Source of the DNA: Billgrantia tianxiuensis
GTDB taxonomy: Bacteria; Pseudomonadota; Gammaproteobacteria; Pseudomonadales; Halomonadaceae
Length of the DNA: 64,000 bases
Direction of reading: 5' to 3'
Assembly: GCF_009834345.1 (NCBI RefSeq)
Contig: NZ_CP035042.1
Coordinates: 124,001-188,000 of the forward strand
Shown here: piece after piece, positions 1-64,000 of the stretch
How the letters are laid out: every line of letters begins with the position of its first letter
How positions within the stretch are numbered: position 1 is the first letter of the stretch
Position numbers and translations under genes: made by a program
Notes under the pieces: generated by a model
Databases searched by the model: none
Seen by the model: only the letters and a program-made list of their open reading frames with translations
Told to the model about the DNA's origin: nothing

Positions 1-221
1 CAGTGGAGGGCTGGCAATTGACCAAGCTGATGGACCAGCACGCCTTCGTCAGGCTGCCCGAGGAGGACGAAGAACCCGCAAACGGCAACGGGCGGGTGCG
101 AGTGGGCGACATCGTGGCTTTTGGCGTCTCCCACCCCTGCCTGACCTTCGACAAGTGGCGGCGGCTCTGTCGCGTCGATGAGCGGCTGGAGGTGGTAGAG
201 GTAATGCAGACCTGTTTCTAG
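1..221 (+). CDS. C-terminus of D-serine deaminase-like / amino acid deaminase (partial)
   Basis: Only the last 72 or so residues are present; the gene runs off the left edge. The tail contains the VGDIVAFGVSHPCLTFDKW-type motif and ends in a short RVDERLEVVEVMQTCF-like strand. This is the C-terminal signature I associate with the PLP-dependent alanine-racemase-fold D-serine dehydratase/D-threonine aldolase-like family (SHPC cysteine and histidine, metal-binding in that family). The known reaction in the family is deamination of D-serine or related D-amino acids. A GTG at position 3 is just an in-frame codon, not a proposed start. The next gene downstream is convergent, so no operon is visible. 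Confidence 0.6.
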   Translation, partial: VEGWQLTKLMDQHAFVRLPEEDEEPANGNGRVRVGDIVAFGVSHPCLTFDKWRRLCRVDERLEVVEVMQTCF

Positions 222-271
222 GTTCGGCATGGGAAGAGGCGGTGCTGGGCATACGGGTTGAAACCGCAGCT

Positions 272-1171
272 TCAGGATCGCTTCAGCTCGCGCTCGGCCT
301 TCAGCCGCGTCAACCTGTCGCCGAACAGGTAGGCGCCGAGCGCTACCAGGATCAGCACGGCGCCTGCCAGCATCGAGGACGATGGCTGTTCCTGATTGAA
401 GGTCATGCCCAGGCCCAGTGCCAGCACCGGTGTGATCAGCGTGACCAATGCCACGGTAGCCGCCGAGAGACGTGACAGAATCAGGAAGTAACAAAGGAAG
501 CCCAGCAGCGAACCGAACAGCGCCAGGTAGATGACCGACCACAGGCCACGTGAGCTGAGCGGTACCGTCAAGGGCTCGCCGCTGGCCAGCCACAGCACGA
601 GAAAGCACGGCAGGCTCAGGGCCAGGGCGCCCAAGGTCTGCTCCAGTGGGCCGAGACCGGCGGCTACACGCTGCACGGCGATGCCGCTGGCGCTGAAGAG
701 GGTGACGGCGAGCAGCATCATCAGCAGAGCCGGCAACTGGTCGCTACCCAGTATCAGACTGTCGGCGAACACCACGGCCAGGCCCAGCACGCCGAGCGTG
801 CAACCGAACCAGTGCCAGCGGCGCAGCTTCACGGCGCCGGGCAGCAGTTGCAGGATCAGCCCCGAGACCAGCGGTGCCATGCCGAATATCACCGACATCA
901 TGCCGGAGGGTAGCGTCATCGAGGCGTGATAGCTCAATGCCATGGCGCCAAACACCCCGGGAACCGCCGCTGCGTAGCTCTTCATGGCATGCTTGTCCCT
1001 ACGCAGGTCACGGCGCATTGCCATCAGCACCACGAGCCCCGCCAGGAAGGCAAGCGCCATTCGTAACAGCACGCTGCCCACGGGGGCTCCCGCTTCGGCG
1101 CTCCACTTGATGGCCAGTGGCGTGGTAGCCCATACCAACACTACGATCAGGTAGGCGGCGGCAGTTGGCAT
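272..1171 (-). CDS. EamA/DMT-family inner-membrane transporter
   Basis: A 299-residue protein with about ten hydrophobic segments and the two-fold repeat of the drug/metabolite transporter superfamily. The first half begins VVLVWATTPLAIKW and the second half repeats the pattern from about residue 150 (LLAVTLFSASGIAVQR). Length is usual for EamA proteins, which export small metabolites such as amino acids or their derivatives. The substrate cannot be read from sequence. The C-terminus is basic and short. It is transcribed away from the maleate-isomerase-like gene across a shared intergenic region, and convergently with the partial deaminase. Confidence 0.85.
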   Translation of the reverse strand: MPTAAAYLIVVLVWATTPLAIKWSAEAGAPVGSVLLRMALAFLAGLVVLMAMRRDLRRDKHAMKSYAAAVPGVFGAMALSYHASMTLPSGMMSVIFGMAPLVSGLILQLLPGAVKLRRWHWFGCTLGVLGLAVVFADSLILGSDQLPALLMMLLAVTLFSASGIAVQRVAAGLGPLEQTLGALALSLPCFLVLWLASGEPLTVPLSSRGLWSVIYLALFGSLLGFLCYFLILSRLSAATVALVTLITPVLALGLGMTFNQEQPSSSMLAGAVLILVALGAYLFGDRLTRLKAERELKRS

Positions 1172-1481
1172 GCGGTCTTCCTTGGCAAATGGAATGCGCG
1201 AGTGCGCTTCGAAGAATAATCATTAGCACAGCAATGGCTTCTACGTCGAACCGACAGGGGAGAAGCGAGGCCCTGCTGTGCCTGAACGAGCCATCATACG
1301 GGACGGGCGTGAACCGGGGCGTCATATCTGGCATCTTGCTTAGGGTGTCGCGCGGCCGTGTGTCACCCTTTTCTGCACGCAAGTCCTATACGCAAGCTCT
1401 GTACGCAAGTTATCTGCCGGGCGCGGGGATAGTATCCCTGCCGCTCCTGTCATGTCAGGCATGATCGACCGAGAGGTATCG
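1172..1481. other. Divergent intergenic region with repeats
   Basis: About 310 bp between the divergent EamA gene and the maleate-isomerase-like gene. No coding frame is convincing here. It carries three tandem 13-bp repeats (1377-1415) and a short palindrome GGGATA-G-TATCCC at 1426-1438, listed separately, and otherwise nothing I can name. Confidence 0.5.
1377..1415 (+). repeat. Three tandem 13-bp direct repeats, candidate operator
   Basis: ACGCAAG followed by six variable bases occurs three times in a row, starting at 1377, 1390 and 1403, a strict 13-bp period. An inverted repeat GGGATA-G-TATCCC follows at 1426-1438, about 45 bp before the downstream start codon. Direct repeats in this position are typical of regulator binding sites, but no regulator gene is adjacent, so the role is inference. 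Confidence 0.4.
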
Positions 1482-2237
1482 ATGAAAGACGCACAGTGTC
1501 TGGGTATCCTGCTACCCGAGGATGGTCCTCCCGATTACGAATGGTACGGTTTGGACCAGCGGGGCAAACCTGACGCCGATGAGTTGCCGACCATCGCCGT
1601 TGGCAAGGTCCTCAGCGATGGCCACCATGAACACACCGCCCTGATGGCGCTCGGCGCTACCGATCGCCTCGCTGCGGTGGGTGAGTCGCTGGTCAGGGAC
1701 GCCGGGGCCCGGGCGGTCGTCTGGGCCTGTACCAGCGGCAGCTTCATCGGTGGGCTGGAGTGGTCCATTGCCCAGTCCCGCGAGCTTTCGCAATGGCTCG
1801 GTGTGCCCGTCACCAGTACCGCCATGGCGTTTTGTGCTGCCCTGGCCGCGCTCGATCAGCGCAGGGTCGACCTGCTGAGCCCCTATCCACCGGAAGTTAC
1901 CGAACAGCTGGTGCAGTTCCTGCGTGACAGCGATGTGAAGGTGGATAACCTGCAGGCGCTGAACTGTCCCTACGCGGCCGACTCCCACCGGCTCGATATC
2001 GTCACGACAGTACGCGACTTCGCCAACGAACACGGGGCGTCGCGCAACCCCCTGCTGGTGCCCGATACGGCAATCAATACCCTCGAGCTGGTCGAGGCGA
2101 TGCAGCGTGAAGCTGGCCGGATGGTGTTGACGGCGAATCAGGTGAGCCTGTGGGCGGGCCTGAGGTTGCTGGAACGTCGTGGTGGTCCGGCCCGCTACCT
2201 GCAGACGCTCACCGGGACCGACTTGCCGCACTCCTGA
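1482..2237 (+). CDS. Maleate isomerase / Asp-Glu racemase family protein
   Basis: A 251-residue cytosolic protein. I chose the ATG at 1482 (MKDAQCLGILLPEDGPPDY) because GAGAGG lies 5 bases before it; an in-frame ATG at 1452 is also open. The pattern is that of the Asp/Glu racemase superfamily as used by maleate cis-trans isomerase and ectoine-utilisation EutA-like proteins: a first catalytic cysteine region VVWACTSGSFIGG near residue 80 and a second cysteine in DNLQALNCPYAADS near residue 165, with a final LWAGLRLL segment. These two cysteines are the acid/base pair in the family. The substrate is not determinable; maleate isomerase, arylmalonate decarboxylase and EutA-type roles are all possible. 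Confidence 0.6.
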   Translation: MKDAQCLGILLPEDGPPDYEWYGLDQRGKPDADELPTIAVGKVLSDGHHEHTALMALGATDRLAAVGESLVRDAGARAVVWACTSGSFIGGLEWSIAQSRELSQWLGVPVTSTAMAFCAALAALDQRRVDLLSPYPPEVTEQLVQFLRDSDVKVDNLQALNCPYAADSHRLDIVTTVRDFANEHGASRNPLLVPDTAINTLELVEAMQREAGRMVLTANQVSLWAGLRLLERRGGPARYLQTLTGTDLPHS

Positions 2238-2357
2238 CATCCCTCGCCAGCACCGAGTCGTGGCGCTGCCTGTAGGGCATAACCTGGGTTAGGAATTCAT
2301 GAGAAGAGGTTCTGATATGTTCCAAACGGGGCGCGAACATCTGTCATTGGAGGATGA

Positions 2358-2717
2358 ATGAGCGACGAACTGAGCGAGTTCGAGCGGAGCATCAAGCGCG
2401 AGATCGATGCCTTCATGAAGCCCGACAACGAGCCGTCGCCGTCGCGCGACCTGCTGGGCGATAAGAAGGACGAGCAAAAAAGTCGTGGCAAGAAGAAGAG
2501 TGCCGGCACGGAGGCGGCCGGGAAGTCTGCCCAGTCCTACAAGACCGGACACCTGGTCCGGCTCGCGGTGAGGACGCGCAAGCTGGAAGCCGATACCGTC
2601 TTCGAGCATCGCTCCACCAGCATCTCCAAATTGGAAGCCCAGCTCGAGGCCGAGAAGGCGGCCAAGCAGGCCGGCTTCCCGATCATCGGATACGTCATCG
2701 ACATTCAGAGCCTGTAA
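2358..2717 (+). CDS. Small acidic/basic hypothetical protein
   Basis: A 119-residue protein that I do not recognise. It starts MSDELSEFERSIKREID with GGAGG seven bases upstream. Residues 1-60 are highly charged and probably disordered (DKKDEQKSRGKKKSAG). Residues 60-110 look like a short helical segment with a possible coiled coil (SISKLEAQLEAEKAAKQ), and the end is hydrophobic (GFPIIGYVIDIQSL). There is no signal peptide or membrane span. It faces serA convergently and shares a hairpin terminator with it. Coding character (charged, in-frame start with a good ribosome site) supports a real gene. Confidence 0.6.
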   Translation: MSDELSEFERSIKREIDAFMKPDNEPSPSRDLLGDKKDEQKSRGKKKSAGTEAAGKSAQSYKTGHLVRLAVRTRKLEADTVFEHRSTSISKLEAQLEAEKAAKQAGFPIIGYVIDIQSL

Positions 2718-2721
2718 CGAG

Positions 2722-2748
2722 AGCCGCCGCGCCTAGGGCGCGACGGCT
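2722..2748. terminator. Bidirectional hairpin between hypothetical gene and serA
   Basis: AGCCGCCGCGCC-TAG-GGCGCGACGGCT forms a 12-pair stem with one mismatch and a three-base loop. It sits between the convergent ends of the 2358 gene and serA. There is no clear T tract, so termination is an inference from position and stem strength. Confidence 0.5.
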
Positions 2749-2774
2749 TGGAACGGCCTCGTCGAAGCGGGCGG

Positions 2775-4025
<1,251 letters not shown>

Positions 4026-4193
4026 GGTCGAATCAACCCCTTCTAGGTGCGGCGCGTGCGGGAAACAGGGCGCTCATGTTAACACAACCGCTACGCGCGA
4101 AGATGAAAATGCTGCGTCGCGAAGATGAGCGAGCTGCACGTTGCGCGACGCAGGCAGACGACCCCTGGGGCAGTGCGTATAGGGCAGTGCGTG

Positions 4194-4199
4194 TATACT
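4194..4199 (+). promoter_or_regulatory. -10-like TATACT upstream of xseB
   Basis: TATACT lies 39 bp before the xseB start codon in the serA/xseB divergent region. The matching -35 (CAGTGC, 17 bp away) is poor. It is the best sigma-70-like element for the xseB-ispA-dxs operon. Confidence 0.35.
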
Positions 4200-4237
4200 G
4201 TGCCTCCTGAAAACAGCGGCGACGAGCTAGAGGTGTC

Positions 4238-4531
4238 ATGGCCGAACGTGACGAGCAGGTGGCAGGCGAGACGGCGAGCGAAGATGCCGAGATCGACTTC
4301 GCCGCCACCGTGGAGAGACTGGAGCGGTTGGTGGAGCAGCTGGAGTCCGGTGACCTGTCGCTGGAGGGCTCGCTCGCCGCGTTCGAGCAGGGCGTACGCC
4401 TGACCCGTGATGCCCAGCGTCGCCTGGACGAGGCCGAGCTGCGGGTACGCACTTTGATCGAACGTCCCGACGGCAACATCGATTTCGCCCCCTTCGACAC
4501 CCCGGCAGGAGAGGACGAGAGTGAACGCTGA
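4238..4531 (+). CDS. xseB: Exodeoxyribonuclease VII small subunit
   Basis: A 97-residue protein. It has the XseB core DFAATVERLERLVEQLESGDLSLEGSL from about residue 18, followed by AFEQGVRLTRDAQRRLDEAELRV, the helical pair that binds the large subunit XseA. Exonuclease VII degrades single-stranded DNA to oligonucleotides in the cytosol. The N-terminal 16 residues and C-terminal tail are short acidic extensions compared with E. coli (80 residues). The stop codon overlaps the GTG start of ispA by 11 bases, the usual xseB-ispA-dxs coupling. Confidence 0.95.
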   Translation: MAERDEQVAGETASEDAEIDFAATVERLERLVEQLESGDLSLEGSLAAFEQGVRLTRDAQRRLDEAELRVRTLIERPDGNIDFAPFDTPAGEDESER

Positions 4532-5405
4532 CTCGCTCGCGGCCCATCTGGCCGCCGACCGGGCGCGCGTCGACGCTTGCCTGGCCAGGTTGTTCGAGAC
4601 GCGCCAGCCGCCGGCGCCGCGGCTGGAGGCGGCCATGCGCCACGGGCTGCTGGTGGGCGGCAAGCGCTTGCGTCCGCTGCTGGTCTACCTTGCCGGGCGC
4701 GCGTTGGGCGCGAGCGACGAGGCACTCGACGCTCCGGCGGCAGCCATCGAGCTGATCCATGCCTATTCGCTGGTACATGACGACCTGCCGGCCATGGACG
4801 ACGACGACTTGCGCCGCGGCCAGCCCACGGTGCATCGCGCCTTCGACGAGGCCACGGCGATACTCGCCGGCGATGCGCTGCAGACACTGGCCTTCGAAGT
4901 GCTCGCCCGTGCCGCCCATCCACGCCTGCCGGCACTGATGCTGACGCTGGCCACCGCCGCCGGGCGCGATGGCATGGTCGGTGGTCAGGCGCTGGACCTG
5001 GCCGCCGTTGGCGGCCACCCTGACGTGGAAGCCTTGGCCACCATGCATGGGCACAAGACCGGCGCGCTGATCCGTGCTGCCGTGCGCATGGGGGCGTTGA
5101 CCGCCGTGGCCGAGCACGATCCCCGCGTCGAAGCGCTGGATCGCTACGCCGCAGCGCTCGGCCTGGCCTTTCAGATTCACGACGACGTTCTCGACGTCAC
5201 CGGCGATACCCGGACTCTGGGCAAGACTTCGGGCGCCGACGCCGCGCGCGACAAGCCGACCTATCCGGCGCTGCTGGGCCTCGAGGGGGCCCGGGGCAAG
5301 GCCAGCGAGCTCACCGACGAGGCCCTGCTGGCCCTGGCGCCGCTGGGCGAGGCGGGCAAACCGCTGGCACAGCTGGCCCGATACATGATCGAGCGCGACC
5401 ACTAG
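4521..5405 (+). CDS. ispA: (2E,6E)-farnesyl diphosphate synthase
   Basis: A 294-residue prenyltransferase that condenses IPP with DMAPP and GPP to farnesyl diphosphate, the precursor of quinone side chains and undecaprenol. The first aspartate-rich motif is DDLPAMDDDDLRRG (near residue 90) and the second is HDDVLDVTGD (near residue 220), both Mg2+/diphosphate ligands. GGKRLRP near residue 50 binds IPP. GTG at 4521 is the start, overlapping the xseB end; translation is probably coupled. dxs follows after 9 to 36 bases, so FPP synthesis and the first step of the MEP pathway are co-transcribed. Confidence 0.95.
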   Translation: MNADSLAAHLAADRARVDACLARLFETRQPPAPRLEAAMRHGLLVGGKRLRPLLVYLAGRALGASDEALDAPAAAIELIHAYSLVHDDLPAMDDDDLRRGQPTVHRAFDEATAILAGDALQTLAFEVLARAAHPRLPALMLTLATAAGRDGMVGGQALDLAAVGGHPDVEALATMHGHKTGALIRAAVRMGALTAVAEHDPRVEALDRYAAALGLAFQIHDDVLDVTGDTRTLGKTSGADAARDKPTYPALLGLEGARGKASELTDEALLALAPLGEAGKPLAQLARYMIERDH

Positions 5406-5441
5406 CCACACGGCATGACAGCCAGGACGACCGAACCGCAC

Positions 5442-7391
5442 ATGAAGCTCTACGATGTAATTCCTGTCGAGCGCCCGCTGACCCCGCTGCTCGATTCGCT
5501 GGACACGCCGGCGGCACTGCGGGCCATGACGAACGCCCAGCTACTGCAGGTGGCCGACGAGCTGCGCGCTTACCTGCTCTACAGCGTGGGCCGCAGCGGT
5601 GGCCACTTCGGCGCCGGCCTGGGCGTGGTGGAACTCACCGTGGCGCTGCACCATGCGCTGGAGACGCCCCACGACCGACTGGTGTGGGATGTCGGTCACC
5701 AGGCCTATCCGCACAAGATCCTCACCGGCCGGCGCGAGGCAATGCCCAGCATTCGCCAGTACGGCGGTCTGGCCGCCTTCCCGCGGCGCGCCGAGTCGCC
5801 TTACGACACCTTCGGCGTGGGACATTCCAGCACCTCGATCTCGGCGGCGCTGGGCATGGCCCTGGCCAGCGCGACCCGTGGCGACAGGCGCCGGGTCTGC
5901 GCGGTGATCGGCGACGGCGCGCTGACCGCCGGCATGGCCTTCGAGGCGTTGGCCCATGCCGGCCATCTGGATGCCAACCTGCTGGTGGTGCTCAACGACA
6001 ATGAGATGTCGATCTCCGAGAACGTCGGAGGGATTGCCAGCTATCTCGCAGGCATCCTGTCGAGCAAGCCTTATCTCACCTTCCGCGAAGAGGGCAAGCG
6101 AGTGCTCTCCCGCCTGCCTGGCGCGCTGGAGCTGGCGCGGCGCACCGAAGAACATATGAAGGGCATGGTCAGCCCGGCCACGCTGTTCGAGGAGATGGGC
6201 TTCAACTACATCGGTCCGCTCGATGGCCACGACCTGCCCACGCTGATCCAGACCCTGCGCAATATCCGCGACCTCGATGGCCCACAGTTCCTCCACGTGA
6301 AGACCCGCAAGGGGCGTGGCTTCCTCCCCGCCGAGGCCGACCCCATCGGCTATCACGCCATCACCAAGCTGGAAAAGAGTGAACCGGAGAAGAACGTCGA
6401 GGCGCCGCTCAGCAAGCCCGCCGCACCGATCAGGAAGAAATTGAGCGATTCAATGCGCCCGCAGCCGCGCAAGTATTGCAACGTCTTTGGCCAGTGGCTG
6501 TGCGACATGGCCGCTGCCGACGAGCGGTTGATCGGCATCACCCCGGCGATGCGCGAAGGCTCCGACCTGATCCGCTTCTCCAAGGAGTACCCTGAGCGCT
6601 ACTACGACGTGGCCATCGCCGAGCAGCACGCGGTGACGCTGGCCGCCGGCATGGCTTGCGAGGCGATGAAGCCGGTGGTGGCGATCTACTCCACCTTCCT
6701 GCAGCGCGGCTACGATCAGCTGATCCACGACGTGGCGGTACAGGAGCTCGACGTCACCTTCGCCATCGACCGCGCCGGCCTGGTGGGCGAGGATGGCCCC
6801 ACCCACCACGGCAGCATGGACCTCTCCTACCTGCGCTGTGTACCGGGCATGGTGATCCTGGCGCCGGCCGACGAGGCGGAATGCCGTGCCATGCTCAGCG
6901 CCGCCTATCACTATCCGGGCCCCGCCGCGGTGCGCTATCCCCGTGGCAATGGGCCGGGGGTCGAGGTGCCTCGGCACCTCGAGCCGCTGGAGATCGGCAA
7001 GGCCGAGCTGCGACGCGAGAGCGGCGCCGAGCCGGGCAAGCGGGTCGCCCTGCTGGCTTTCGGCAGCCTCAACGGCCCTGCCGCCAAGGTTGCCGAGGCC
7101 CTCGACGCCACACATCTCAACATGCGCTCGGTGAAGCCGCTGGACCGCGAGGCGATCCTGGCCGCCGCCGCCGACCACGAGCTGCTGGTCACCCTGGAGG
7201 AGAACGTAGTGGCCGGCGGCGCCGGCAGCAGCGTGAACGAGCTGCTCGCCGCCGAAGGCGTACAGGTCGCCTTGCTCAACCTGGGCCTGCCCGACGCCTT
7301 CGTCGAGCACGGCAAGCCCGCCGAGCTGTTGACCGAATGCGGCCTGGATGCGGCTGGCATCGAGGCGTCGATTCGCGCCCGCCTCGCCTGA
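5442..7391 (+). CDS. dxs: 1-deoxy-D-xylulose-5-phosphate synthase
   Basis: A 649-residue thiamine-diphosphate enzyme that condenses pyruvate with glyceraldehyde-3-phosphate, the entry step of the MEP isoprenoid pathway. I prefer the ATG at 5442, giving the family-typical start [18 protein letters not shown]; an in-frame ATG at 5415 adds nine residues without a better ribosome site. Visible: [16 protein letters not shown], the ThDP motif [18 protein letters not shown] with [13 protein letters not shown], the pyrimidine-domain [17 protein letters not shown], and [12 protein letters not shown]. Length is slightly above E. coli Dxs (620); the extra residues are mainly a linker near residues 310-340. 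It is the last gene of xseB-ispA-dxs. Confidence 0.96.
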
Positions 7392-7415
7392 TCCCACCTC
7401 GCCTGTCCCCTCTAC

Positions 7416-7436
7416 CGGCCGGGCATTGCCCGGCCG
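7416..7436 (+). terminator. dxs: Hairpin after dxs
   Basis: CGGCCGGGC-ATT-GCCCGGCCG is a perfect 9-bp stem with a three-base loop, 25 bp past the dxs stop. The following AATTCTG lacks a long T run, so termination may be weak. Confidence 0.6.
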
Positions 7437-7543
7437 AATTCTGTCAGCCGTTGCAGCTGGCGTTTTTCATGCCCGCAAGTCCTTACTCGATTCGCCGACC
7501 GAGGCAATTGGCGTATCTGCTTGCCCTATATTTCTTATATTCC

Positions 7544-7584
7544 TGTAGCTAATTTCCTACACGGTTTGTAAGACATTGCCGATA
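7544..7584 (+). promoter_or_regulatory. Pair of GacA/UvrY-like boxes upstream of the T6SS cluster
   Basis: Box 1 at 7544-7561 is TGTAGC-TAATTT-CCTACA. It keeps the TGTAG/CTACA arms and the central AT of the GacA/UvrY consensus TGTAAG-N2-AT-N2-CTTACA. Box 2 at 7567-7584 has a perfect left arm TGTAAG and centre AT but a poor right arm CCGATA. The boxes are offset by 23 bp, the same offset as the pair before the small RNA at 43776-43945, and the surrounding bases (CCTACACG, TTGTAAG, CATT) also match. A possible promoter TTGCCG-N16-TATGCT follows at 7576-7603. Binding by a GacA orthologue is inference. Confidence 0.55.
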
Positions 7585-7603
7585 GGGCATGTCGCTTTAT
7601 GCT

Positions 7604-7905
7604 GACGTGGTCTCGACAATCCGCACCGTTCCGGCGCTGCCGGCGGAATCGTGTAAGCCTGTGCCACGTGATGTCATGGCTTTGTAACTGGAAGGCGGGG
7701 AATTGAGCCGTTTGGCACGTGCTGCCCATCTGATTACCCTCACGCCTCACGAGCAAGGGGATAACGCTTCTTACCTACCGCCGAACGCATCTGCCTGAGG
7801 ACACCGGGCCGATGCGGGTGGGTCGTGGGGCGTTGCCGGTAAAGCTAAAGCATAGCGATTTCGAGCATAGCGATTCCAACAGGGCGGCCACCAGGGGGCT
7901 TCAGC
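7604..7905 (+). other. Long untranslated leader of the T6SS operon
   Basis: About 300 bp between the candidate promoter and tssB hold no convincing gene. The plus strand contains several GGA triplets (for example in CTGGAAGG, GGGGAATT and AGGGGATAAC), which is what CsrA/RsmA recognises when displayed in hairpin loops. A 12-bp repeat AGCATAGCGATT occurs twice with a 15-bp period near 7850-7877. Post-transcriptional control of this leader is plausible but not shown. Confidence 0.35.
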
Positions 7906-8415
7906 ATGGCGAAGGAAGGAACCGTTGCGCCAAAAGAGCGCATCAACATCAAGTACGTGCCGGCCACCGGCGATCAGCAGGCGGAAACCGAACTGCCGCT
8001 CAAGCTGTTGGTGGTAGGCGATTTCAAGGGCGGTGCCGAGGCCACGCCGATCGAGGCGCGGGAAAAGGTCTCGGTGGACAAGAACAATTTCCAGTCGGTG
8101 ATGCGTGAAGCCGGCCTGGAGTTGACGACCAGCGTGCCCAATCGCCTGGAAGAGGGCGAGGAAGCCGGTGATCTGGCGGTCAATCTCAAGTTCAAGTCGC
8201 TCGAGGATTTTACGCCCGACAGCGTGGCGCGCCAGGTGCCGGAGCTGAGCAAGCTGGTCGCACTGCGCGAGGCGCTGGTCGCTCTCAAGGGGCCGCTTGG
8301 CAACGTGCCGGCTTTCCGTGACCAGTTGCAGAAGTTGATGGAAAGCGAAGAGGCGCGGGCCCAACTGCTCTCCGAGCTCGAACTGCTGGATTCGCAGGAC
8401 GACTCCCGCGACTGA
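7906..8415 (+). CDS. tssB: T6SS contractile sheath small subunit TssB/VipA
   Basis: A 169-residue cytosolic protein that pairs with TssC to polymerise the contractile sheath around the Hcp tube. Family features include INIKYVPATGDQQAETELPLKLLVVGDFKG at the N-terminus and SVARQVPELSKLVALREALVALKGPLGNVPAFRDQLQKL toward the end, the helical region recognised by ClpV in V. cholerae VipA. Length is normal (about 165-170). AGGGGGC precedes the ATG. It is the first gene of a T6SS operon that continues on the same strand to about 36.2 kb. Confidence 0.95.
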   Translation: MAKEGTVAPKERINIKYVPATGDQQAETELPLKLLVVGDFKGGAEATPIEAREKVSVDKNNFQSVMREAGLELTTSVPNRLEEGEEAGDLAVNLKFKSLEDFTPDSVARQVPELSKLVALREALVALKGPLGNVPAFRDQLQKLMESEEARAQLLSELELLDSQDDSRD

Positions 8416-8497
8416 CGCACCCATGACAACGCACCACGGCGACGCCGAGCCATAGTGCGGCGTGCGCCGGGCAGGCAAAGGATTCGAGGCACCGACA

Positions 8498-9979
8498 ATG
8501 AGCGATATGGCACAAGCGCAGGGACAGGCCGCCGAGGCCCAGGCCGAGGGCTCCCTTCTCGATCAGGTAATGGCGCAGACCCGCATGGCGCCGACCGAGG
8601 AGGGCTACGACATCGCCAAGCAGGGCGTGGCGGCTTTCATCGCCGAACTGCTGCAGAGCAAGGATGATGCTCCGCAGGTCAACAAGGCGGTGGTCGACCG
8701 CATGATCGTCGAACTCGATCGCAAGATCGGCAATCAGGTCGACGAGATCCTCCACGACCGCAGCTTCCAGCAGATCGAATCGGCCTGGCGCGGCCTCAAG
8801 CTGCTGGTCGATCGCACCGACTTCCGCCAGAACATCAAGCTCGACCTGCTGCATGCCACCAAGGAAGAGCTACTGGAAGATTTCGAGTTCGCTCCAGAAC
8901 TCAGCCAGAGCGGACTCTACCAGCATGTGTATGCGGCCGAGTACGGTCAGTTCGGCGGTGAGCCGGTAGGTGCCATCATCGGCAACTACGACTTCTCGCC
9001 CTCGACCCCCGACATCAAGCTGCTGCAGTTCACCGCCGCGGTGGGCGCCATGGCCCATGCGCCGTTCCTCTCCTCGGTGGCGCCGAGCTTCTTCGGCATC
9101 GATAGCTTCCAGGAGCTGCCCAACATCAAGGACTTCAAGGCGATTTTCGAAGGGCCCAAGTACGCCCGCTGGCGTAGCCTGCGCGAGTCCGAGGATGCCC
9201 GTTACCTGGGCCTGACCGCACCGCGCTTCCTGCTGCGCATGCCCTATGATCCGGTGGAGAACCCGGTCAAGACCTTCCACTACCGTGAGACGGTCAGCGA
9301 GAACCACGAGCACTACCTGTGGGGCAACACCGCCTACCTGCTCGCCGAGCGCCTCACTGACAGCTTCGCCAAGTACCGCTGGTGCCCCAACATCATCGGG
9401 CCGCAGAGCGGCGGCGCGGTGGAAAACCTGCCGGTGCATACCTACGAGGCGCTGGGTCAGCTGCAGGCCAAGATTCCCACCGAGGTGCTGGTCACCGACC
9501 GCCGCGAGTTCGAGATGTCCGAGGAGGGCTTCATCTCGCTGACCATGCGCAAGGGCAGCGACAACGCCGCCTTCTTCTCGGCCAACTCGGTGCAGAAGCC
9601 CAAGGTATTCCCCAACACGCCCGAGGGCAAGGCCGCCGAGACCAACTACAAGCTCGGTACCCAACTGCCCTACATGTTCATCGTCAATCGCCTGGCCCAC
9701 TACATCAAGGTGCTGCAGCGCGAGCAGATCGGTTCCTGGAAGGAGCGCCAGGACCTCGAGCGCGAGCTCAACGTGTGGATTCGCCAGTACGTTGCCGATC
9801 AGGAGAACCCGCCGGCCGAGGTGCGCAGCCGCCGTCCGCTGCGGGCCGCCTCGATCCAGGTCTCCGACGTCGAGGGCGACCCGGGCTGGTACCAGGTGTC
9901 GCTGGCCGTGCGTCCGCACTTCAAGTACATGGGCGCCAACTTCGAGCTGTCGCTGGTGGGTCGCCTGGACAAGGAGTAA
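8498..9979 (+). CDS. tssC: T6SS contractile sheath large subunit TssC/VipB
   Basis: A 493-residue protein, the large sheath subunit. Start chosen at 8498 (MSDMAQAQGQ) because GAGG lies nine bases upstream; an in-frame ATG at 8462 adds 12 unlikely residues. Conserved TssC stretches are visible: ESAWRGLKLLVDRTDF, GAIIGNYDFSPSTPDIKLL, SVAPSFFGIDSFQELPNIKD, KYARWRSLRESEDARYLGLTAPRFLLRMPYD, and the C-terminal VSLAVRPHFKYMGANFELSLVGRLDKE. Length is normal for the family. It lies 82 bp after tssB and 15 bp before tssE. No hcp gene follows, unlike many clusters. Confidence 0.96.
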   Translation: MSDMAQAQGQAAEAQAEGSLLDQVMAQTRMAPTEEGYDIAKQGVAAFIAELLQSKDDAPQVNKAVVDRMIVELDRKIGNQVDEILHDRSFQQIESAWRGLKLLVDRTDFRQNIKLDLLHATKEELLEDFEFAPELSQSGLYQHVYAAEYGQFGGEPVGAIIGNYDFSPSTPDIKLLQFTAAVGAMAHAPFLSSVAPSFFGIDSFQELPNIKDFKAIFEGPKYARWRSLRESEDARYLGLTAPRFLLRMPYDPVENPVKTFHYRETVSENHEHYLWGNTAYLLAERLTDSFAKYRWCPNIIGPQSGGAVENLPVHTYEALGQLQAKIPTEVLVTDRREFEMSEEGFISLTMRKGSDNAAFFSANSVQKPKVFPNTPEGKAAETNYKLGTQLPYMFIVNRLAHYIKVLQREQIGSWKERQDLERELNVWIRQYVADQENPPAEVRSRRPLRAASIQVSDVEGDPGWYQVSLAVRPHFKYMGANFELSLVGRLDKE

Positions 9980-9994
9980 GGGGAGGGCGCGGCC

Positions 9995-10426
9995 ATGACA
10001 CTTCACCGTGGCGGCGTACTCGGCAACCGGCTGTTCGAGCGCCTGGCGGCAACCGAGCAGCCGGAGGGTACCGCTGCCGAGGCCAGCCTCACCGAGATCG
10101 TCGAGTCCATCAAGCGCCATCTGGTCGATCTACTCAACAGCCACCCGGGACACAGCGAATGCGCCCCCGAGCTGGGACTGCTCGACTTCAACGACGCGAC
10201 CATCGGCGTGCTCGATCTGGAGCGCAACATCCAGCGTGCCATTCGCCAGTGTATCGAGCGTTTCGAGCCTCGCGTCCGACGGGTAGAGGTCGAATCGCTG
10301 CCGCGTGGCAGCGACCCGCTGCAGCTGCGCTTTCAGGTGCATGCCACGGTGGAGCTCGGACGTGACCAGGGCGAGGCCACTATCGACCTTTTGCTCAACG
10401 ATAAACGCTATCAGTGCCTGAACTGA
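9995..10426 (+). CDS. tssE: T6SS baseplate subunit TssE (gp25-like)
   Basis: A 143-residue baseplate component related to phage T4 gp25, which nucleates sheath assembly. Visible: the N-terminal NRLFERLAA, a central SIKRHLVDLLNSHPGHSECAPELGLLDFND containing the EPR-like core region of the family, and IQRAIRQCIERFEPRVRRVEVESLP. Length fits TssE (130-150). It begins 15 bp after tssC with GGGGAGGG as a ribosome site, and the next gene tssF starts 60 bp on. Confidence 0.93.
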   Translation: MTLHRGGVLGNRLFERLAATEQPEGTAAEASLTEIVESIKRHLVDLLNSHPGHSECAPELGLLDFNDATIGVLDLERNIQRAIRQCIERFEPRVRRVEVESLPRGSDPLQLRFQVHATVELGRDQGEATIDLLLNDKRYQCLN

Positions 10427-10486
10427 GCAGCTGAGGCGAAAGAACGCAACAACACAAGAACACAAGCACCAGGGAACGAGGCGCGC

Positions 10487-12250
10487 ATGCTCAATCGATA
10501 CTACCGGGACGAGCTCGACTACCTGAAGCTGCAAGGACGGGAGTTCGCCGAGGCCAATCCTGGCCTCAGCCGCTTCCTCTCCGAGCGCAGCACCGACCCG
10601 GACGTCGAGCGCCTGTTGGAGGGGTTCGCCTTCCTCACTGGCCGCATGCGCGAGAAGGTCGAGGACGAGTTTCCCGAACTGACTCACTCGCTGATCGCCA
10701 TGCTGTGGCCCAATTACCTGCGTCCGGTGCCGAGCATGACGATCATGCAGTTCACGCCCCGGCAGGGGGCGTTGAGCGAGGACCAGAACGTAGCAGCGGG
10801 CACCCTGGTGGCAGCGCGGCCGATCGACGGCACCGCCTGCCGCTTTCGCACCTGTCACGACGTGACCCTCTATCCGCTGATTCATGCGGGGGTCGAGGCA
10901 CGGCATTCACGCGAGTCCTCGATCGTCGAACTCGCCCTCGACGTGGATGGCGATCAGCCTCTCGATACGCTGGGGGTCGACCACCTGCGCCTGCACCTGG
11001 GCGGGGGTGGCTATACCGCGCGCACCCTTTACCTGTGGTTGGGCCACTACCTTTCGCGCCTGGAACTGGAGATCGACGGTACCGTCGTACCGCTGCCTCG
11101 CGACATGCTCGCTCCGGTCGGCTTCGATCGCGAGCATGCGCTGCTGCCCTATCCGCGCAACGTCCATCAGGGCTATCGCATTCTGCAGGAGTACCTCTGT
11201 TTCCCCGAGGCGTTCCACTTCGTCGATCTGGTCGGGCTGGGCCGCCACCTGCCGCCGCGGCAAGCCCCGCGGATCGTGCTGCGCTTCGTCTTCTCGCGCA
11301 CGCTGCCGGCGGATGCCAAGGTGCGCGATGAGCACCTGGCGCTCTATTGCGCTCCGGCGATCAACCTGTTCAATCACGACGCCGATCCCATCGATCTCAA
11401 CGGCGAGCGCAGCGAATACCGCATTCGCCCCAGCAGCCGCTCAGCGGAGCACTTTGAGGTGTTCAGCGTCGACGCGGTACAGGGCTGGCTGGAGAGCGAC
11501 AGCGGCAAGCTGCGCGGCGAACCGCGTCACTATGTGCCGTTCGAGAGCTTCCAGCACCAGATCGAGCGCGACCGCGGCCGCGAGGCGCGCTACTTCCGGG
11601 TGCGCGTGCGCGACAGCCTGCGCGGCGACGGCTTCGATCACGACATCGCCTTCGTGCGCGGCGACGAGCAGGCCTGCCTGGGCATGCGCGAGACCGTCTC
11701 GCTGCGTCTGACCTGCAGCAACCGCGCCCTGCCCGAGCGGCTGGCGGTAGGGGATATCAGCGCCACCACCGACACCAGCCCAGTGATCGCCGCCTATCGC
11801 AACATCACCCGGCCCACGCCGGCGCTGCGGCCGACCCTGGACGGCAGCCTGCTATGGACGCTGATCTCCAACCTCTCGCTCAACTACCTGTCGCTGCTCG
11901 AGCGCGACGCCCTGTGCTCGATACTGCGCGCCTATGATTTTCGCGCTCTGGTCGACCGCCAGGCCGAGCGGATCTCGCAGAAGCGCCTGGCCGGGGTGGT
12001 GAGCATCGAAACCCGCTCCATCGACCGGCTCAAGCGTGGGCTGCCGGTACGCGGCCTGCGTTCGGTCATGACCCTGGATCAGGAAGCCTTCGGCGATGAG
12101 GGCAGCCTTTATCTCTTTGGCAGCGTGCTGGCGCGTTTCTTCTCGCTCTACGCCAGCATCAACTCGTTCCATGAACTGCACGTCGTCAATCGTCACAACC
12201 AGGAACGTTACGCATGGACCTTACAGTCGGGCCAACAACCCCTGATCTAG
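10487..12250 (+). CDS. tssF: T6SS baseplate wedge subunit TssF
   Basis: A 587-residue baseplate protein. The start MLNRYYRDELDYLKLQGREFAEANPGLSRFL is the characteristic TssF N-terminus, followed by DPDVERLLEGFAFLTGRMREKVEDEFPELTHSLIAMLWPNYLRPVPSM, one of the best conserved T6SS stretches. The C-terminal part (SVMTLDQEAFGDEGSLYLFGSVLARFFSLYASINSFHEL) is also typical. TssF forms a wedge with TssG and TssE on the cytosolic face of the membrane complex. Its end overlaps the tssG start by 37 bases, suggesting coupled translation. Confidence 0.96.
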   Translation: MLNRYYRDELDYLKLQGREFAEANPGLSRFLSERSTDPDVERLLEGFAFLTGRMREKVEDEFPELTHSLIAMLWPNYLRPVPSMTIMQFTPRQGALSEDQNVAAGTLVAARPIDGTACRFRTCHDVTLYPLIHAGVEARHSRESSIVELALDVDGDQPLDTLGVDHLRLHLGGGGYTARTLYLWLGHYLSRLELEIDGTVVPLPRDMLAPVGFDREHALLPYPRNVHQGYRILQEYLCFPEAFHFVDLVGLGRHLPPRQAPRIVLRFVFSRTLPADAKVRDEHLALYCAPAINLFNHDADPIDLNGERSEYRIRPSSRSAEHFEVFSVDAVQGWLESDSGKLRGEPRHYVPFESFQHQIERDRGREARYFRVRVRDSLRGDGFDHDIAFVRGDEQACLGMRETVSLRLTCSNRALPERLAVGDISATTDTSPVIAAYRNITRPTPALRPTLDGSLLWTLISNLSLNYLSLLERDALCSILRAYDFRALVDRQAERISQKRLAGVVSIETRSIDRLKRGLPVRGLRSVMTLDQEAFGDEGSLYLFGSVLARFFSLYASINSFHELHVVNRHNQERYAWTLQSGQQPLI

Positions 12251-13232
12251 CCCCGGCGGCCCTGATCGAGGGGGCCCGGCGCTACGATTTCTATCAGCTC
12301 GTCGAGCTGCTGCACCGTCACCACGACGACGACCTCGAGCGTGCCGCCAACGTGCGCCCGGGCCGCGAGCGGGTGCGTTTCAGCGCCTCGGCGTCACTCG
12401 GCTTCCCGGGTAGCGACGTGGTGGCGCTCGAGCCCCGCCCCAGCGGCGAGTATGCGCTGGAAGTGAGTTTCTTCGGCTTGCAGGGAGCCCAGTCGCCGCT
12501 ACCCGGCTACTACTTGGAGTCGCTGGCCCACGAGGCGGCCCACCACGAAGGGGTCGCCCGCGACTTCCTCGACTTCTTCAACCACCGCTTGCTGACCCTG
12601 GTGCATCGCAGCTGGCGCAAGTATCGCCACTACGTGCGCTACCAGGACGGCGCCAGCGACGGCTTCTCCGCCGCGGTGTTCGCCCTGGTAGGGCTGGCAG
12701 ACGAGGACCTGCGCGGCGAGACGCCTATCAACTGGGGCAAGATGCTCGCCTACGCCGGCCTGCTGGCGGGGCGCTCGCGCTCCCCGAGGTGGTCGAGAGC
12801 GTGGTCGGCCACTGCTTCGACCTCGACGACGTGAGCGTCGAGCAGTGGGTGCACCGCTGGGTCGAGATTCCCGAGGACCAGCGCAGCCGCACCGGCCTCG
12901 GTGGCATGACCCTGGGAGAGGACATGGTGGCCGGCGAGCGGGTCGCCGACGTGGGCGGCAAGTTTGCTCTATGCCTGAAAGGGCTCAGCCTCGCCCGCTT
13001 TCGCGACTTCCTGCCCGACGGCCGCGAACATGCGCCGCTCAAGACACTGGTCAGCTTCGTGCTGCGCGAGCCGCTGGCCTACGACCTCGAACTCGAGCTG
13101 CTGGAGAGTGCGGTGCAGCCCATGCGCCTTGGCGACCACGGCTGCTGTCAGCTCGGTTGGACCACTTTCGTCAATCCCGAATCCGGTGCCGCCTCGCGGC
13201 GACGCCGGGTGCGCATCCAGATGACGGGGTAA
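12214..13232 (+). CDS. tssG: T6SS baseplate subunit TssG (apparent -1 frameshift)
   Basis: The N-terminal half (12214 to about 12770: RRYDFYQLVELLHR, RVRFSASASLGFPGSDV, FGLQGAQSPLPGYYLESL) and the C-terminal half (about 12768-13232: LPEVVESVVGHCFDLDDVSVEQWVHRWVEIPEDQRSRTG, GDHGCCQLGWTTFV) are both typical TssG but lie in different frames. Restoring one base in CTGGCGGGGCGC near 12766-12771 joins them into a protein of about 339 residues, normal for TssG. The gene starts within tssF and ends 4 bp before the FHA gene. A single missing G or C in a run suggests a sequencing error rather than decay, since the rest of the cluster is intact. Confidence 0.88.
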
Positions 13233-13236
13233 ACCC

Positions 13237-14618
13237 ATGTCCTTTGTTACCCGACCCCAGGCCGCTGCAGATGCCGTGACGCTGGTGGTGATCAACAGCG
13301 AACGGCTGGAGGGGCGCTCCACCAGCAGCCATGTCTTCCCGGCCGCGGGGGGCACCCTGGGCAGCGCCGAGAGCGACGACTGGCTGCTGCAGGACCACGC
13401 CGGGCGCATCCGCCCGCGCATGCCGAGATCCGCCTGTCCGACGGTCAGTTCTGCCTGATCGACCGCAGTGGCCACACCTTCATCAACCACGCCACCCTGC
13501 CGCTTGGCCGCGATCGCCGGGTCGCCCTGCGCGACGGTGACGAACTCGGCCTCGGCGAGTACCGGGTGCGCGTGCACCTGGGCGACCGACAGGCCGGGCT
13601 ACCCGGCTCCCAGCCGCTCGCGACGTTGATCGATGCAGAGTACGAGGTGCTGGCGGACCAGGGCGTGGCGCCCTACCGCGCGATGGCGGCGGTGCCTTTT
13701 CCGCCGCCGCGTCGCGACGACCCCCTCGAGGCGCTGGGTGAAGCCACGCCGGGCTTCAGCCAGCGCGATCCGCTCACGGCGCTGTCCTGTGACGGCGAAC
13801 CGGAGGCCGAGGAAGGAACGCTGCTGGACACCCTCGAGGAGGCGGGCTGGGGGGAAGCCATACCACATGAACCGCAGGGGCGGCGCGAGGCGCCGTCGAC
13901 GAATCGACGATACGAGGACGAGTCACAGATGAACCGGGAAATGGACGAAGGGTTGTTGAACGATCTGGAACGCTCCGTCGGCGAGCAACTCGAGGAGCGC
14001 TGGCAGGATGCCGTGCCGTCGAGCGCCTCACCCGCCGGTACCGACCCGCTGCTCCGCGCCTTGGGGGCCGAGCTGCGCTTCGCCGACAGCGAGGAGCAGC
14101 TCAACTTCCTCGCCGAGGCCGGCCACACCCTGCGCGCCGCGATCGAGGGGCTGCAGGCGCTCCACCGGGCTCAGGACGATAGCCGCTATCCATTGCGCGA
14201 CCGCCGCCTGCAGCCGATCGAGGACAACCCGCTGCGCCTGGGCCAGCCCTACCGTGACACCGTGGAAACCCTGTTCTCCGCGCGCCGCAGCCCGGTGCAC
14301 CTCTCGGCGCCGGCCGCGGTGGCCGAATGCCTGAACCATCAGGGCCAGCACCAGGCGGCGGTGGAGGAGGCCATCGGCGAGGCGCTGCAGGCGATTCTCG
14401 ATGCCTTCGCTCCGCAGGCTTTGCTCAAGCGCTTCCACGCCTATCGCGGTGCCGGTAACCGGCTCGACGACGAGGGCAGCTGGGCCTGGGAGATGTACCG
14501 CCACTACTACCAGGAGCTCAACTCCGGCCGCCAGCAGGGCTTCGCCAAGCTGTTCTGGGAGGTGTTCGAGCAGGCCTACGACCAATCGGTGCGGCGCCAG
14601 CAGCGCGAAGCCAAGTGA
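13237..14618 (+). CDS. T6SS-associated FHA-domain protein (TagH/Fha; apparent -1 frameshift)
   Basis: The N-terminal forkhead-associated domain is split: residues 1-60 read in one frame (VINSERLEGRSTSSHVFPAAGGTLGSAESDDWLLQD) and continue in another from about 13419 (HAEIRLSDGQFCLIDRSGHTFINHATLPLGRD). One base is missing near 13416-13421. Joined, the protein has about 460 residues: FHA domain (about 10-95), an acidic variable linker, and the T6SS-FHA C-terminal domain (LLRALGAELR through FWEVFEQAYDQSVRRQQREAK). FHA domains bind phosphothreonine; in clusters with PpkA kinase this activates assembly. No ppkA or pppA is in the window, as in the V. cholerae vas cluster. Confidence 0.85.
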
Positions 14619-14644
14619 ACACAACAAGACGGGACGCAGGAAAC

Positions 14645-15199
14645 ATGAGCACAAGACTTTTGCGCGCAAGCAAGGCCTCGGAGCGCTCCTTGGCGTGGCT
14701 GGCGGTGCTGCTGATGGCGTTGGTGCTGAGCGGTTGCACCACCGCCAGCAAGACCTGGCAGGTGATGCGTGATCCCTCGATCCCGGTGGGCTATCCGGAG
14801 GATCGTCCGAGCCGGGTCGACCTCGCCATGCTGGCGGAGTTCGACGTCAACCCCAATTTCGAGGGCGACGGTACGCCGCTGCGCTTCCAGATCCTGCAGC
14901 TCAAGGACGACTCGATGCTGATGGCGGCCGACCATCATCAGCTGCGCGATGACCTGGAAGGCGCCTTGGGTACCAACTACCTGACTCACGACGATTTCAC
15001 CCTGCTGCCCGGGCAGTGGAAGTTCTACGAACCGTTCGAAATCGATGAGGAGACCCGCTACATCGGCTTGATCGCCTTCTACAGCGACCCCGACCAGGCC
15101 GAATGGAAGAAGGTGGTGAAGGTCGCCTCGCGCAGCGAGGACTACCACCTGCTGGTGCACCTGCGTGCCAGCGAGGCCGAACTGAGGAAGGAAGACTGA
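14645..15199 (+). CDS. tssJ: T6SS outer-membrane lipoprotein TssJ
   Basis: A 184-residue lipoprotein. The ATG at 14645 (MSTRLLRASK) follows CAGGAAAC; an in-frame ATG at 14615 would overlap the previous gene end. A signal peptide with the hydrophobic core LAWLAVLLMALVL ends in the lipobox LSGC, with the acylated cysteine at residue 31. The mature part (DVNPNFEGDGTPLRFQILQLKDDSMLMAADHHQL) is typical TssJ, which anchors the TssLM membrane complex to the outer membrane. The stop codon overlaps the tssK start (TGATG). Confidence 0.93.
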   Translation: MSTRLLRASKASERSLAWLAVLLMALVLSGCTTASKTWQVMRDPSIPVGYPEDRPSRVDLAMLAEFDVNPNFEGDGTPLRFQILQLKDDSMLMAADHHQLRDDLEGALGTNYLTHDDFTLLPGQWKFYEPFEIDEETRYIGLIAFYSDPDQAEWKKVVKVASRSEDYHLLVHLRASEAELRKED

Positions 15200-16533
15200 T
15201 GGCCAGCCGCAACCGAGTGGTATGGAGCGAGGGTCTGTTCATCAAGCCGCAGCACTTCCAGCAGCAGCAGCGCAGCCTGGAAGGCTTGCTCGAGGCGCGG
15301 CTGCGCGGTATCAGTCACACCCTCTACGGCTTCCAGACCCTGGAACTCAATGCCGAATACCTGAGTTTCGGGCGCATCGCCATCAGCCGCGCCAGCGGCG
15401 TGATGCCCGACGGCACGGCGTTCCAGCTGCCCGATGACGACATCGAGCCGCAGCCACTGGAGATCGATGACGCCGGTATCGCCAACCAGCTCGTCTACCT
15501 GTGCCTGCCGCTGGCCACCGATGCGGTGGGTGAGGTGCGCTGGCCCGACGACAATCTGCCGACCCGCTATCGCCTGGCCCAGCGCAGCGTGCGCGACCTG
15601 CACTCCCGCGACGGCGACACCGCGATGCTCGACGTCGCCCGGGTCGCCCCCAGGCTGCTGCTCGAGCGCGACGACCGCAGTGCCTACACCTGCCTGGCGG
15701 TGGCGCGCATTCACGAGCGTCGCCCCGATGGCAGCCTGGTGCTCGACGAGCAGTTCATTCCCACCCTGCTCAACGTCCAGGCGGCGCCGGTACTGCAGCG
15801 CTTCGTCGGCGAGATGGCTGGGCTGATGCGCGAGCGCGCGCGCAACATCGCCCATCGCCTGGCCTCGCCGCACCAGGCTGGCGTGGCCGACGTCTCCGAC
15901 TTCATGCTGCTGCAGCTGCTCAACCGCGCCCAGCCGCGCTTCCAGCATCTGGCGCGCCTGGGGCACCTGCACCCGGAGCGGCTGTTCGCCACCATGCTGG
16001 AGACCGCCAGCGAGCTGGTGACTTTTACCGACGAGTCGCGCCTTCCGCCGGAGTACCCGGCCTATGACCATGACCACCCCGAGCGTGCCTTCCGCCTGCT
16101 GATGCAGAGCCTGCGTCAGGCGCTCTCCACAGTGCTCGAGCCTCGTGCGCTGGCGATCCAGCTGCAGTCGCGGCGCTACGGCCTGCTGGTGGCCCCGCTG
16201 GCAGACCCGGCCCTGCTCGACAGTGCCGACTTCATCCTTGCGGTGCGCGCCGACATGCCCAACGAGCGGCTGCGCAAGCTGTTCCTGCAGCAGACCAAGG
16301 TGGCCAGCGTCGAGCGCATTCGCGATCTCATCAGCCTGCAGCTGCCCGGCGTGCCGCTCGAGCCGCTGCCGGTGGCCCCGCGCGAACTGCCCTATCACGC
16401 CGGCTACAGCTACTTCCGCCTCGACCGGCAGAGCCAGGCCTGGAGCATGCTCGATGGCGCCAGCGGCTTCGCCTTTCACGTGGCGGGGGAATTTCCGGGG
16501 CTGGAGCTGCAGTTCTGGGCGATCAGGAGCTAA
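15199..16533 (+). CDS. tssK: T6SS baseplate-membrane connector TssK
   Basis: A 444-residue cytosolic trimeric protein linking the baseplate to TssL/TssM; its fold is related to phage receptor-binding proteins. The start MASRNRVVWSEGLFIKPQHFQQQQR is the hallmark TssK N-terminus, and YSYFRLDRQSQAWSMLDGASGFAFHVAGEFPGLELQFWAIR is the typical end. Length is standard (440-450). The ATG overlaps the tssJ stop codon and tssL begins 3 bp after the tssK stop, so tssJKL are tightly coupled. Confidence 0.96.
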   Translation: MASRNRVVWSEGLFIKPQHFQQQQRSLEGLLEARLRGISHTLYGFQTLELNAEYLSFGRIAISRASGVMPDGTAFQLPDDDIEPQPLEIDDAGIANQLVYLCLPLATDAVGEVRWPDDNLPTRYRLAQRSVRDLHSRDGDTAMLDVARVAPRLLLERDDRSAYTCLAVARIHERRPDGSLVLDEQFIPTLLNVQAAPVLQRFVGEMAGLMRERARNIAHRLASPHQAGVADVSDFMLLQLLNRAQPRFQHLARLGHLHPERLFATMLETASELVTFTDESRLPPEYPAYDHDHPERAFRLLMQSLRQALSTVLEPRALAIQLQSRRYGLLVAPLADPALLDSADFILAVRADMPNERLRKLFLQQTKVASVERIRDLISLQLPGVPLEPLPVAPRELPYHAGYSYFRLDRQSQAWSMLDGASGFAFHVAGEFPGLELQFWAIRS

Positions 16534-16536
16534 GCC

Positions 16537-17381
16537 ATGCAAGAACTTGCCACCACGCAACACGAACCCGAGGTTGGCGCCGTGGCGCGCTACGCCGCCA
16601 CTCGTCACGAGGACCGCATCGACGAACGCGGTCTGGAGCGGCTGATCCACAGCCACGCCGAGCAACTCGATGCCGACGAGGACTACTGGTTCCGCCTGCG
16701 CGGCCATAACCTCAACCCGCTGGTGGATGCCGCCAGTTCGCTGTTGGGCATGGTGCTGCGGGTGCGCCAGCTCGACGGCATGAGCGACATCGACCGGCTC
16801 TACCGCCAGGTGGTCGACGAGATCGCGGCGATCGAGATCGAACTCACCGAGCAGGGCTACGACCGCCCCACGCTGTTGGCCTTCCGCTACGTGCTCTGTT
16901 CGTTCATCGACGAAGCGGTGATGGGCACGCCCTGGGGCCAGCAGAGCCGCTGGGCCGAGCACTCGCTGCTGACTCGCTTCCACAACGAGACCTGGGGCGG
17001 CGAGAAGGTCTTCTCGATCCTCGCCCGGCTGCAGCAGGAGCCGCAGCGCTACCGCGACATGCTGGCGTTCATCTACCTCTGTCTGTGCCTCGGTTTCGAG
17101 GGCGCTACAAGGTCATGGACCACGGTCGCGAGGAGTACGAACACATCGTGCGCACCCTCGGCGACCAGTTGGCAGCACTCGGCGACACCCCCGACGACAG
17201 CCTGACCCAGCCGCTCGACAATGTCGTGCCGGGCCGTCGCCACCGCGGCCGTGGCCTGCCGGTGTGGGGCGTCTTCGCGCTGTTCGCCGTCGCCATGGTC
17301 GGTGCCTACCTGGGCTTCGCTTGGTCGCTCGACCAGCAGGCAGCCCAGGTCGGCACCCTTCTCGACCAGATCACTCGTTAG
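16537..17381 (+). CDS. tssL: T6SS inner-membrane protein TssL/DotU (apparent -1 frameshift)
   Basis: Residues 1-190 (NPLVDAASSLLGMVLRVRQL, YVLCSFIDEAVMGTPWG, LLTRFHNETWGGEKVFSIL, LAFIYLCLCLGFEG) are the DotU cytosolic domain. The conserved continuation RYKVMDHGREEYEHIVRTL is in the next frame from 17103. One C is missing in GGCGC at 17101-17105. Joined, the protein has about 281 residues, ending with a single transmembrane helix (VWGVFALFAVAMVGAYLGFAWSL) and a short periplasmic tail, the normal TssL topology. It stabilises TssM and contacts TssK. clpV starts 8 bp after its stop. Confidence 0.9.
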
Positions 17382-17389
17382 GAGACACC

Positions 17390-20125
17390 ATGCTCAGGGT
17401 AGAGCTACCCGCGCTCATCGGCCGCCTCAACGCCATTTCCCGTCAAGGCTTGGAACAGGCCGCGTTGCTGTGTGCCGAACAGCAGGCCCCCGAGGTCACT
17501 GCTGGCCACTTGCTGCTGGCGCTGATCGATCAGCCCCTTTGCGACCTGCGCTGTCTGCTCGACGGACAGGGCGTCGACCTCCACGAGCTGCGCGCGCGGC
17601 TGGCCGAGGAGACCCGCCCGCCGCGGGACCTGGCCGTCACCACGCCGAGCTTCTCGCCGCTGCTGGTCGAGCTGCTGCAGGACGCCTGGCTGCTGGCGAC
17701 GACCGAATTCAGCTATGACAGCCTGCGCAGCGGCCTGATCTTCACCGCCATGCTGCACAACACCGGGCGCTATGTGGGGCCGCGCAGTGCCGCGCTGCTG
17801 GCCGAAATCAACCGTGAAGGGCTGCGTCGCGGCTTCGAGCGACTGGCCGCCGACTCCGCCGAAGCGCCCCGCGCCGAGTCCGGCGATGCCGGTCGTCGCC
17901 CGGCCCAGGCCGCCCAGGGCGACAGCGCCCTGGCACGCTTCGCCACCTCGCTCACCGAGCAGGCCCGGCGCGGCGAGCTCGACCCGGTGCTGTGCCGCGA
18001 CCCCGAGATCGACCAGATGCTCGACATCCTCGGTCGTAGGCGCAAGAACAACCCCATCGTCATCGGCGATGCCGGGGTGGGCAAGAGCGCCGTGGTCGAG
18101 GGGCTCGCCGCCCGTATCGTCGAAGGTCGCGTGCCGGCGGCGCTGGCCGACGTCGAGCTGATGAGTCTCGATCTCGGCGCGCTGCAGGCTGGCGCCGCGG
18201 TGAAGGGCGAGTTCGAGAAGCGCCTCAAGGCGGTGATCGAGGAGGTCAAGGCCGCGCCCCGGCCGATCCTGCTGTTCATCGACGAGGCCCACACCTTGAT
18301 CGGTGCCGGCAACCAGGAGGGCGGCGGCGATGCCGCCAACCTGCTCAAGCCGGCCCTGGCCCGCGGCGAACTGCGCACCATCGCCGCGACCACCTGGCGC
18401 GAGTACAAGAAGTATTTCGAGAAGGACCCGGCGCTGTCGCGACGCTTCCAGCCGGTGGCCCTGGCCGAGCCCAGCATCGACCAGGCACTGGTGATCCTGC
18501 GTGGCCTGCGCGACACCTACGAGACCGCCCACGGCGTGCTGGTCGGCGACAGCGGCCTGCGTGCCGCCGCCGAACTCTCGGCACGCTACCTGGCCGGCCG
18601 CAAGCTGCCCGACAAGGCGATCGACGTGCTCGACACCGCCTGCGCACGGCTCTCCCAGGCGCTGGATACCCCGCCGCGCCGGCTCAGCCATCTCAAGAGC
18701 GAGCATATCGCCGCCCAGCGCGAGCGCGAGCAGCTCGATCGCGAGCGCCTACTGGGGCGCACCCCCGATGCCGCCCGCGAGGCCGAACTCGACGCCCGCC
18801 TGGCGCGGCTGGAAGAAGAGGTCGAACGGCTCGAGGCGGCCTGGGCTGACCAGCGCGAGTGCGTCGATGCCATCATCGCCCTGCATCGCCAACTGCTCGA
18901 TGCGGGCAGGAATGAGGCCGCCGTCGAGCAGGCCAGTGCCGAGGCCGAGGCGGTGATCGATGGCGAAATCGATGAAGAGAGCGACGCTGACAGCACAATC
19001 GACGGCGAAGCGGTGGCTGACACGGTTGAGTCGGATGACTCAGCCGCTGTTGTCGATCCGCATGCCCAACTGGCCGCCCACGAGGCGCGCCTGGCCGAGC
19101 TGCAACAGGAGTTCGCGCTGGTCAACGCCAGCGTCGAGGAGGCGCAGATCGCCCAGGTCATCGGCGACTGGACCGGCGTGCCGGTGGAGCGCATGACCAG
19201 CGACGAGCTGACCCGCCTCACCGAGCTGCCCGAGCACCTCAGCCGGCTGGTGCAGGGCCAGGACACGGCCATCCAGCGCGTGCACCGCCATCTGCTCACC
19301 GCACGCGCCGACCTGCGCCGCCCCGGCCGCCCGCTGGGCGCCTTCCTGCTGGTCGGCCCCAGCGGCGTGGGCAAGACCGAGACCGTGGTACAGATCGCCG
19401 AACGGCTCTATGGCGGTCGCCAGTTCCTCACCACCATCAACATGTCCGAGTACCAGGAGAAGCACACCGTGTCGCGGCTGATCGGCTCGCCGCCGGGCTA
19501 CGTGGGCTTCGGCGAGGGTGGCCTGTTGACCGAGGCGATCCGCCAGCGTCCCTACTCGGTGGTACTGCTCGATGAGGTCGAGAAGGCCCATCCGGACGTG
19601 CTCAACCTGTTCTACCAGGCCTTCGACAAGGGCGAGCTGGCCGATGGCGAAGGGCGCCTGATCGACTGCAAGAACGTGGTGTTCTTCCTCACCTCCAACC
19701 TGGGCTATGAGGCTATCGTCGCCCACGCCGACGACCCTGCGGCGCTGGACGATGCCCTCTACCCGGTGCTGGCGGGCTTCTTCAAGCCGGCGTTGCTGGC
19801 GCGCATGGAGGTGGTGCCTTACTTCCCGCTGGGCGCCGATACCCTGCGCGACATCGTGGCGGCCAAGCTCGACACCCTGGCCGAGCGCATCCGCACGCGC
19901 CACCGCCAGGCCGAGGTGGTGCTCGACGACAGCCTGCGCGACGCCATCTGTGCGCGCGCTACGCGCAGCGAGAACGGCGCGCGCATGCTCGAGTCGGTAA
20001 TCGACGGTGAGCTGCTGCCGCCGGTGTCGCGGGCGCTGCTCGACCGCCTGGCGCGGCGCGAGCCGGTCACCCGGGTAGCGCTGGGTGTCGACGAGGCGGG
20101 CGCGTTCACGGCGGAGGTGGTGTAG
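17390..20125 (+). CDS. clpV: T6SS AAA+ ATPase ClpV (TssH)
   Basis: A 911-residue hexameric unfoldase that disassembles contracted TssBC sheaths. The ATG at 17390 follows GGAGACACC. Domain order: Clp N domain (1-140), AAA1 with Walker A GDAGVGKSAVVEG near residue 227 and Walker B ILLFIDEAHTLIGAG, a middle coiled coil, AAA2 with Walker A GPSGVGKTETVV near 654 and YSVVLLDEVEKAHPDVLN, and the C-terminal D2-small domain. An acidic insertion rich in Asp and Glu (about residues 512-560) interrupts the middle domain. Length is near the family norm of 870-900 plus this insertion. Confidence 0.95.
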   Translation: MLRVELPALIGRLNAISRQGLEQAALLCAEQQAPEVTAGHLLLALIDQPLCDLRCLLDGQGVDLHELRARLAEETRPPRDLAVTTPSFSPLLVELLQDAWLLATTEFSYDSLRSGLIFTAMLHNTGRYVGPRSAALLAEINREGLRRGFERLAADSAEAPRAESGDAGRRPAQAAQGDSALARFATSLTEQARRGELDPVLCRDPEIDQMLDILGRRRKNNPIVIGDAGVGKSAVVEGLAARIVEGRVPAALADVELMSLDLGALQAGAAVKGEFEKRLKAVIEEVKAAPRPILLFIDEAHTLIGAGNQEGGGDAANLLKPALARGELRTIAATTWREYKKYFEKDPALSRRFQPVALAEPSIDQALVILRGLRDTYETAHGVLVGDSGLRAAAELSARYLAGRKLPDKAIDVLDTACARLSQALDTPPRRLSHLKSEHIAAQREREQLDRERLLGRTPDAAREAELDARLARLEEEVERLEAAWADQRECVDAIIALHRQLLDAGRNEAAVEQASAEAEAVIDGEIDEESDADSTIDGEAVADTVESDDSAAVVDPHAQLAAHEARLAELQQEFALVNASVEEAQIAQVIGDWTGVPVERMTSDELTRLTELPEHLSRLVQGQDTAIQRVHRHLLTARADLRRPGRPLGAFLLVGPSGVGKTETVVQIAERLYGGRQFLTTINMSEYQEKHTVSRLIGSPPGYVGFGEGGLLTEAIRQRPYSVVLLDEVEKAHPDVLNLFYQAFDKGELADGEGRLIDCKNVVFFLTSNLGYEAIVAHADDPAALDDALYPVLAGFFKPALLARMEVVPYFPLGADTLRDIVAAKLDTLAERIRTRHRQAEVVLDDSLRDAICARATRSENGARMLESVIDGELLPPVSRALLDRLARREPVTRVALGVDEAGAFTAEVV

Positions 20126-20128
20126 GCG

Positions 20129-21728
<1,600 letters not shown>

Positions 21729-21732
<4 letters not shown>

Positions 21733-22385
21733 GTTCGACCCTGATCTTTCGCAGTGTGCCGTGGCTGGCGCTGGCCACAAGCATGGCCCTGAATGCCTCC
21801 GCCCAGGCCGATACCGCGTCCGAGACGCTGGTGAGGCAGGCGCATGAATGTGTCGCGCTCGAATCGCGCCTGGAGCGGCTGGGCTGCTACGACGCCCTGT
21901 TCCAGGCCCGGGCCGAGGCCCCGGTGACGGATGACCCGCGCCCCGCGCTGTGGCACGCCGTCAACGCCCAGGAGGCCGAACGTGGCGACGACGACATGGG
22001 CTTGCTGGTACGCGAGGACGCCGCCGGCGTGCGGATCAGCGTGCCGGCGCTGGGTAGCGTGCCGCCGCGTCCGCAACTGGTAATGGCCTGCGAGAAGACC
22101 ATCACCCGCTTTCAGCTTCACCTGCCCCAGGCGCTGCATGCACCGCGGGTACAGGTCCGCATGCGTGCCGGCGCGCGCGAGCTGGAGCAGACCTGGCAGG
22201 CCCGTGACGGAGGTTATGTCGTCAGCGGCGGCAGGGGGCTGCCGGCCATCGCCACGCTGCAGCAGCTGTTGGATGCCGACGAACTGACGTTCTCCAGCGA
22301 CCAGGCCACGCTCGACGGCCTGCGCTTCGAGGTCGCCGGGCTGCGCCAGGCGATCCAGCCGCTGCGCGACGCCTGTCGCTGGTGA
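21729..22385 (+). CDS. vasI: T6SS-associated protein VasI/TagO
   Basis: A 218-residue periplasmic protein. The ATG at 21729 overlaps the vasH stop codon (ATGA). A signal peptide (residues 1-27, ending ASAQA) precedes the family motif CVALESRLERLGCYDALFQ, with two cysteines nine residues apart that probably form a disulfide, and later VMACEKTITRFQL and LRDACRW. This matches the VCA0118/VasI family found immediately after vasH in V. cholerae-type clusters. Its role in secretion is accessory and not precisely known. Confidence 0.85.
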
Positions 22386-22392
22386 GGTGAGC

Positions 22393-23822
22393 ATGCGCAT
22401 CGTCAACGAGACACAGCTGGAAAAGGTGCTGGCCGCGCTGCCTCCGGAGGGCGTCGGCAGGCCCGTCGACGACAGCGGCGACTACGCCTGGCTCGACGAA
22501 GAGATGATGAAGATCGGCTCGCTGCAGCATGGCGGCGTCGACTGGGAGGGGGCCGAGACCCGCGCGGTGAGGCTGTTGAGCACTACCGGCAAGGACCTCA
22601 AGGTGCTGGGCCACCTGCTGCACTGCCTGCAACGCGGCGGCGATGGCGTGCGCTTCGCCCTGTCGCTGCGCCTGCTGTCAGGCAGCCTCGAGCAGTGGTG
22701 GGAAACCGCTTACCCCTATGGCGGCGTCAAGGGAGCGCGGTTGCGGCCGCGGCTGTTCCAGCAGTTCTCCCAACGTGCCCTGGCGCTGGCCACTGCGCTC
22801 GATTTCGACAATGCCGCCGACGAGCACCAGGCCTGCGAGGCCGCCCTCGAGGCGCTGCTGGAAGCGGCCAGGACTCGCGAACTGCCGGATGAAGCGCTGG
22901 TGGACCTGCAGCGGCAACTGCGCCAGGCGCGCCCCGCCAGGCCGCTGCCGAGGCGGTGCCGTCAGCCCCCAGCGGGCAGGCTGCCAGCGCTGGGCCAGCC
23001 ACGGCGGGCGCTGCGGCTGCCAAGCTGCCCGAGATGCGCCTGGAGGCTGGCAACGAGCGCGGCAATCGCCAGGCGCTGTTGAAGATGGCCGATTTTCTCA
23101 GCGAACAGGGCATCGGTGATCCGCTCGGCTACCGGCTGAGGCGCCATGCCATCTGGCACGCTATCCAGGCGCTGCCGGCTACCCGCGACGGCGTGCGCTC
23201 CGAGCTGGCGCCGCCTTCCGCCGATCGCGTGGCGGAGTATCGCGAGGCGCTGACCCGAGGTGCCGATGTGGCGTTGTGGCAGCGTATCGAGAACAGCCTG
23301 GCCGTCAGCCCCTATTGGCTCGAGGGGCACCGCCTCAGTGCCAGCGCCGCCGAGCGTCTCGGTCATCCGCGCTGCGCCGCGGCCATTCGCGACGAGGCGA
23401 GCCGCTTCGTCGAGCGCCTGCCCGGCATCGAGTCGCTGACCTTCAACGATGGCAGCGCTTTCGTCGACGACGAGACCCGCCACTGGCTGCAGGCCGTGCC
23501 GGCCGGTGCCGCGGCAGGGGGCCAGGAGGGCGGCGGCGACCCCTGGCAGGAGGGGCTGGCCGAAGCCCGCGAGAGGCTGGCTTCGGAGGGTCTGGAGGCG
23601 GCCCTGGCGGGCCTCGACCGTGGCCTGGCCCAGGCCCGCTCGCCACGCGAGGTCGCCTACTGGCGGTTGGCCAGCGCCGACCTGCTGCGCGATGCCGGGC
23701 TGGCAGCGCTGGCTGGCCAGCACTATCGCGCGGTACGCGAGTCGCTGGCCGGGCTTGGCCTCGAACAATGGGAGCCGGCGCTGCTCAAGCGCCTCGAACG
23801 CGCGGTGGAGAAGGCCAAATGA
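22393..23822 (+). CDS. tssA: T6SS TssA-family protein, VasJ type (apparent -1 frameshift)
   Basis: An N-terminal ImpA_N domain (DDSGDYAWLDEEMMKIGSLQHGGVDWEGAE, LLSTTGKDLKVLGHLLHCLQRGG, WWETAYPYGG) is followed by an Ala/Pro linker in which one C has been lost (22936-22938). It resumes in the next frame with EAVPSAPSGQ and the VasJ-type C-terminal domain (GYRLRRHAIWHAIQALPATRDG, SPYWLEGHRLSASAAERLG). Joined length is about 476 residues. The start is ATG 22393; a GTG at 22387 is in frame. TssA proteins cap and prime tail tube and sheath polymerisation. The stop codon overlaps the start of a 30-residue ORF. Confidence 0.88.
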
Positions 23823-23911
23823 ACACGATCCGATCGCAGCATGACGGGCGCCGCGGCGTGCCCGCCAGCAACCCCAACAACATCACCATCATCGACAGGG
23901 ACGAGGGCTAA
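23819..23911 (+). CDS. 30-residue ORF coupled between tssA and tssM
   Basis: An ATG overlapping the tssA stop (ATGA) opens a 30-codon frame that ends five bases before the tssM start. The peptide begins MNTIRSQHDGRRGVP and ends NNITIIDRDEG; it is polar with no membrane span. Perfect translational coupling on both sides favours expression. It could equally be a relic of a longer gene or a leader setting up tssM translation. I recognise no family. Confidence 0.35.
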   Translation: MNTIRSQHDGRRGVPASNPNNITIIDRDEG

Positions 23912-23916
23912 GGCTC

Positions 23917-26900
23917 ATGTGGAAAAGTGTGAAGTCCGGTCTGAGTCGCTGGGTTCCCGGCGCCTCTCGGGCAGAAAGCAACGCCAACCTGGCCAAGGCA
24001 CACGGCAACAAGGCCCAGGGTATCGGCAAGAAGGCGAGCAAGCTTACCGCCGTGCTCTGGTGGCTGCTGCTGGCCGCCCTGGTAGTCGCCATCTGGTGGC
24101 TGGGCCCGATGTGGCAGGTGCGCGACAGCTACCCGCTGGCGCCTTGGCTCAATCGCCTGCTCGCCACCCTGGCCTTGGCCACGCTGGTGGCCGTGGTGTG
24201 GGGCGTCCGCCTGGCGCGTCGGCTGCGTGAGGTAAACGACGAGCGCCACCACAACGAACAGTTGCAGCTCGACCCGGTGCTGGCTCAGGTGGAGCAGCAG
24301 GAAGCGACCCTCAATGCCACACTGCGCGAGTTGCTCGACAATCTCGGTGCCGGCCCCGGGGCGCGCTACAAGCTGCCCTGGTATCTGGTGATGGGCGTGG
24401 AGAACGCCGGCAAGACCAGCCTGATCAACCGCTCCGGTCAGAACTTCTCGCTGACCCACGTGATGAAGGCCTCCGGCCAAGGCAAGAAGCAGGGCCAATA
24501 CGGCTTCGACTGGTGGATCGGCGACAAGGCAGTGCTGATCGACCCCGACGGCGAGCTGCTGACCCAGGGGGCGCTGGAAGCCGAAGGCGGCGAGACCCAG
24601 GAGCCCCAGCGCCGGCTATGGGATCACTTCGTCGACTGGCTGGAGCGCAACCGCGCCCAGCGTCCGTTGGACGGCGTGGTACTGGTGCTCGACCTGGTGC
24701 GCTTGAGCGATGCCAGGGTGGCGGTGCGCAAGGCCTACGCCTCGCTGCTGCGCGCGCGTCTGCGCGAGCTGATGGAACGCCACGGCGCGCGCCTGCCGGT
24801 CTACGTCACCTTCAGCAAGATGGACCTGCTGCACGGCTTCGACGACTTCTTCCGCCACTATTCCCGCGCCGCACGCCGCGCACCGCTGGGTTTCACCTTC
24901 AGCCCTGAAAGCATCGAGCGCGTCGACCAGTGGGCCGATGAGTTCGCCACCTCCTACGACGCCATGCTCGAGCGGCTCAACCGCAGCCTGCCCACGCTGC
25001 TGGCCGAGTGCCGCGACCGCGAGGAGCGTGAATCGGTGTTCCGCTTCGTACGCCAGCTCGCCGGCCTGCGCGACGTGCTGCTCGGCTTCCTGCGCGAGGC
25101 GCTCTCCAGCGACCGCTACTCCACGGCGGCCATGGTGCGCGGCACCTACTTCACCTCGGTCTACCAGCAAGGCGTACCGGAGGATCCCTTCGTCGACGCT
25201 GCCGCGCGCCGCTACGGCATGACCGACACCACCCAGCCGGCCCACCGTGCCGCGCGCAGTGCGCTCTACTTCACCGAGGAGCTGTTCGAGAAGGTGATCT
25301 ACCCCGAGGCGGGGTTGGCCGGCGATAACGCCCGTGCTGCCCGCCATCGGCGTCGCCTGCGGCGTACCAGCGCCTTCGCCTGCCTGCTGGCCGGGCTGGC
25401 GCTGGTGGGCGGCTGGAGCCACTTCTACCAGAAGAACACCCAAGCCCTGGCGGCGGTGGAGGAGAAGGCCGAGGCCTTCCTCGCCGCCCAGCCCGACGAA
25501 CTGCGTAGCGACGACCCGACCGGCTATGCGCTGCTGGAGCCCCTCGACCGGCTACGTGCCGCGACCCTGGAGTTCGGCGACTACCGCGAACACCTGCCGT
25601 GGCTGGCCGACATGGGCCTCTACCAGGGCCACGCGGTGGGCCGCGAGGTGGAGGACGCCTACCTGGCGATGCTGAGCTATCATTTCCTGCCCTCGTTGAT
25701 GATCGGCATCATGGACGACATGAACCGTGCCGAGGCGGGCAGCAACGACAAGCTCGCCCTGCTGCGCGTGCTGCGCATGATGTCCGACGCCAGCGGGCGC
25801 CAGCCCGAACGGGTCCAGGAGTTCATGGCGCGGCGCTGGCAGCGCGACTTCCCCCAGCGCGGCAGCGTGCAGGAGCGGTTGCTCGACCACCTTGCCTACG
25901 CCATGGCCCACACCGACCTCGAAGGCCGGGTGGCGAAGGGCGATCGTCACGCCGAGCGAGCCATGGCGGCACTGCGCGGTAGCCTGCGGGCTGCCCAGGA
26001 GGAGCTTGCCCGCCAGCCCATGGACGAGCGCGTCTATGCCACACTCAAGGCCAACAGCGGTAGCCGCAGTGGGGCGGCGCTCGACCTGCACCAGGGCGTC
26101 GGTCCCTCCTTCAACGCCGTGTTCATGGCCCGCGACGACGAACTGGAGCGCCTGCGCCTGCCCACCTTGCTGACCCGCGATGGCTTCGAGGGCTATTTCC
26201 TCAAGGAGATCGAGCAGGCCACCGAGCTGGCGCTGATCGACCTCTGGGTACTGGGCCAGCGTGACGACATCGCCTTCAGCGCCGCCGACGAGCGTCAGCT
26301 GCGCGATGCCCTGCACGAGCGCTACGTCGGCGACTATCACGTGACCTGGCGCCAGGTACTCGATGACCTCTACCTGGTGCCGCTGCCCGACATCGACCAG
26401 GCCGTGGTGGTGGCCGATACCTTGCTGGGCGCCAGCCGGCCGCTGGATCGACTGCTTGGTGAAGTGGCCCACCATACCCGGCTCTATCCCGAGCTGCCGG
26501 CAGACGACGAGGTGGCGCGTCAGGCGCTGGAGCGCTCGCCGCGCTACCGCCTGGCCGGCGAGATCGAACGCAACTTCCGCGACCTCAACGGTCTGCTCGA
26601 TGCCCGCGGCGACAACCCTGCCGCCATCGCCGAGATCAAGGTGGCCATCGGCGAGCTGCGCGACTACCTGCGTCAGGTACAGGGCGCCAGTGACCCGGGC
26701 CGGGCGGCCTTCGTCAGCGCCCGCGACCGCCTGGCGCTGCGCGGCGGCGATCCCATCCATAACCTCAAGCGCATCGCCGAGAACACCCCGGCCCCGGTGG
26801 ATCGCATGCTCGAGAGCCTGGCCGACCAGAGTTGGCAGCTGATGATGGCCAGCGCCATTCGCCACCTCGAGCACCAGTGGCTCGACGAGGTAGTGGCGCC

Positions 26901-27588
26901 CTACCAGGAGCGTCTGGCGGGCCGCTATCCGCTGGTGCCCAGCGCCTCGCGTGAGGTGGCCCTGAACGACTTCGAGGCCTTCTTTGCCGCCGGCGGCATC
27001 CTCGATCGTTTCTATCAGGACAACCTGCGGCCCTTCATCGAAGAGGCCCCCGAGTATCTGGTCGATGCCGAGGGCAATCCGCTGCTGCGCGACAGTGTGT
27101 TCACCGCCATCCAGCGCGCCGAGCAGATCCGCCAGGCCTACTTCGGTCGCGACGGTGTGCTCGACGTGGAGTTTGCCCTGGAGCCGGTGAGCCTGAGCCC
27201 CGACAAGCGCCGCAGCGTGATCAATATCGACGGTCAGATCATCGACTACGCCCACAGCGCCAGCTCGCGGGTCTCGATGATCTGGCCCAACGCCCTGCGC
27301 GGCGGCAACGAGAGCCGCATTACCCTGGTGCCGAGCCAGGTCAACCGCTCGCCGCGCAGCCTCAGCCGCGACGGCGCCTGGGCCTGGTTCCGCCTGCTCG
27401 ACGAGGCGGAGATCACCAGTGCCAGCGAGCGCGACCTGGAGCTGCGCTTCCAGGTCGACGGCGGCTCGGCGCGCTACCGGCTCTACGCCACCGGCTCGCG
27501 CAACCCCTTCACCCGTCCGTTGGTCGCCGGCTTCCAACTGCCCACTGCGCTGTATGCCGAAGGAGGCTTCGATGTGGGCAGCCTTTAA
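23917..27588 (+). CDS. tssM: T6SS inner-membrane core protein TssM (IcmF family)
   Basis: A 1223-residue protein. Two N-terminal transmembrane helices (LWWLLLAALVVAIWWLGPM and LLATLALATLVAVVWGVRLA, residues about 45-105) flank the membrane. A cytosolic NTPase-like domain follows with Walker A GVENAGKTSL near residue 160, then YVTFSKMDLLHGFDDFF. A third helix (TSAFACLLAGLALVGGW, about residue 490) leads to the long periplasmic IcmF/DUF1215 region ending in the C-terminal TssJ-binding domain. TssM spans the envelope as the core of the TssJLM complex. Length is normal (1100-1200). Its last codons overlap the start of the GNAT gene. Confidence 0.95.
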   Translation: MWKSVKSGLSRWVPGASRAESNANLAKAHGNKAQGIGKKASKLTAVLWWLLLAALVVAIWWLGPMWQVRDSYPLAPWLNRLLATLALATLVAVVWGVRLARRLREVNDERHHNEQLQLDPVLAQVEQQEATLNATLRELLDNLGAGPGARYKLPWYLVMGVENAGKTSLINRSGQNFSLTHVMKASGQGKKQGQYGFDWWIGDKAVLIDPDGELLTQGALEAEGGETQEPQRRLWDHFVDWLERNRAQRPLDGVVLVLDLVRLSDARVAVRKAYASLLRARLRELMERHGARLPVYVTFSKMDLLHGFDDFFRHYSRAARRAPLGFTFSPESIERVDQWADEFATSYDAMLERLNRSLPTLLAECRDREERESVFRFVRQLAGLRDVLLGFLREALSSDRYSTAAMVRGTYFTSVYQQGVPEDPFVDAAARRYGMTDTTQPAHRAARSALYFTEELFEKVIYPEAGLAGDNARAARHRRRLRRTSAFACLLAGLALVGGWSHFYQKNTQALAAVEEKAEAFLAAQPDELRSDDPTGYALLEPLDRLRAATLEFGDYREHLPWLADMGLYQGHAVGREVEDAYLAMLSYHFLPSLMIGIMDDMNRAEAGSNDKLALLRVLRMMSDASGRQPERVQEFMARRWQRDFPQRGSVQERLLDHLAYAMAHTDLEGRVAKGDRHAERAMAALRGSLRAAQEELARQPMDERVYATLKANSGSRSGAALDLHQGVGPSFNAVFMARDDELERLRLPTLLTRDGFEGYFLKEIEQATELALIDLWVLGQRDDIAFSAADERQLRDALHERYVGDYHVTWRQVLDDLYLVPLPDIDQAVVVADTLLGASRPLDRLLGEVAHHTRLYPELPADDEVARQALERSPRYRLAGEIERNFRDLNGLLDARGDNPAAIAEIKVAIGELRDYLRQVQGASDPGRAAFVSARDRLALRGGDPIHNLKRIAENTPAPVDRMLESLADQSWQLMMASAIRHLEHQWLDEVVAPYQERLAGRYPLVPSASREVALNDFEAFFAAGGILDRFYQDNLRPFIEEAPEYLVDAEGNPLLRDSVFTAIQRAEQIRQAYFGRDGVLDVEFALEPVSLSPDKRRSVINIDGQIIDYAHSASSRVSMIWPNALRGGNESRITLVPSQVNRSPRSLSRDGAWAWFRLLDEAEITSASERDLELRFQVDGGSARYRLYATGSRNPFTRPLVAGFQLPTALYAEGGFDVGSL

Positions 27589-28150
27589 GCGCCTGCTCGG
27601 AGGCGAACGCCAGAACGCGACGCCTGCCGTCGACGCGGAAGAGGCGACGAAGGGGCTGGAGGCGGCTTCGATGGAGGACATCGAAGGCTTTCTCGAGGCC
27701 GCCCGGCGTGCCGATGCCAAGGGGCACTCGCCTTGGGTGCTGCGCGACGAGTCCCGCCTGGCCACGCTGCGTCGGGCGCTGGAGTTCACCGTTCAGCACG
27801 GCCAGTGGCTGCAGCGTGACGACGGCAGCATCGCCCGCTGGCAGGGCCGGCTGCTCAAGCTGCGCCACGGTGAAGGGCCCACCCTCGGCATGCTGCTGGC
27901 GTGCCGACCGGATGATGAAGCCGCCTGGCAGCTGCGCTTCTTCTTCGTCGAGCCGGAATGGCAGGGCAGCGGCCACGGCGCCCGCCTGCTGCTGGCCGCG
28001 CGTCGCAGCCTGAACGGCGTACCGCTGCATGCGCGGCTGCCCCTGGCGTGCCAGGCGGCGGTACGCAGCCTGGAACAGGCCGGCTTTACGCGCATGTACG
28101 TCAACGCCTACGAGGTGGCCAGCTTCGAGGCGCCCGCCGAGTGGGACTAG
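27572..28150 (+). CDS. GNAT-family acetyltransferase-like protein within the T6SS operon
   Basis: A 192-residue protein starting at ATG 27572, overlapping the tssM end by 17 bases. Residues 100-180 fit a GNAT fold: a beta strand WQLRFFFVEPEWQGSGHGARLLLAARR carries the acetyl-CoA pyrophosphate loop (Q-x-x-G-x-G/A pattern, QGSGHG), and AAVRSLEQAGFTRMYVN matches the end of the domain. The N-terminal 50 residues are charged. Such a gene is not part of the T6SS core. Acetylation of a T6SS component or effector, or a free-standing modification role, are guesses. PAAR follows 22 bp downstream. Confidence 0.6.
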   Translation: MWAAFKRLLGGERQNATPAVDAEEATKGLEAASMEDIEGFLEAARRADAKGHSPWVLRDESRLATLRRALEFTVQHGQWLQRDDGSIARWQGRLLKLRHGEGPTLGMLLACRPDDEAAWQLRFFFVEPEWQGSGHGARLLLAARRSLNGVPLHARLPLACQAAVRSLEQAGFTRMYVNAYEVASFEAPAEWD

Positions 28151-28172
28151 GCCAGGAACAGGAGAACGCTAG

Positions 28173-28460
28173 ATGGGACGCAAACTCGTACTCGTAGGTG
28201 ACATCGGCACCGACCACGATGGTTTTCCGCCGACGCCAGTCACCGCCGGCAGTCCGACCGTGCTGATCGACGGCAAGCCGGCAGCGCGCCTGGGCGACCC
28301 CCTGGCGCCACACGACAAGCCCAAGCATCCACCGCATCCGCGTGCCATTGCCGAAGGCTCCGGCACTATCCTGATCGACGGCAAGCCGGCGGCACTCACC
28401 GGCCATGCGGTGGACTGCGGTGGCGTGGTGATCGGCTCCGCCAGCGGGGAGGGCAGCTGA
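28173..28460 (+). CDS. PAAR-domain spike tip protein
   Basis: A 95-residue protein with the PAAR pattern: GDIGTDHDGFPPTPVTAGSPTVLIDGKPAARLGDPLAPHD and a second similar repeat GSGTILIDGKPAALTGHAVDCGGVVIGS. His and Cys residues likely bind the zinc that sharpens the tip. PAAR caps the VgrG trimer and carries effectors. No extension toxin domain is present. It is followed one base later by vgrG, so the tip is co-produced with its spike. Confidence 0.92.
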   Translation: MGRKLVLVGDIGTDHDGFPPTPVTAGSPTVLIDGKPAARLGDPLAPHDKPKHPPHPRAIAEGSGTILIDGKPAALTGHAVDCGGVVIGSASGEGS

Positions 28461-28461
28461 C

Positions 28462-30549
28462 ATGGCCAACCAGACCGGACTTCAGTTCACCCTTGCGCTC
28501 GCCGGGGCCGAAACGGCCGAGCTGGCGGTGATCGACTTCACCCTGGAGGAGGCGCTTTCCGCGCCCTTCACCCTCACGCTGCGCTTCGCCAGCCGCGATG
28601 GCAGCCTCTCCGCCACCGAGCTGCTCGACCGCCCGGTGAGCCTGACCATCTGGCAGGACGGCGAGGCGCTGCGCCGGGTACACGCCATCGTCACCGAGTT
28701 CGGCCGTGGCGATCGCGGCCACCGCCGCACGATCTACTCGCTGGTCGCCCGCCCCGCGCTGTGGCGCCTTGGCCTGCGCCACAACTCGCGCATCTTCCAG
28801 GAGGTCTCGCCGCTCACGGTCATCAATACCCTGTGCGACGAGCTCGGCCTCACCGACGTGGCCTTCGCCGTCACCCGCGAGCTGCAGCAAAGAGAGTTCC
28901 TGGTGGAGTACCGGGAAACCGATCTCGCCTTCGTCGAGCGTCTGGCCGCCGAGGAGGGGCTGTTCTACTTTCATGAATTCGAAGATGCGCCGAACGGCGC
29001 TCACCGCCTGGTGTTCGCCGACGCGCCCCAGGTGCTGGCCCACCTGGGCGAGCGTACCTACCACGGTCGCGCCGGCGGCACCCCGCCGAGCCGCCACGTG
29101 CGCAAGCTCGAGCAGCTCGCCCGGGTCGCCCCGGCCTCTGTCACGCTCAAGGACTACTCGTTCAAGAACCCGGCCTACGCGCAGCTCCACGAGCAGGTGG
29201 AAAATGAACTCGAGGCCCATGGTCAGCGAGAGGACTACGAGCATTTCGATTATCCCGGGCGCTACAAGGCCGACGCCTCCGGCCAGGCCTTCACCCGCAT
29301 TCGCCTCGAACACCTGAGAAACGACGCCCTGACCTGCGCCGCCGAGAGCGACCTGCCCGAGCTCGCCCCGGGGGTCAAGTTCACCCTCACCGACCACGAC
29401 CTCAGTGAACTCAACCGCGACTGGCAGGTAGTGAAGGTCAAGCACACCGGCAGCCAGCCCCAGGCCCTGGAAGAAGACGGTGTCACGCAGAGTGATGCGG
29501 CCGGCATGGGCCTGCGGGGGCGGGCAGGCTCGGAAGCCGTGACCAAGTTCGACAACGAACTGATCCTCACCCCCGCCGACCGCGCCTGGCGCCCCACGCC
29601 CAACCCCAAGCCCCGTGTCGACGGCCCGCAGATCGCCTTCGTCGTCGGCCCCGAGGGCGAAGAGATCCACTGCGACGAGCACGGCCGGGTCAAGGTGCAG
29701 TTCCCCTGGGATCGCTACGCCGAGCCTGACGAAACCGCCAGCGCCTGGGTGCGCGTCAGTCAGGGCTGGGCCGGCGGCGGCTACGGCAGCATGGCAATTC
29801 CGCGGATTGGGCATGAGGTGGTGATTTCGTTCCTCGAGGGCGATCCCGACCAGCCGCTGATCACCGGGCGCACCTACCACGCGGTGAATACACCGCCCTA
29901 CGCGCTGCCCGAGCATAAGACGCGCACCGTCATCCGCACCCAGAGTCACAAAGGCGAAGGATTTAACGAACTTCGCTTCGAGGACCAGGCCGGCGAAGAG
30001 CAGATCTGGCTCCACGCCCAGAAGGACCTGGAGTTGCTGACCCACAACGACCGCACCGAAGAGATCGGCCACGACAGCTTCCTCACCGTGCACCACGACC
30101 GCGTCGGCGAGATCTACGCCGACGATCACCTGACGGTACACGGCAGCCGCCACACCCAGATCGACGGCGACGATCACCTGATCGTCGACGCCAGCCGTCA
30201 CGAGAAATACGGCCGCGCCCAGCTCGTCGAGGCCGGCCAGGAGATCCACCACAAGGCGGGCATGAAGGTGGTGATCGAAGCCGGCGCCGAGATCACCCTC
30301 AAGGCCGGAGGCAGCTTCGTCAAGCTCGACCCCAGCGGCGTCACCATCGTCGGCAGTCAGGTCAAGATCAACTCCGGAGGCAGCCCCGGCTCCGGTTCCG
30401 GCCAGGCCGCCCAGGCACCGGCGCTGCCGCGGGAGGCGGAAGCGGCGCCCCAGGCCCCGCGCATTGAGCCGCCGCGGCAAGAAGCAGCGCTACGTCAGGA
30501 GATGGCACTGACGCAGCCCTGTAAGCCGCTCGCTGATAGTCAAGGATAA
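28462..30549 (+). CDS. vgrG: T6SS spike protein VgrG (TssI)
   Basis: A 695-residue spike protein. The N-terminal gp27-like region (FTLEEALSAPFTLTLRFASRDG; SRIFQEVSPLTVINTLCDELGL; EFLVEYRETDLAFVERLAAEEGLFYFHEF) is followed by the gp5-like OB fold (HCDEHGRVKVQFPWDRYAEPDETASAWVRVSQGWAGGGYGSMAIPRIGHEVVISFLEGDPDQPLITGRTYH) and the repetitive beta-helix (EIGHDSFLTVHHD, DDHLTVHGSRHTQIDGDDHL). The last 70 residues are a Gly/Ser/Pro/Ala-rich tail that probably contacts the downstream DUF4123 adaptor. No enzymatic extension is seen. The order PAAR-VgrG-DUF4123-effector is the classic delivery module. Confidence 0.96.
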   Translation: MANQTGLQFTLALAGAETAELAVIDFTLEEALSAPFTLTLRFASRDGSLSATELLDRPVSLTIWQDGEALRRVHAIVTEFGRGDRGHRRTIYSLVARPALWRLGLRHNSRIFQEVSPLTVINTLCDELGLTDVAFAVTRELQQREFLVEYRETDLAFVERLAAEEGLFYFHEFEDAPNGAHRLVFADAPQVLAHLGERTYHGRAGGTPPSRHVRKLEQLARVAPASVTLKDYSFKNPAYAQLHEQVENELEAHGQREDYEHFDYPGRYKADASGQAFTRIRLEHLRNDALTCAAESDLPELAPGVKFTLTDHDLSELNRDWQVVKVKHTGSQPQALEEDGVTQSDAAGMGLRGRAGSEAVTKFDNELILTPADRAWRPTPNPKPRVDGPQIAFVVGPEGEEIHCDEHGRVKVQFPWDRYAEPDETASAWVRVSQGWAGGGYGSMAIPRIGHEVVISFLEGDPDQPLITGRTYHAVNTPPYALPEHKTRTVIRTQSHKGEGFNELRFEDQAGEEQIWLHAQKDLELLTHNDRTEEIGHDSFLTVHHDRVGEIYADDHLTVHGSRHTQIDGDDHLIVDASRHEKYGRAQLVEAGQEIHHKAGMKVVIEAGAEITLKAGGSFVKLDPSGVTIVGSQVKINSGGSPGSGSGQAAQAPALPREAEAAPQAPRIEPPRQEAALRQEMALTQPCKPLADSQG

Positions 30550-30551
30550 AC

Positions 30552-31454
30552 ATGGTCATGGCTGCACTTCCCATCGGTGTACCACCGATGAATGCTGACA
30601 TTGCAGAGGGGAAATACTACCTGCTGCTTGATGGCATAAAGCTTGAACCCTTGGAGCGGTGGCTTTATGAGCGTCTCGACGATCCAGTGTATGAACTGAT
30701 CTATCTGGATACGCCTTTGGCCGAATGTCGCCGGATATCGCCTTGCCTGGTGAGGCTCGATAAAGGCATCCCCGTATGGGAGGCGTTTATCGAGAATGGT
30801 GTAAAGGACGGCTGGGGTTGGCTGATGGCGAGTGCTGCACCGCAGGAAGATGTGGTAGCGCATTTGCGCTGGCTGCTGTTTGTCGAGCATCCACTGACGG
30901 GCGAGCAAATACTGCGTGTGGCCTCTCCAGAAGTCATGAAATGTTTGCTCGAAGCTGAGCCACAACCGGCAGCGAGTGCCTTGCTAGGGGAACTCGATGC
31001 GCTGTGGTTGCCCACCCATGAGGATGGCGAAGTCGCCTGGTGGTACCTTGTCAATGCTCGCCAGGGGCCTGTGCCACGCGATGCCCGCTTTGTTCTGCAA
31101 CAGGCCCATCTCGATTCGCTGAGTCGTATTGCGTGGCAACGCTTTGCCGAGGAGCTTGCTCGACACTTACAGACGTTCTTCGTCAACGGCCCGCTACTGA
31201 GTCAATACGGTACTGCGATAACCGCGGCCAAGCAGGTGATTGCCGCCACGCAGGAACTGAGCTTTTCCGGTCGGCGTGCCCATTACTACATGGCCAATGT
31301 TCTGGGCGCTCACGGGCATGATGCCTTGGATGAACAGACCATGCCCACCGTGGCGAAGCTTTTGACTCAGCCCGATGGTCGGCCACCGATGGAACGGCTC
31401 AAGATCGCCGCTGCAGAGGCGCAGCGATTGGCGCACAGGAGAAAGCATGCATGA
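30552..31454 (+). CDS. DUF4123-type T6SS effector adaptor (Tap/TEC-like)
   Basis: A 300-residue protein starting 2 bp after vgrG. The first 140 residues match the DUF4123 adaptor pattern: YYLLLDGIKLEPLERWLYERLDDPVYELIYLDTPLAECRRISPCLVRL, then WGWLMASAAPQEDVVAHLRWLLFVEHPLTGEQILRVASPEVM. DUF4123 proteins load a cognate effector onto VgrG and are not secreted. The remaining C-terminal half is helical. Overlap of its end with the effector start (4 bases) supports pairing with the VasX-like protein. Codon use is less GC-rich than in the core genes, as common for effector modules. Confidence 0.85.
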   Translation: MVMAALPIGVPPMNADIAEGKYYLLLDGIKLEPLERWLYERLDDPVYELIYLDTPLAECRRISPCLVRLDKGIPVWEAFIENGVKDGWGWLMASAAPQEDVVAHLRWLLFVEHPLTGEQILRVASPEVMKCLLEAEPQPAASALLGELDALWLPTHEDGEVAWWYLVNARQGPVPRDARFVLQQAHLDSLSRIAWQRFAEELARHLQTFFVNGPLLSQYGTAITAAKQVIAATQELSFSGRRAHYYMANVLGAHGHDALDEQTMPTVAKLLTQPDGRPPMERLKIAAAEAQRLAHRRKHA

Positions 31455-34400
31455 ATACTGATACGGACGCCGCACAGCGGGTAGCTGACAACCAGAGGGA
31501 CAACGACCCGGGACAGGAAATCGGTCAGTGTCCCCTGCAAAAAACCGACCTTCAGCTGATACCTGTGCGCTATGCCTTGGTGGAACCCGAGCAAGCCGTC
31601 ACCCTCCCGGGGTTTTCGCCTCCCATCTGTGGTGACTTTCGTCCCAATGGCATCCGGCCCGTCAGGAATGGGTGGCTTTACCTGATCCATAGCCTCGCCC
31701 CCGACGAATTACAGACTTTTCAGATGGCGCCGGACGGCAGCGGTGATCCAATCATTCTGGAACGTCGTGGCAGTATCAAGGTGCTATTTAGCCAAGTGGA
31801 GCTGGAGGAAAAACGAGCCGCTCTGCTGTTGGCCAAGCCAGACGTTCAAGACGAGGTGATGCTCACGGTCAACATCGGCGCTTACTGCCCGGGTAACGGA
31901 ACATCACACCTTTTGCCTCCCGAGGAGCTGGGCGATGTGCTGGCAGATGAGCAAGGTGAGCGGGTGCCTTCCGCTGAGCGCCTGGATTATGGCCAATACC
32001 AGTGGACTGCCAGTGCGGAATGGCAAGCGGCGAGGGCGGGAGCCATTACGGGGCATATCCAAGCCGAGTATCGGCAGGACAGTGCCTGTCTGATCGTCGA
32101 AGATGTCGTGGCGCGTGCCAACGATCTGGTCGGAGCCTGGACGGAAATCGTCCGCCAGGAAACCGCGTGGATGGATGAAGAACCGGAAAAGCACTTCGCC
32201 GCCCGGGCCATTCAGGGCTTCATGCAACTCGATCTGCAACCCATGATTGCGCATGCTGGCAAGGGCGAGATCCCTGAATGGCTGGGCAATGCAAGTGAGG
32301 CAGACGAGGCGCAACTCCGGGATCTAATGGAGCTGCAGAACCAGTTTGATGCCAAGCGCTCGGAGGATCTGGCCAGCAGTGGCGGGCATCCCGGTTTTCG
32401 GTCTCGCGAACAGCAGGCACTGGAAGCGGAAGTCCGTCGCGTGAGCGGCGATCTCGCCGGGCGCCTGGGTACGGACGCCAAATCCGTACGCGATTTTGCC
32501 CGTGAGACCCATGACGACTATTTCGAACGTGTCTACGGCAGCCAGGAGGGCGATCGCTGGCTCGCCCAGCAAGGCATCGAAGATGTTATCCGTCTCGACG
32601 AGATGCGCGCGTTTCTCTCCGACGCGGATGCATGGCAGGGAGAGTGGCGTGCCCACAAAGAACAGGTCGGCGAGGACATCAAGACCCTGCTGCCGCGCTG
32701 GCACGAATACGCCAGCCTCCTCGATGGCGAGGACGATACACAGGCCATCCTGCGCAGCAGTCTTGAGCATCGGCTGTTCACGACCCTGGAGGTCTGCGGC
32801 CAGCAGGACTTCCTCGTGCAGCACTATTTCGAAGAGATCACGGTAGCGCATCGCCTGCACGTAACTCCACTCTGGGAGTTCATCAACACCGCGGCGTCGG
32901 ACTGGAAGAGTGCTCAGGGCTCACTGATGGCACTGATGTCGGCGGAGGCGACGCCAGGTACACATGCCGAATGGCAGGAGCGCTTCAATCAGCAGGACCA
33001 GCTTCGCCTGCAGAATCTCGAAGGGTTGGGCGAGGAAGCTCGGGCCGCCGTCGTGACGGAATTGACAGCCAAGGAGGGCGTCCTGGGGCGCACCGCGCTG
33101 GCAAGCCTGCTGGACGAGACTGAAGTGCTGGATTTCGAGCAGCGTTTCGCCGCCCTGTTCGAGCGCACCTCCAACGGGGTACGCCACGAATTGTTTACGC
33201 GCTTCTCGACGTACCAACTAGGCTGGGATATCCCAGAACAAGCCATCCTCGACCGTATTAACCGCCTGTTGACTCGTGCCGAACGGCTGGCTGACGACAT
33301 GGAGAGGCTGAGCCGCTATGAGCAGGCCGTCGAACGCCAACGCAAGCAGTTACCTGACTACGATAAGCGGATTCGCGAGGCACGTGCGGCGTTGCGTCCG
33401 CAAAGAGATGCCCTGACGGAAGTGCTCGATGAGCTCGCCGAGGCCACCTATCCCCTCGGTGAACAGGGCAGCCATGCCCTCAAGGTGGCAGGGCTCGGTG
33501 AGCAGGCTTCCCGGGTGGCGCTGAACGAGCGGCGTCTGGTCAAGCAAGCGTTACAGGATGAGCGCGCCTGGGACGCCTTGCTGCGGAATGAGCGAGGTGA
33601 GATTGCTCCCGGCCGCGCCGTGCCGGTGGGGCTCGGCGGCTTGATGTTGCTGCTCAACGGCTGGCTGTTTGGCGGCGCCATTCAGCAATTGGGCACGGCG
33701 TTGCGCACGAAAGAACACGGAGGGGAAGCATTTGCGAACTTTCTGTCCGGTGCCGCCGGGACGCTCGCCGCTACGGCCGCTGTATTGGAGATCCTCCACG
33801 ATACCCGCTACCGTCGCCTCTACGAGGGGCGCACCTTCAAGAGCGCCGTTCAGCAGGCGGCCGGCAGCCTGGATCACCTGGACGACTGGGCGCGTCTGAC
33901 CAATCGCGCCATGACCTGGGTAGCGGGTGCCTCTTTTGGAGCGGCAGCCTTCGATATGATCCGCCAAGGTCTCAAACTAGAACGCGCAAATAGTGACCGT
34001 CAGCGTCTGGCGGCCGGCATCGCCTTGGCGGGAGACGCGGCGATTGTTGGCGGCACCTTGCCGATCGCTATCGCAGGATTGTTGGGAAAGTTCAAGGGCA
34101 CCTCCGCCGTCTTGTTGCGGCTGCACCTGCTGCGCCTGGCAGCGTCGCTCAACTGGGTCGCCGCCGTCGGCGTGGCTCTGGTGGTGCTGGGCGAATTGCT
34201 CTACGAGTACTACTCGCTCTCGCCGCTGCAGCAGTGGTGCCAGAAAAGTGTCTGGGGCGAAGATCCCGAAGGCTGGAGCTTTCAAGAGCACCAGCAGCAA
34301 CTGGCGGCGCTGCATGGCCGGCCGGTACTCTGGCGTCGCGGCCACCAGCCCGAACGCCGCAGTGCCATGCCCGTGGGGCCGCAGATGCCCGCCAGTTCCT

Positions 34401-34780
34401 TGAACCTGCGCCTCAACCTCCCGGGAGTCACATCGCCCGGCCCGGACAACCTCAGGGTCGGGCTCTGGGGCGTATCGCATGCCGGTCAACAAGCATTGCA
34501 CGATGATCTGTTCGCCCATGCCGGTATCACTCTGGAGGAAGGCAACTCCCGGCTGGACTATGCCCTCGACCCCGAGCGGGTCGGTGACTGGCATACCCTG
34601 ATGCTGGTGGTGCGTATCACTTCCCAAGGGGCCTCGTCGCCGACCGCCACCACTAGCTTCAAGGTATTCAGCCGCCTCGATGGCCTCGCGCCCAAGGAGG
34701 ACTGGGCGCCAATCGAACCCTTGGTGGGACGCGAGGCCAGCGCCTGGCAGGCTATGACCCTCGAGCCCTGGCCTGCTTGA
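31451..34780 (+). CDS. VasX-like membrane-active T6SS effector
   Basis: A 1109-residue protein. The N-terminus (CPLQKTDLQLIPVRYALVE, GIRPVRNGWLYLIHS) matches the VasX N-terminal/BTH_I2691-type effector domain that is recognised by DUF4123 adaptors. The middle (about 250-700) is long, helical and charged. From about residue 725 there are five hydrophobic segments, near 725-748, 757-780, 820-841, 850-880 and 894-921, a colicin-like arrangement suited to inserting into a target inner membrane. A soluble tail of about 180 residues follows. V. cholerae VasX permeabilises prey membranes; the same activity here is inferred from architecture. Confidence 0.75.
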   Translation: MNTDTDAAQRVADNQRDNDPGQEIGQCPLQKTDLQLIPVRYALVEPEQAVTLPGFSPPICGDFRPNGIRPVRNGWLYLIHSLAPDELQTFQMAPDGSGDPIILERRGSIKVLFSQVELEEKRAALLLAKPDVQDEVMLTVNIGAYCPGNGTSHLLPPEELGDVLADEQGERVPSAERLDYGQYQWTASAEWQAARAGAITGHIQAEYRQDSACLIVEDVVARANDLVGAWTEIVRQETAWMDEEPEKHFAARAIQGFMQLDLQPMIAHAGKGEIPEWLGNASEADEAQLRDLMELQNQFDAKRSEDLASSGGHPGFRSREQQALEAEVRRVSGDLAGRLGTDAKSVRDFARETHDDYFERVYGSQEGDRWLAQQGIEDVIRLDEMRAFLSDADAWQGEWRAHKEQVGEDIKTLLPRWHEYASLLDGEDDTQAILRSSLEHRLFTTLEVCGQQDFLVQHYFEEITVAHRLHVTPLWEFINTAASDWKSAQGSLMALMSAEATPGTHAEWQERFNQQDQLRLQNLEGLGEEARAAVVTELTAKEGVLGRTALASLLDETEVLDFEQRFAALFERTSNGVRHELFTRFSTYQLGWDIPEQAILDRINRLLTRAERLADDMERLSRYEQAVERQRKQLPDYDKRIREARAALRPQRDALTEVLDELAEATYPLGEQGSHALKVAGLGEQASRVALNERRLVKQALQDERAWDALLRNERGEIAPGRAVPVGLGGLMLLLNGWLFGGAIQQLGTALRTKEHGGEAFANFLSGAAGTLAATAAVLEILHDTRYRRLYEGRTFKSAVQQAAGSLDHLDDWARLTNRAMTWVAGASFGAAAFDMIRQGLKLERANSDRQRLAAGIALAGDAAIVGGTLPIAIAGLLGKFKGTSAVLLRLHLLRLAASLNWVAAVGVALVVLGELLYEYYSLSPLQQWCQKSVWGEDPEGWSFQEHQQQLAALHGRPVLWRRGHQPERRSAMPVGPQMPASSLNLRLNLPGVTSPGPDNLRVGLWGVSHAGQQALHDDLFAHAGITLEEGNSRLDYALDPERVGDWHTLMLVVRITSQGASSPTATTSFKVFSRLDGLAPKEDWAPIEPLVGREASAWQAMTLEPWPA

Positions 34781-34825
34781 TAGAATTGGCACCAACACGG
34801 GTTACCACGGAATGAAGGAAGGTCC

Positions 34826-36171
34826 ATGACCACCACAGCCAAGGAACAGGGAGCGCCCGCCATGGCGCTGCGCGCTGGCGAGCATCTGACACGCGGCCCC
34901 AACGAGCTCTATAGTCTGAGCCCCCGACCCGTCCCCCTGGGGCCCACGGCGGGCGGCGGGGCAGATATTGGCCGGCTGGTCCATCGCCGCGACGAGGCGA
35001 CGCTGGACCTGCTGCATAACGTCAGTCGTAACGGCATGCTGGCCTGGGGGGGGCGGCAGTTGGGATGGTGCTGTTTTTTATTTTTGTCTGGGCCTCAGCT
35101 GTCTTTATGGTCTTTTATGGCGGCTTTACCTGGGGGATGCGCTGGGTATCTGGGGGGGGGGGCTATGCGATGCTCTTGTTTTTTGGCGCCTTGCTCATTA
35201 TTCCCGATCTCTGGCTTCGCGGTACCGCCCCGGTACGCTTTCACCGCCAGCGCCGCGAGGTGGCCTTCGTGGTGGAACGCCCTGGGCGGAAGGTCTTTCT
35301 GCCGGCCCCCAGCGCGCACCTGATGTACGGCTTCTGGTTTGCCCTGTTTTCCATGAGTGGCATGTTCACGCTGGTCAGTCTCGGTGGACGCGGAGGCGAG
35401 ATGCATATGTTAGATCGCCAGGGCATTGCGCTGATGGCGACTGTTCACCTGATCATCTCCCCCGCCCTGGCCATCGGTTATGTCCTCTTCTACCGCTGGG
35501 TGCGGCGCCTGGCCGGCTGGCGCAAGGAGACCGTCTTCGTTCCCTGGGAAGACGTGGTGGCGGTGGCGACCCGAAACATGGCCGTCACCGTCGGTGGGCC
35601 GGCGGGGCTGGGCTGGGAACTGCACATCCTGCCGCCGGACCCCGAGCGGCCGGGCTATAGCCTGGCCGGTGCCGGTGTCTCGGCCGGCATGACCGGCTTG
35701 CAGATGGCGATGATGCAATGGGAGCTGATCCGTCGCTACATGGAAGAGGGCCCCGAGGCGACACCCGAACGCGCCGACGACTATAGCGTGGCCTGGTACA
35801 AGGAAGAGATGGCCCGGCAACGGAAGCGCCATGAGCGGGAGGGCAAGCCGTTCTGGCGCTACCGCCTCAAGTGCTGGATGGAACTGGCCTACTTCGCCAG
35901 CTGGTACACCGAGTACCGCGCCAAGCATGTGCTGCCCAAGGCCAGCCCCAAGGGCTGGTTACAGGAGTGGTCCCAACCGCTTCCCGAATCCCAATGGGCC
36001 AGGCCCTCGGCGGCACTCACCGAACTGACCCGTCAGGTAGAGGCCGCCTACGAGCGTGGCGAGACTTTCCTCGATCTCGGGCCGGTTGAGGAACGCTTCG
36101 GGCACCCAAGTGCCGGCGAGACGCCGAAGGCAGCCTATCCCAGCGTGCCCTTTGCCGCCCACTCAGGCTGA
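34826..36171 (+). CDS. Polytopic membrane protein, candidate immunity protein of the effector (apparent -1 frameshift)
   Basis: The first 75 residues (MTTTAKEQGAPAMALRAG to LHNVSRNGMLAWGG) and the rest (from about 35054: AAVGMVLFFIFVWASAVFMVFYGG onward) are in different frames separated by a run of eight Gs at 35046-35053; nine Gs would restore one protein of about 448 residues. It has about four transmembrane segments: residues 75-100, about 113-128, about 170-190 and about 200-220. A cytosolic part begins ETVFVPWEDVVAVATRNMAVTVGG and resembles DUF6708-type proteins, though I hold that loosely. Position directly after a pore-forming effector fits an immunity role. A second run of eleven Gs lies at 35152-35162. 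Confidence 0.55.
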
Positions 36172-36501
36172 TACCAGAAAGGGGCTGGCTTGGCATGGAC
36201 GAAGCCAGCGTGAAGAAGATCCAGGAAGAGAAGTACCGCAAGAATATCCGTCTTCGCTAAGCCGTAGCGAATGAGCCAATAACTGGGCCTTTATGGGGAG
36301 GCCCTGGCCCCGCTGTTGCCTGAAATCGCGCAGCGGGGCGGAAAACGACGAAAGCAGGGAAGGCGCCTGAGCGTCTGCCCCGGCGGTAGCGTGAACTTAT
36401 AAGGCAAAGCTAATTATTTGCCCGTGAAGTTTCATGCTCTATAAGCGAGGCTGCGAGCCCATCGATGCAGCCATAATGTTACCAACGACAGGGATAGTGA
36501 A
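36172..36501. other. Intergenic region with two hairpins at the end of the T6SS cluster
   Basis: About 330 bp, less GC-rich than its surroundings. Hairpin GGGCCT-N8-AGGCCC at 36285-36304 and CCCCGCTG-N15-CAGCGGGG at 36308-36338 may end the T6SS transcript. A 21-codon ORF (36195-36260, starting MDEASVKKIQEEKYRK) is open upstream too and could be an alternative tail of the preceding membrane protein if another base is missing; I do not call it a gene. The remainder probably carries the promoter of the 36502 gene. Confidence 0.4.
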
Positions 36502-37134
36502 ATGCTGCCAATCAGTTTCAAGACCTCCTTCGACATCCAATTCATCACACGTCTCTACCATCAGTTGCGCGAGCATGACGATTCGATTGCGCTGCTGCTG
36601 AGAACCAAGAGTGGGCGTAAGACAAGCGATGCAGAAAAGGCAGCTCTTGGTGAAATTCGAAATGCCAAGGGAAAAATGTTCTTTGGCATGAATGGGAAGG
36701 AAGGAATCGTGCACCTCAAGAAGGCTGGGAGCCTCGATGCACCGCTACTGGCCTGTCTCAAGGAGGAGGGTGTCGGTCAGCAAGACGTCACCTATGATCT
36801 AGGTGCCATCGGCGTTTGTGCGTATGCAGTCCTGGTGGCTGTTGTCGGGTTCCTTTATTCCAGCCAAAACTATATGCCGGTCCTGTTTCTGATCCTTCTA
36901 GCCTGTATCGCTTGCACGCTGCTTGGGGTGGCGTTGATGGCGCACGCCTATAAGGAAGGCAACGAGGCATGGGCAATTCCTGGCCTGGCATGCCTGGGCA
37001 TTGGAGCCTTGCCTACGGCACCTGCGAGCCTGCTGGTGCTTCCCATGATGACGGCGCTAGGCCGTGCCAAGTTGCAGCGCCTACTGCGGCAGGGTGATGA
37101 TGCAGTGATATCGGAAGCTTCTTTACCTCAGTAG
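36502..37134 (+). CDS. Hypothetical membrane protein
   Basis: A 210-residue protein that I do not recognise. Residues 1-100 are soluble and partly charged (TSFDIQFITRLYHQLREHDDSIALLLRT). Two strong transmembrane segments follow (AIGVCAYAVLVAVVGFLYSS and MPVLFLILLACIACTLLGVALM), then a weaker one (IGALPTAPASLLVLPMM), with a charged C-terminus. Base composition is lower in GC than the T6SS core, suggesting recent arrival, perhaps with the effector module. It ends 24 bp before the terminator of the convergent small RNA. Confidence 0.6.
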   Translation: MLPISFKTSFDIQFITRLYHQLREHDDSIALLLRTKSGRKTSDAEKAALGEIRNAKGKMFFGMNGKEGIVHLKKAGSLDAPLLACLKEEGVGQQDVTYDLGAIGVCAYAVLVAVVGFLYSSQNYMPVLFLILLACIACTLLGVALMAHAYKEGNEAWAIPGLACLGIGALPTAPASLLVLPMMTALGRAKLQRLLRQGDDAVISEASLPQ

Positions 37135-37156
37135 TGAGACGAATAGGTGCCAGCAA

Positions 37157-37322
37157 CAAAAAGCCCGGCCTTGCGGCCGGGCTGGATCTTCGCTTCCTTA
37201 CATCCTCCTCGGGCATCCTTCCACCCCGAGCATCCTTGGATATCGAGTCTTCCTGACTCGGTCGTCCCTGGCTGAGCCTCCGTGCCCAGTACGCCTTCAC
37301 TTTGCCAACTCGAAGTGCCCTC
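37157..37322 (-). ncRNA. CsrB/RsmZ-type regulatory small RNA, copy 1
   Basis: On the minus strand this stretch has nine GGA triplets, several in AGGGA/AAGGA/AGGAAG contexts, and ends in an intrinsic terminator (AGCCCGGCC-GCAA-GGCCGGGCT, then five Ts). It shares long identical blocks with the copy at 43776-43945 (CACGGAGGCTCAGCCAGGGA, CAGGAAGACTC, AGGATGTAAGGAAGCGAAG). Variation sits in stem pairs. This is the architecture of CsrB/RsmY/RsmZ RNAs, which sequester CsrA/RsmA. No protein frame is conserved between the copies. The 5' end is estimated. Unlike copy 2, no GacA box is visible upstream; instead the end of the acyltransferase gene lies about 90 bp upstream on the same strand. Confidence 0.75.
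37158..37183 (-). terminator. Intrinsic terminator of small RNA copy 1
   Basis: A perfect 9-bp GC-rich stem (AGCCCGGCC with GGCCGGGCT) around a four-base loop, followed on the minus strand by five Ts. It may also stop the convergent 36502 transcript. Confidence 0.85.
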
Positions 37323-37323
37323 G

Positions 37324-37341
37324 GCCTTAACCTGTAGCAAG
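37324..37341. repeat. 18-bp direct repeat, left copy
   Basis: GCCTTAACCTGTAGCAAG occurs here and again, identical, at 42125-42142, bracketing the acyltransferase/KAS III/HDO cassette. A diverged form (GCGTTAACCTGCGGCAAG) sits at the equivalent place upstream of small RNA copy 2 (43944-43961). So the sequence is part of the small RNA promoter region, and the right copy looks like a duplicated or recombined half. Confidence 0.6.
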
Positions 37342-37414
37342 GAGAAGGTAGAAAATCGTCTTCCGAGTCGCCGGTAGCATCTTGCCCGTGTCGATTCGGC
37401 ATTTGTGGGGTTGG

Positions 37415-38772
37415 TCAGGCGTGGCGCTGTGTCGCACCTCCCGGCTGCGGATGGACGCGCAGCAGCCAGGAAGCGGCCGCGACGCCGGTCAGGCCGAAGA
37501 TGGCGCCGGGCAGGGCGCCGAGCGCCAGGCTGGCGACGATGCCGCCGAGCAGCGCCGCGCCGCCGGCGAAGATAGCCGGTGCGGCGGTGGCGGAAACCAC
37601 GTCGCGCTTGCGGCGCATCTCGAAGGTCACCACCGCGATCATCACGGGGGCGACGGCCACGATGCACAGCGCAATCCACCACAGGCGGCCGAGCCAGAAG
37701 CCCACCTCGCCCGGTATGCCGGCGTCGATGGGCAGGCCCAGGCGCTCGCCCAGCCAGGCGGCCGGCAGTTCGGCGAGCTTGTGCCAGAGGTAGAGCGGCA
37801 TGCCCAGGGCGCCGAGGATCGTCACCGTCCGGTCGATTCGGCGGCGCTCCAGCAGGCGGCGCACGGGGGCTTCGAAGGTCAGCGCGGCGCCTACCTGAAT
37901 CCACATCACGCCGACCAGCGCCAGGGTGGGCGGCAGCAGGTTGCTGGGCACGCCGAAGGCACCGTCGACCATGGCCACGGGGTAGCCGGAGGCCACGGCG
38001 GCGGCCAGCCACAGAAGCCCGAGCAGCAGCAGGGCGAGGCCGCAGCCCAGGCCCGAGAAGCGGCCGCGCTTCCAGGCGATGCCGAGCTGCTGCGGCAGCA
38101 GCCAGACCACCGCGGCGTTGAGCCAACCGATGCCGCCACCGTTGGCGGTGACGCGAGTGCCCAGCTCCAGCAGCTCGCCGGGAGTGCTAATGCCGGCGCG
38201 CAGCAGGTCCACGGCGGCGGCGATCAGCAGCAGCCCTGCCACGGCCTTGAGCCCCCAGCGGTTGTCGGCCCACACGCTCAGCGGCAGCAGGGCCTGCACG
38301 CCCAGCAGCATCATCAGGAACCAGAGGTGTACGGTGAGCGAGTGGTTGAGCGGGCCGAGCAGGCGTCCGCCGGTGTAGGCCGCCAGCAGGACGAAGGCCA
38401 CCAGCACCGCCAGGTAGGTGACGGTGGGGCGGGCCAGGCCCAGTGCCCGGCCCGCCCACCAGTGCAGCTGGCGCTGGCCCTGATCCAGCCGACGCTGGGC
38501 GCCGTCGGCGCTGACCGCGGCCGAGACGAAGATGAACAGCGGCACCACCTGCAGCAGCCAGGTGAGCACCCCGGCGCCGGTCCACACCAGCAGCAGATGA
38601 TCGGTGGTGGTCATCAGGCCGTTTTCCAGCCGTGGCAGGGTGGCGATCCAGTGGCCGAATACCACCACCAGCAGCGCGCCGGCACGCAGGGCATCGGGTA
38701 GCGATCCCGAGCTGGCTGCGGTGTGGCTGTGCTATCCGAAGCCGGGCCTCGCCTGTGGGTTGCTTGTTTCAT
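37415..38772 (-). CDS. Acyltransferase family 3 membrane protein (apparent -1 frameshift)
   Basis: A polytopic protein of about 452 residues when one base is restored near 38690-38700 (RYP joins DALRAGALLVVVFGHWIAT). Without it the longest frame is 417 residues starting at 38668. The segment ALLVVVFGHW with its histidine matches the catalytic N-terminal helix of acyltransferase-3/OafA-type enzymes (usually R..A...VVxxH), and about ten hydrophobic segments follow. Such enzymes move acetyl or longer acyl groups onto sugars, peptides or lipids at the inner membrane. It is divergent from the KAS III cassette and probably part of it. Read-through would enter small RNA copy 1. Confidence 0.7.
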
Positions 38773-38918
38773 GGTGTCTCGTTCCCATTCGATTTGGCGC
38801 TTGCAAATGGTATATGCCTGGTGGATATTAGTTATCGAACAGTGTTTCCTAACATCATCCATGAAACGTAAGCGCCTTGCAAGAACGCCGTGAGAGTCGC
38901 TGAACAGAGGAAATCGCC

Positions 38919-39487
38919 ATGGATACCCACACGCTGTTGGTCCATGTCCTGCTGTACGTTTTCCTGCCGCTATGGGAATTGCCGGCTTCGTCGACTGGTG
39001 CTGTCACCGTGCCACGCACATCGAGGAGACCTCGGGGCTGAAGGAGACCTTGATGCACTCGGCGATGGGTATTCAGGTGGGCATCCCCATCCTCATGTGC
39101 CTGCTCTACCGCATCAACGTGCTGGTGCTGCTGATCTGCCTGCTGGCCTGGGTACTGCACGAGGCAGTGGCTCACTGGGACGTGCACTACGCCGCTCCCC
39201 GGCGTCACATCAGCATCTGGGAGATGCACGCACACAGCTACCTGGCCAGCCTGCCGTTCTACATGCTGGCGATGATCATGGTGATCAACTGGCCGGTGGT
39301 GATCGACCTCGTCTCCCTCAACTGGGCCGGGCAGATGCGGCTGATTCCCGTCGAGGTGCCACACGGCGGCGAGCGCTACCTGCCCTACTACCTGACCTTC
39401 ATGGCACTGCTGTGCGTATTTCCCTATCTGGAGGAGAACCTGCGCTGCCTGCGGTATTACCTGAAGCACAGAGGAGAGCCGGCGTGA
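38919..39487 (+). CDS. Histidine-rich integral membrane protein of unknown function (apparent -1 frameshift)
   Basis: The ATG at 38919 (MDTHTLLVHVLLYVFLPLW, preceded by AGAGGAA) loses frame at the G run 38974-38976. With one G restored it continues GIAGFVDWCCHRATHIEETSGLKE to give about 190 residues. It has about four membrane segments and conserved-looking histidine clusters: WCCHRATHIE, WVLHEAVAHWDVHYA and HISIWEMHAHSY. Clusters like these coordinate di-iron in membrane fatty-acid hydroxylase and desaturase families, but spacing does not match a family I can name. Its end overlaps the KAS III start by 4 bp. Confidence 0.6.
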
Positions 39488-40583
39488 GCGTCTATATCAC
39501 CAGTACTGGCCACTACCTGCCTGGCGAGCCGGTGGACAACGAGCGGATCGAGGCGGTGCTCGGCCTGGTGCACGGCAAACCGAGCCGGCTCAAGCGCCGC
39601 ATCCTGCAGTCCAACGGCATATGCCAGCGCCATTACGCCATCGATGCCGAGCACAACACCCTGATCAGCAACGGCGAGATGGCCGCCCGGGCGGGCCGGG
39701 CCTGCCTCGACGACAGCTACCTGGACAAGTCGCGGCTCGAGATGCTCAGCGTGGCCACCAGCCAGGGCGACCTGGTGCTGCCGGGATTCGGCAGCATGGT
39801 CCAGGCCGAGCTGGGTGTGGCCGATGTCGAGCTGCACAGCAGTCACGGCATCTGCTCGAGCAGCATGATGGCGCTCAAGGCGGCCTACACCGGGCTCAAG
39901 GCCGGCGAGCACGACAATGCCCTGGTGATCGCCAGCGAGCTGGCCTCGCGGCTGTTCAAGGCCAGCCGCTACGAGGTGGTGGCGCAGGAGATCGACTTCA
40001 ATGCCGAGTTCCTGCGCTGGATGCTGTCGGACGGCGCCGGGGCGCTGCTGCTGGAAAACGAGCCGCGCCGGCGCTGCTTCCGCATCGACTGGATTCGCGG
40101 CTTCTCCCACGCCGACGCCTACCCGGTGTGCATGAGCGTCGGCCGCGCCGAAAGCGATGGGCGCAGCTGGCAGGACTTCGCCACCTACGCCGAGGCGGAG
40201 GCCGCCGGCGCCCTGCTGATCCGTCAGGACGTTCGCCTGCTCGACAACATCGTCAAGCTGGGGGGGACGGCCTGCTGCGGCTGATCGACGAGGGACGGGT
40301 CGAGGTAGGGCGGATCGACCACGTGCTGTGCCATTACTCGTCGCACTACTTTCGCGGCAAGATCTTCGACATGTTGATCCAGGCCGGCGCGGCCATCCCC
40401 GAGGAGAAGTGGTACACCAATCTCTATACCCGCGGTAACACCGGCTGCGCCTCGATGTTCATCATGCTCGACGAGTTCCGGCGCACCCAGAGTCATCGAG
40501 CCGGTGACACCATCCTGTGCATGGTGCCGGAGAGCGGTCGCTTCAATAACGTCTACATGCAGCTCACGGTCGTGGAGGAGTAA
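39484..40583 (+). CDS. Beta-ketoacyl-ACP synthase III-like enzyme (apparent -1 frameshift)
   Basis: A thiolase-fold enzyme of about 366 residues. The GTG at 39484 gives MSVYITSTGHYLPGEPVDNERIE, the typical KAS III start. The catalytic triad is visible: Cys124 in SSHGICSSSMMALKAAY, His in LCHYSSHYF, and Asn in YTRGNTGCASMF. Frame is lost in the G run at 40260-40266 (seven Gs, eight needed), between NIVKLGG and DGLLRLIDEG. It departs from housekeeping FabH in sequence and context, resembling secondary-metabolism KAS III enzymes that start chains or esterify acyl groups. The di-iron protein gene follows 2 bp later. Confidence 0.8.
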
Positions 40584-40585
40584 CC

Positions 40586-41269
40586 ATGGAAAGCAAGGTC
40601 ACCACCCAGTTGGGCCAGGAGTGCCTGCAAGGGTTGATGCGTGTGTGGTTCGACTTCGAGCGCCAGCTGGGGCGGGTGCCGATCATCCAGCGCCTGGAGC
40701 GCGGCAGGTTCACCCGCGAGGATTACCGCAACCTGCTGCTGCACCTGCGCCAGCAGGTGATCGAGGGCGCGCGTTGGATCACTCGCGGTGCCTCCAGCTT
40801 CGAGCGCGACTACGCCGACGTGCGCTCGGAAGTGATCGGTCACGCCAAGGAGGAGCATCGCGACTACGAGATGCTGGAGGCGGACTTCGTGGCGGCGGGC
40901 GGTGCGCTGGAGGAGATCCGCGCCGGCCGACGCAACGCCGGCAGCGAGGCGCTGCACGCCTTCATGATGTATCGCGCCAGCCAGCCCAACCCGGTGGATT
41001 TGATCGGCGCCATGTGGATCATCGAAGGGTTGGGGCAGAAGATGGCCAGCGACTGGGCGCGGCGGATCGACGAGGCCACCGGTGGCGATGGCCGCTACAC
41101 CTGCTTCATGCGCTACCACGGCGAGAACGACGACGCCCACCTGGACAAGCTCTACTCGCTGATCGACCGGGTCTGCCTCACGCCGGAAGACCAGAAGTCG
41201 ATCCTGCGTACCGCGCGGGTGGTGGCGCGGCTCTATGCCCTGCAACTGGAGGAGGTCGACCATGGCTGA
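40586..41269 (+). CDS. Heme-oxygenase-like di-iron oxygenase (HDO) family protein
   Basis: A 227-residue all-helical protein of the TenA/CADD/UndA fold. Candidate metal ligands include the helix VIGHAKEEHRDYEML near residue 90, the glutamate in MWIIEGLGQKM near 150, and H178-x3-D182-x2-H185 in RYHGENDDAH. The last matches the HxxxDxxH ligand spacing I know from CADD. HDO enzymes use two irons and oxygen to oxidise or cleave substrates; UndA converts fatty acids to terminal alkenes. Placement directly after a KAS III suggests an acyl substrate, which is inference. Its end overlaps the next gene by 8 bp. Confidence 0.75.
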   Translation: MESKVTTQLGQECLQGLMRVWFDFERQLGRVPIIQRLERGRFTREDYRNLLLHLRQQVIEGARWITRGASSFERDYADVRSEVIGHAKEEHRDYEMLEADFVAAGGALEEIRAGRRNAGSEALHAFMMYRASQPNPVDLIGAMWIIEGLGQKMASDWARRIDEATGGDGRYTCFMRYHGENDDAHLDKLYSLIDRVCLTPEDQKSILRTARVVARLYALQLEEVDHG

Positions 41270-42125
41270 CAGCAGGCGAAGGCCCCGCAGCCCCTTTCTT
41301 CGTGCGCTGGAATTCGACGATTCGCTGCCCATCCAGCCCGAGGCGGTGCGGCTGTGGCTGAACGACATCGAGAGCCCGACGCGCTGGTCGCTGCGCCCGC
41401 TGCTGCAGTTCCTGCTGGCGATGCTGCTGCATCTGATCTGGTTCGTGAAGCGCCTGCCGCTGCCACAGTTTCGCGCTCACGGCCTGCTGCAGCGGTTGAT
41501 CTGCTGGTTCTGCACCCACTTCGTCAGCCCTAGCGCCAATCAATTGATCCTGCGTCACTTCGCCACCGAGTCCAACATCCTCAACTTCCTCATCGACAAC
41601 TGCCCGGAGGTCTCGGTGGAGCCGCTCACGCTCTATCCGAGCCGCATTGAGGACATGCTCGACGCCAGCTTCGTCAAGCACGATCAGGAGCTGTTCCGGG
41701 CGATCGAGGAGATGGGCCTCTGGCGGCAGCGCCCGGCCCCCCTGGCGCCGCAGGCGATCAGTTGGGCGCATTGGCGTCCGTTGGCAGAGAGCGACTTCGA
41801 GCTGCCGCGCAGGCGCACCCAGGTGCTCGATTTCGAGAGCGCCCATGCGCTGTTCATGTGCCTGTTCTGCCTGCTGCTGACCCGCGAGGAGTACCGCGAC
41901 GCGATCAATGGCTTCAACCTCGACCAGTCCATCGCCATCCGCGTCGGCCAGTTGATCGGCGACCCGACCCTGGCCGAGATGGCCTACAACAAGTACCCGC
42001 ACTACCTGGTCGGGCCGTGGAACCTGAGCCAGCGCTTCCTGATGCACGGCTTCTTCACCGAGTACCTCTACGCCCGGCTGGAGCGGCTCAGGCTGGCGTC
42101 GGTGGCAAGCAAGCCGCGCCCCTAG
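41262..42125 (+). CDS. Conserved hypothetical protein of the KAS III/HDO cassette
   Basis: A 287-residue protein that I cannot assign. The start ATG 41262 (MADSRRRPRSPF) overlaps the HDO gene. It has one hydrophobic segment (LLQFLLAMLLHLIWFVK, about 45-62) and otherwise looks soluble, with possible metal or acid residues in LILRHFATESNILNFL and a conserved-looking NKYPHYLVGPWNLSQRFLMHGFFTEYLY. The pattern of H-F-x-x-E-x-x-I and later H-G-F-F-x-E suggests a helical metal-binding fold, tentatively. The stop codon abuts the right 18-bp repeat. Confidence 0.6.
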   Translation: MADSRRRPRSPFLRALEFDDSLPIQPEAVRLWLNDIESPTRWSLRPLLQFLLAMLLHLIWFVKRLPLPQFRAHGLLQRLICWFCTHFVSPSANQLILRHFATESNILNFLIDNCPEVSVEPLTLYPSRIEDMLDASFVKHDQELFRAIEEMGLWRQRPAPLAPQAISWAHWRPLAESDFELPRRRTQVLDFESAHALFMCLFCLLLTREEYRDAINGFNLDQSIAIRVGQLIGDPTLAEMAYNKYPHYLVGPWNLSQRFLMHGFFTEYLYARLERLRLASVASKPRP

Positions 42126-42142
42126 CCTTAACCTGTAGCAAG
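42125..42142. repeat. 18-bp direct repeat, right copy
   Basis: Identical to 37324-37341. It begins on the last base of the preceding stop codon and lies 24 bp from the end of the thioredoxin-like gene. It would be the right boundary of a 4.8-kb cassette. No integrase or transposase gene is inside. Confidence 0.6.
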
Positions 42143-42165
42143 TCAGGTGCAATATCTTGGGCGCT

Positions 42166-42714
42166 TCATTTCCACTTGATGTTGCAGCCCATGGAAGGCA
42201 TCTGCTTGGCATCCGGTGCCTGATCGGCCAGTACCGCATCCGCGGCGGCACGCAGGTCCTTGCCGGTTACCGGTGTCTCCTTGCTGGGGCGGCTGTCGTC
42301 GAATTGGCCGCGGTAGGCCAGTCGATGGTTCCGGTCGTAGAGAAAGAAGTCCGGCGTGCAGGCGGCCTGGAAGGCGCGGGCCACTTCCTGGGATTCGTCC
42401 ACTAGATAGGGAAAGGAGTAACCGCGTGCCTGGGCTTCTTCGACCATGCGCTCGGGGCGGTCGTCCGGGTGCGCTTTAAAGTCGTTGCTGTTGATGGCCA
42501 CCACCGCCAGGCCCCGGTCTCCGTACTCGCGAGCGAAATCGGCGAAGGCATCGGCGATGTGTTTCACGAAGGGGCAGTGATTGCAGATGAAGACCACCAG
42601 CAGGGGCATATCATGGAACTGCTTGCTGTCGACTTCCACGCCGTGTGGGTCGGGCAAGCGGAATGCCGGCAAGGGACTGCCCAGTTCCATCATGTTCGAA
42701 GGCGTCAGTGACAT
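42166..42714 (-). CDS. Thioredoxin-like redoxin family protein
   Basis: A 182-residue protein with an AhpC/TSA-redoxin fold: MELGSPLPAFRLPDPHGVEVD at the start and the active-site motif VVFICNHCPFVKHIADAF, where CNHC is the CxxC pair. Later AVVAINSNDFKAHPDDRPERM and FPYLVDESQEVARAFQAACTPDFFLYD (cis-proline region) are typical of the family often annotated as thioredoxin family protein or thiol-disulfide isomerase. No signal peptide is present, so it acts in the cytosol as a thiol oxidoreductase or peroxiredoxin-like protein. The dienelactone hydrolase gene lies 35 bp upstream on the same strand. Confidence 0.85.
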   Translation of the reverse strand: MSLTPSNMMELGSPLPAFRLPDPHGVEVDSKQFHDMPLLVVFICNHCPFVKHIADAFADFAREYGDRGLAVVAINSNDFKAHPDDRPERMVEEAQARGYSFPYLVDESQEVARAFQAACTPDFFLYDRNHRLAYRGQFDDSRPSKETPVTGKDLRAAADAVLADQAPDAKQMPSMGCNIKWK

Positions 42715-42749
42715 GGATGCGAAGCCTCCCGTTCATTGATGCCGAGAGT

Positions 42750-43610
42750 TCATTGGTTGAGGGTTCTGTCCAACAACAGCAGCGCTGCCTGCCAGGAGGA
42801 GGCGTCGGCGGCGGCGTTGTAGCCGAGGGGCAGGCCGAATTCCTCGGCCAGCGCGCCGGCACCGGGATTCGTGAAGCCATGGAGGGCCTGGGGATAAGTG
42901 ATGACATCGACGTCGGCCCCCTGTGCCTCGAGCGCACGCGCCATGGCCGATAGGTCGCCACGTTCGACGAGCGAATCCGCGCCACCGTTGTGGATCTGCA
43001 CGGCACCGTTGAATCCCCCGCGTGCGGAGGCCGCCTGGATGGGGGCGCCGTGAAAGCTGATGACGGCCTCGAGCGGCATGCCGGACAATGCCATGTTCAT
43101 GATCACGCTGCCGCCAAAGCAGTAGCCGAGGGCCGCCATGCCGGTATCCGCCACGGCAGGATGCTGGCGCAGCTGGGACATTGCCGCTTCGAAGCGGGCG
43201 CGTGCGGCTGGCCAATCCTGCATGACCTGTGAGGAGAACTCGCCCGCTTGATCGGGGTGCGTGGCGACCTGGCCGTCGCCGTACATGTCCACGGCCAATG
43301 CAACGAAGCCCAGCGCGGCGAGCTGGTCGGCACGTGCGCGGGCATAACTGTCGAGCCCCCACCACTCGTGCACCACCAGGACGGCCGGCCGGGGCCTATT
43401 GTCGTTGACGTTGCGCGCCAGGTATCCCTGATAGGTTTGGCCACCGGTCGAATACTCGAACGTCTCGCCTTCGACGCGAGGCCCCCACGAGGTGATGCGT
43501 TCCGGCTCGGACTCAGGGTCAGCCCCTGTCGGTAGGCTGCCTTCCTGGGCCATGGCCGAGCCTGTCATCAACCCTGCGATCAGGCACAAGAGCATGAATA
43601 ATGGGCGCAT
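42750..43610 (-). CDS. Secreted dienelactone hydrolase family protein
   Basis: A 286-residue alpha/beta hydrolase. The start at 43610 (MRPLFMLLCLIAGLMTGSAMAQ) is chosen because AGGAGAG lies seven bases before it and it exposes a clear signal peptide; a longer in-frame start at 43670 is open. The nucleophile elbow is GYCFGGSVIMNM (Cys, as in dienelactone hydrolase), the acid is probably in HNGGADSLVERGD, and the histidine is in PQALHGFTNPG. The early HEWWGLDSYARARADQLAALG is also family-typical. Periplasmic hydrolases of this group act on lactones or esters; the natural substrate is unknown. Confidence 0.85.
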   Translation of the reverse strand: MRPLFMLLCLIAGLMTGSAMAQEGSLPTGADPESEPERITSWGPRVEGETFEYSTGGQTYQGYLARNVNDNRPRPAVLVVHEWWGLDSYARARADQLAALGFVALAVDMYGDGQVATHPDQAGEFSSQVMQDWPAARARFEAAMSQLRQHPAVADTGMAALGYCFGGSVIMNMALSGMPLEAVISFHGAPIQAASARGGFNGAVQIHNGGADSLVERGDLSAMARALEAQGADVDVITYPQALHGFTNPGAGALAEEFGLPLGYNAAADASSWQAALLLLDRTLNQ

Positions 43611-43775
43611 GCGAAGCTCTCCTTGCTCGTTTTTCTTGGTCAGGTCTAGGAGACAGAGGGCGTGAGTCACCCTTTATTAACATAGCTGCCCTCGGAAGCC
43701 CGCGTATACTGCCCTGGCCTGAATCCTTCGGGTTGGGCTGGTGTATCTGCCGCTAACGCCGTGGCGGCGGCCCAA

Positions 43776-43945
43776 CGAAAAGCCCGGCCTTGCGGCCGGG
43801 CTGGATCTTCGCTTCCTTACATCCTCCTCGAGCCTCCCTACCGCTCGAGCATCCCTGGATAGCTGAGTCTTCCTGACTCGTCGTCCCTGGCTGAGCCTCC
43901 GTGCTCAGGTACAGTGCCACTTTGCCAACCGAATGCTTGGTTGGC
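43776..43945 (-). ncRNA. CsrB/RsmZ-type regulatory small RNA, copy 2
   Basis: The minus strand carries eight GGA triplets, in the same order and spacing as copy 1, including CACGGAGGCTCAGCCAGGGA, CAGGAAGACTC and AGGATGTAAGGAAGCGAAG, and the same terminator hairpin. A 5' stem CCAACC-N8-GGTTGG lies near the start. Two GacA/UvrY-type boxes lie just upstream (43968-44008). By analogy with RsmY, RsmZ and CsrB, it should titrate a CsrA/RsmA protein when the Gac system is active. The 5' end is estimated. Confidence 0.8.
43777..43802 (-). terminator. Intrinsic terminator of small RNA copy 2
   Basis: AGCCCGGCC and GGCCGGGCT pair around a four-base loop, followed on the minus strand by four Ts. It is identical in the stem to the copy 1 terminator. 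Confidence 0.85.
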
Positions 43946-43967
43946 GTTAACCTGCGGCAAGAATTCA

Positions 43968-44008
43968 TGTAGGAAATTGCCTACACGCCTTGTAAGTCAT
44001 TTCTTACT
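43968..44008 (-). promoter_or_regulatory. Tandem GacA/UvrY boxes upstream of small RNA copy 2
   Basis: TGTAGG-AAATTG-CCTACA at 43968-43985 is a perfect inverted repeat. TGTAAG-TCATTT-CTTACT at 43991-44008 differs from the consensus TGTAAG-N6-CTTACA at one base. Both keep the central AT. The offset is 23 bp, about two helical turns, putting both on one face of the DNA. This is the known activation site type for GacA/UvrY-controlled small RNAs. The regulator is not in the window. Confidence 0.75.
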
Positions 44009-44038
44009 TCGCGGAGGTGCGATGGCGATGCCCAGAGG

Positions 44039-44713
44039 TCATCTCACCCCGAATGGCAGTACCGCGGCGTACACCGCGAAGTAGTGGCAGGTACTGCCGC
44101 CGAGCACGAACAAATGCCAGATGGCGTGGTTGAAGGGAATCGCGCTGATGGCGAAGAAGATCACACCCAGGGTGTAGGTGATGCCGCCGGCGGTGAGCAG
44201 GGCGATACCGGCGGTGGGCAGGCTGGCGCTCAGCTCGCCGCCGGCGAACACGATCAGCCAGCCCATGATCAGGTAGATCGCCACGCGCAGTGCGCCGAAG
44301 CGGTGGGGCCAGGCCAGCTTGCAGGCGATGCCGGCAAGCGCCAGGCCCCAGACGATGGCGAACAGCGTCCAGCCGGTGGGGCTACGCATGTTGACCAGCA
44401 GGAAGGGCGTGTAGGTACCGGCGATCAGCAGGTAGATGGCGCAGTGGTCCAACTGCTGGAACATGCGCTTGAGCCGCGGATGGCGCACGCCGTGGTAGAG
44501 CGTCGAGGCGGTATAAAGCAGCACCAAGGTGATGCCGTAGAGGCTGATGCCGACGATCTTCCACGGGTCGACATGGGCGGCCATGCTGGCCAGTACCAGC
44601 AGTACGACCACACCGGCCAGACTCAGCGCCGCGCCGATGCCGTGGCTGATGCTGTTGAGCAACTCCTCGATGAGGTGATGACGCTGGCCGACTGGGTATC
44701 GTATGGGTGGCAT
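44039..44713 (-). CDS. Hemolysin III / PAQR-family membrane protein
   Basis: A 224-residue protein with seven hydrophobic segments and the YqfA/hemolysin III signatures: LLNSISHGIGAALSLAG, STLYHGVRHPRLKRMFQQLDHCAIYLLIAGTYTPFLL, and the C-terminal FNHAIWHLFVLGGSTCHYFAV. The S-x3-H, D and H-x3-H residues correspond to the zinc site of the progestin/adipoQ receptor superfamily. Haemolysis is historical for a Bacillus member; the bacterial function is better described as membrane homeostasis or unknown. It stands alone between small RNA copy 2 and ribA. Confidence 0.88.
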   Translation of the reverse strand: MPPIRYPVGQRHHLIEELLNSISHGIGAALSLAGVVVLLVLASMAAHVDPWKIVGISLYGITLVLLYTASTLYHGVRHPRLKRMFQQLDHCAIYLLIAGTYTPFLLVNMRSPTGWTLFAIVWGLALAGIACKLAWPHRFGALRVAIYLIMGWLIVFAGGELSASLPTAGIALLTAGGITYTLGVIFFAISAIPFNHAIWHLFVLGGSTCHYFAVYAAVLPFGVR

Positions 44714-44751
44714 GGGGTCGTGTCCGTCAGGGCGCCCCGATGCCTTTACGC

Positions 44752-45387
44752 TCAGGGCTTGCGTTCGATATCCACGTCGCCGGCCTGGGTGAAGTCGCCC
44801 AGCGCCATCATGTGACCAAGCTTGCCGGCCTTGGTGGAGAGATAGTGCTCGTTATGAGGATTGAGACCCGTGGTCAGCGGCACGCGTTCCGCAATGGTGA
44901 CGCCGGCCTGGGTCAGGGCGTCGACCTTGCGCGGATTGTTGGTCATCAGGCGCAGGCCGTTGATGCCCAGATGCTCGAGCATCGGCACGCAGAGGTCGTA
45001 GCGGCGCAGGTCGGCGCCAAAGCCGAGCCGTTCGTTGGCTTCCACGGTGTCGGCGCCCTGATCCTGCAGGTGGTAGGCGCGGATCTTATTGAGCAGGCCG
45101 ATGCCGCGGCCTTCCTGGCGCAGGTAGAGCAGTACGCCGCGCCCTTCGTCGGCGATGCGCTTGAGGGCTTCCTGAAGCTGGTAGCCGCAATCGCAGCGCA
45201 TCGAGAACAGCGCATCACCGGTCAGGCACTCCGAATGCACCCGGCCGAGTACCGGCTCGCCGTCGGCCACGTCGCCCAGCGTCAGGGCGATGTGATCCTT
45301 GCCGGTGGCTTCGTCCTCGAAACCATGCATGGTGAAGGTGGCCCAGGGAGTGGGCAGCCGGGAGGCGGCGATGAATCGAATGGTCAC
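44752..45387 (-). CDS. ribA: GTP cyclohydrolase II
   Basis: A 211-residue enzyme that opens the GTP ring, the first step of riboflavin synthesis. The zinc cysteines are in [18 protein letters not shown], followed by [35 protein letters not shown] with the catalytic RQEGRG segment, [14 protein letters not shown], and [12 protein letters not shown]. It is of stand-alone RibA length (E. coli 196) without the RibB domain found in fused versions. The C-terminus [10 protein letters not shown] is typical. Confidence 0.95.
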
Positions 45388-45483
45388 GGGGTACCTCGGT
45401 CAAGACCACGGCGATGCCGGAAGTGAATCCCGCATTCTAGCAGGAACGCAGGCCTGGCTCACGAATGTACGGCGTTACCGAAC

Positions 45484-45497
45484 TTGGCCCGGGTCAA
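45484..45497 (+). promoter_or_regulatory. FNR/DNR-like box upstream of hemE
   Basis: TTGGC-CCGG-GTCAA matches the DNR/FNR-type TTGAC-N4-GTCAA with one mismatch, 59 bp before the hemE start. Anaerobic control of haem genes by Anr/Dnr is known in pseudomonads. One imperfect site is weak evidence. Confidence 0.3.
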
Positions 45498-45555
45498 GCC
45501 GCGCGAAACATGTTGCGCTACAATGGACCGACATTTCCTGTGGAAGACTGCCTGC

Positions 45556-46630
<1,075 letters not shown>

Positions 46631-46638
<8 letters not shown>

Positions 46639-47020
46639 GGCTCGCTGGCTGCGGCGGTTGGCCTGGAGTGAGGGGAGAAAGCGCCAGCGCTTATGGGCGG
46701 CGCTGGCCGTGCTGGCGGCCGTGGTCATCGCCATCGGTAGCCTGACTCCCGGCAGCGAGATGCCCACCAACCTGCCGTGGGACAAGTTCAACCACTTCGT
46801 CGGCTACGCCGGCCTGGCGGGTCTGGCCGGCTTGGCCGGGCTGCCGCTGGTGCGGGCCTTCATCGCGGTGGCGCTCTACGGCATCTGCATCGAATACCTG
46901 CAGATTCCCGTGCCGGGGCGCAGCGGCGGCGACTGGGCCGATATCCTGGCCAATACCCTGGGCGCGGCGACAGCGGTGCTGGTGCTGGCTGGTATCAGGC
47001 GCTATTGGCTGCGGCCGTAG
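46631..47020 (+). CDS. VanZ-like membrane protein
   Basis: A 129-residue protein starting at ATG 46631, overlapping the hemE stop. It has about four hydrophobic helices. The region [17 protein letters not shown] is the VanZ-like pattern (a D-K-x-x-H helix start), followed by [32 protein letters not shown], also characteristic. VanZ was first seen in teicoplanin resistance, but chromosomal members in proteobacteria have unknown function. It may be co-transcribed with hemE. A strong hairpin follows. Confidence 0.8.
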
Positions 47021-47036
47021 GGCACCGAACGCCCAT

Positions 47037-47076
47037 ACGACGACGCCCGCCATCGACCGATGGCGGGCGTCGTCGT
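47037..47076. terminator. Strong bidirectional hairpin between VanZ-like gene and cyclophilin gene
   Basis: An 18-bp perfect stem (ACGACGACGCCCGCCATC with its complement) and a four-base loop GACC, centred between convergent genes. The T tract is short on both sides. Confidence 0.7.
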
Positions 47077-47093
47077 GTCTGGGAGGGGGTTGC

Positions 47094-47663
47094 CTACTGC
47101 ACTTCCGCGCGCTCGATGATCACCGCCTCGCGCGGCACGTCCTGGAACGGGCCGCGGCTGCCGGTGGGCACCCGCTTGATGGCGTCGACCACGTTCATGC
47201 CTTCCACTACGCGTCCGAACACCGCATAGCCCCAGGCCTGGCCGGAGTGGGTGCCCTGATGGTTGAGGAAGCCGTTGTCGTTGACGTTGATGAAGAACTG
47301 CGCGGTGGCCGAGTGCGGGTCGCCGGTACGCGCCATGGCCAGGGTGCCACGCTCGTTGCGCAGGCCGTTGTCGGCCTCGTTGCTGATCGGCGCCCGGGTC
47401 GGCTTCTGGCGGAAGTCCTGATCGAAGCCGCCGCCCTGGATCATGAAGCCGTCGATCACGCGATGGAACAGGGTGCCGTCGTAGTGGCCTTCCTGCACGT
47501 AGGTGAGGAAGTTCTCTACGCTCTTGGGGGCCTGCTCGTGGAACAGCTCGATGGCGATGGGGCCGTGGTTGGTGTGAAGCACCACGTCGGCGGCGTTGGC
47601 ATGGGCGGCGGCCAGCGGCAGGCTGGCGGCGGCGAGCAGGGAGATCAGGGTTCGCTTCAGCAC
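47094..47663 (-). CDS. ppiA: Periplasmic peptidyl-prolyl cis-trans isomerase (cyclophilin type)
   Basis: A 189-residue cyclophilin. A signal peptide ([24 protein letters not shown]) directs it to the periplasm. The catalytic core is easy to see: [26 protein letters not shown], the active-site [19 protein letters not shown] (FHRVI arginine), and [22 protein letters not shown]. Length equals E. coli PpiA (190). It accelerates proline isomerisation in folding envelope proteins. Its upstream region holds a MITE-like element. Confidence 0.93.
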
Positions 47664-47710
47664 GGGAGCTCCTGTTGTTCGTGATGGTGTGCGGCGAGGA
47701 AAATGGGTGC

Positions 47711-47793
47711 CTAGCAGCCTGTCGGGCTTGACCGATCGTCGCGAGAAAGTCGGGTTTCGTAGCAGATCAGTGTGAAGTTCGACAGGCTGCTAG
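47711..47793. mobile_element. MITE-like 83-bp element with 14-bp terminal inverted repeats
   Basis: CTAGCAGCCTGTCG at 47711-47724 is the exact reverse complement of 47780-47793. The similarity extends inward to about 22 bp with three mismatches. The outermost CTAG could be a palindromic 4-bp target duplication, as for IS5-type insertions, leaving CAGCCTGTCG as the terminal repeat. It contains no gene, so it would be a non-autonomous element or a REP-like cruciform. Confidence 0.5.
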
Positions 47794-47868
47794 CTTACGT
47801 CCAGACGCACTCGCTGTCAGGCTTTCGTCGCGCGATCCGGGGCGCGACATCCCGCCACGCCGGATACT

Positions 47869-47882
47869 TTGACGTGGATCAC
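47869..47882 (+). promoter_or_regulatory. FNR/DNR-like box upstream of ccmF
   Basis: TTGAC-GTGG-ATCAC fits the FNR/ANR/DNR pattern TTGAY-N4-RTCAA with one mismatch. It lies 182 bp before the ccmF start in a 400-bp non-coding region. Low-oxygen control of cytochrome c maturation would make sense next to nirS. Confidence 0.4.
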
Positions 47883-48063
47883 AACCCGCCTGGGAAAAGA
47901 AGTATCGGGTATGGATATTTAACCGCGTTGGTCGGACGATGCATCCATGCCGGCCGAGGCAGCCTCGTTTCTCATCTCTCCGACCCGTTCGCCCCGGCCA
48001 CGACCTGACACAGTGACCGGCAGGCGCCTGCGCCGCAGCCGGCGAGGCGGGAGGTGCCAGCCC

Positions 48064-50061
48064 ATGGTGGCGGAACTCGGAAACTTTGCCTTGGTCCTGG
48101 CGCTGTGCCTGGCGCTGGCCCAGAGCCTGCTGCCGCTGGTAGGCGCCCGGCTCGGCGACATCCGGCTGATGCGCAGCGGACGCTTCCTCGCCGCCGGCCA
48201 GTTCGTCTTTCTCTCGCTCTCGTTTGCCGTACTGACCTGGGCCTTCGTCGCCAGCGATTTCACGGTACGCTACGTGGCCAGCCACTCGAGCCTGGGCCAG
48301 CCGCTGATCTACAGGATCACGGCGGTGTGGGGCGGACACGAGGGCTCGCTGCTGCTGTGGGTGTTCACCCTGGCAGCCTGGGGAGCGGCCGTGGCCTGCT
48401 TCAGCCACTCGCTGCCACGCGAGATGCTGGCCCGAATACTGGCCGTGCTGGGCATGGTCGGCGTGGGCTTCATCGCCTTCACGCTGTTCACCTCCAATCC
48501 CTTCGAGCGCATCGTGCCGGGTCCCATGGACGGCCGCGGCATGAATCCGCTATTGCAGGACCCGGGTATGATCCTGCATCCACCGCTGCTCTACATGGGT
48601 TACGTGGGCACCGCGGTAGTCTTTGCCTTTGCCATGGCCGCGCTGCTCGGCGGCCGGCTCGATGCTGCCTGGGCGCGTTGGTCGCGCCCGTGGACAACCG
48701 TAGCCTGGGTATTTCTCACCCTGGGCATCGCGGTGGGCGCCTGGTGGGCCTACTACGAGCTGGGCTGGGGCGGCTGGTGGTTCTGGGATCCGGTGGAGAA
48801 CGCCTCCTTCCTGCCGTGGCTCACCGCCACCGCGCTGATGCACTCCCTGGCGGTGACCGAGAAGCGCGGCGGCTTCAAGGTATGGACCCTGATGCTGGCG
48901 ATCGTCACCTTCGCCCTGACCGTGCTCGGCGCCTTCATCGTGCGCTCGGGGGTGATCACCTCGGTGCATGCCTTCGCCACTGACCCGGAGCGCGGCGTAT
49001 TCATTCTGGGCATGCTCAGCATCACCCTGCTCGGCTCGCTGACGCTCTATGCCTGGCGAGCCCCACGGGTGGGCCTCGGCGGTGCCTTCGCCTGGTACTC
49101 GCGCGAGTCGCTGCTGCTGGCCAACAACGTGCTGCTGACGGTGGCCTGTGCGGCGGTGTTCATCGGCACGCTCTACCCGCTGGCCCTGGATGCCTTCGGC
49201 CTGGGCAAGATCTCGGTGGGCCCGCCCTACTTCGATGCCGTCTTCGCTCCGCTGATGTTGCCGCTGCTGCTGCTGGTCGGCCTCGGCCCAGCGGTGATGT
49301 GGAAGCAGGCCGATCCCGGCGCAACCCTCCGCCAGCTGCGCTGGGTGCTGGCGGTCAGCGTGCTGGCGGGCGGGCTGTGGCCGCTCACCCTGGGCGCCTG
49401 GCGCCCGATGACGGCGCTGGCGCTGATGTTGGCCACTTGGATCGTGCTCACCGCGCTGCTGGATATCAAGAAGCGCATGGGCTCGGCGCGACAGCCGCTG
49501 CCCGCACGGCTGCGCAAGGTCATGCGGCCGAGCTTCCTCGGCATGCACCTGGCCCACGTGGGGCTGGCGCTGGTGGTGGTAGCGATCGCCATGGTCAACA
49601 CCTACGAGGTCGAGCGTGACGTGCGCCTGGAGCCGGGCCAGAGCGCCTCGGCGGCGGGCTTCGATTTCACCCTGCTGCGCATGGAAACCGTGCGCGGCCC
49701 CAACTGGGAGGCCGACCAGGCGGTGGTGCAGGTGACTCGCGCCGGCCGCGCGGTGGCGACGCTGCTGCCTCAGCGGCGCTACTACGCCACACACGCCCAG
49801 ATGCCGATGAACCAGGCTTCGCTGCACCGTGCCGCCACCCGCGACGTCTACGTCTCGCTGGGCGAACGGCTGGTGGGCGATGCCTGGAGCTTCCGGCTCT
49901 ACTACAAGCCCTACATGGCCTGGATGTGGTTCGGCGCCATCCTGCTGGCGCTGGGCGGGCTGCTGGCGGCGTGCGACAAGCGTTACCGCCTGGCCAGACA
50001 CCGCGTTACCCGCCCGCAGCGCGAGCCTGCGGCCACTCAGCCCCGGGAGGTGGCAGGCTGA
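48064..50061 (+). CDS. ccmF: Cytochrome c haem lyase subunit CcmF
   Basis: A 665-residue inner-membrane protein with about 14 helices that attaches haem from CcmE to apocytochromes c. The start ATG 48064 (MVAELGNFALVLALCLAL) follows a GGGAGG; a longer frame to 47947 is arginine-rich and not family-like. Signatures: WGGHEGSLLLWVFTLAAWG, the tryptophan-rich haem-handling motif GWGGWWFWDPVENASFLPWLTATALMHS, and histidines near LHPPLLYMGYVG and MHLAHVGLAL. Length matches E. coli CcmF (647). The stop overlaps the ccmG start (TGATG). ccmABCDE do not precede it. Confidence 0.95.
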   Translation: MVAELGNFALVLALCLALAQSLLPLVGARLGDIRLMRSGRFLAAGQFVFLSLSFAVLTWAFVASDFTVRYVASHSSLGQPLIYRITAVWGGHEGSLLLWVFTLAAWGAAVACFSHSLPREMLARILAVLGMVGVGFIAFTLFTSNPFERIVPGPMDGRGMNPLLQDPGMILHPPLLYMGYVGTAVVFAFAMAALLGGRLDAAWARWSRPWTTVAWVFLTLGIAVGAWWAYYELGWGGWWFWDPVENASFLPWLTATALMHSLAVTEKRGGFKVWTLMLAIVTFALTVLGAFIVRSGVITSVHAFATDPERGVFILGMLSITLLGSLTLYAWRAPRVGLGGAFAWYSRESLLLANNVLLTVACAAVFIGTLYPLALDAFGLGKISVGPPYFDAVFAPLMLPLLLLVGLGPAVMWKQADPGATLRQLRWVLAVSVLAGGLWPLTLGAWRPMTALALMLATWIVLTALLDIKKRMGSARQPLPARLRKVMRPSFLGMHLAHVGLALVVVAIAMVNTYEVERDVRLEPGQSASAAGFDFTLLRMETVRGPNWEADQAVVQVTRAGRAVATLLPQRRYYATHAQMPMNQASLHRAATRDVYVSLGERLVGDAWSFRLYYKPYMAWMWFGAILLALGGLLAACDKRYRLARHRVTRPQREPAATQPREVAG

Positions 50062-50638
50062 TGAAACTGCGTATGTTGATTCCGCTGGCGGCCACGGCCG
50101 CCCTGCTGGGGCTGCTGTTCGTGGGCCTGGGCATGAACTCCCGCGACCTGCCCTCGCCGCTGGTGGGCAAGCCGGCACCGCCATTCACGCTGGAATCCCT
50201 GGAAGACGCCGAGCGCTTCCTCACGGAGCAGGACTTCATCGGCGAGGTGGCGCTGGTCAACGTCTGGGCCACCTGGTGCGGCACCTGCCGCTCGGAGAAG
50301 CCGCTGCTGATGGAGCTGGCGCGCGGCGGCATTCCCATCCACGCCTTCAACTATCGCGACGAGCGCGAGGCGGCGCTGCGCTATCTCAGCGTCAGCGACA
50401 ACCCCTACCGCACCATCGCCTACGACCCCAAGGGCGATGCCGGCATCGATTGGGGCGTCTATGCCACGCCGGAAACCTACGTGCTCGATGCCGAGGGGTG
50501 ATTCGCTACAAGCGCATCGGCCCGCTTACGCGGCAGCTGTTGCTCGACGAAGTGCTGCCGCTGGTGGAGCAGCTAAGAGCGGAAACGCTGCGTGAAGAGC
50601 AGCACAGGAACGAGGCGAGGAGGGGGGCGCAATCATGA
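50061..50638 (+). CDS. ccmG: Thiol:disulfide interchange protein CcmG/DsbE (apparent -1 frameshift)
   Basis: A membrane-anchored periplasmic thioredoxin of about 192 residues. An N-terminal anchor (MLIPLAATAALLGLLFVGLG) is followed by the redoxin core: SPLVGKPAPPFTL, the active site NVWATWCGTCRSEKPLL (CGTC, usually CPTC), and the cis-proline region VYATPETYVLDAEG. Frame is lost at the G run 50495-50498; one extra G gives VIRYKRIGPLTRQLLLDEVLPLV, the normal C-terminus, ending 4 bp into ccmH. It reduces apocytochrome cysteines with CcmH before haem ligation. Confidence 0.92.
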
Positions 50639-51135
50639 TCCCGCGCATGTTCTATCTACGGTTCGCCTGGCTGCTGTTCGCCTGGCTGCTGCCCGCCGGA
50701 CTTGCCATGGCACTGGCCATCGGCCAGCCGCTGGAGTTCGCCAGCGAGGCCCAGAAGCGCCAGTACGACACCCTGGTACGCGAGCTACGCTGCACCGTTT
50801 GCCAGAGCGAGACCATCCACGAATCCAATGCCGAACTCGCCGCCGACATGCGTCGGCGGGTCTACGACATGACCCTGGCCGGGCACGATGCCGACGCCAT
50901 CGTTGCGTTCATGGTGCAGCGCTACGGCGACTACGTGCGCTACCGGCCGCCGCTGCAGGCCAACACCTGGCTGCTGTGGGCGAGCCCCTTCCTGCTCATG
51001 CTCGGCGGCGTCCTGGTGTGGTGGCGCATCGTCGTCGGCAGGCGAAGCATGGCCGAGCGCCCCGATTTCACCGCCCAGGAGCGCGCCATGCTCGACCGGC
51101 TGCGCCAGGCCGAAGACACCGGGAGAACACCATGA
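50635..51135 (+). CDS. ccmH: Cytochrome c maturation protein CcmH
   Basis: A 166-residue protein with a signal peptide, the thiol motif LRCTVCQSETIHESNAELAADMRRRVYDM (family LRCxxCQ), and a C-terminal transmembrane helix (TWLLWASPFLLMLGGVLVWWRIV). It acts with CcmG and CcmI on apocytochrome cysteines in the periplasm. It is the short Pseudomonas-type CcmH without the TPR domain, which is supplied separately by ccmI. Overlaps of 4 bp on both sides indicate a tightly coupled operon. Confidence 0.95.
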   Translation: MIPRMFYLRFAWLLFAWLLPAGLAMALAIGQPLEFASEAQKRQYDTLVRELRCTVCQSETIHESNAELAADMRRRVYDMTLAGHDADAIVAFMVQRYGDYVRYRPPLQANTWLLWASPFLLMLGGVLVWWRIVVGRRSMAERPDFTAQERAMLDRLRQAEDTGRTP

Positions 51136-52049
51136 ACGGACTCTTCCTGTTGCTGGCCATGAGCCTGTGCAGCGTGGCACTGGGCTTCGTGGTGTTCCCC
51201 CTGCTGCGCGCTCCCCGCGGAGAGCACAGCGAGTCGCGGCGGGCAATCAACCTGGCCGTGCACCGCGATCGGGTGAGCGATCTGGACCAGGATCTGGCCG
51301 CGGGCACGCTGACCCAGGTCCAGTACGACGCTGCCCTGACCGATCTGGAGCGTGAGCTGCTCGACAGCGGCGCCGTCGATGCCGACGAGCGCCCGAGTGA
51401 CGAAAACCACGGCCCTCGGCGCGTGCCGCTGGTGGCCGCCGGTATCAGCGTGGCGCTGCTGCCGTTCATGGCGATCGGGCTCTACCTCGCGGTGGGCCAC
51501 GCGGAGGAGGTCTTCGCCACTCAGGCCCCGGCGGGGGCGAGCGTCGAGGCCGAGCCGCCCTCGGAGGCCGATCTGCAGCGTGAGTTCCAGCATCTGGCCC
51601 GGCAGCTGCAGGGGCGCCTGGCGCAGGATCCGGCCGACCTGGAGAGCTGGGTCCTGCTGGGCCGCACCCTGGTATTCCTGAACGACCTGGAAGCCGCCGA
51701 GCGCGCCTTCCGCGAGGCCATGGTCCATGGCGGCGAGCGCGATCCCGACCTGCTGACCCGCTATGCGGATCTCCTGGCCGAGCGCCAGGGCAGCCTGAGC
51801 GGCGAGCCCCAGCGCTTGATCGAGCGCGCCCTGGCCATCGACCCCGATCACGTCCAGGGGTTGTGGCTGGCCGGTTCGCGGGCCTACGTGGAGGGCGCGA
51901 ATGAGGAAGCTCGCCACTACTGGGAGCGTCTCTTCAGCGTGCTGCCGGAGGGCACGCCCGAAGCCGAGGTGATCCGCGGCAATCTGATGCAGCTGTCGCG
52001 CGACGACGAGAGCCGAGTGACACGAGCAGACCAAGGAGGTAACCCATGA
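51132..52049 (+). CDS. ccmI: Cytochrome c maturation TPR protein CcmI
   Basis: A 305-residue protein starting at ATG 51132 and overlapping ccmH. The first helix and basic loop (MNGLFLLLAMSLCSVALGFVVFPLL; INLAVHRDRVSDLDQDLAAGTLTQVQYDAALTDLERELL) are the CcmI N-terminal signature. A second helix (PLVAAGISVALLPFMAIGLYLAVG) precedes TPR repeats (LESWVLLGRTLVFLNDLEAAERAFREAM; VQGLWLAGSRAYVEGANEEARHYWERL). CcmI chaperones apocytochromes c to the haem lyase. Its stop overlaps the next gene's start, linking haem maturation to the regulator gene. Confidence 0.93.
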   Translation: MNGLFLLLAMSLCSVALGFVVFPLLRAPRGEHSESRRAINLAVHRDRVSDLDQDLAAGTLTQVQYDAALTDLERELLDSGAVDADERPSDENHGPRRVPLVAAGISVALLPFMAIGLYLAVGHAEEVFATQAPAGASVEAEPPSEADLQREFQHLARQLQGRLAQDPADLESWVLLGRTLVFLNDLEAAERAFREAMVHGGERDPDLLTRYADLLAERQGSLSGEPQRLIERALAIDPDHVQGLWLAGSRAYVEGANEEARHYWERLFSVLPEGTPEAEVIRGNLMQLSRDDESRVTRADQGGNP

Positions 52050-52810
52050 AATCGCCGCTGAGCCATGAAGCCCTGCAGGCCGTTCGCCAGGTACCCCTGT
52101 TCTCGGGGCTGGAAACAGAAACCCTGGCGCTGCTGACCGAGGGCGCCCTGGAGCGCTGCTATCGTCGCGGCACGCTGCTGTTCAGCAAGGGCGAGCCGGC
52201 GGATCGCTTCTACGTGGTGGTCGGCGGCTGGATCAAGCTGTTCCGCGAGAGCCCTGACGGCAACGAGTGCATGGTGGGGCTGTTCACCCGCGGCGAATCC
52301 TTCGCCGAGGCGGCGATGTTCGACCGCCTGGGCTTTCCGGTCAATGCGGCGGTGGCCGAGGATGCCCGGCTGCTGCTCTTCCCTGCCGAGCACTTCCTCA
52401 CTACCTTGGAGCGCAACCACGGCCTGGCACTCAACATGCTCGCCAACCTCTCCGGCATGCTGCGCTCGCTGGTACGCCAGCTCGACCAGCTCACGCTGCA
52501 GCCCACCTACCAGCGCCTGGCGGCCTTCATCGTCTCGCTGTGTCCCGACGAGGAGGGCCCGGCCAGTGTCTGCCTGCCCTGCGACAAGTTGCTGATCGCC
52601 GGGCGGTTGGGCATGAAGCCGGAGAGTTTTTCCCGGGCCATGGCACGGCTGAAGGAGGTCGGTGTCAGCTGCGAGCGAAACTGCGTGCATGTCGGGGACA
52701 TCGCCGCCCTGCGGCGCTTCGCCAACACCGCCGAGGAGGCACTTTCCGCACCGCTGCCGGGCGCGACGATTAATGCCTCGCGGAGAAACGTGCTGCGTCC
52801 CTGTCGCTAG
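52046..52810 (+). CDS. dnr: Crp/Fnr-family transcriptional regulator (DNR/NNR-like)
   Basis: A 254-residue regulator. It has an N-terminal cyclic-nucleotide-type beta barrel (VPLFSGLETETLALLTEGALERCYRRGTLLFSKGEPADRFYVVVGGWIKLFRESPDGNE), a dimerisation helix (MLANLSGMLRSLVRQLDQLTLQPTYQRLAAFI), and a winged helix with recognition segment RLGMKPESFSRAMARLKEVGV; E-S-F-S-R is typical of regulators reading TTGA half-sites. There is no FNR-type cysteine cluster, so a nitric-oxide/haem sensing DNR type fits. A perfect AAGGAGGT precedes the ATG. Two matching boxes lie before nirS downstream, so nirS is the likely target. Confidence 0.85.
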   Translation: MKSPLSHEALQAVRQVPLFSGLETETLALLTEGALERCYRRGTLLFSKGEPADRFYVVVGGWIKLFRESPDGNECMVGLFTRGESFAEAAMFDRLGFPVNAAVAEDARLLLFPAEHFLTTLERNHGLALNMLANLSGMLRSLVRQLDQLTLQPTYQRLAAFIVSLCPDEEGPASVCLPCDKLLIAGRLGMKPESFSRAMARLKEVGVSCERNCVHVGDIAALRRFANTAEEALSAPLPGATINASRRNVLRPCR

Positions 52811-52907
52811 TTTCCTGCCCAACGCCTCTCGCCGCTTTCGCGGCAGCCCTCTCGATACGGCCCGCCCAGCGGGCTTTGCCCCTAGTGGGCATGAATTTCC
52901 CACTCTT

Positions 52908-52921
52908 CTGACATAAGTCAA
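52908..52921 (+). promoter_or_regulatory. DNR/FNR-type box, distal, upstream of nirS
   Basis: CTGAC-ATAA-GTCAA has one mismatch to TTGAC-N4-GTCAA. It begins 30 bp upstream of the perfect box at 52938. Confidence 0.5.
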
Positions 52922-52937
52922 CTCCAGAATGCATCAA

Positions 52938-52951
52938 TTGACAGTGGTCAA
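52938..52951 (+). promoter_or_regulatory. DNR/FNR-type box, proximal, at the nirS promoter
   Basis: TTGAC-AGTG-GTCAA is a perfect inverted repeat. A -10-like TACTAA at 52974-52979 lies where a class II FNR promoter needs it: box centre at 52944.5 predicts a start near 52986. Confidence 0.75.
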
Positions 52952-53089
52952 GTGAGGCGTGAGGGAAAGTTGCTACTAATGGCGACAGGTGGGGGTGGCT
53001 GAAGGACCTGGACGCTGAGCGGGAGAAGAAAAGGTCATGCCGGGCACCCGCCAGCCACTAACCGAAGGGGAAACCAAGCGAGGCACGTT

Positions 53090-54700
53090 ATGCATACGAG
53101 AGCATTGAGCAAGGGGATCTTCGCCCTCAGCTTCCCACTGGCCGCCATGATCGGTACCGCCCAGGCCGCGGCACCGGAGCTGTCCGCCGAGGAGATGGAG
53201 CGCGCCAACACCATCTACTTCCAGCGCTGCGCCGGCTGTCACGGCACCACGCGCAACGGTGCCACCGGTCCGAACCTGTTGCCGAAGACCACCCAGGAAC
53301 TGGGTCAGCGGCGTCTGGAGAGCATCATCACGCTGGGTACCGAGGGCGGCATGAACAACTTCGATGGCATCCTCTCCGCGGATGACATCACGCTGATCTC
53401 GCAATACATCCAGCACGACCCGGTCGAGCCACCGGAAATGTCGCTGGCCGACATGAAGGAGCGCTGGCAGGTCTTCGTCGCCCCGGAAGACCTGCCCACC
53501 GAGCCCCAGCACGATCTCAACTGGGAAAACTTCATGGTCACCATCCTGCGTGACCGCGGCGCCATGGGCATCATCGACGCCGACACCAAGGAACTGGTCA
53601 CCGAGGTCGAGACCGGCTATGCGGTGCATGTGGCCAAGGAGAGTTCCGACGGCCGCTTCTGGTACGTCCAGGGGCGCGACGGCCGTCTTTCCAAGATCGA
53701 CCTGTGGATGGATCCGCCCCAGGTTACCGCCGAGGTGTTCATCGGCTATGACGCCCGCGACGTGGCGGTGTCCCACTACGGTGAGTGGAAGGACAAGTAC
53801 GTCATCGGCGGCTCCTACTGGCCGCCGCACTTCGTGATTGCCGATGCCGAGACCATGGAGCCGCTCAAGGTGGTCTCCACCCGCAGCTACGACACCCAGG
53901 GCAACTTCCGCAACGAGGCCCGCGTCGCGGCGCTCTACAACACCCCGCATGCGCCGACCTTCCTGGTCAACGTCAAGGAGTCCGGCCAGGTCTGGCAGGT
54001 CGATTACAGCGATATCGACAACCTGCGCATCGACCAGATGGAGACCGCCGAGTACCTCCACGACGGCTTCTTCGATCCCACCGGCCGCTACTTCCAGATC
54101 GCTGCCAACATGAGCGACAAGATGGTGTTCATCGACACCGAGACGCGCAAGTTGATCAGCATGCTGGAGACCGGGGTCAAGCCGCACCCGGGCCCGGGCG
54201 CCAACTGGATCGATCCCGAATGCGGTCCGGTGGCCGGCACCACCCACCTGGGCGAGGGCCTGCTGACTTTCTGGGGCAACGATCCCGAAGGGCATCCCGA
54301 CCAGGCCTGGCAGATCTGCGATCGGATCGAGACCGACGGTCCCGGCCTGTTCGTGCGCACCCACCCCGACTCGCCGCACGTATGGATCGACCAGACCATG
54401 CACCCCGAGGCCGACGTCAACCAGTGGGTCATGGTCATGAACAAGGAGACCCGCGAGCTGACCCCGATCCACGTTGCCGACCGTCCCGCGGAGCAAGATG
54501 CGGTGGCCGTGCACATGGAGTACGACCAGACCGGCAGCGAGGTGTGGGTCTCCATCTGGGCGCGTGGCGACGGCCACCAGAACGATGGCGCCATCGTGGT
54601 CTACGACGACAAGACCCTGGAAGTGAAGGCGGTGGTCGAAGGCCTCAACACGCCGACCGGCAAGTTCAACGTCTACAACCGCAAGAAGCACATTGGCTGA
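53090..54700 (+). CDS. nirS: Cytochrome cd1 nitrite reductase NirS
   Basis: A 536-residue periplasmic enzyme reducing nitrite to nitric oxide. A signal peptide (to about residue 27, ending GTAQAAA) is followed by the haem c domain with RCAGCH (Cys47, Cys50, His51) and GATGPNLLPKTTQELGQ, then the eight-bladed haem d1 propeller with RDGRLSKIDLWM, HYGEWKDKYVIGGSYWPPHFVI, and the NirS C-terminus GLNTPTGKFNVYN. Length agrees with P. stutzeri and P. aeruginosa NirS (560-568 with signal). The dnr-like regulator is upstream; haem d1 genes (nirF, D, L, G, H, J, E, N) are absent here. Confidence 0.95.
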   Translation: MHTRALSKGIFALSFPLAAMIGTAQAAAPELSAEEMERANTIYFQRCAGCHGTTRNGATGPNLLPKTTQELGQRRLESIITLGTEGGMNNFDGILSADDITLISQYIQHDPVEPPEMSLADMKERWQVFVAPEDLPTEPQHDLNWENFMVTILRDRGAMGIIDADTKELVTEVETGYAVHVAKESSDGRFWYVQGRDGRLSKIDLWMDPPQVTAEVFIGYDARDVAVSHYGEWKDKYVIGGSYWPPHFVIADAETMEPLKVVSTRSYDTQGNFRNEARVAALYNTPHAPTFLVNVKESGQVWQVDYSDIDNLRIDQMETAEYLHDGFFDPTGRYFQIAANMSDKMVFIDTETRKLISMLETGVKPHPGPGANWIDPECGPVAGTTHLGEGLLTFWGNDPEGHPDQAWQICDRIETDGPGLFVRTHPDSPHVWIDQTMHPEADVNQWVMVMNKETRELTPIHVADRPAEQDAVAVHMEYDQTGSEVWVSIWARGDGHQNDGAIVVYDDKTLEVKAVVEGLNTPTGKFNVYNRKKHIG

Positions 54701-54716
54701 TCGAAACGGCCGTAGC

Positions 54717-54742
54717 GCCGGGGCGCCCATGGGTGCCCCGGC
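54717..54742 (+). terminator. Hairpin between nirS and nirT-like gene
   Basis: GCCGGGGC-GCCC-AT-GGGT-GCCCCGGC pairs over 12 bases, one of them G-T, 17 bp past nirS, with a short T run (CCCTTTCT) after it. It may partly separate nirS from the multihaem gene or stabilise the upstream message. Confidence 0.6.
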
Positions 54743-54866
54743 CCTTTCTCCAGCCGCTCCACGTTCCGCATGAGGTCATCTGGAGCGGCTGGGCAAGGGG
54801 CCAGAGATACGCGACAGGGCGGCATGGCAGCGACTGGCGTCATGACATATCGGGGAGAGTGACATC

Positions 54867-56543
54867 ATGGTGAAGCGTCTACGCAACTGGCGCAGGATCA
54901 CAATCATGGGGGCGTCGCTGGGCGCCGCCATGATCTTCTTCGTAGCCGGCATCATCTTCTGGGGTGGCTTCAACACCGTGATGGAAGCCACCAACAGCTA
55001 CAAGTTCTGTACCGGCGCCTGCCATGAGATGAATTGGGTCTACGAGGAGTACAAGGAGCGCCCGCACTACCAGAACGCCACCGGAGTGGGTGCGATCTGC
55101 TCCGACTGCCACGTGCCGGACGCCTGGGGGCCCAAGATGGTGCGCAAGATCCAGGCCAGCCGCGAGGTGTGGCATTGGATGCTGGGCACGATCGACACCG
55201 AGGAGAAGTTCGAGGCCAAGCGCATCCACCTGGCCGAGAACGTGTGGCGCTCGATGCTCAGGACCGACTCGCGAGAATGCCGTAACTGTCACGACTGGTC
55301 GGCCATGGACCTGGAGCAGCAGGCCGCTCGCGCCTCGCGTGAGCACGCCCGCGCCTTCGAGCAGGGCATGACCTGCATCGAATGCCACCAGGGCATTGCC
55401 CACCAGTTGCCCGAAGCCTGGGACGAATCGCCGGTCTGGGCGGGCCGCTTCGAGGTCGATGCCGAAGCCGGCGACGCCGCAGACCGGCCGGCCGCGCCGC
55501 GCGATGCCGAGGACCTGGGCGAGGCGGCCTCGGTCGAGGCCAACGTTGCCGCCTCGCTCGACTGGAGCGATGTGCCAGCCATCGACTTGACGCTGTTCCT
55601 GCCCGGCCAGGCCTCCATCGAGTGGATCCAGGACGGCAGCTCTCACGGCGGCGGACGCGCCTTCGGCTTCGGCGACCGCTGCCTGTGGTGCCATCAGGGT
55701 GAAGAGGCGGACATCGGTGCGCTGGCCGTCGCCGGCGAAAAGATCGAGACCTATGACCTGGGCGACAAGCGCGGCCACGTGCCGATGAGTGTCAGGGCCG
55801 CCTTCGACGACGACTACCTCTACATGCAGTTCCAGTGGGAAGCCGGCGAGCACGCCCCGCTGCCGTTCATCGAAGGTGGCGTGATGGACCCGGACAACCC
55901 CTTCAAGCTGACCGTGAGCCTCTCCGACGAGCGCGTCGACATGGCCGAGCGGGCGGGCTGCTGGGCGAGCTGTCACCACGATTCCGCTTACATGCCGGAT
56001 GCTCCGGAGGCCGAAGCACTGGCGGCCAGCGAACTCGCCGAGCGGCTCGACCTGATGAGCGCGGGCGGCGTCACCAAGTATCTTGCCGAGAGCCGCACCG
56101 AGATCGAGATTCGCGGACGCCGCGGTGCCGCCCGCGGCGGCTGGGACAAGCTCCGGGAGGATGCGGAAATCGAGGAGCTGCTGAACGCTGGGGTCTATGT
56201 CGACCTGGCGCGCTACAACAGCGGCGATGGCTCCGTCGAGTCCGGCTACATCCTCGACGAGCGTCACTTCAGCGACAGCCAGGCCATTGCCTTCAGCGCC
56301 GAGGAGCAGGACGGGGTATGGACCGCCTATCTGACCCGCGCGCTCAAGACCGGCACGGAAGGCGACAAGCCGCTCGACCCGGAGCGCCTCTACAGCTTCA
56401 ACGTGGCGTTGCACGACGACCATGCCGATTCACGCTTCCACCATGTCTCCTTCCAATACGGCCTCGCCTTCGGCGTCGAGAATCCCGACGAGGCCTTTGG
56501 CGAGGACAGGGTGGAGATCAACGCGACGCGCGTCACCCGGTGA
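54867..56543 (+). CDS. NapC/NirT multihaem cytochrome with a C-terminal haem-binding extension
   Basis: A 558-residue protein. An N-terminal anchor helix (MGASLGAAMIFFVAGIIFWGG) leads to a NapC/NirT domain with four haem sites: an unusual C48-x3-C52-H53 (CTGACHEM), C78-C81-H82, C138-C141-H142 and C170-C173-H174. After an acidic linker a second domain of about 300 residues has C272-C275-H276 and another C365-x3-C369-H370. It includes SVRAAFDDDYLYMQFQWEA and similar strands resembling the ethylbenzene-dehydrogenase gamma/DMSO-reductase-like haem-binding fold. Canonical NirT (about 200 residues) takes electrons from quinol to NirS. This fusion may deliver electrons directly and is about three times the usual length. 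Confidence 0.8.
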   Translation: MVKRLRNWRRITIMGASLGAAMIFFVAGIIFWGGFNTVMEATNSYKFCTGACHEMNWVYEEYKERPHYQNATGVGAICSDCHVPDAWGPKMVRKIQASREVWHWMLGTIDTEEKFEAKRIHLAENVWRSMLRTDSRECRNCHDWSAMDLEQQAARASREHARAFEQGMTCIECHQGIAHQLPEAWDESPVWAGRFEVDAEAGDAADRPAAPRDAEDLGEAASVEANVAASLDWSDVPAIDLTLFLPGQASIEWIQDGSSHGGGRAFGFGDRCLWCHQGEEADIGALAVAGEKIETYDLGDKRGHVPMSVRAAFDDDYLYMQFQWEAGEHAPLPFIEGGVMDPDNPFKLTVSLSDERVDMAERAGCWASCHHDSAYMPDAPEAEALAASELAERLDLMSAGGVTKYLAESRTEIEIRGRRGAARGGWDKLREDAEIEELLNAGVYVDLARYNSGDGSVESGYILDERHFSDSQAIAFSAEEQDGVWTAYLTRALKTGTEGDKPLDPERLYSFNVALHDDHADSRFHHVSFQYGLAFGVENPDEAFGEDRVEINATRVTR

Positions 56544-56561
56544 CGCGCGGGAGGAGCACCA

Positions 56562-57119
56562 ATGGGACGATACCTTCATATGATGGCCGGCCTCGCCAGC
56601 TGCGCTGCGGCACTGGCACTGAGCCACGCCGTGGCGGCCGAGGAGCCGAAGGGCTACCGCGGTGCCGAGCTGGGCATGAGCTATGACCAGGTGATGGCCG
56701 AGCTGGAAAGCGATGCCGCCGTGATCAACCTGGAGGCCTTCGAGACCGAGGAGGCCGACCGGCTCATCGACGCCGAGCTGCAGGCGCCGGACGAACCCGA
56801 GACCGACCTGCGCTATGTGTTTCCGGCGGGCGGCGACCAGCTGGCCCTGGTAGTGGCCTTCCACCCCGACGTGACGGACTATCCGCTCGTCAGGGAGCGG
56901 CTCGAGGCCCAGTACGGCCAGCCGTGGGAGGCGGAGATGACCGAATGGTGGTTCGAGCAGCTCAAGGCGGGCATGCCCCAGGAGCCGAACAGCCTGACCA
57001 TGTGGGGCGGTGATGGCGGTGATGGCGGCGAGGGGCGCGAGCGCGGCCGCCTGGTGCGGCTATGGTCGTTCGAGGATTATCTCTCGGTGGAGTATCTCGA
57101 TACCCGGCTGCTGCGCTGA
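56562..57119 (+). CDS. Periplasmic hypothetical protein after the NirT fusion
   Basis: A 185-residue protein that I do not recognise. A signal peptide (MGRYLHMMAGLASCAAALALSHAVAA) targets it to the periplasm. The mature part begins KGYRGAELGMSYDQVMAELESDAAV, a pattern seen in small secreted proteins with a substrate-pocket fold, and includes LRYVFPAGGDQLALVVAFHP. A Gly/Asp run (MWGGDGGDGGEG) precedes the C-terminus. GGAGG lies nine bases before the ATG and the gene starts 18 bp after the NirT gene, so it is probably co-transcribed. Confidence 0.65.
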   Translation: MGRYLHMMAGLASCAAALALSHAVAAEEPKGYRGAELGMSYDQVMAELESDAAVINLEAFETEEADRLIDAELQAPDEPETDLRYVFPAGGDQLALVVAFHPDVTDYPLVRERLEAQYGQPWEAEMTEWWFEQLKAGMPQEPNSLTMWGGDGGDGGEGRERGRLVRLWSFEDYLSVEYLDTRLLR

Positions 57120-57135
57120 ACCCGTCGGCTTTGCG

Positions 57136-57498
57136 TCAGATCAGGCCGAGAAAGGGCACCAGCGTCAGGGCCAGCATGGCCAGTACCGCCAGCGCCACCA
57201 GCAGCATCTGGATGGGATGGTGACGCAGGCGCCGCCATAGCGTGGGAGCCTGGCCGCGCTCGACCCGATCGGCGTGCTCCCGTTGGACCCGCTGTTGGCG
57301 TTCGGCCTGGTAGCGCTCGAGCACCTCGCGGGCCGCGTCCAGCTGCGAGGCATCGCGCAGCCAGATGGCATCCACGCCCAGGCGCCAGAAGCCGGCGTGG
57401 GTCTCGTAGGTGTCGAAGCCGTGCTCGTCGAGCAGCCGGCGCACCTCCCACGCCTCCTCCTCGGTGACGTTGGCCAGCCGGAACAGCAACGTCGCCAT
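57136..57498 (-). CDS. DUF6164-like small membrane protein downstream of the nos genes
   Basis: A 120-residue protein whose ATG overlaps the stop of the preceding gene (TGATG). The start MATLLFRLANVTEEEAWEVRRLLDEHGFDTYETHAGFWRLGVDAIWLRD is a pattern I associate with DUF6164 (MxxLLFRLxxVPxDE). A charged helix follows and one C-terminal transmembrane segment (MLLVALAVLAMLALTLVPFLGLI) ends the protein. Function is unknown; it looks like a tail-anchored small protein with a PII-like N-terminal ferredoxin fold. It is the last gene of the nosRZDFYL strand. Confidence 0.7.
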   Translation of the reverse strand: MATLLFRLANVTEEEAWEVRRLLDEHGFDTYETHAGFWRLGVDAIWLRDASQLDAAREVLERYQAERQQRVQREHADRVERGQAPTLWRRLRHHPIQMLLVALAVLAMLALTLVPFLGLI

Positions 57499-58067
57499 CA
57501 GCCGGCGGCCTCGCACAGTCGCTCGGCACGCGAGATGGCCGCGTCGGCGCCAGCCAGCTCGAAGCTCATGAACCAGTAGTCCTCGTTGCCGCGATCGATG
57601 CGCATCCGCAGCGTCTCGCCGCCGCGCATCTCGTCCAGCAGCAGTGCCAGTTCGTCGAGGTAGAAGTTGACGTAGAAGCCGCGGTCGCCGCGCTGGGTGA
57701 TGAACTCCGCCATGCCGCTGTGGATGGTCTCGTGATCCACCCGCAGGTCGCCGGGCACCAGGTTGGCGACGCGGCTTTGCGGCTGGTGCTCCTCGAGTTC
57801 GACGCGCATTTCCAGCCACGGCAGGTCGCACACGCCGGCGGTGTAGTTGACGCTCAGGATGGTATCGCTGTAGCTGGTCTGTTCCAGGGCGCGGAAATGG
57901 CGCTCCTCGCCCAGCGTGAGGGCCACGGAATGCCAGCTGTCGTGCTGTTCGGCGTCGCTGACGTTGTAATTGGTGGCGCTGGCCAGCGGTGCAGCGGCGA
58001 GACCTGCCAGCAGCCACCAGGCAAGGCGTGAGCAGACGGGGGAGCGGGTAGAGGAAGTCGAGGGCAT
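57498..58067 (-). CDS. Periplasmic hypothetical protein between nosL and the DUF6164-like gene
   Basis: A 189-residue protein with a signal peptide (through LAGLAAAPLASA, about residue 31). The mature region has a single cysteine in TAGVCDLPWLEMRVELEE, a likely beta-rich body (LALLLDEMRGGETLRMRID; YWFMSFELAGADAAISRAERL) and a second C-terminal cysteine (LCEAAG). No family is recognised. It starts 98 bp after nosL on the same strand, so it is possibly co-transcribed with nos. Confidence 0.65.
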   Translation of the reverse strand: MPSTSSTRSPVCSRLAWWLLAGLAAAPLASATNYNVSDAEQHDSWHSVALTLGEERHFRALEQTSYSDTILSVNYTAGVCDLPWLEMRVELEEHQPQSRVANLVPGDLRVDHETIHSGMAEFITQRGDRGFYVNFYLDELALLLDEMRGGETLRMRIDRGNEDYWFMSFELAGADAAISRAERLCEAAG

Positions 58068-58164
58068 GGCCGGTTTCCTGAACGACGAGCCCAGGATGGT
58101 AGCACGCTGTGCTGCGTCAGCCGACTCCGCCCCTGCCGGAGCGGCGTCGGGGCGTAGCGATCAG

Positions 58165-58761
58165 TCAGTGGCCGGGCATGACATTGCCATGCTCGCCATG
58201 GCTTGGCATGGAATTGTCGTGGCCGGCATGTCCCGGCATGCCGCCGCCGTGCTGCATGCTGGCATCGGTGCGGGCCAGCTCGGTCAGCAGCGCCAGGTCG
58301 ATGTCGCCGAAGGCCAGCACCTCGCCACCGTGGGTGTCGCGGAAGGCCTCGGCATGATGGCGCTCCTTGAACGAGGCCAGGGTATGGCCCATGGCGCCGC
58401 GCCGGTCGTGGCCCGCCACGTACCAGGCCTCGCTGGCGAGGACGAAGGCGTCGTCGGCCGGACGGCTCCAGGGCGTCACCGCCACGTCGTGAACCCAGGC
58501 GTGGCTGAGGCGCTGCTCGTTCTCCGGCTGCAGCAGGAAGGCGAACATGTCGGCGGTGGAGCAGAACTTGCGCACCGTCTCGTCGCGGTTCAGGTAGGCC
58601 TGCCCCTTGGGGCCGGGCAGCTCCGCGATCAGCATGCCGCACACGTGGCAGCTGTCGCCGTCGGTGATCGGCTGGGCCGACGCCAAGGCGGTGTCGGCGT
58701 CGCTGCGACAGCCCGCCAGCAGTACGGCGAGAAGCAGGGCGGTAAGGGTCATGCGAGTCAT
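58165..58761 (-). CDS. nosL: Copper chaperone lipoprotein NosL
   Basis: A 198-residue outer-membrane lipoprotein with lipobox LLAGC (Cys18). The copper-binding motif DSCHVCGMLI is the NosL signature, followed by HDVAVTPWSRPADDAFVL and DTHGGEVLAFGDID. NosL supplies Cu(I) to the CuZ and CuA centres of NosZ. Unlike the shorter typical protein (about 180 residues), the last 30 residues form a repetitive tail of His, Met and Gly (MQHGGGMPGHAGHDNSMPSH and similar), suited to extra copper storage. Confidence 0.9.
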   Translation of the reverse strand: MTRMTLTALLLAVLLAGCRSDADTALASAQPITDGDSCHVCGMLIAELPGPKGQAYLNRDETVRKFCSTADMFAFLLQPENEQRLSHAWVHDVAVTPWSRPADDAFVLASEAWYVAGHDRRGAMGHTLASFKERHHAEAFRDTHGGEVLAFGDIDLALLTELARTDASMQHGGGMPGHAGHDNSMPSHGEHGNVMPGH

Positions 58762-58783
58762 TGACAGGCCTCTCGTTGGCGTC

Positions 58784-59608
58784 TCAAAGGGAGTGTCGGC
58801 GGAAGCGCAGCACCGCCAGCCCCAGCGGGGCGACGATCCAGCCGACCAGGATCAGCAGCAGCCAACCGACGTGGAAGGCGCTGCCCTGGGCGATGGCGGT
58901 CACGCCGGTGTAGGCCTGGGAGGAGTCGAAGCCGACCATGTTGATCAGGCGGAAGCCGTCGGTGGGATTGAGCAGCAGCAGCCACGGCAGCCAGTCGCCG
59001 CCGCTCTGCACACTCACCAGCAGTGCCAGCAGGCCGAGATCGAACACCAGCACGAACAGGAACCACACGCCCAGTGCCAGCCCGGCGGCGCGGGCCTTCT
59101 CGCTGACCCACACGCTGATCAGGTAGGCGAAGGCGATGAACACCCAGCCCAGCAGCACGCTGCTGAGGATCAGCAGGCCCAGGCTCGCGACCAGCTCGCC
59201 CAGTACCACGCCCTCGGCGGCCAGGGCGATCACCGTGCCGGCAATGCCGAAGCCCAGCGCCGTGGCGGCACCCAGGATCAGGCCGTGGCCGAGGAACTTG
59301 CCCAGCAGCAGCGAGGTGCGGCTGAGCGGGTAGGTGAGCAACAGCAGCAGGGTACCCGCCTCCTGTTCGCCTACCACGGCGTCGTAGGCCAGCAGCAGGG
59401 CGATCAGCGGAATCAGGAACACCGCCAGCGTCGACAGACTGACCACCGTGGTGGCTAGCGACGTGAAGCCCATGCCGCCGCTGGCGGCGGCACCGAACCA
59501 GGCGATGCCGACCGCCAGCGCGGCCAGGATCAGGGCGATGGCCAGCACCCAGCGGTTGCGCAGGCCGTCCTGGAACTCCTTGCGGGCGACGATTAAAGCA
59601 GTGTTCAT
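58784..59608 (-). CDS. nosY: ABC transporter permease NosY
   Basis: A 274-residue ABC-2 type permease with six hydrophobic segments and the family N-terminus MNTALIVARKEFQDGLRNRWVL, then SLSTLAVFLIPLIALLLAYDAVVGEQEAGTLLLLLTYPLSRTSLLLGKFLGH. NosY forms the membrane part of the NosDFY complex that remodels the CuZ site of N2O reductase. Its start overlaps the nosF stop by 4 bp. Confidence 0.94.
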   Translation of the reverse strand: MNTALIVARKEFQDGLRNRWVLAIALILAALAVGIAWFGAAASGGMGFTSLATTVVSLSTLAVFLIPLIALLLAYDAVVGEQEAGTLLLLLTYPLSRTSLLLGKFLGHGLILGAATALGFGIAGTVIALAAEGVVLGELVASLGLLILSSVLLGWVFIAFAYLISVWVSEKARAAGLALGVWFLFVLVFDLGLLALLVSVQSGGDWLPWLLLLNPTDGFRLINMVGFDSSQAYTGVTAIAQGSAFHVGWLLLILVGWIVAPLGLAVLRFRRHSL

Positions 59609-60549
59609 GGGGCGTCTCCCTTGGAAGTAGAGGAGGCCGCGGTAACCGGCGCCGAGAAGTGGCCGTAGAGGTGCTCCAGCGTCGGCGGCAGCACGTCGAT
59701 ATCCTCGACGCCCGGTGTGCCGGTCAGCCGACGCAGGGCGCTCATCTTGGCCGAGGGATGCACACCCAGCTCCAGCGCGGAGCCGTTGAGATGGCGCGGT
59801 GAGATACGGGTGTCTTCCCAGCCTTCCGACCAGTCGACGCCGGGCCAGCGGCCCCTGGCGCGAATGGTCAGCGGCAGCGAGGCCTCGCGGCGCAGCTCGT
59901 CGAGGCTGCCCAGCGCCAGGCGGCGGCCGCCGCCGAGGATCAGTGCGCGGTCGATATAGGGCTCCACGCCAGGCAGCACGTGGGAGGAGAGCAGCACGGT
60001 GCAGCCGCGCTCGCGCAGCTCGCGTACGGTCTCGTAGAAGTCGCGGGTGGCGGCGGGGTCGAGCCCGGTGGTGGGCTCGTCGAGCAGCAGCAGGCGCGGC
60101 TCGCCGAGCAGCGCCTGGGCCAGGCCGAGGCGCTGGCGCATGCCCTTGGAATAGGTCTTGACCCGGCGCCTGGCGGCGTCACCCAGGCCTACCCGCTCGA
60201 GCAGCTTATCGACCTGACGACGATCAACCCGCTTGAGGCGGGCGAAGTAGGCGAGTACCTCGCGGCCGGTGAGCTGTTCGTAGAAGCTGACGTTCTCGGG
60301 CAGGTAGCCCAGGTGGCGGCGCAGCGTCTCGGCGTGGGGACCGTCGGGGGCACTGCCGAGCACGCTGAGCGTGCCGGCGCTGGGCGAGATCAGGCCCAGG
60401 ATGAGCTTCATGGTGGTGGTCTTGCCGGCGCCGTTGTGGCCCAGCAGGGCCAATACCTCGCCCTCCTTGACCGTGAGGTCGAGGGCGTCGAGGCGGGTGA
60501 GGTCGCCGTGGCGCTTGGTCAGCCAATGGCATTCGATGACCGCGTTCAT
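59605..60549 (-). CDS. nosF: ABC transporter ATPase NosF
   Basis: A 314-residue ATP-binding subunit with Walker A GHNGAGKTTT near residue 40, the ABC signature YSKGMRQRLGLAQAL, Walker B LLLLDEPTTGLDP and the H-loop SSHV. An unusual C-terminal domain of about 100 residues follows. NosF powers NosD-NosY maturation of NosZ. Overlapping starts and stops tie it to nosD and nosY. Confidence 0.95.
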   Translation of the reverse strand: MNAVIECHWLTKRHGDLTRLDALDLTVKEGEVLALLGHNGAGKTTTMKLILGLISPSAGTLSVLGSAPDGPHAETLRRHLGYLPENVSFYEQLTGREVLAYFARLKRVDRRQVDKLLERVGLGDAARRRVKTYSKGMRQRLGLAQALLGEPRLLLLDEPTTGLDPAATRDFYETVRELRERGCTVLLSSHVLPGVEPYIDRALILGGGRRLALGSLDELRREASLPLTIRARGRWPGVDWSEGWEDTRISPRHLNGSALELGVHPSAKMSALRRLTGTPGVEDIDVLPPTLEHLYGHFSAPVTAASSTSKGDAP

Positions 60550-61895
60550 GATTGGGCCTCTCCAGGGATAGGGGCTTTTCCAGGGCTATGGGCTCCCCCG
60601 GGGATAGGGGCGTGCATCAGCGGCGCGCTGTCCTGCACCCCTTGGGCACGGAAGATGGGGAACTGGCGCTGTACCCAGCGCAGCGCCACCACCGCAGGGC
60701 TGTGCAGCAACAGGCGCGCCTCGGGATGGCGCCACAGCAGGCGGTCGACGGCGTCGTTGGGCTCGTAGGGGGTGTCGCCGATGCCGTCGCCGGCCAGGTC
60801 CCAGCCCAGGTAGTCGCTCCAGTAGTTGCCCTGGCCGTCCTGCGACCACTCCTGGGTGCGCGTGGCCACGTACATCACCTGCTGACGGTTGTCGATGAAG
60901 GCGTTGCCGTGAATGCGGTTGTTCTCGGAGCCGGCGGTGAGGTGGATGCCGAGTTCGCTGTCGGCCAGGCGGTTGCCGTGAATCTCGTTGCTCTGGGAGT
61001 TGTAGATGAACAGCGCCTTGCCCTCGGCACCCAGGGTCACGCCGTGCTCGCCGCCAGCGGGACCGTGCCAGGCGGTAATGCCGCGGATGTCGTTGTCGGC
61101 GATGGTGCTGTAGTTCACGTAGTTCATCAGGATGCCGTAGTTCATGTCGCGCTCGGAGCGGTTGTTCACCACCTGGAGGTCGCGCGACATCATCAGCGCA
61201 TAGCCGGCGCGGGTGCCGCTGGTGTGGTTGCCGACGATCCTGCCGCCGTGGGTGAACATGTAGTGAATGCCGAAGCGTGAGTCGCGCAGGCGGTTGTCGC
61301 GGAATTCCAGGTCGCGGCTGGTATCGACGTAGATGGCGTCACGGGCGTCGCGCACGTCGTTGCCGGCGATCAGCCCGCCGTCGATGTTGTAGAGGCGGAT
61401 GGCGTCGCCACGATCCTGCGAGCGCACCGCGGTGCTGCCAGCGTAGCGGTTGCCGATCACGCTGGGCGCCTCCAGGTGCCACAGCCAGACGCCGAAGGCC
61501 ACGTTGTGCATGGCGTTGTCTTCGACGTGGAGGCGGTGGGCGCCACGCTCGGCGTGGATGGCGGCGTTCATGTCGGTCAGGTTGAAGCCGGAGTTGCGCA
61601 GGGTCAGCCCTTCGATGCGCACGTCGGGGGCGCGCACGCGAATCACGTCGCCGCTGCCCTCGCCGTCGAGGATGGCACCTGGCTCGCCGCGCAGGGTCAG
61701 GGGCTTGTCGATCTGGATGCTGCCGGTATACACGCCGGGGGCAAGCGTCAGCTCGCTGCCGGATGCGGCCGCATCGATGTGCGTCTGGAGAGGACCGTCG
61801 CCGGGCGCGATGCGCAGCCCGCCGAAGGCGAGGCTCGCCAACAGCAGCAGGCCGCAGCCACCCAGGAGAGAAAAAAGACGTTTCACCACGGTCAC
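60546..61895 (-). CDS. nosD: Periplasmic copper-maturation protein NosD
   Basis: A 449-residue right-handed beta-helix protein with a signal peptide (MTVVKRLFSLLGGCGLLLLASLAFG). Repeats typical of the NosD/CASH family are visible (HRLHVEDNAMHNVAFGVWLW; DNRLRDSRFGIHYMFTHGGRIVGNHTSGTRAGYALMMSRDLQVVNNRSE). It binds NosFY from the periplasm and assembles the CuZ cluster of NosZ. Its C-terminus has a short repetitive MHAPIPGGAHSPGKAPIPG tail. It follows nosZ by 45 bp. Confidence 0.95.
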   Translation of the reverse strand: MTVVKRLFSLLGGCGLLLLASLAFGGLRIAPGDGPLQTHIDAAASGSELTLAPGVYTGSIQIDKPLTLRGEPGAILDGEGSGDVIRVRAPDVRIEGLTLRNSGFNLTDMNAAIHAERGAHRLHVEDNAMHNVAFGVWLWHLEAPSVIGNRYAGSTAVRSQDRGDAIRLYNIDGGLIAGNDVRDARDAIYVDTSRDLEFRDNRLRDSRFGIHYMFTHGGRIVGNHTSGTRAGYALMMSRDLQVVNNRSERDMNYGILMNYVNYSTIADNDIRGITAWHGPAGGEHGVTLGAEGKALFIYNSQSNEIHGNRLADSELGIHLTAGSENNRIHGNAFIDNRQQVMYVATRTQEWSQDGQGNYWSDYLGWDLAGDGIGDTPYEPNDAVDRLLWRHPEARLLLHSPAVVALRWVQRQFPIFRAQGVQDSAPLMHAPIPGGAHSPGKAPIPGEAQS

Positions 61896-61940
61896 CTCGA
61901 ATAGGACAGTGGCCGGCCCCGCAGGGCCGGCCGGGTTACC

Positions 61941-63836
61941 TCACGCAGGTTCTACAAGCATCCGACCCGACATTTCCATGTGCAGGGCGTGGCAGAACCA
62001 GCTGCAGTAGTACCAGTGGACCCCAGGCTTGTCGGCGATGAAGGTCACCGAAGAGGTCTGCTGCGGATGGATCTCCATGTTGATGCCGTGGTTGACCAGG
62101 GCGAAGCCGTGGCTGACGTCTTCGATGGTGTCCATGTTGGTCACCACGATGGTCACCTCGTCGCCCTGCTTCACGCGGAACTCGGTGGTACCGAAGCTAG
62201 GTGCCACGGAGGTCATGTAGACGCGCACCTTGTTGCCGTCGCGGATCACCTTGTTGTCCCGCTCCAGGGTGACGCCGTCGGCCTGGGCCATGGCCACGGT
62301 CTCGGCGAAGTACGGATCGTTGCGGTCGTATATCGCCTTCGGGTTGAGCTGGTCGGCGCGAATCATCAGCGCATCGTGGGGCTCGGCGTAGGTCGGACCG
62401 TCGTGGATGAGCTTCATCTGCTCGCCGGAGATATCGATCAACTGGTCGTTCTCGGCGTGCATCGGACCCACCGGCAGGAAACGGTCCTTGGAGAACTTGC
62501 ACAGCGCGGAGAGGTACTTGCCATCGACGTCACGGCTACAGGCCAGCGAGGCCTTGATGTGGCCGATGTTGTAGTGCACGTCGATGCGGTCGCGAATGTA
62601 GTTCACCTCTTCGCCGTTGTAGGCGCGGATGGCGTCCTCCACGTTCCACTTCACCACCTGGCTGTCGAGGAACAACGAGGTGTAGGCGTTGCCGCGGTTG
62701 TCGTAGGTGGTGTGCAGCGGCCCCAGGCCCACTTCCGGCTCGGCCACCACGGTGTCGCGCGGGTCGGACAGGCCGCCGTCGAACCACTCGGCCACGCGGG
62801 ACCACTCGACCACGGTGCAGGTCGGCGAGAGCTTGCCGCTGACCACGCAGTACTTGCCTTCCGGCGGCATGGTGTTGACGCCGTGCGGGCTGCGCGGGGT
62901 CGGCACGTAGAGGGCGAAGGGGTTGCGGCCCTCATGGGCCTGCTCGCGAGCGTCGACCACCGGTACTTGGGAGTCGCCCAGGGTGGTGTAGTTGCCCTCT
63001 GCGACCGCCTTCTCGATGGCCGGCACGTCGAAGAACACCGTCCAGTCACGCTCCGGTCCCATCATTTCCGGCAGGGTCATGCCGCGCGCCGAGTTGTAGC
63101 AGGAGGCGGCGACGAAGCGGCCGGTATAGTCGGTGTCGCAGTTGTCCAGGTTGCCGTCGACGATCGCCTGCCATTTGATCTCCATGGTATCGGCATCGAG
63201 GCAGGTCATCATGGTCCAGTAATCGGACGTGTCATCCATGTTCTGGCCATCGTTGTTCAGCGGAATGATCATCTCGCCGACTGCGAAGACATCCTCGGTC
63301 TTCGGCACCCGCTGCAGGGTGAGTCCGTGAATGGCCTGGACATTGGGGATGGTGACGATCTTGTCGGCGCGCATGATATCAAGGCGGATACGCGCCACCC
63401 GGGTGTTGGCCTTGTCATTGATGAAGCAGTAGCGACCGTCGTAGCGGGCGTCGGTATAGCTCACCTTGGGGTGGTGGGTGTCGCCGTTGAGCGGGGCGTT
63501 CGGCCCCAGTACGCGCTTGGACTCGTTGGTGATGCCCCAGCCGGTGGCGCTGTCGACGTTGAACACCGGGATGCGCAGCAGCTCGCGCATGGAAGGCACG
63601 CCGAGGATGCGCACCTCGCCGGAGTGGCCACCGCTCCAGAAGCCGTAGTACTCGTCGAGCTCGCCCGGCGGGACCTCGTGTTCGTTGCCCGCGGCGGCCT
63701 TGGCGGATCCGCTGCGTACCAGGGCGCCTGCGCCGAAGCCTCCGGCCAGGCTGGCCCCGGCCACGCCGGTCACCGCGCTATTGCGCAGGAAGTGCCGCCG
63801 GCTGAGGTCCTTGATGTGGTCTTTCTTGTCGCTCAT
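61941..63836 (-). CDS. nosZ: Nitrous-oxide reductase NosZ (clade I)
   Basis: A 631-residue periplasmic enzyme reducing N2O to N2. A twin-arginine signal (SRRHFLRNSAVTGVAGASLAG) is visible, the mark of clade I enzymes. The seven-bladed propeller holding CuZ has the histidine segments expected (GDTHHPKVSYTDARYDGRY; VHYNIGHIKASL; HAENDQLI), and the C-terminal cupredoxin CuA site is YYCSWFCHALHMEMSGRM (Cys, Cys, His, Met). Length fits clade I NosZ (about 640). nosR lies directly upstream. Confidence 0.97.
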   Translation of the reverse strand: MSDKKDHIKDLSRRHFLRNSAVTGVAGASLAGGFGAGALVRSGSAKAAAGNEHEVPPGELDEYYGFWSGGHSGEVRILGVPSMRELLRIPVFNVDSATGWGITNESKRVLGPNAPLNGDTHHPKVSYTDARYDGRYCFINDKANTRVARIRLDIMRADKIVTIPNVQAIHGLTLQRVPKTEDVFAVGEMIIPLNNDGQNMDDTSDYWTMMTCLDADTMEIKWQAIVDGNLDNCDTDYTGRFVAASCYNSARGMTLPEMMGPERDWTVFFDVPAIEKAVAEGNYTTLGDSQVPVVDAREQAHEGRNPFALYVPTPRSPHGVNTMPPEGKYCVVSGKLSPTCTVVEWSRVAEWFDGGLSDPRDTVVAEPEVGLGPLHTTYDNRGNAYTSLFLDSQVVKWNVEDAIRAYNGEEVNYIRDRIDVHYNIGHIKASLACSRDVDGKYLSALCKFSKDRFLPVGPMHAENDQLIDISGEQMKLIHDGPTYAEPHDALMIRADQLNPKAIYDRNDPYFAETVAMAQADGVTLERDNKVIRDGNKVRVYMTSVAPSFGTTEFRVKQGDEVTIVVTNMDTIEDVSHGFALVNHGINMEIHPQQTSSVTFIADKPGVHWYYCSWFCHALHMEMSGRMLVEPA

Positions 63837-63839
63837 GGT

Positions 63840-64000
63840 TCACTCCTCCTGAAGAGTGGGGATGCGCTGCAGATTGGCCTGGCTGCCCTGCGCAGCGTCG
63901 GCCGGAAGGGTTCCCGCGGCACCGCCGCCGGAGGAGGCGCGAGCGGCCTTCTCGAAGCGTTTGCGGCGCTTGACCATCGGCGGACAGCGCCGGTCGTCGT
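63840..64000 (-). CDS. nosR: NosR C-terminus (partial)
   Basis: The last 53 codons of a gene running off the right edge; its stop (TGA at 63842-63840) lies 3 bp before the nosZ ATG. The fragment DDRRCPPMVKRRKRFEKAARASS matches the end of NosR, where the C-terminal Cys-Pro-Pro region follows polyferredoxin cysteines. NosR donates electrons to NosZ and is needed for nos expression. Position immediately upstream of nosZ, as in nosRZDFYL, supports the call. Confidence 0.8.
   Translation of the reverse strand, partial: DDRRCPPMVKRRKRFEKAARASSGGGAAGTLPADAAQGSQANLQRIPTLQEE

Follow-up and report, generated by a model that had tools for sequence, protein, structure and literature searches.

Two candidate CsrA-sponge RNAs of Billgrantia tianxiuensis and their multicopy relatives in the Halomonadaceae

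The closest described counterparts of the two loci examined here, A and B, are the RNAs RsmX, RsmY and RsmZ of Pseudomonas. What they share is small size, GGA triplets repeated in the loops of hairpins, an intrinsic terminator, several copies per genome and an upstream TGTAAG-N6-CTTACA, the Gac box as given in the available text of PMC4950607 and PMC11837529. In other respects the two groups differ. A and B lie under the Rfam gathering scores, and their predicted length of about 170 nt compares with 107–119 nt for RsmX (PMC7911923, accessible part). Also unlike the Pseudomonas RNAs are the double boxes, 23 nt apart, found in B and in copy E, and the box-less A. The highest published copy number that we found, up to seven in Pseudomonas syringae (same part of PMC7911923), contrasts with a maximum of 18 model matches in a genome here.

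CsrB and CsrC of the Enterobacteria sequester CsrA by means of many GGA hairpins, as A and B are predicted to do. A/B-type RNAs are shorter (a core model of 133 positions against 356 for the CsrB model) and A and B have fewer triplets, 8–9 against the 22 of CsrB and 14 of CsrC in Escherichia coli (excerpt of PMC11882849). Sibling copies made by duplication have a parallel in CsrB1–4 of Vibrio tasmaniensis (PMC6262261, from the portion available). RsmW of P. aeruginosa has a weak Gac site some 830 bp away and is co-transcribed with the preceding gene, PA4570, with experimental support (PMC4950607, partial text). For the organisms nearest to ours, GacS/GacA genetics were described in Halomonas anticariensis by Tahrioui et al. 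(2013, as cited in PMC7366521). The 2020 review PMC7366521, in the sections at hand, marks the sRNA of the Gac cascade in Halomonas as unknown and puts CsrA in brackets.

Sequence and structure of the two loci

The window, the whole stretch of 64,000 nucleotides of the B. tianxiuensis genome that was analysed, carries A and B on its minus strand (table 1), where an earlier note had placed them as CsrB/RsmZ-type RNAs. Alignment confirmed the long identical blocks that it described, and a search of the whole genome with A returned B at 85% identity (E 1.5e-49). Our models score A at 159 bits (R1) and 131 bits (R2), and B at 148 and 122 bits, both loci being in the training set of both models. 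The common intrinsic terminator was also borne out. So was the lack of a conserved reading frame, since single-base insertions and deletions among 11 aligned copies break any frame. Mechanically called open reading frames cross A.

Table 1. Features of loci A and B in window coordinates.
Feature	Position	Strand	Remarks
sRNA A	37158..37326	-	predicted transcript; 5' end inferred from conserved CAGGTTAA
Intrinsic terminator of A	37162..37183	-	AGCCCGGCCGCAAGGCCGGGCT + T-rich tail
CAGGTTAA, -10-like element of A	37327..37334	-	kept in 12/13 aligned A/B/C-type copies; one base differs in the thirteenth
Possible Gac-box remnant upstream of A, GGAAGACGATTTTCTACC	37347..37364	-	7/12 positions
sRNA B	43777..43946	-	predicted transcript; 5' end inferred from conserved CAGGTTAA
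Intrinsic terminator of B	43781..43802	-	AGCCCGGCCGCAAGGCCGGGCT + T-rich tail, same as that of A
Hairpin CUGAGC-ACGGAG-GCUCAG of B	43891..43908	-	CsrA-site-like, ANGGA in loop; stem covaries in 45 aligned copies (helix 1)
CAGGTTAA, -10-like element of B	43947..43954	-	same alignment of 13 copies
Gac box 2 of B, TGTAGGCAATTTCCTACA	43968..43985	-	12/12 to TGTARG-N6-CYTACA
Gac box 1 of B, AGTAAGAAATGACTTACA	43991..44008	-	11/12

How much weight can the GGA triplets bear? The nine in A and eight in B that the note reported were confirmed by count, and they make the two loci the most GGA-rich 165-nt stretches of the minus strand of the window (mean 1.8). Two plus-strand stretches also reach nine, and neither number exceeds significantly what dinucleotide shuffles give (A, 9 against 7.5, p 0.31; B, 8 against 5.8, p 0.12). 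We therefore rejected GGA number as proof. The expectation that the triplets fall in loops held for a minority of them, the minimum-energy fold placing two of nine in hairpin loops in A and three of eight in B. Tested singly, the excess of loop GGAs is significant in B (p 0.013) and not significant in A (p 0.23).

At the level of the family, multiple loop GGAs are kept by compensatory change. In an alignment of 45 copies, itself fitted to the model, 91.4% of pair cells hold standard pairs. Both sides have changed in 235 cells, where shuffles give 62 ± 7 and sliding gives no more than 41. Independently of this alignment, 172 of 503 GGAs (34%) lie within the loops of hairpins that have four or more Watson–Crick pairs; mononucleotide shuffles give 6.6%. 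Of 71 copies, 52 retain the first hairpin, its 5' arm occurring in 32 different versions, and the context ANGGA surrounds 339 of 525 GGAs.

The Rfam comparison suggested in the earlier note yielded no CsrB, RsmY or RsmZ match at threshold. A scan of the window returned no gathering-level match to CsrB (RF00018), RsmY (RF00195) or PrrB_RsmZ (RF00166); the gathering score of RsmY is 57, and A and B obtain 15.4 and 16.3 bits from that model. Copy C obtains 28.6 bits (E 0.001) from the RsmZ model, whose gathering score is 44, and copies in genomes G122 and G123 show sub-threshold similarity to CsrB (E 1e-5) and RsmY (E 0.003–0.004). None of the copies scanned attains the gathering score in any sRNA family of Rfam, and Rfam membership was accordingly rejected as proof. 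The sub-threshold RsmZ, CsrB and RsmY models belong to one Rfam clan. A and B are members of a hitherto undescribed RNA family, one absent from Rfam and unusually multiplied in some relatives.

Upstream regions and control by GacA

What might control these RNAs? The Gac boxes lie outside the RNA model. Of 73 distinct model hits, 37, among them B, have upstream a box matching at least 10 of 12 positions, as compared with two of 142 control windows, and in all 37 the first base lies 71–77 or 91–98 nt before the core start. The 73 hits, a few of them likely false, come from related genomes; they are 81 rows less six overlapping-locus duplicates and one 22-nt fragment, with one identical core merged. 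Three weak opposite-strand hits retained among them (L103 1604 -, L119 1418 + and L125 1406 +) look like chance, and keeping them makes the box fraction smaller.

Of the nine candidates in the genome of the window, five (B, C, D, E and G) are preceded by a box of at least 10/12 and A, F and I have none upstream; the only site of H lies 222 nt before its core. Across this genome the pattern occurs at 25 sites, against eight for a reversed control pattern. Of the 16 sites inspected, six precede sRNAs B, C, E and H, and the remainder are upstream of genes for type VI secretion or for other functions. On this ground the pattern was rejected as the only means of detecting sRNAs. L090 was dropped as a further sRNA, its site being flanked by an ECF-type sigma gene and an AvrE-family ORF.

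If B is a working sponge, is A one too? A could instead be a decaying duplicate that lacks a promoter. Its best Gac-box site in the 200 nt searched upstream reaches 7/12, its upstream region is only 44–56% identical to those of 12 other aligned copies, and a sigma-70-like promoter was found neither for A nor for B. On the other hand, A shares 89% identity over its RNA part with a B. lactosivorans copy, also box-less, with the CTTGCTACAGGTTAA element kept. Moreover, RsmW offers a precedent for a working RNA with no near Gac site (PMC4950607, available portion). Like RsmW, A lies behind a same-strand gene (37415–38668), and no minus-strand terminator-like site was found between the two, although for A co-transcription is a presumption. 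We regard decay as a serious but doubtful reading; with no recognisable Gac box, A may be either Gac-independent or decayed.

A second alternative concerns both loci. They might be non-coding but act as base-pairing (Hfq-type) sRNAs, or be 3' UTR remnants, GGA-rich for other reasons, and the GGA number of either one alone, within the range of dinucleotide shuffles, would allow this. But the stems covary while the loops keep their GGA, Gac boxes recur at fixed distances, and the genome has one CsrA and a single GacA-family regulator above the curated cut-off; these features fit CsrA sponges specifically, and we consider this alternative improbable.

The sequestering function proposed earlier for A and B is thus well supported by sequence evidence, and very probably correct. 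In the reading that we hold to be highly likely, A and B are decoy RNAs of about 170 nt for CsrA, two of at least seven copies, B activated by GacA and A driven otherwise or decaying. The mechanism for which we infer transcription and the binding of CsrA and of GacA would be as follows. Loop GGA triplets would mimic the mRNA sites of CsrA, so that each RNA could bind several CsrA dimers, freeing CsrA-repressed mRNAs. The response regulator GacA would turn on B via its two palindromic boxes, while A, unless decaying, would have another drive, such as read-through from the preceding gene.

A dispersed and variable family

Where the earlier note counted two copies, the genome of the window holds seven clear ones and two weak candidates. 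Of the latter, F scores 23.9 bits (E 0.024) with model R2; H scored 23.2 bits in one scan and is missing from the R2 genome scan. H lies between eno and fdxA-mutS, and fdxA is, we take it, the neighbour of rsmZ in Pseudomonas. Over 151 genomes of the bacterial family the number of model matches ranges from 0 to 18, the top genome having 16 separate places by another model.

A repeat element, whether mobile or REP-like, is an extremely unlikely alternative to RNA genes for A and B: the copies are dispersed, flank variable gene blocks in arrangements that vary between species, and in G122 and G126 adjoin ORFs with integrase-core (2/56) or resolvase (1/56) domains, but they diverge (A 66% and B 63% identical to C) and yet keep CAGGTTAA, hairpins and terminator. 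Crp-like regulators account for seven of the same 56 flanking ORFs.

Were A and B once a tandem pair, split by insertion of other genes as the note supposed? The sequence comparison makes this plausible, since two copies stand 1.2 kb from each other in B. lactosivorans and the block of five genes that separates A from B in the window has, in other species, a different place with respect to the sRNAs. The split is not proven, and the two loci make up only part of a larger family of dispersed copies.

Does the number of sponges follow that of csrA? A correlation of the two in Pseudomonas was drawn by Moll et al. (as reported in the accessible part of PMC7911923). Here G122, G126, G114 and G023, with csrA and sRNA copies both expanded, agree with such matching, whereas G022, G028, G094 and G138, with extra csrA and no model match, disagree. 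The seven clear sponges and single CsrA of the window's genome likewise argue against simple copy matching. Three relatives carry extra csrA genes beside a divergently placed copy of the sRNA.

One further proposal is tentative, and we hold it to be somewhat less likely than not. The Halomonadaceae may possess a fast-evolving multigene family of CsrA sponges, with about 16–18 in the richest genome. In some lineages a copy would lie divergently next to an extra csrA gene or two as a regulator-plus-decoy module, some copies such as A would have lost Gac control, and GacA would have type VI secretion genes among its direct targets, besides its action through these RNAs. Given loss of Gac control in some copies, CsrA would be titrated in response to several independent inputs.

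Models R1 and R2 could serve as the starting point of a new Rfam family. A genome with about 16 sponges would offer a natural test of what sponge duplication serves: dosage, separate inputs or the matching of csrA copies. For Halomonas itself, RNAs of the A/B type are likely the missing link of the Gac cascade.

Hairpins and promoters of the family

Are A and B CsrB/RsmZ-type RNAs, as the earlier note claimed? Both are encoded on the minus strand of a 5.0 Mb genome, and their RNA parts are 85% identical. CAGGTTAA immediately precedes the start of each, and they share a terminator at their 3′ ends. We counted GGAs in 73 distinct cores, the parts of the sRNAs matched by our covariance models, excluding the last 35 nt and requiring that a loop be closed by a stem of at least four Watson–Crick pairs. 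Of 503 GGAs, 172 (34%) lie in loops, versus 6.6% in mononucleotide shuffles. Triplets overlapping the motif are in loops about as often (AGG, CAG 32%, GAT 31%); GAG, GAA, AAG and ACG are found there in 17–21% of cases, and GCC, GGC and AGC in 1–8%. Of 71 copies, 52 retain the GGA loop of the first hairpin, and their 5′ arms take 32 different forms. The stems also covary among 45 aligned copies, in an alignment that had been fitted to the structure.

The promoter test is independent of the model, as the upstream region lies outside what the model sees. A Gac box, published as TGTAAG-N6-CTTACA (PMC4950607, PMC11837529), scores at least 10/12 in 37 of the 73 hits versus 2 of 142 control windows. 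As the hit sequences are related, neither these counts nor those for the hairpins are of independent events. All 37 boxes begin 71–77 or 91–98 nt before the core. Two palindromes, AGTAAGAAATGACTTACA and TGTAGGCAATTTCCTACA, lie upstream of B; many relatives have TTGTAAG-N6-CTTACAA as the first, followed by a weaker second one. Judged by their sequence, these palindromes, in B and in the relatives' copies, are the published Gac box.

Taken singly, neither A nor B has more GGAs than dinucleotide shuffles, and only B has an excess of GGAs in loops. The nine RNAs of this genome, their ends set by eye, together hold 22 loop GGAs against about 5.9 expected. We conclude from the hairpins, the covariation and the Gac boxes that this family, which lies outside Rfam 15, very probably works as CsrA sponges. 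That much of the earlier claim stands; membership of Rfam CsrB, RsmY or RsmZ does not, the family falling below each model's own threshold.

How might A be expressed? In the 200 nt upstream of A the best site scores 7/12, which is no Gac box, and the box is likewise absent from the B. lactosivorans copy that is A's nearest relative in a small tree (support 0.845). A same-strand gene (37415–38668) lies upstream of A, with no terminator-like site found between the two. From these two observations our preferred guess is that A is perhaps made by read-through from that gene, as is RsmW of P. aeruginosa (PMC4950607); the rival explanation is that A is a decaying copy.

Neighbouring genes and type VI loci

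Was a tandem pair split by insertion, as had been proposed? A five-gene block lies between A and B, whose neighbour is an HlyIII gene. Judged by the HlyIII protein, the genome's nearest named neighbours are Billgrantia, a genus we place in Halomonadaceae. In L009, L010, L015 and L016, loci of other genomes, the block is found between the HlyIII gene and the sRNA; in L006 it stands between the sRNA and the hydrolase (one of the five queries was out of frame and was used for position only). B. lactosivorans (L008) carries an A/B-type copy on either side of a dienelactone hydrolase gene. Tandems of one A/B-type and one D-type copy, with a gap of 129–176 nt, occur in L012, L013 and L017. Because these arrangements differ between loci, we read the neighbourhood as reshuffled around the sRNAs. 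Insertion is likely.

One gene of the block encodes a StlD/DarB-type ketosynthase; at about 40282 of the window, two frames match successive parts of its profile. The same is seen for mutS (L169:7422–10072) near candidate H, and in each case the split would reflect either assembly indels or true frameshifts. At 28462–36171 VgrG, DUF4123 and VasX_N genes and a sub-threshold DUF6708 gene stand in a row, by domain content a type VI effector cassette. Genes related to the DUF6708-like one also follow the sRNAs, on their downstream side, in L006, L008, L013, L015 and L016.

A Gac-box-like palindrome with one mismatch, TGTAGCTAATTTCCTACA, lies at 7544–7561 (plus strand) of the window. It precedes a type VI secretion gene, TssB/VipA, by 344 nt (ORF from about 7906; Pfam PF05591, E 1.6e-53). 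In four further loci (L089, L091, L092, L098) such sites lie at 1501–1518: perfect ones precede three VgrG-type ORFs by 108–121 nt, and one with a single mismatch stands 51 nt before an ORF that encodes a Tle1-like phospholipase domain. Type VI genes of this genome may thus be direct targets of GacA. In L090 (G000:C1:2117077-2120094) a perfect site separates an ECF-type sigma factor gene from an AvrE-like ORF. This ORF runs off the edge of the locus, its match is to the beginning of the AvrE effector profile, and it hints that this halomonad carries a type III secretion locus.

Copies in this genome and its relatives

Used as a DNA query against the whole genome, A matched four places, and blastn against individual loci added a fifth. 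We built two covariance models, R1 from 11 A/B/C-type cores and the broader R2 from 45 copies, including A–E and G and leaving out I. R2 makes seven strong matches in this genome. H, not among its whole-genome matches, is weakly matched in a locus-level search (R1 17.7 bits, R2 23.2 bits). D-F-G-I and E-C form tandem clusters.

Predicted sRNAs of the genome (window coordinates for A and B)
sRNA	Position	Evidence	GGAs
A	37158-37326 (-)	R2, E 2e-9 or better	
B	43777-43946 (-)	R2, E 2e-9 or better	
C	1737921	R2, E 2e-9 or better	
D	1619726	R2, E 2e-9 or better	
E	1737324	R2, E 2e-9 or better	
F	1620136	R2, E 0.024	
G	1620466	R2, E 2e-9 or better	
H	between eno and fdxA-mutS	found through Gac-box site	14
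I	1620782	R2, E 2e-9 or better	

How far does the family extend? At E 0.001 or better R2 matches 79 of 151 same-family genomes, with no match in 72, 1–4 in 61 and 5–18 in 18. In the window's own genus it matches 10 of 24 genomes and none of the other 14. The highest counts are in G122 (18), G126 (15), G114 (13), G123 (11) and G136 (10); R1 also makes 18 matches in G122, two pairs of which overlap, leaving 16 separate places. Published numbers of sponge sRNAs are two in E. coli, three in V. cholerae, four each in V. tasmaniensis and P. aeruginosa (PMC11882849), and up to seven in P. syringae (PMC7911923).

Order-wide, R2 matches 10 of 244 genomes at 1e-5. Seven belong to the same family and three to a single other genus (41–43 bits), whose loci Rfam RsmZ weakly matches (30–32 bits, E 0.0008–0.002). 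The CsrB and RsmY models match G122 and G123 copies below threshold. Beside one G123 copy lies a guanidine-II riboswitch (L191:3362–3412; 41 bits vs gathering score 32), and of the 56 ORFs next to G122 and G126 copies, seven encode Crp-like regulators (including L133, L143, L156 and L160).

Predicted CsrA and GacA partners

The window's genome encodes one CsrA and one GacA/UvrY-family regulator above the curated cut-off (285.7 bits vs 280). A single CsrA is encoded in 142 of the family's 151 genomes, two or three in eight, and none in one. At least eight sRNA matches occur in four of the eight multi-CsrA genomes versus 6 of the 143 others (Fisher p 0.0006, relatedness ignored); the remaining four have zero. 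In G122, G126 and G114 (L170, L171, L172) an extra csrA is divergent from an sRNA copy, and in G122 and G126 two csrA genes stand there in tandem.

For the GacS–GacA pathway of H. anticariensis, the sRNA is given as unknown (PMC7366521). Our search of literature on Halomonas/Halomonadaceae with CsrA, GacA, CsrB, RsmZ or RsmY, which reached mostly non-subscription papers, found no such sRNA among the papers listed. What surprises is not A and B themselves but how many copies there are and how these pair with csrA in relatives.
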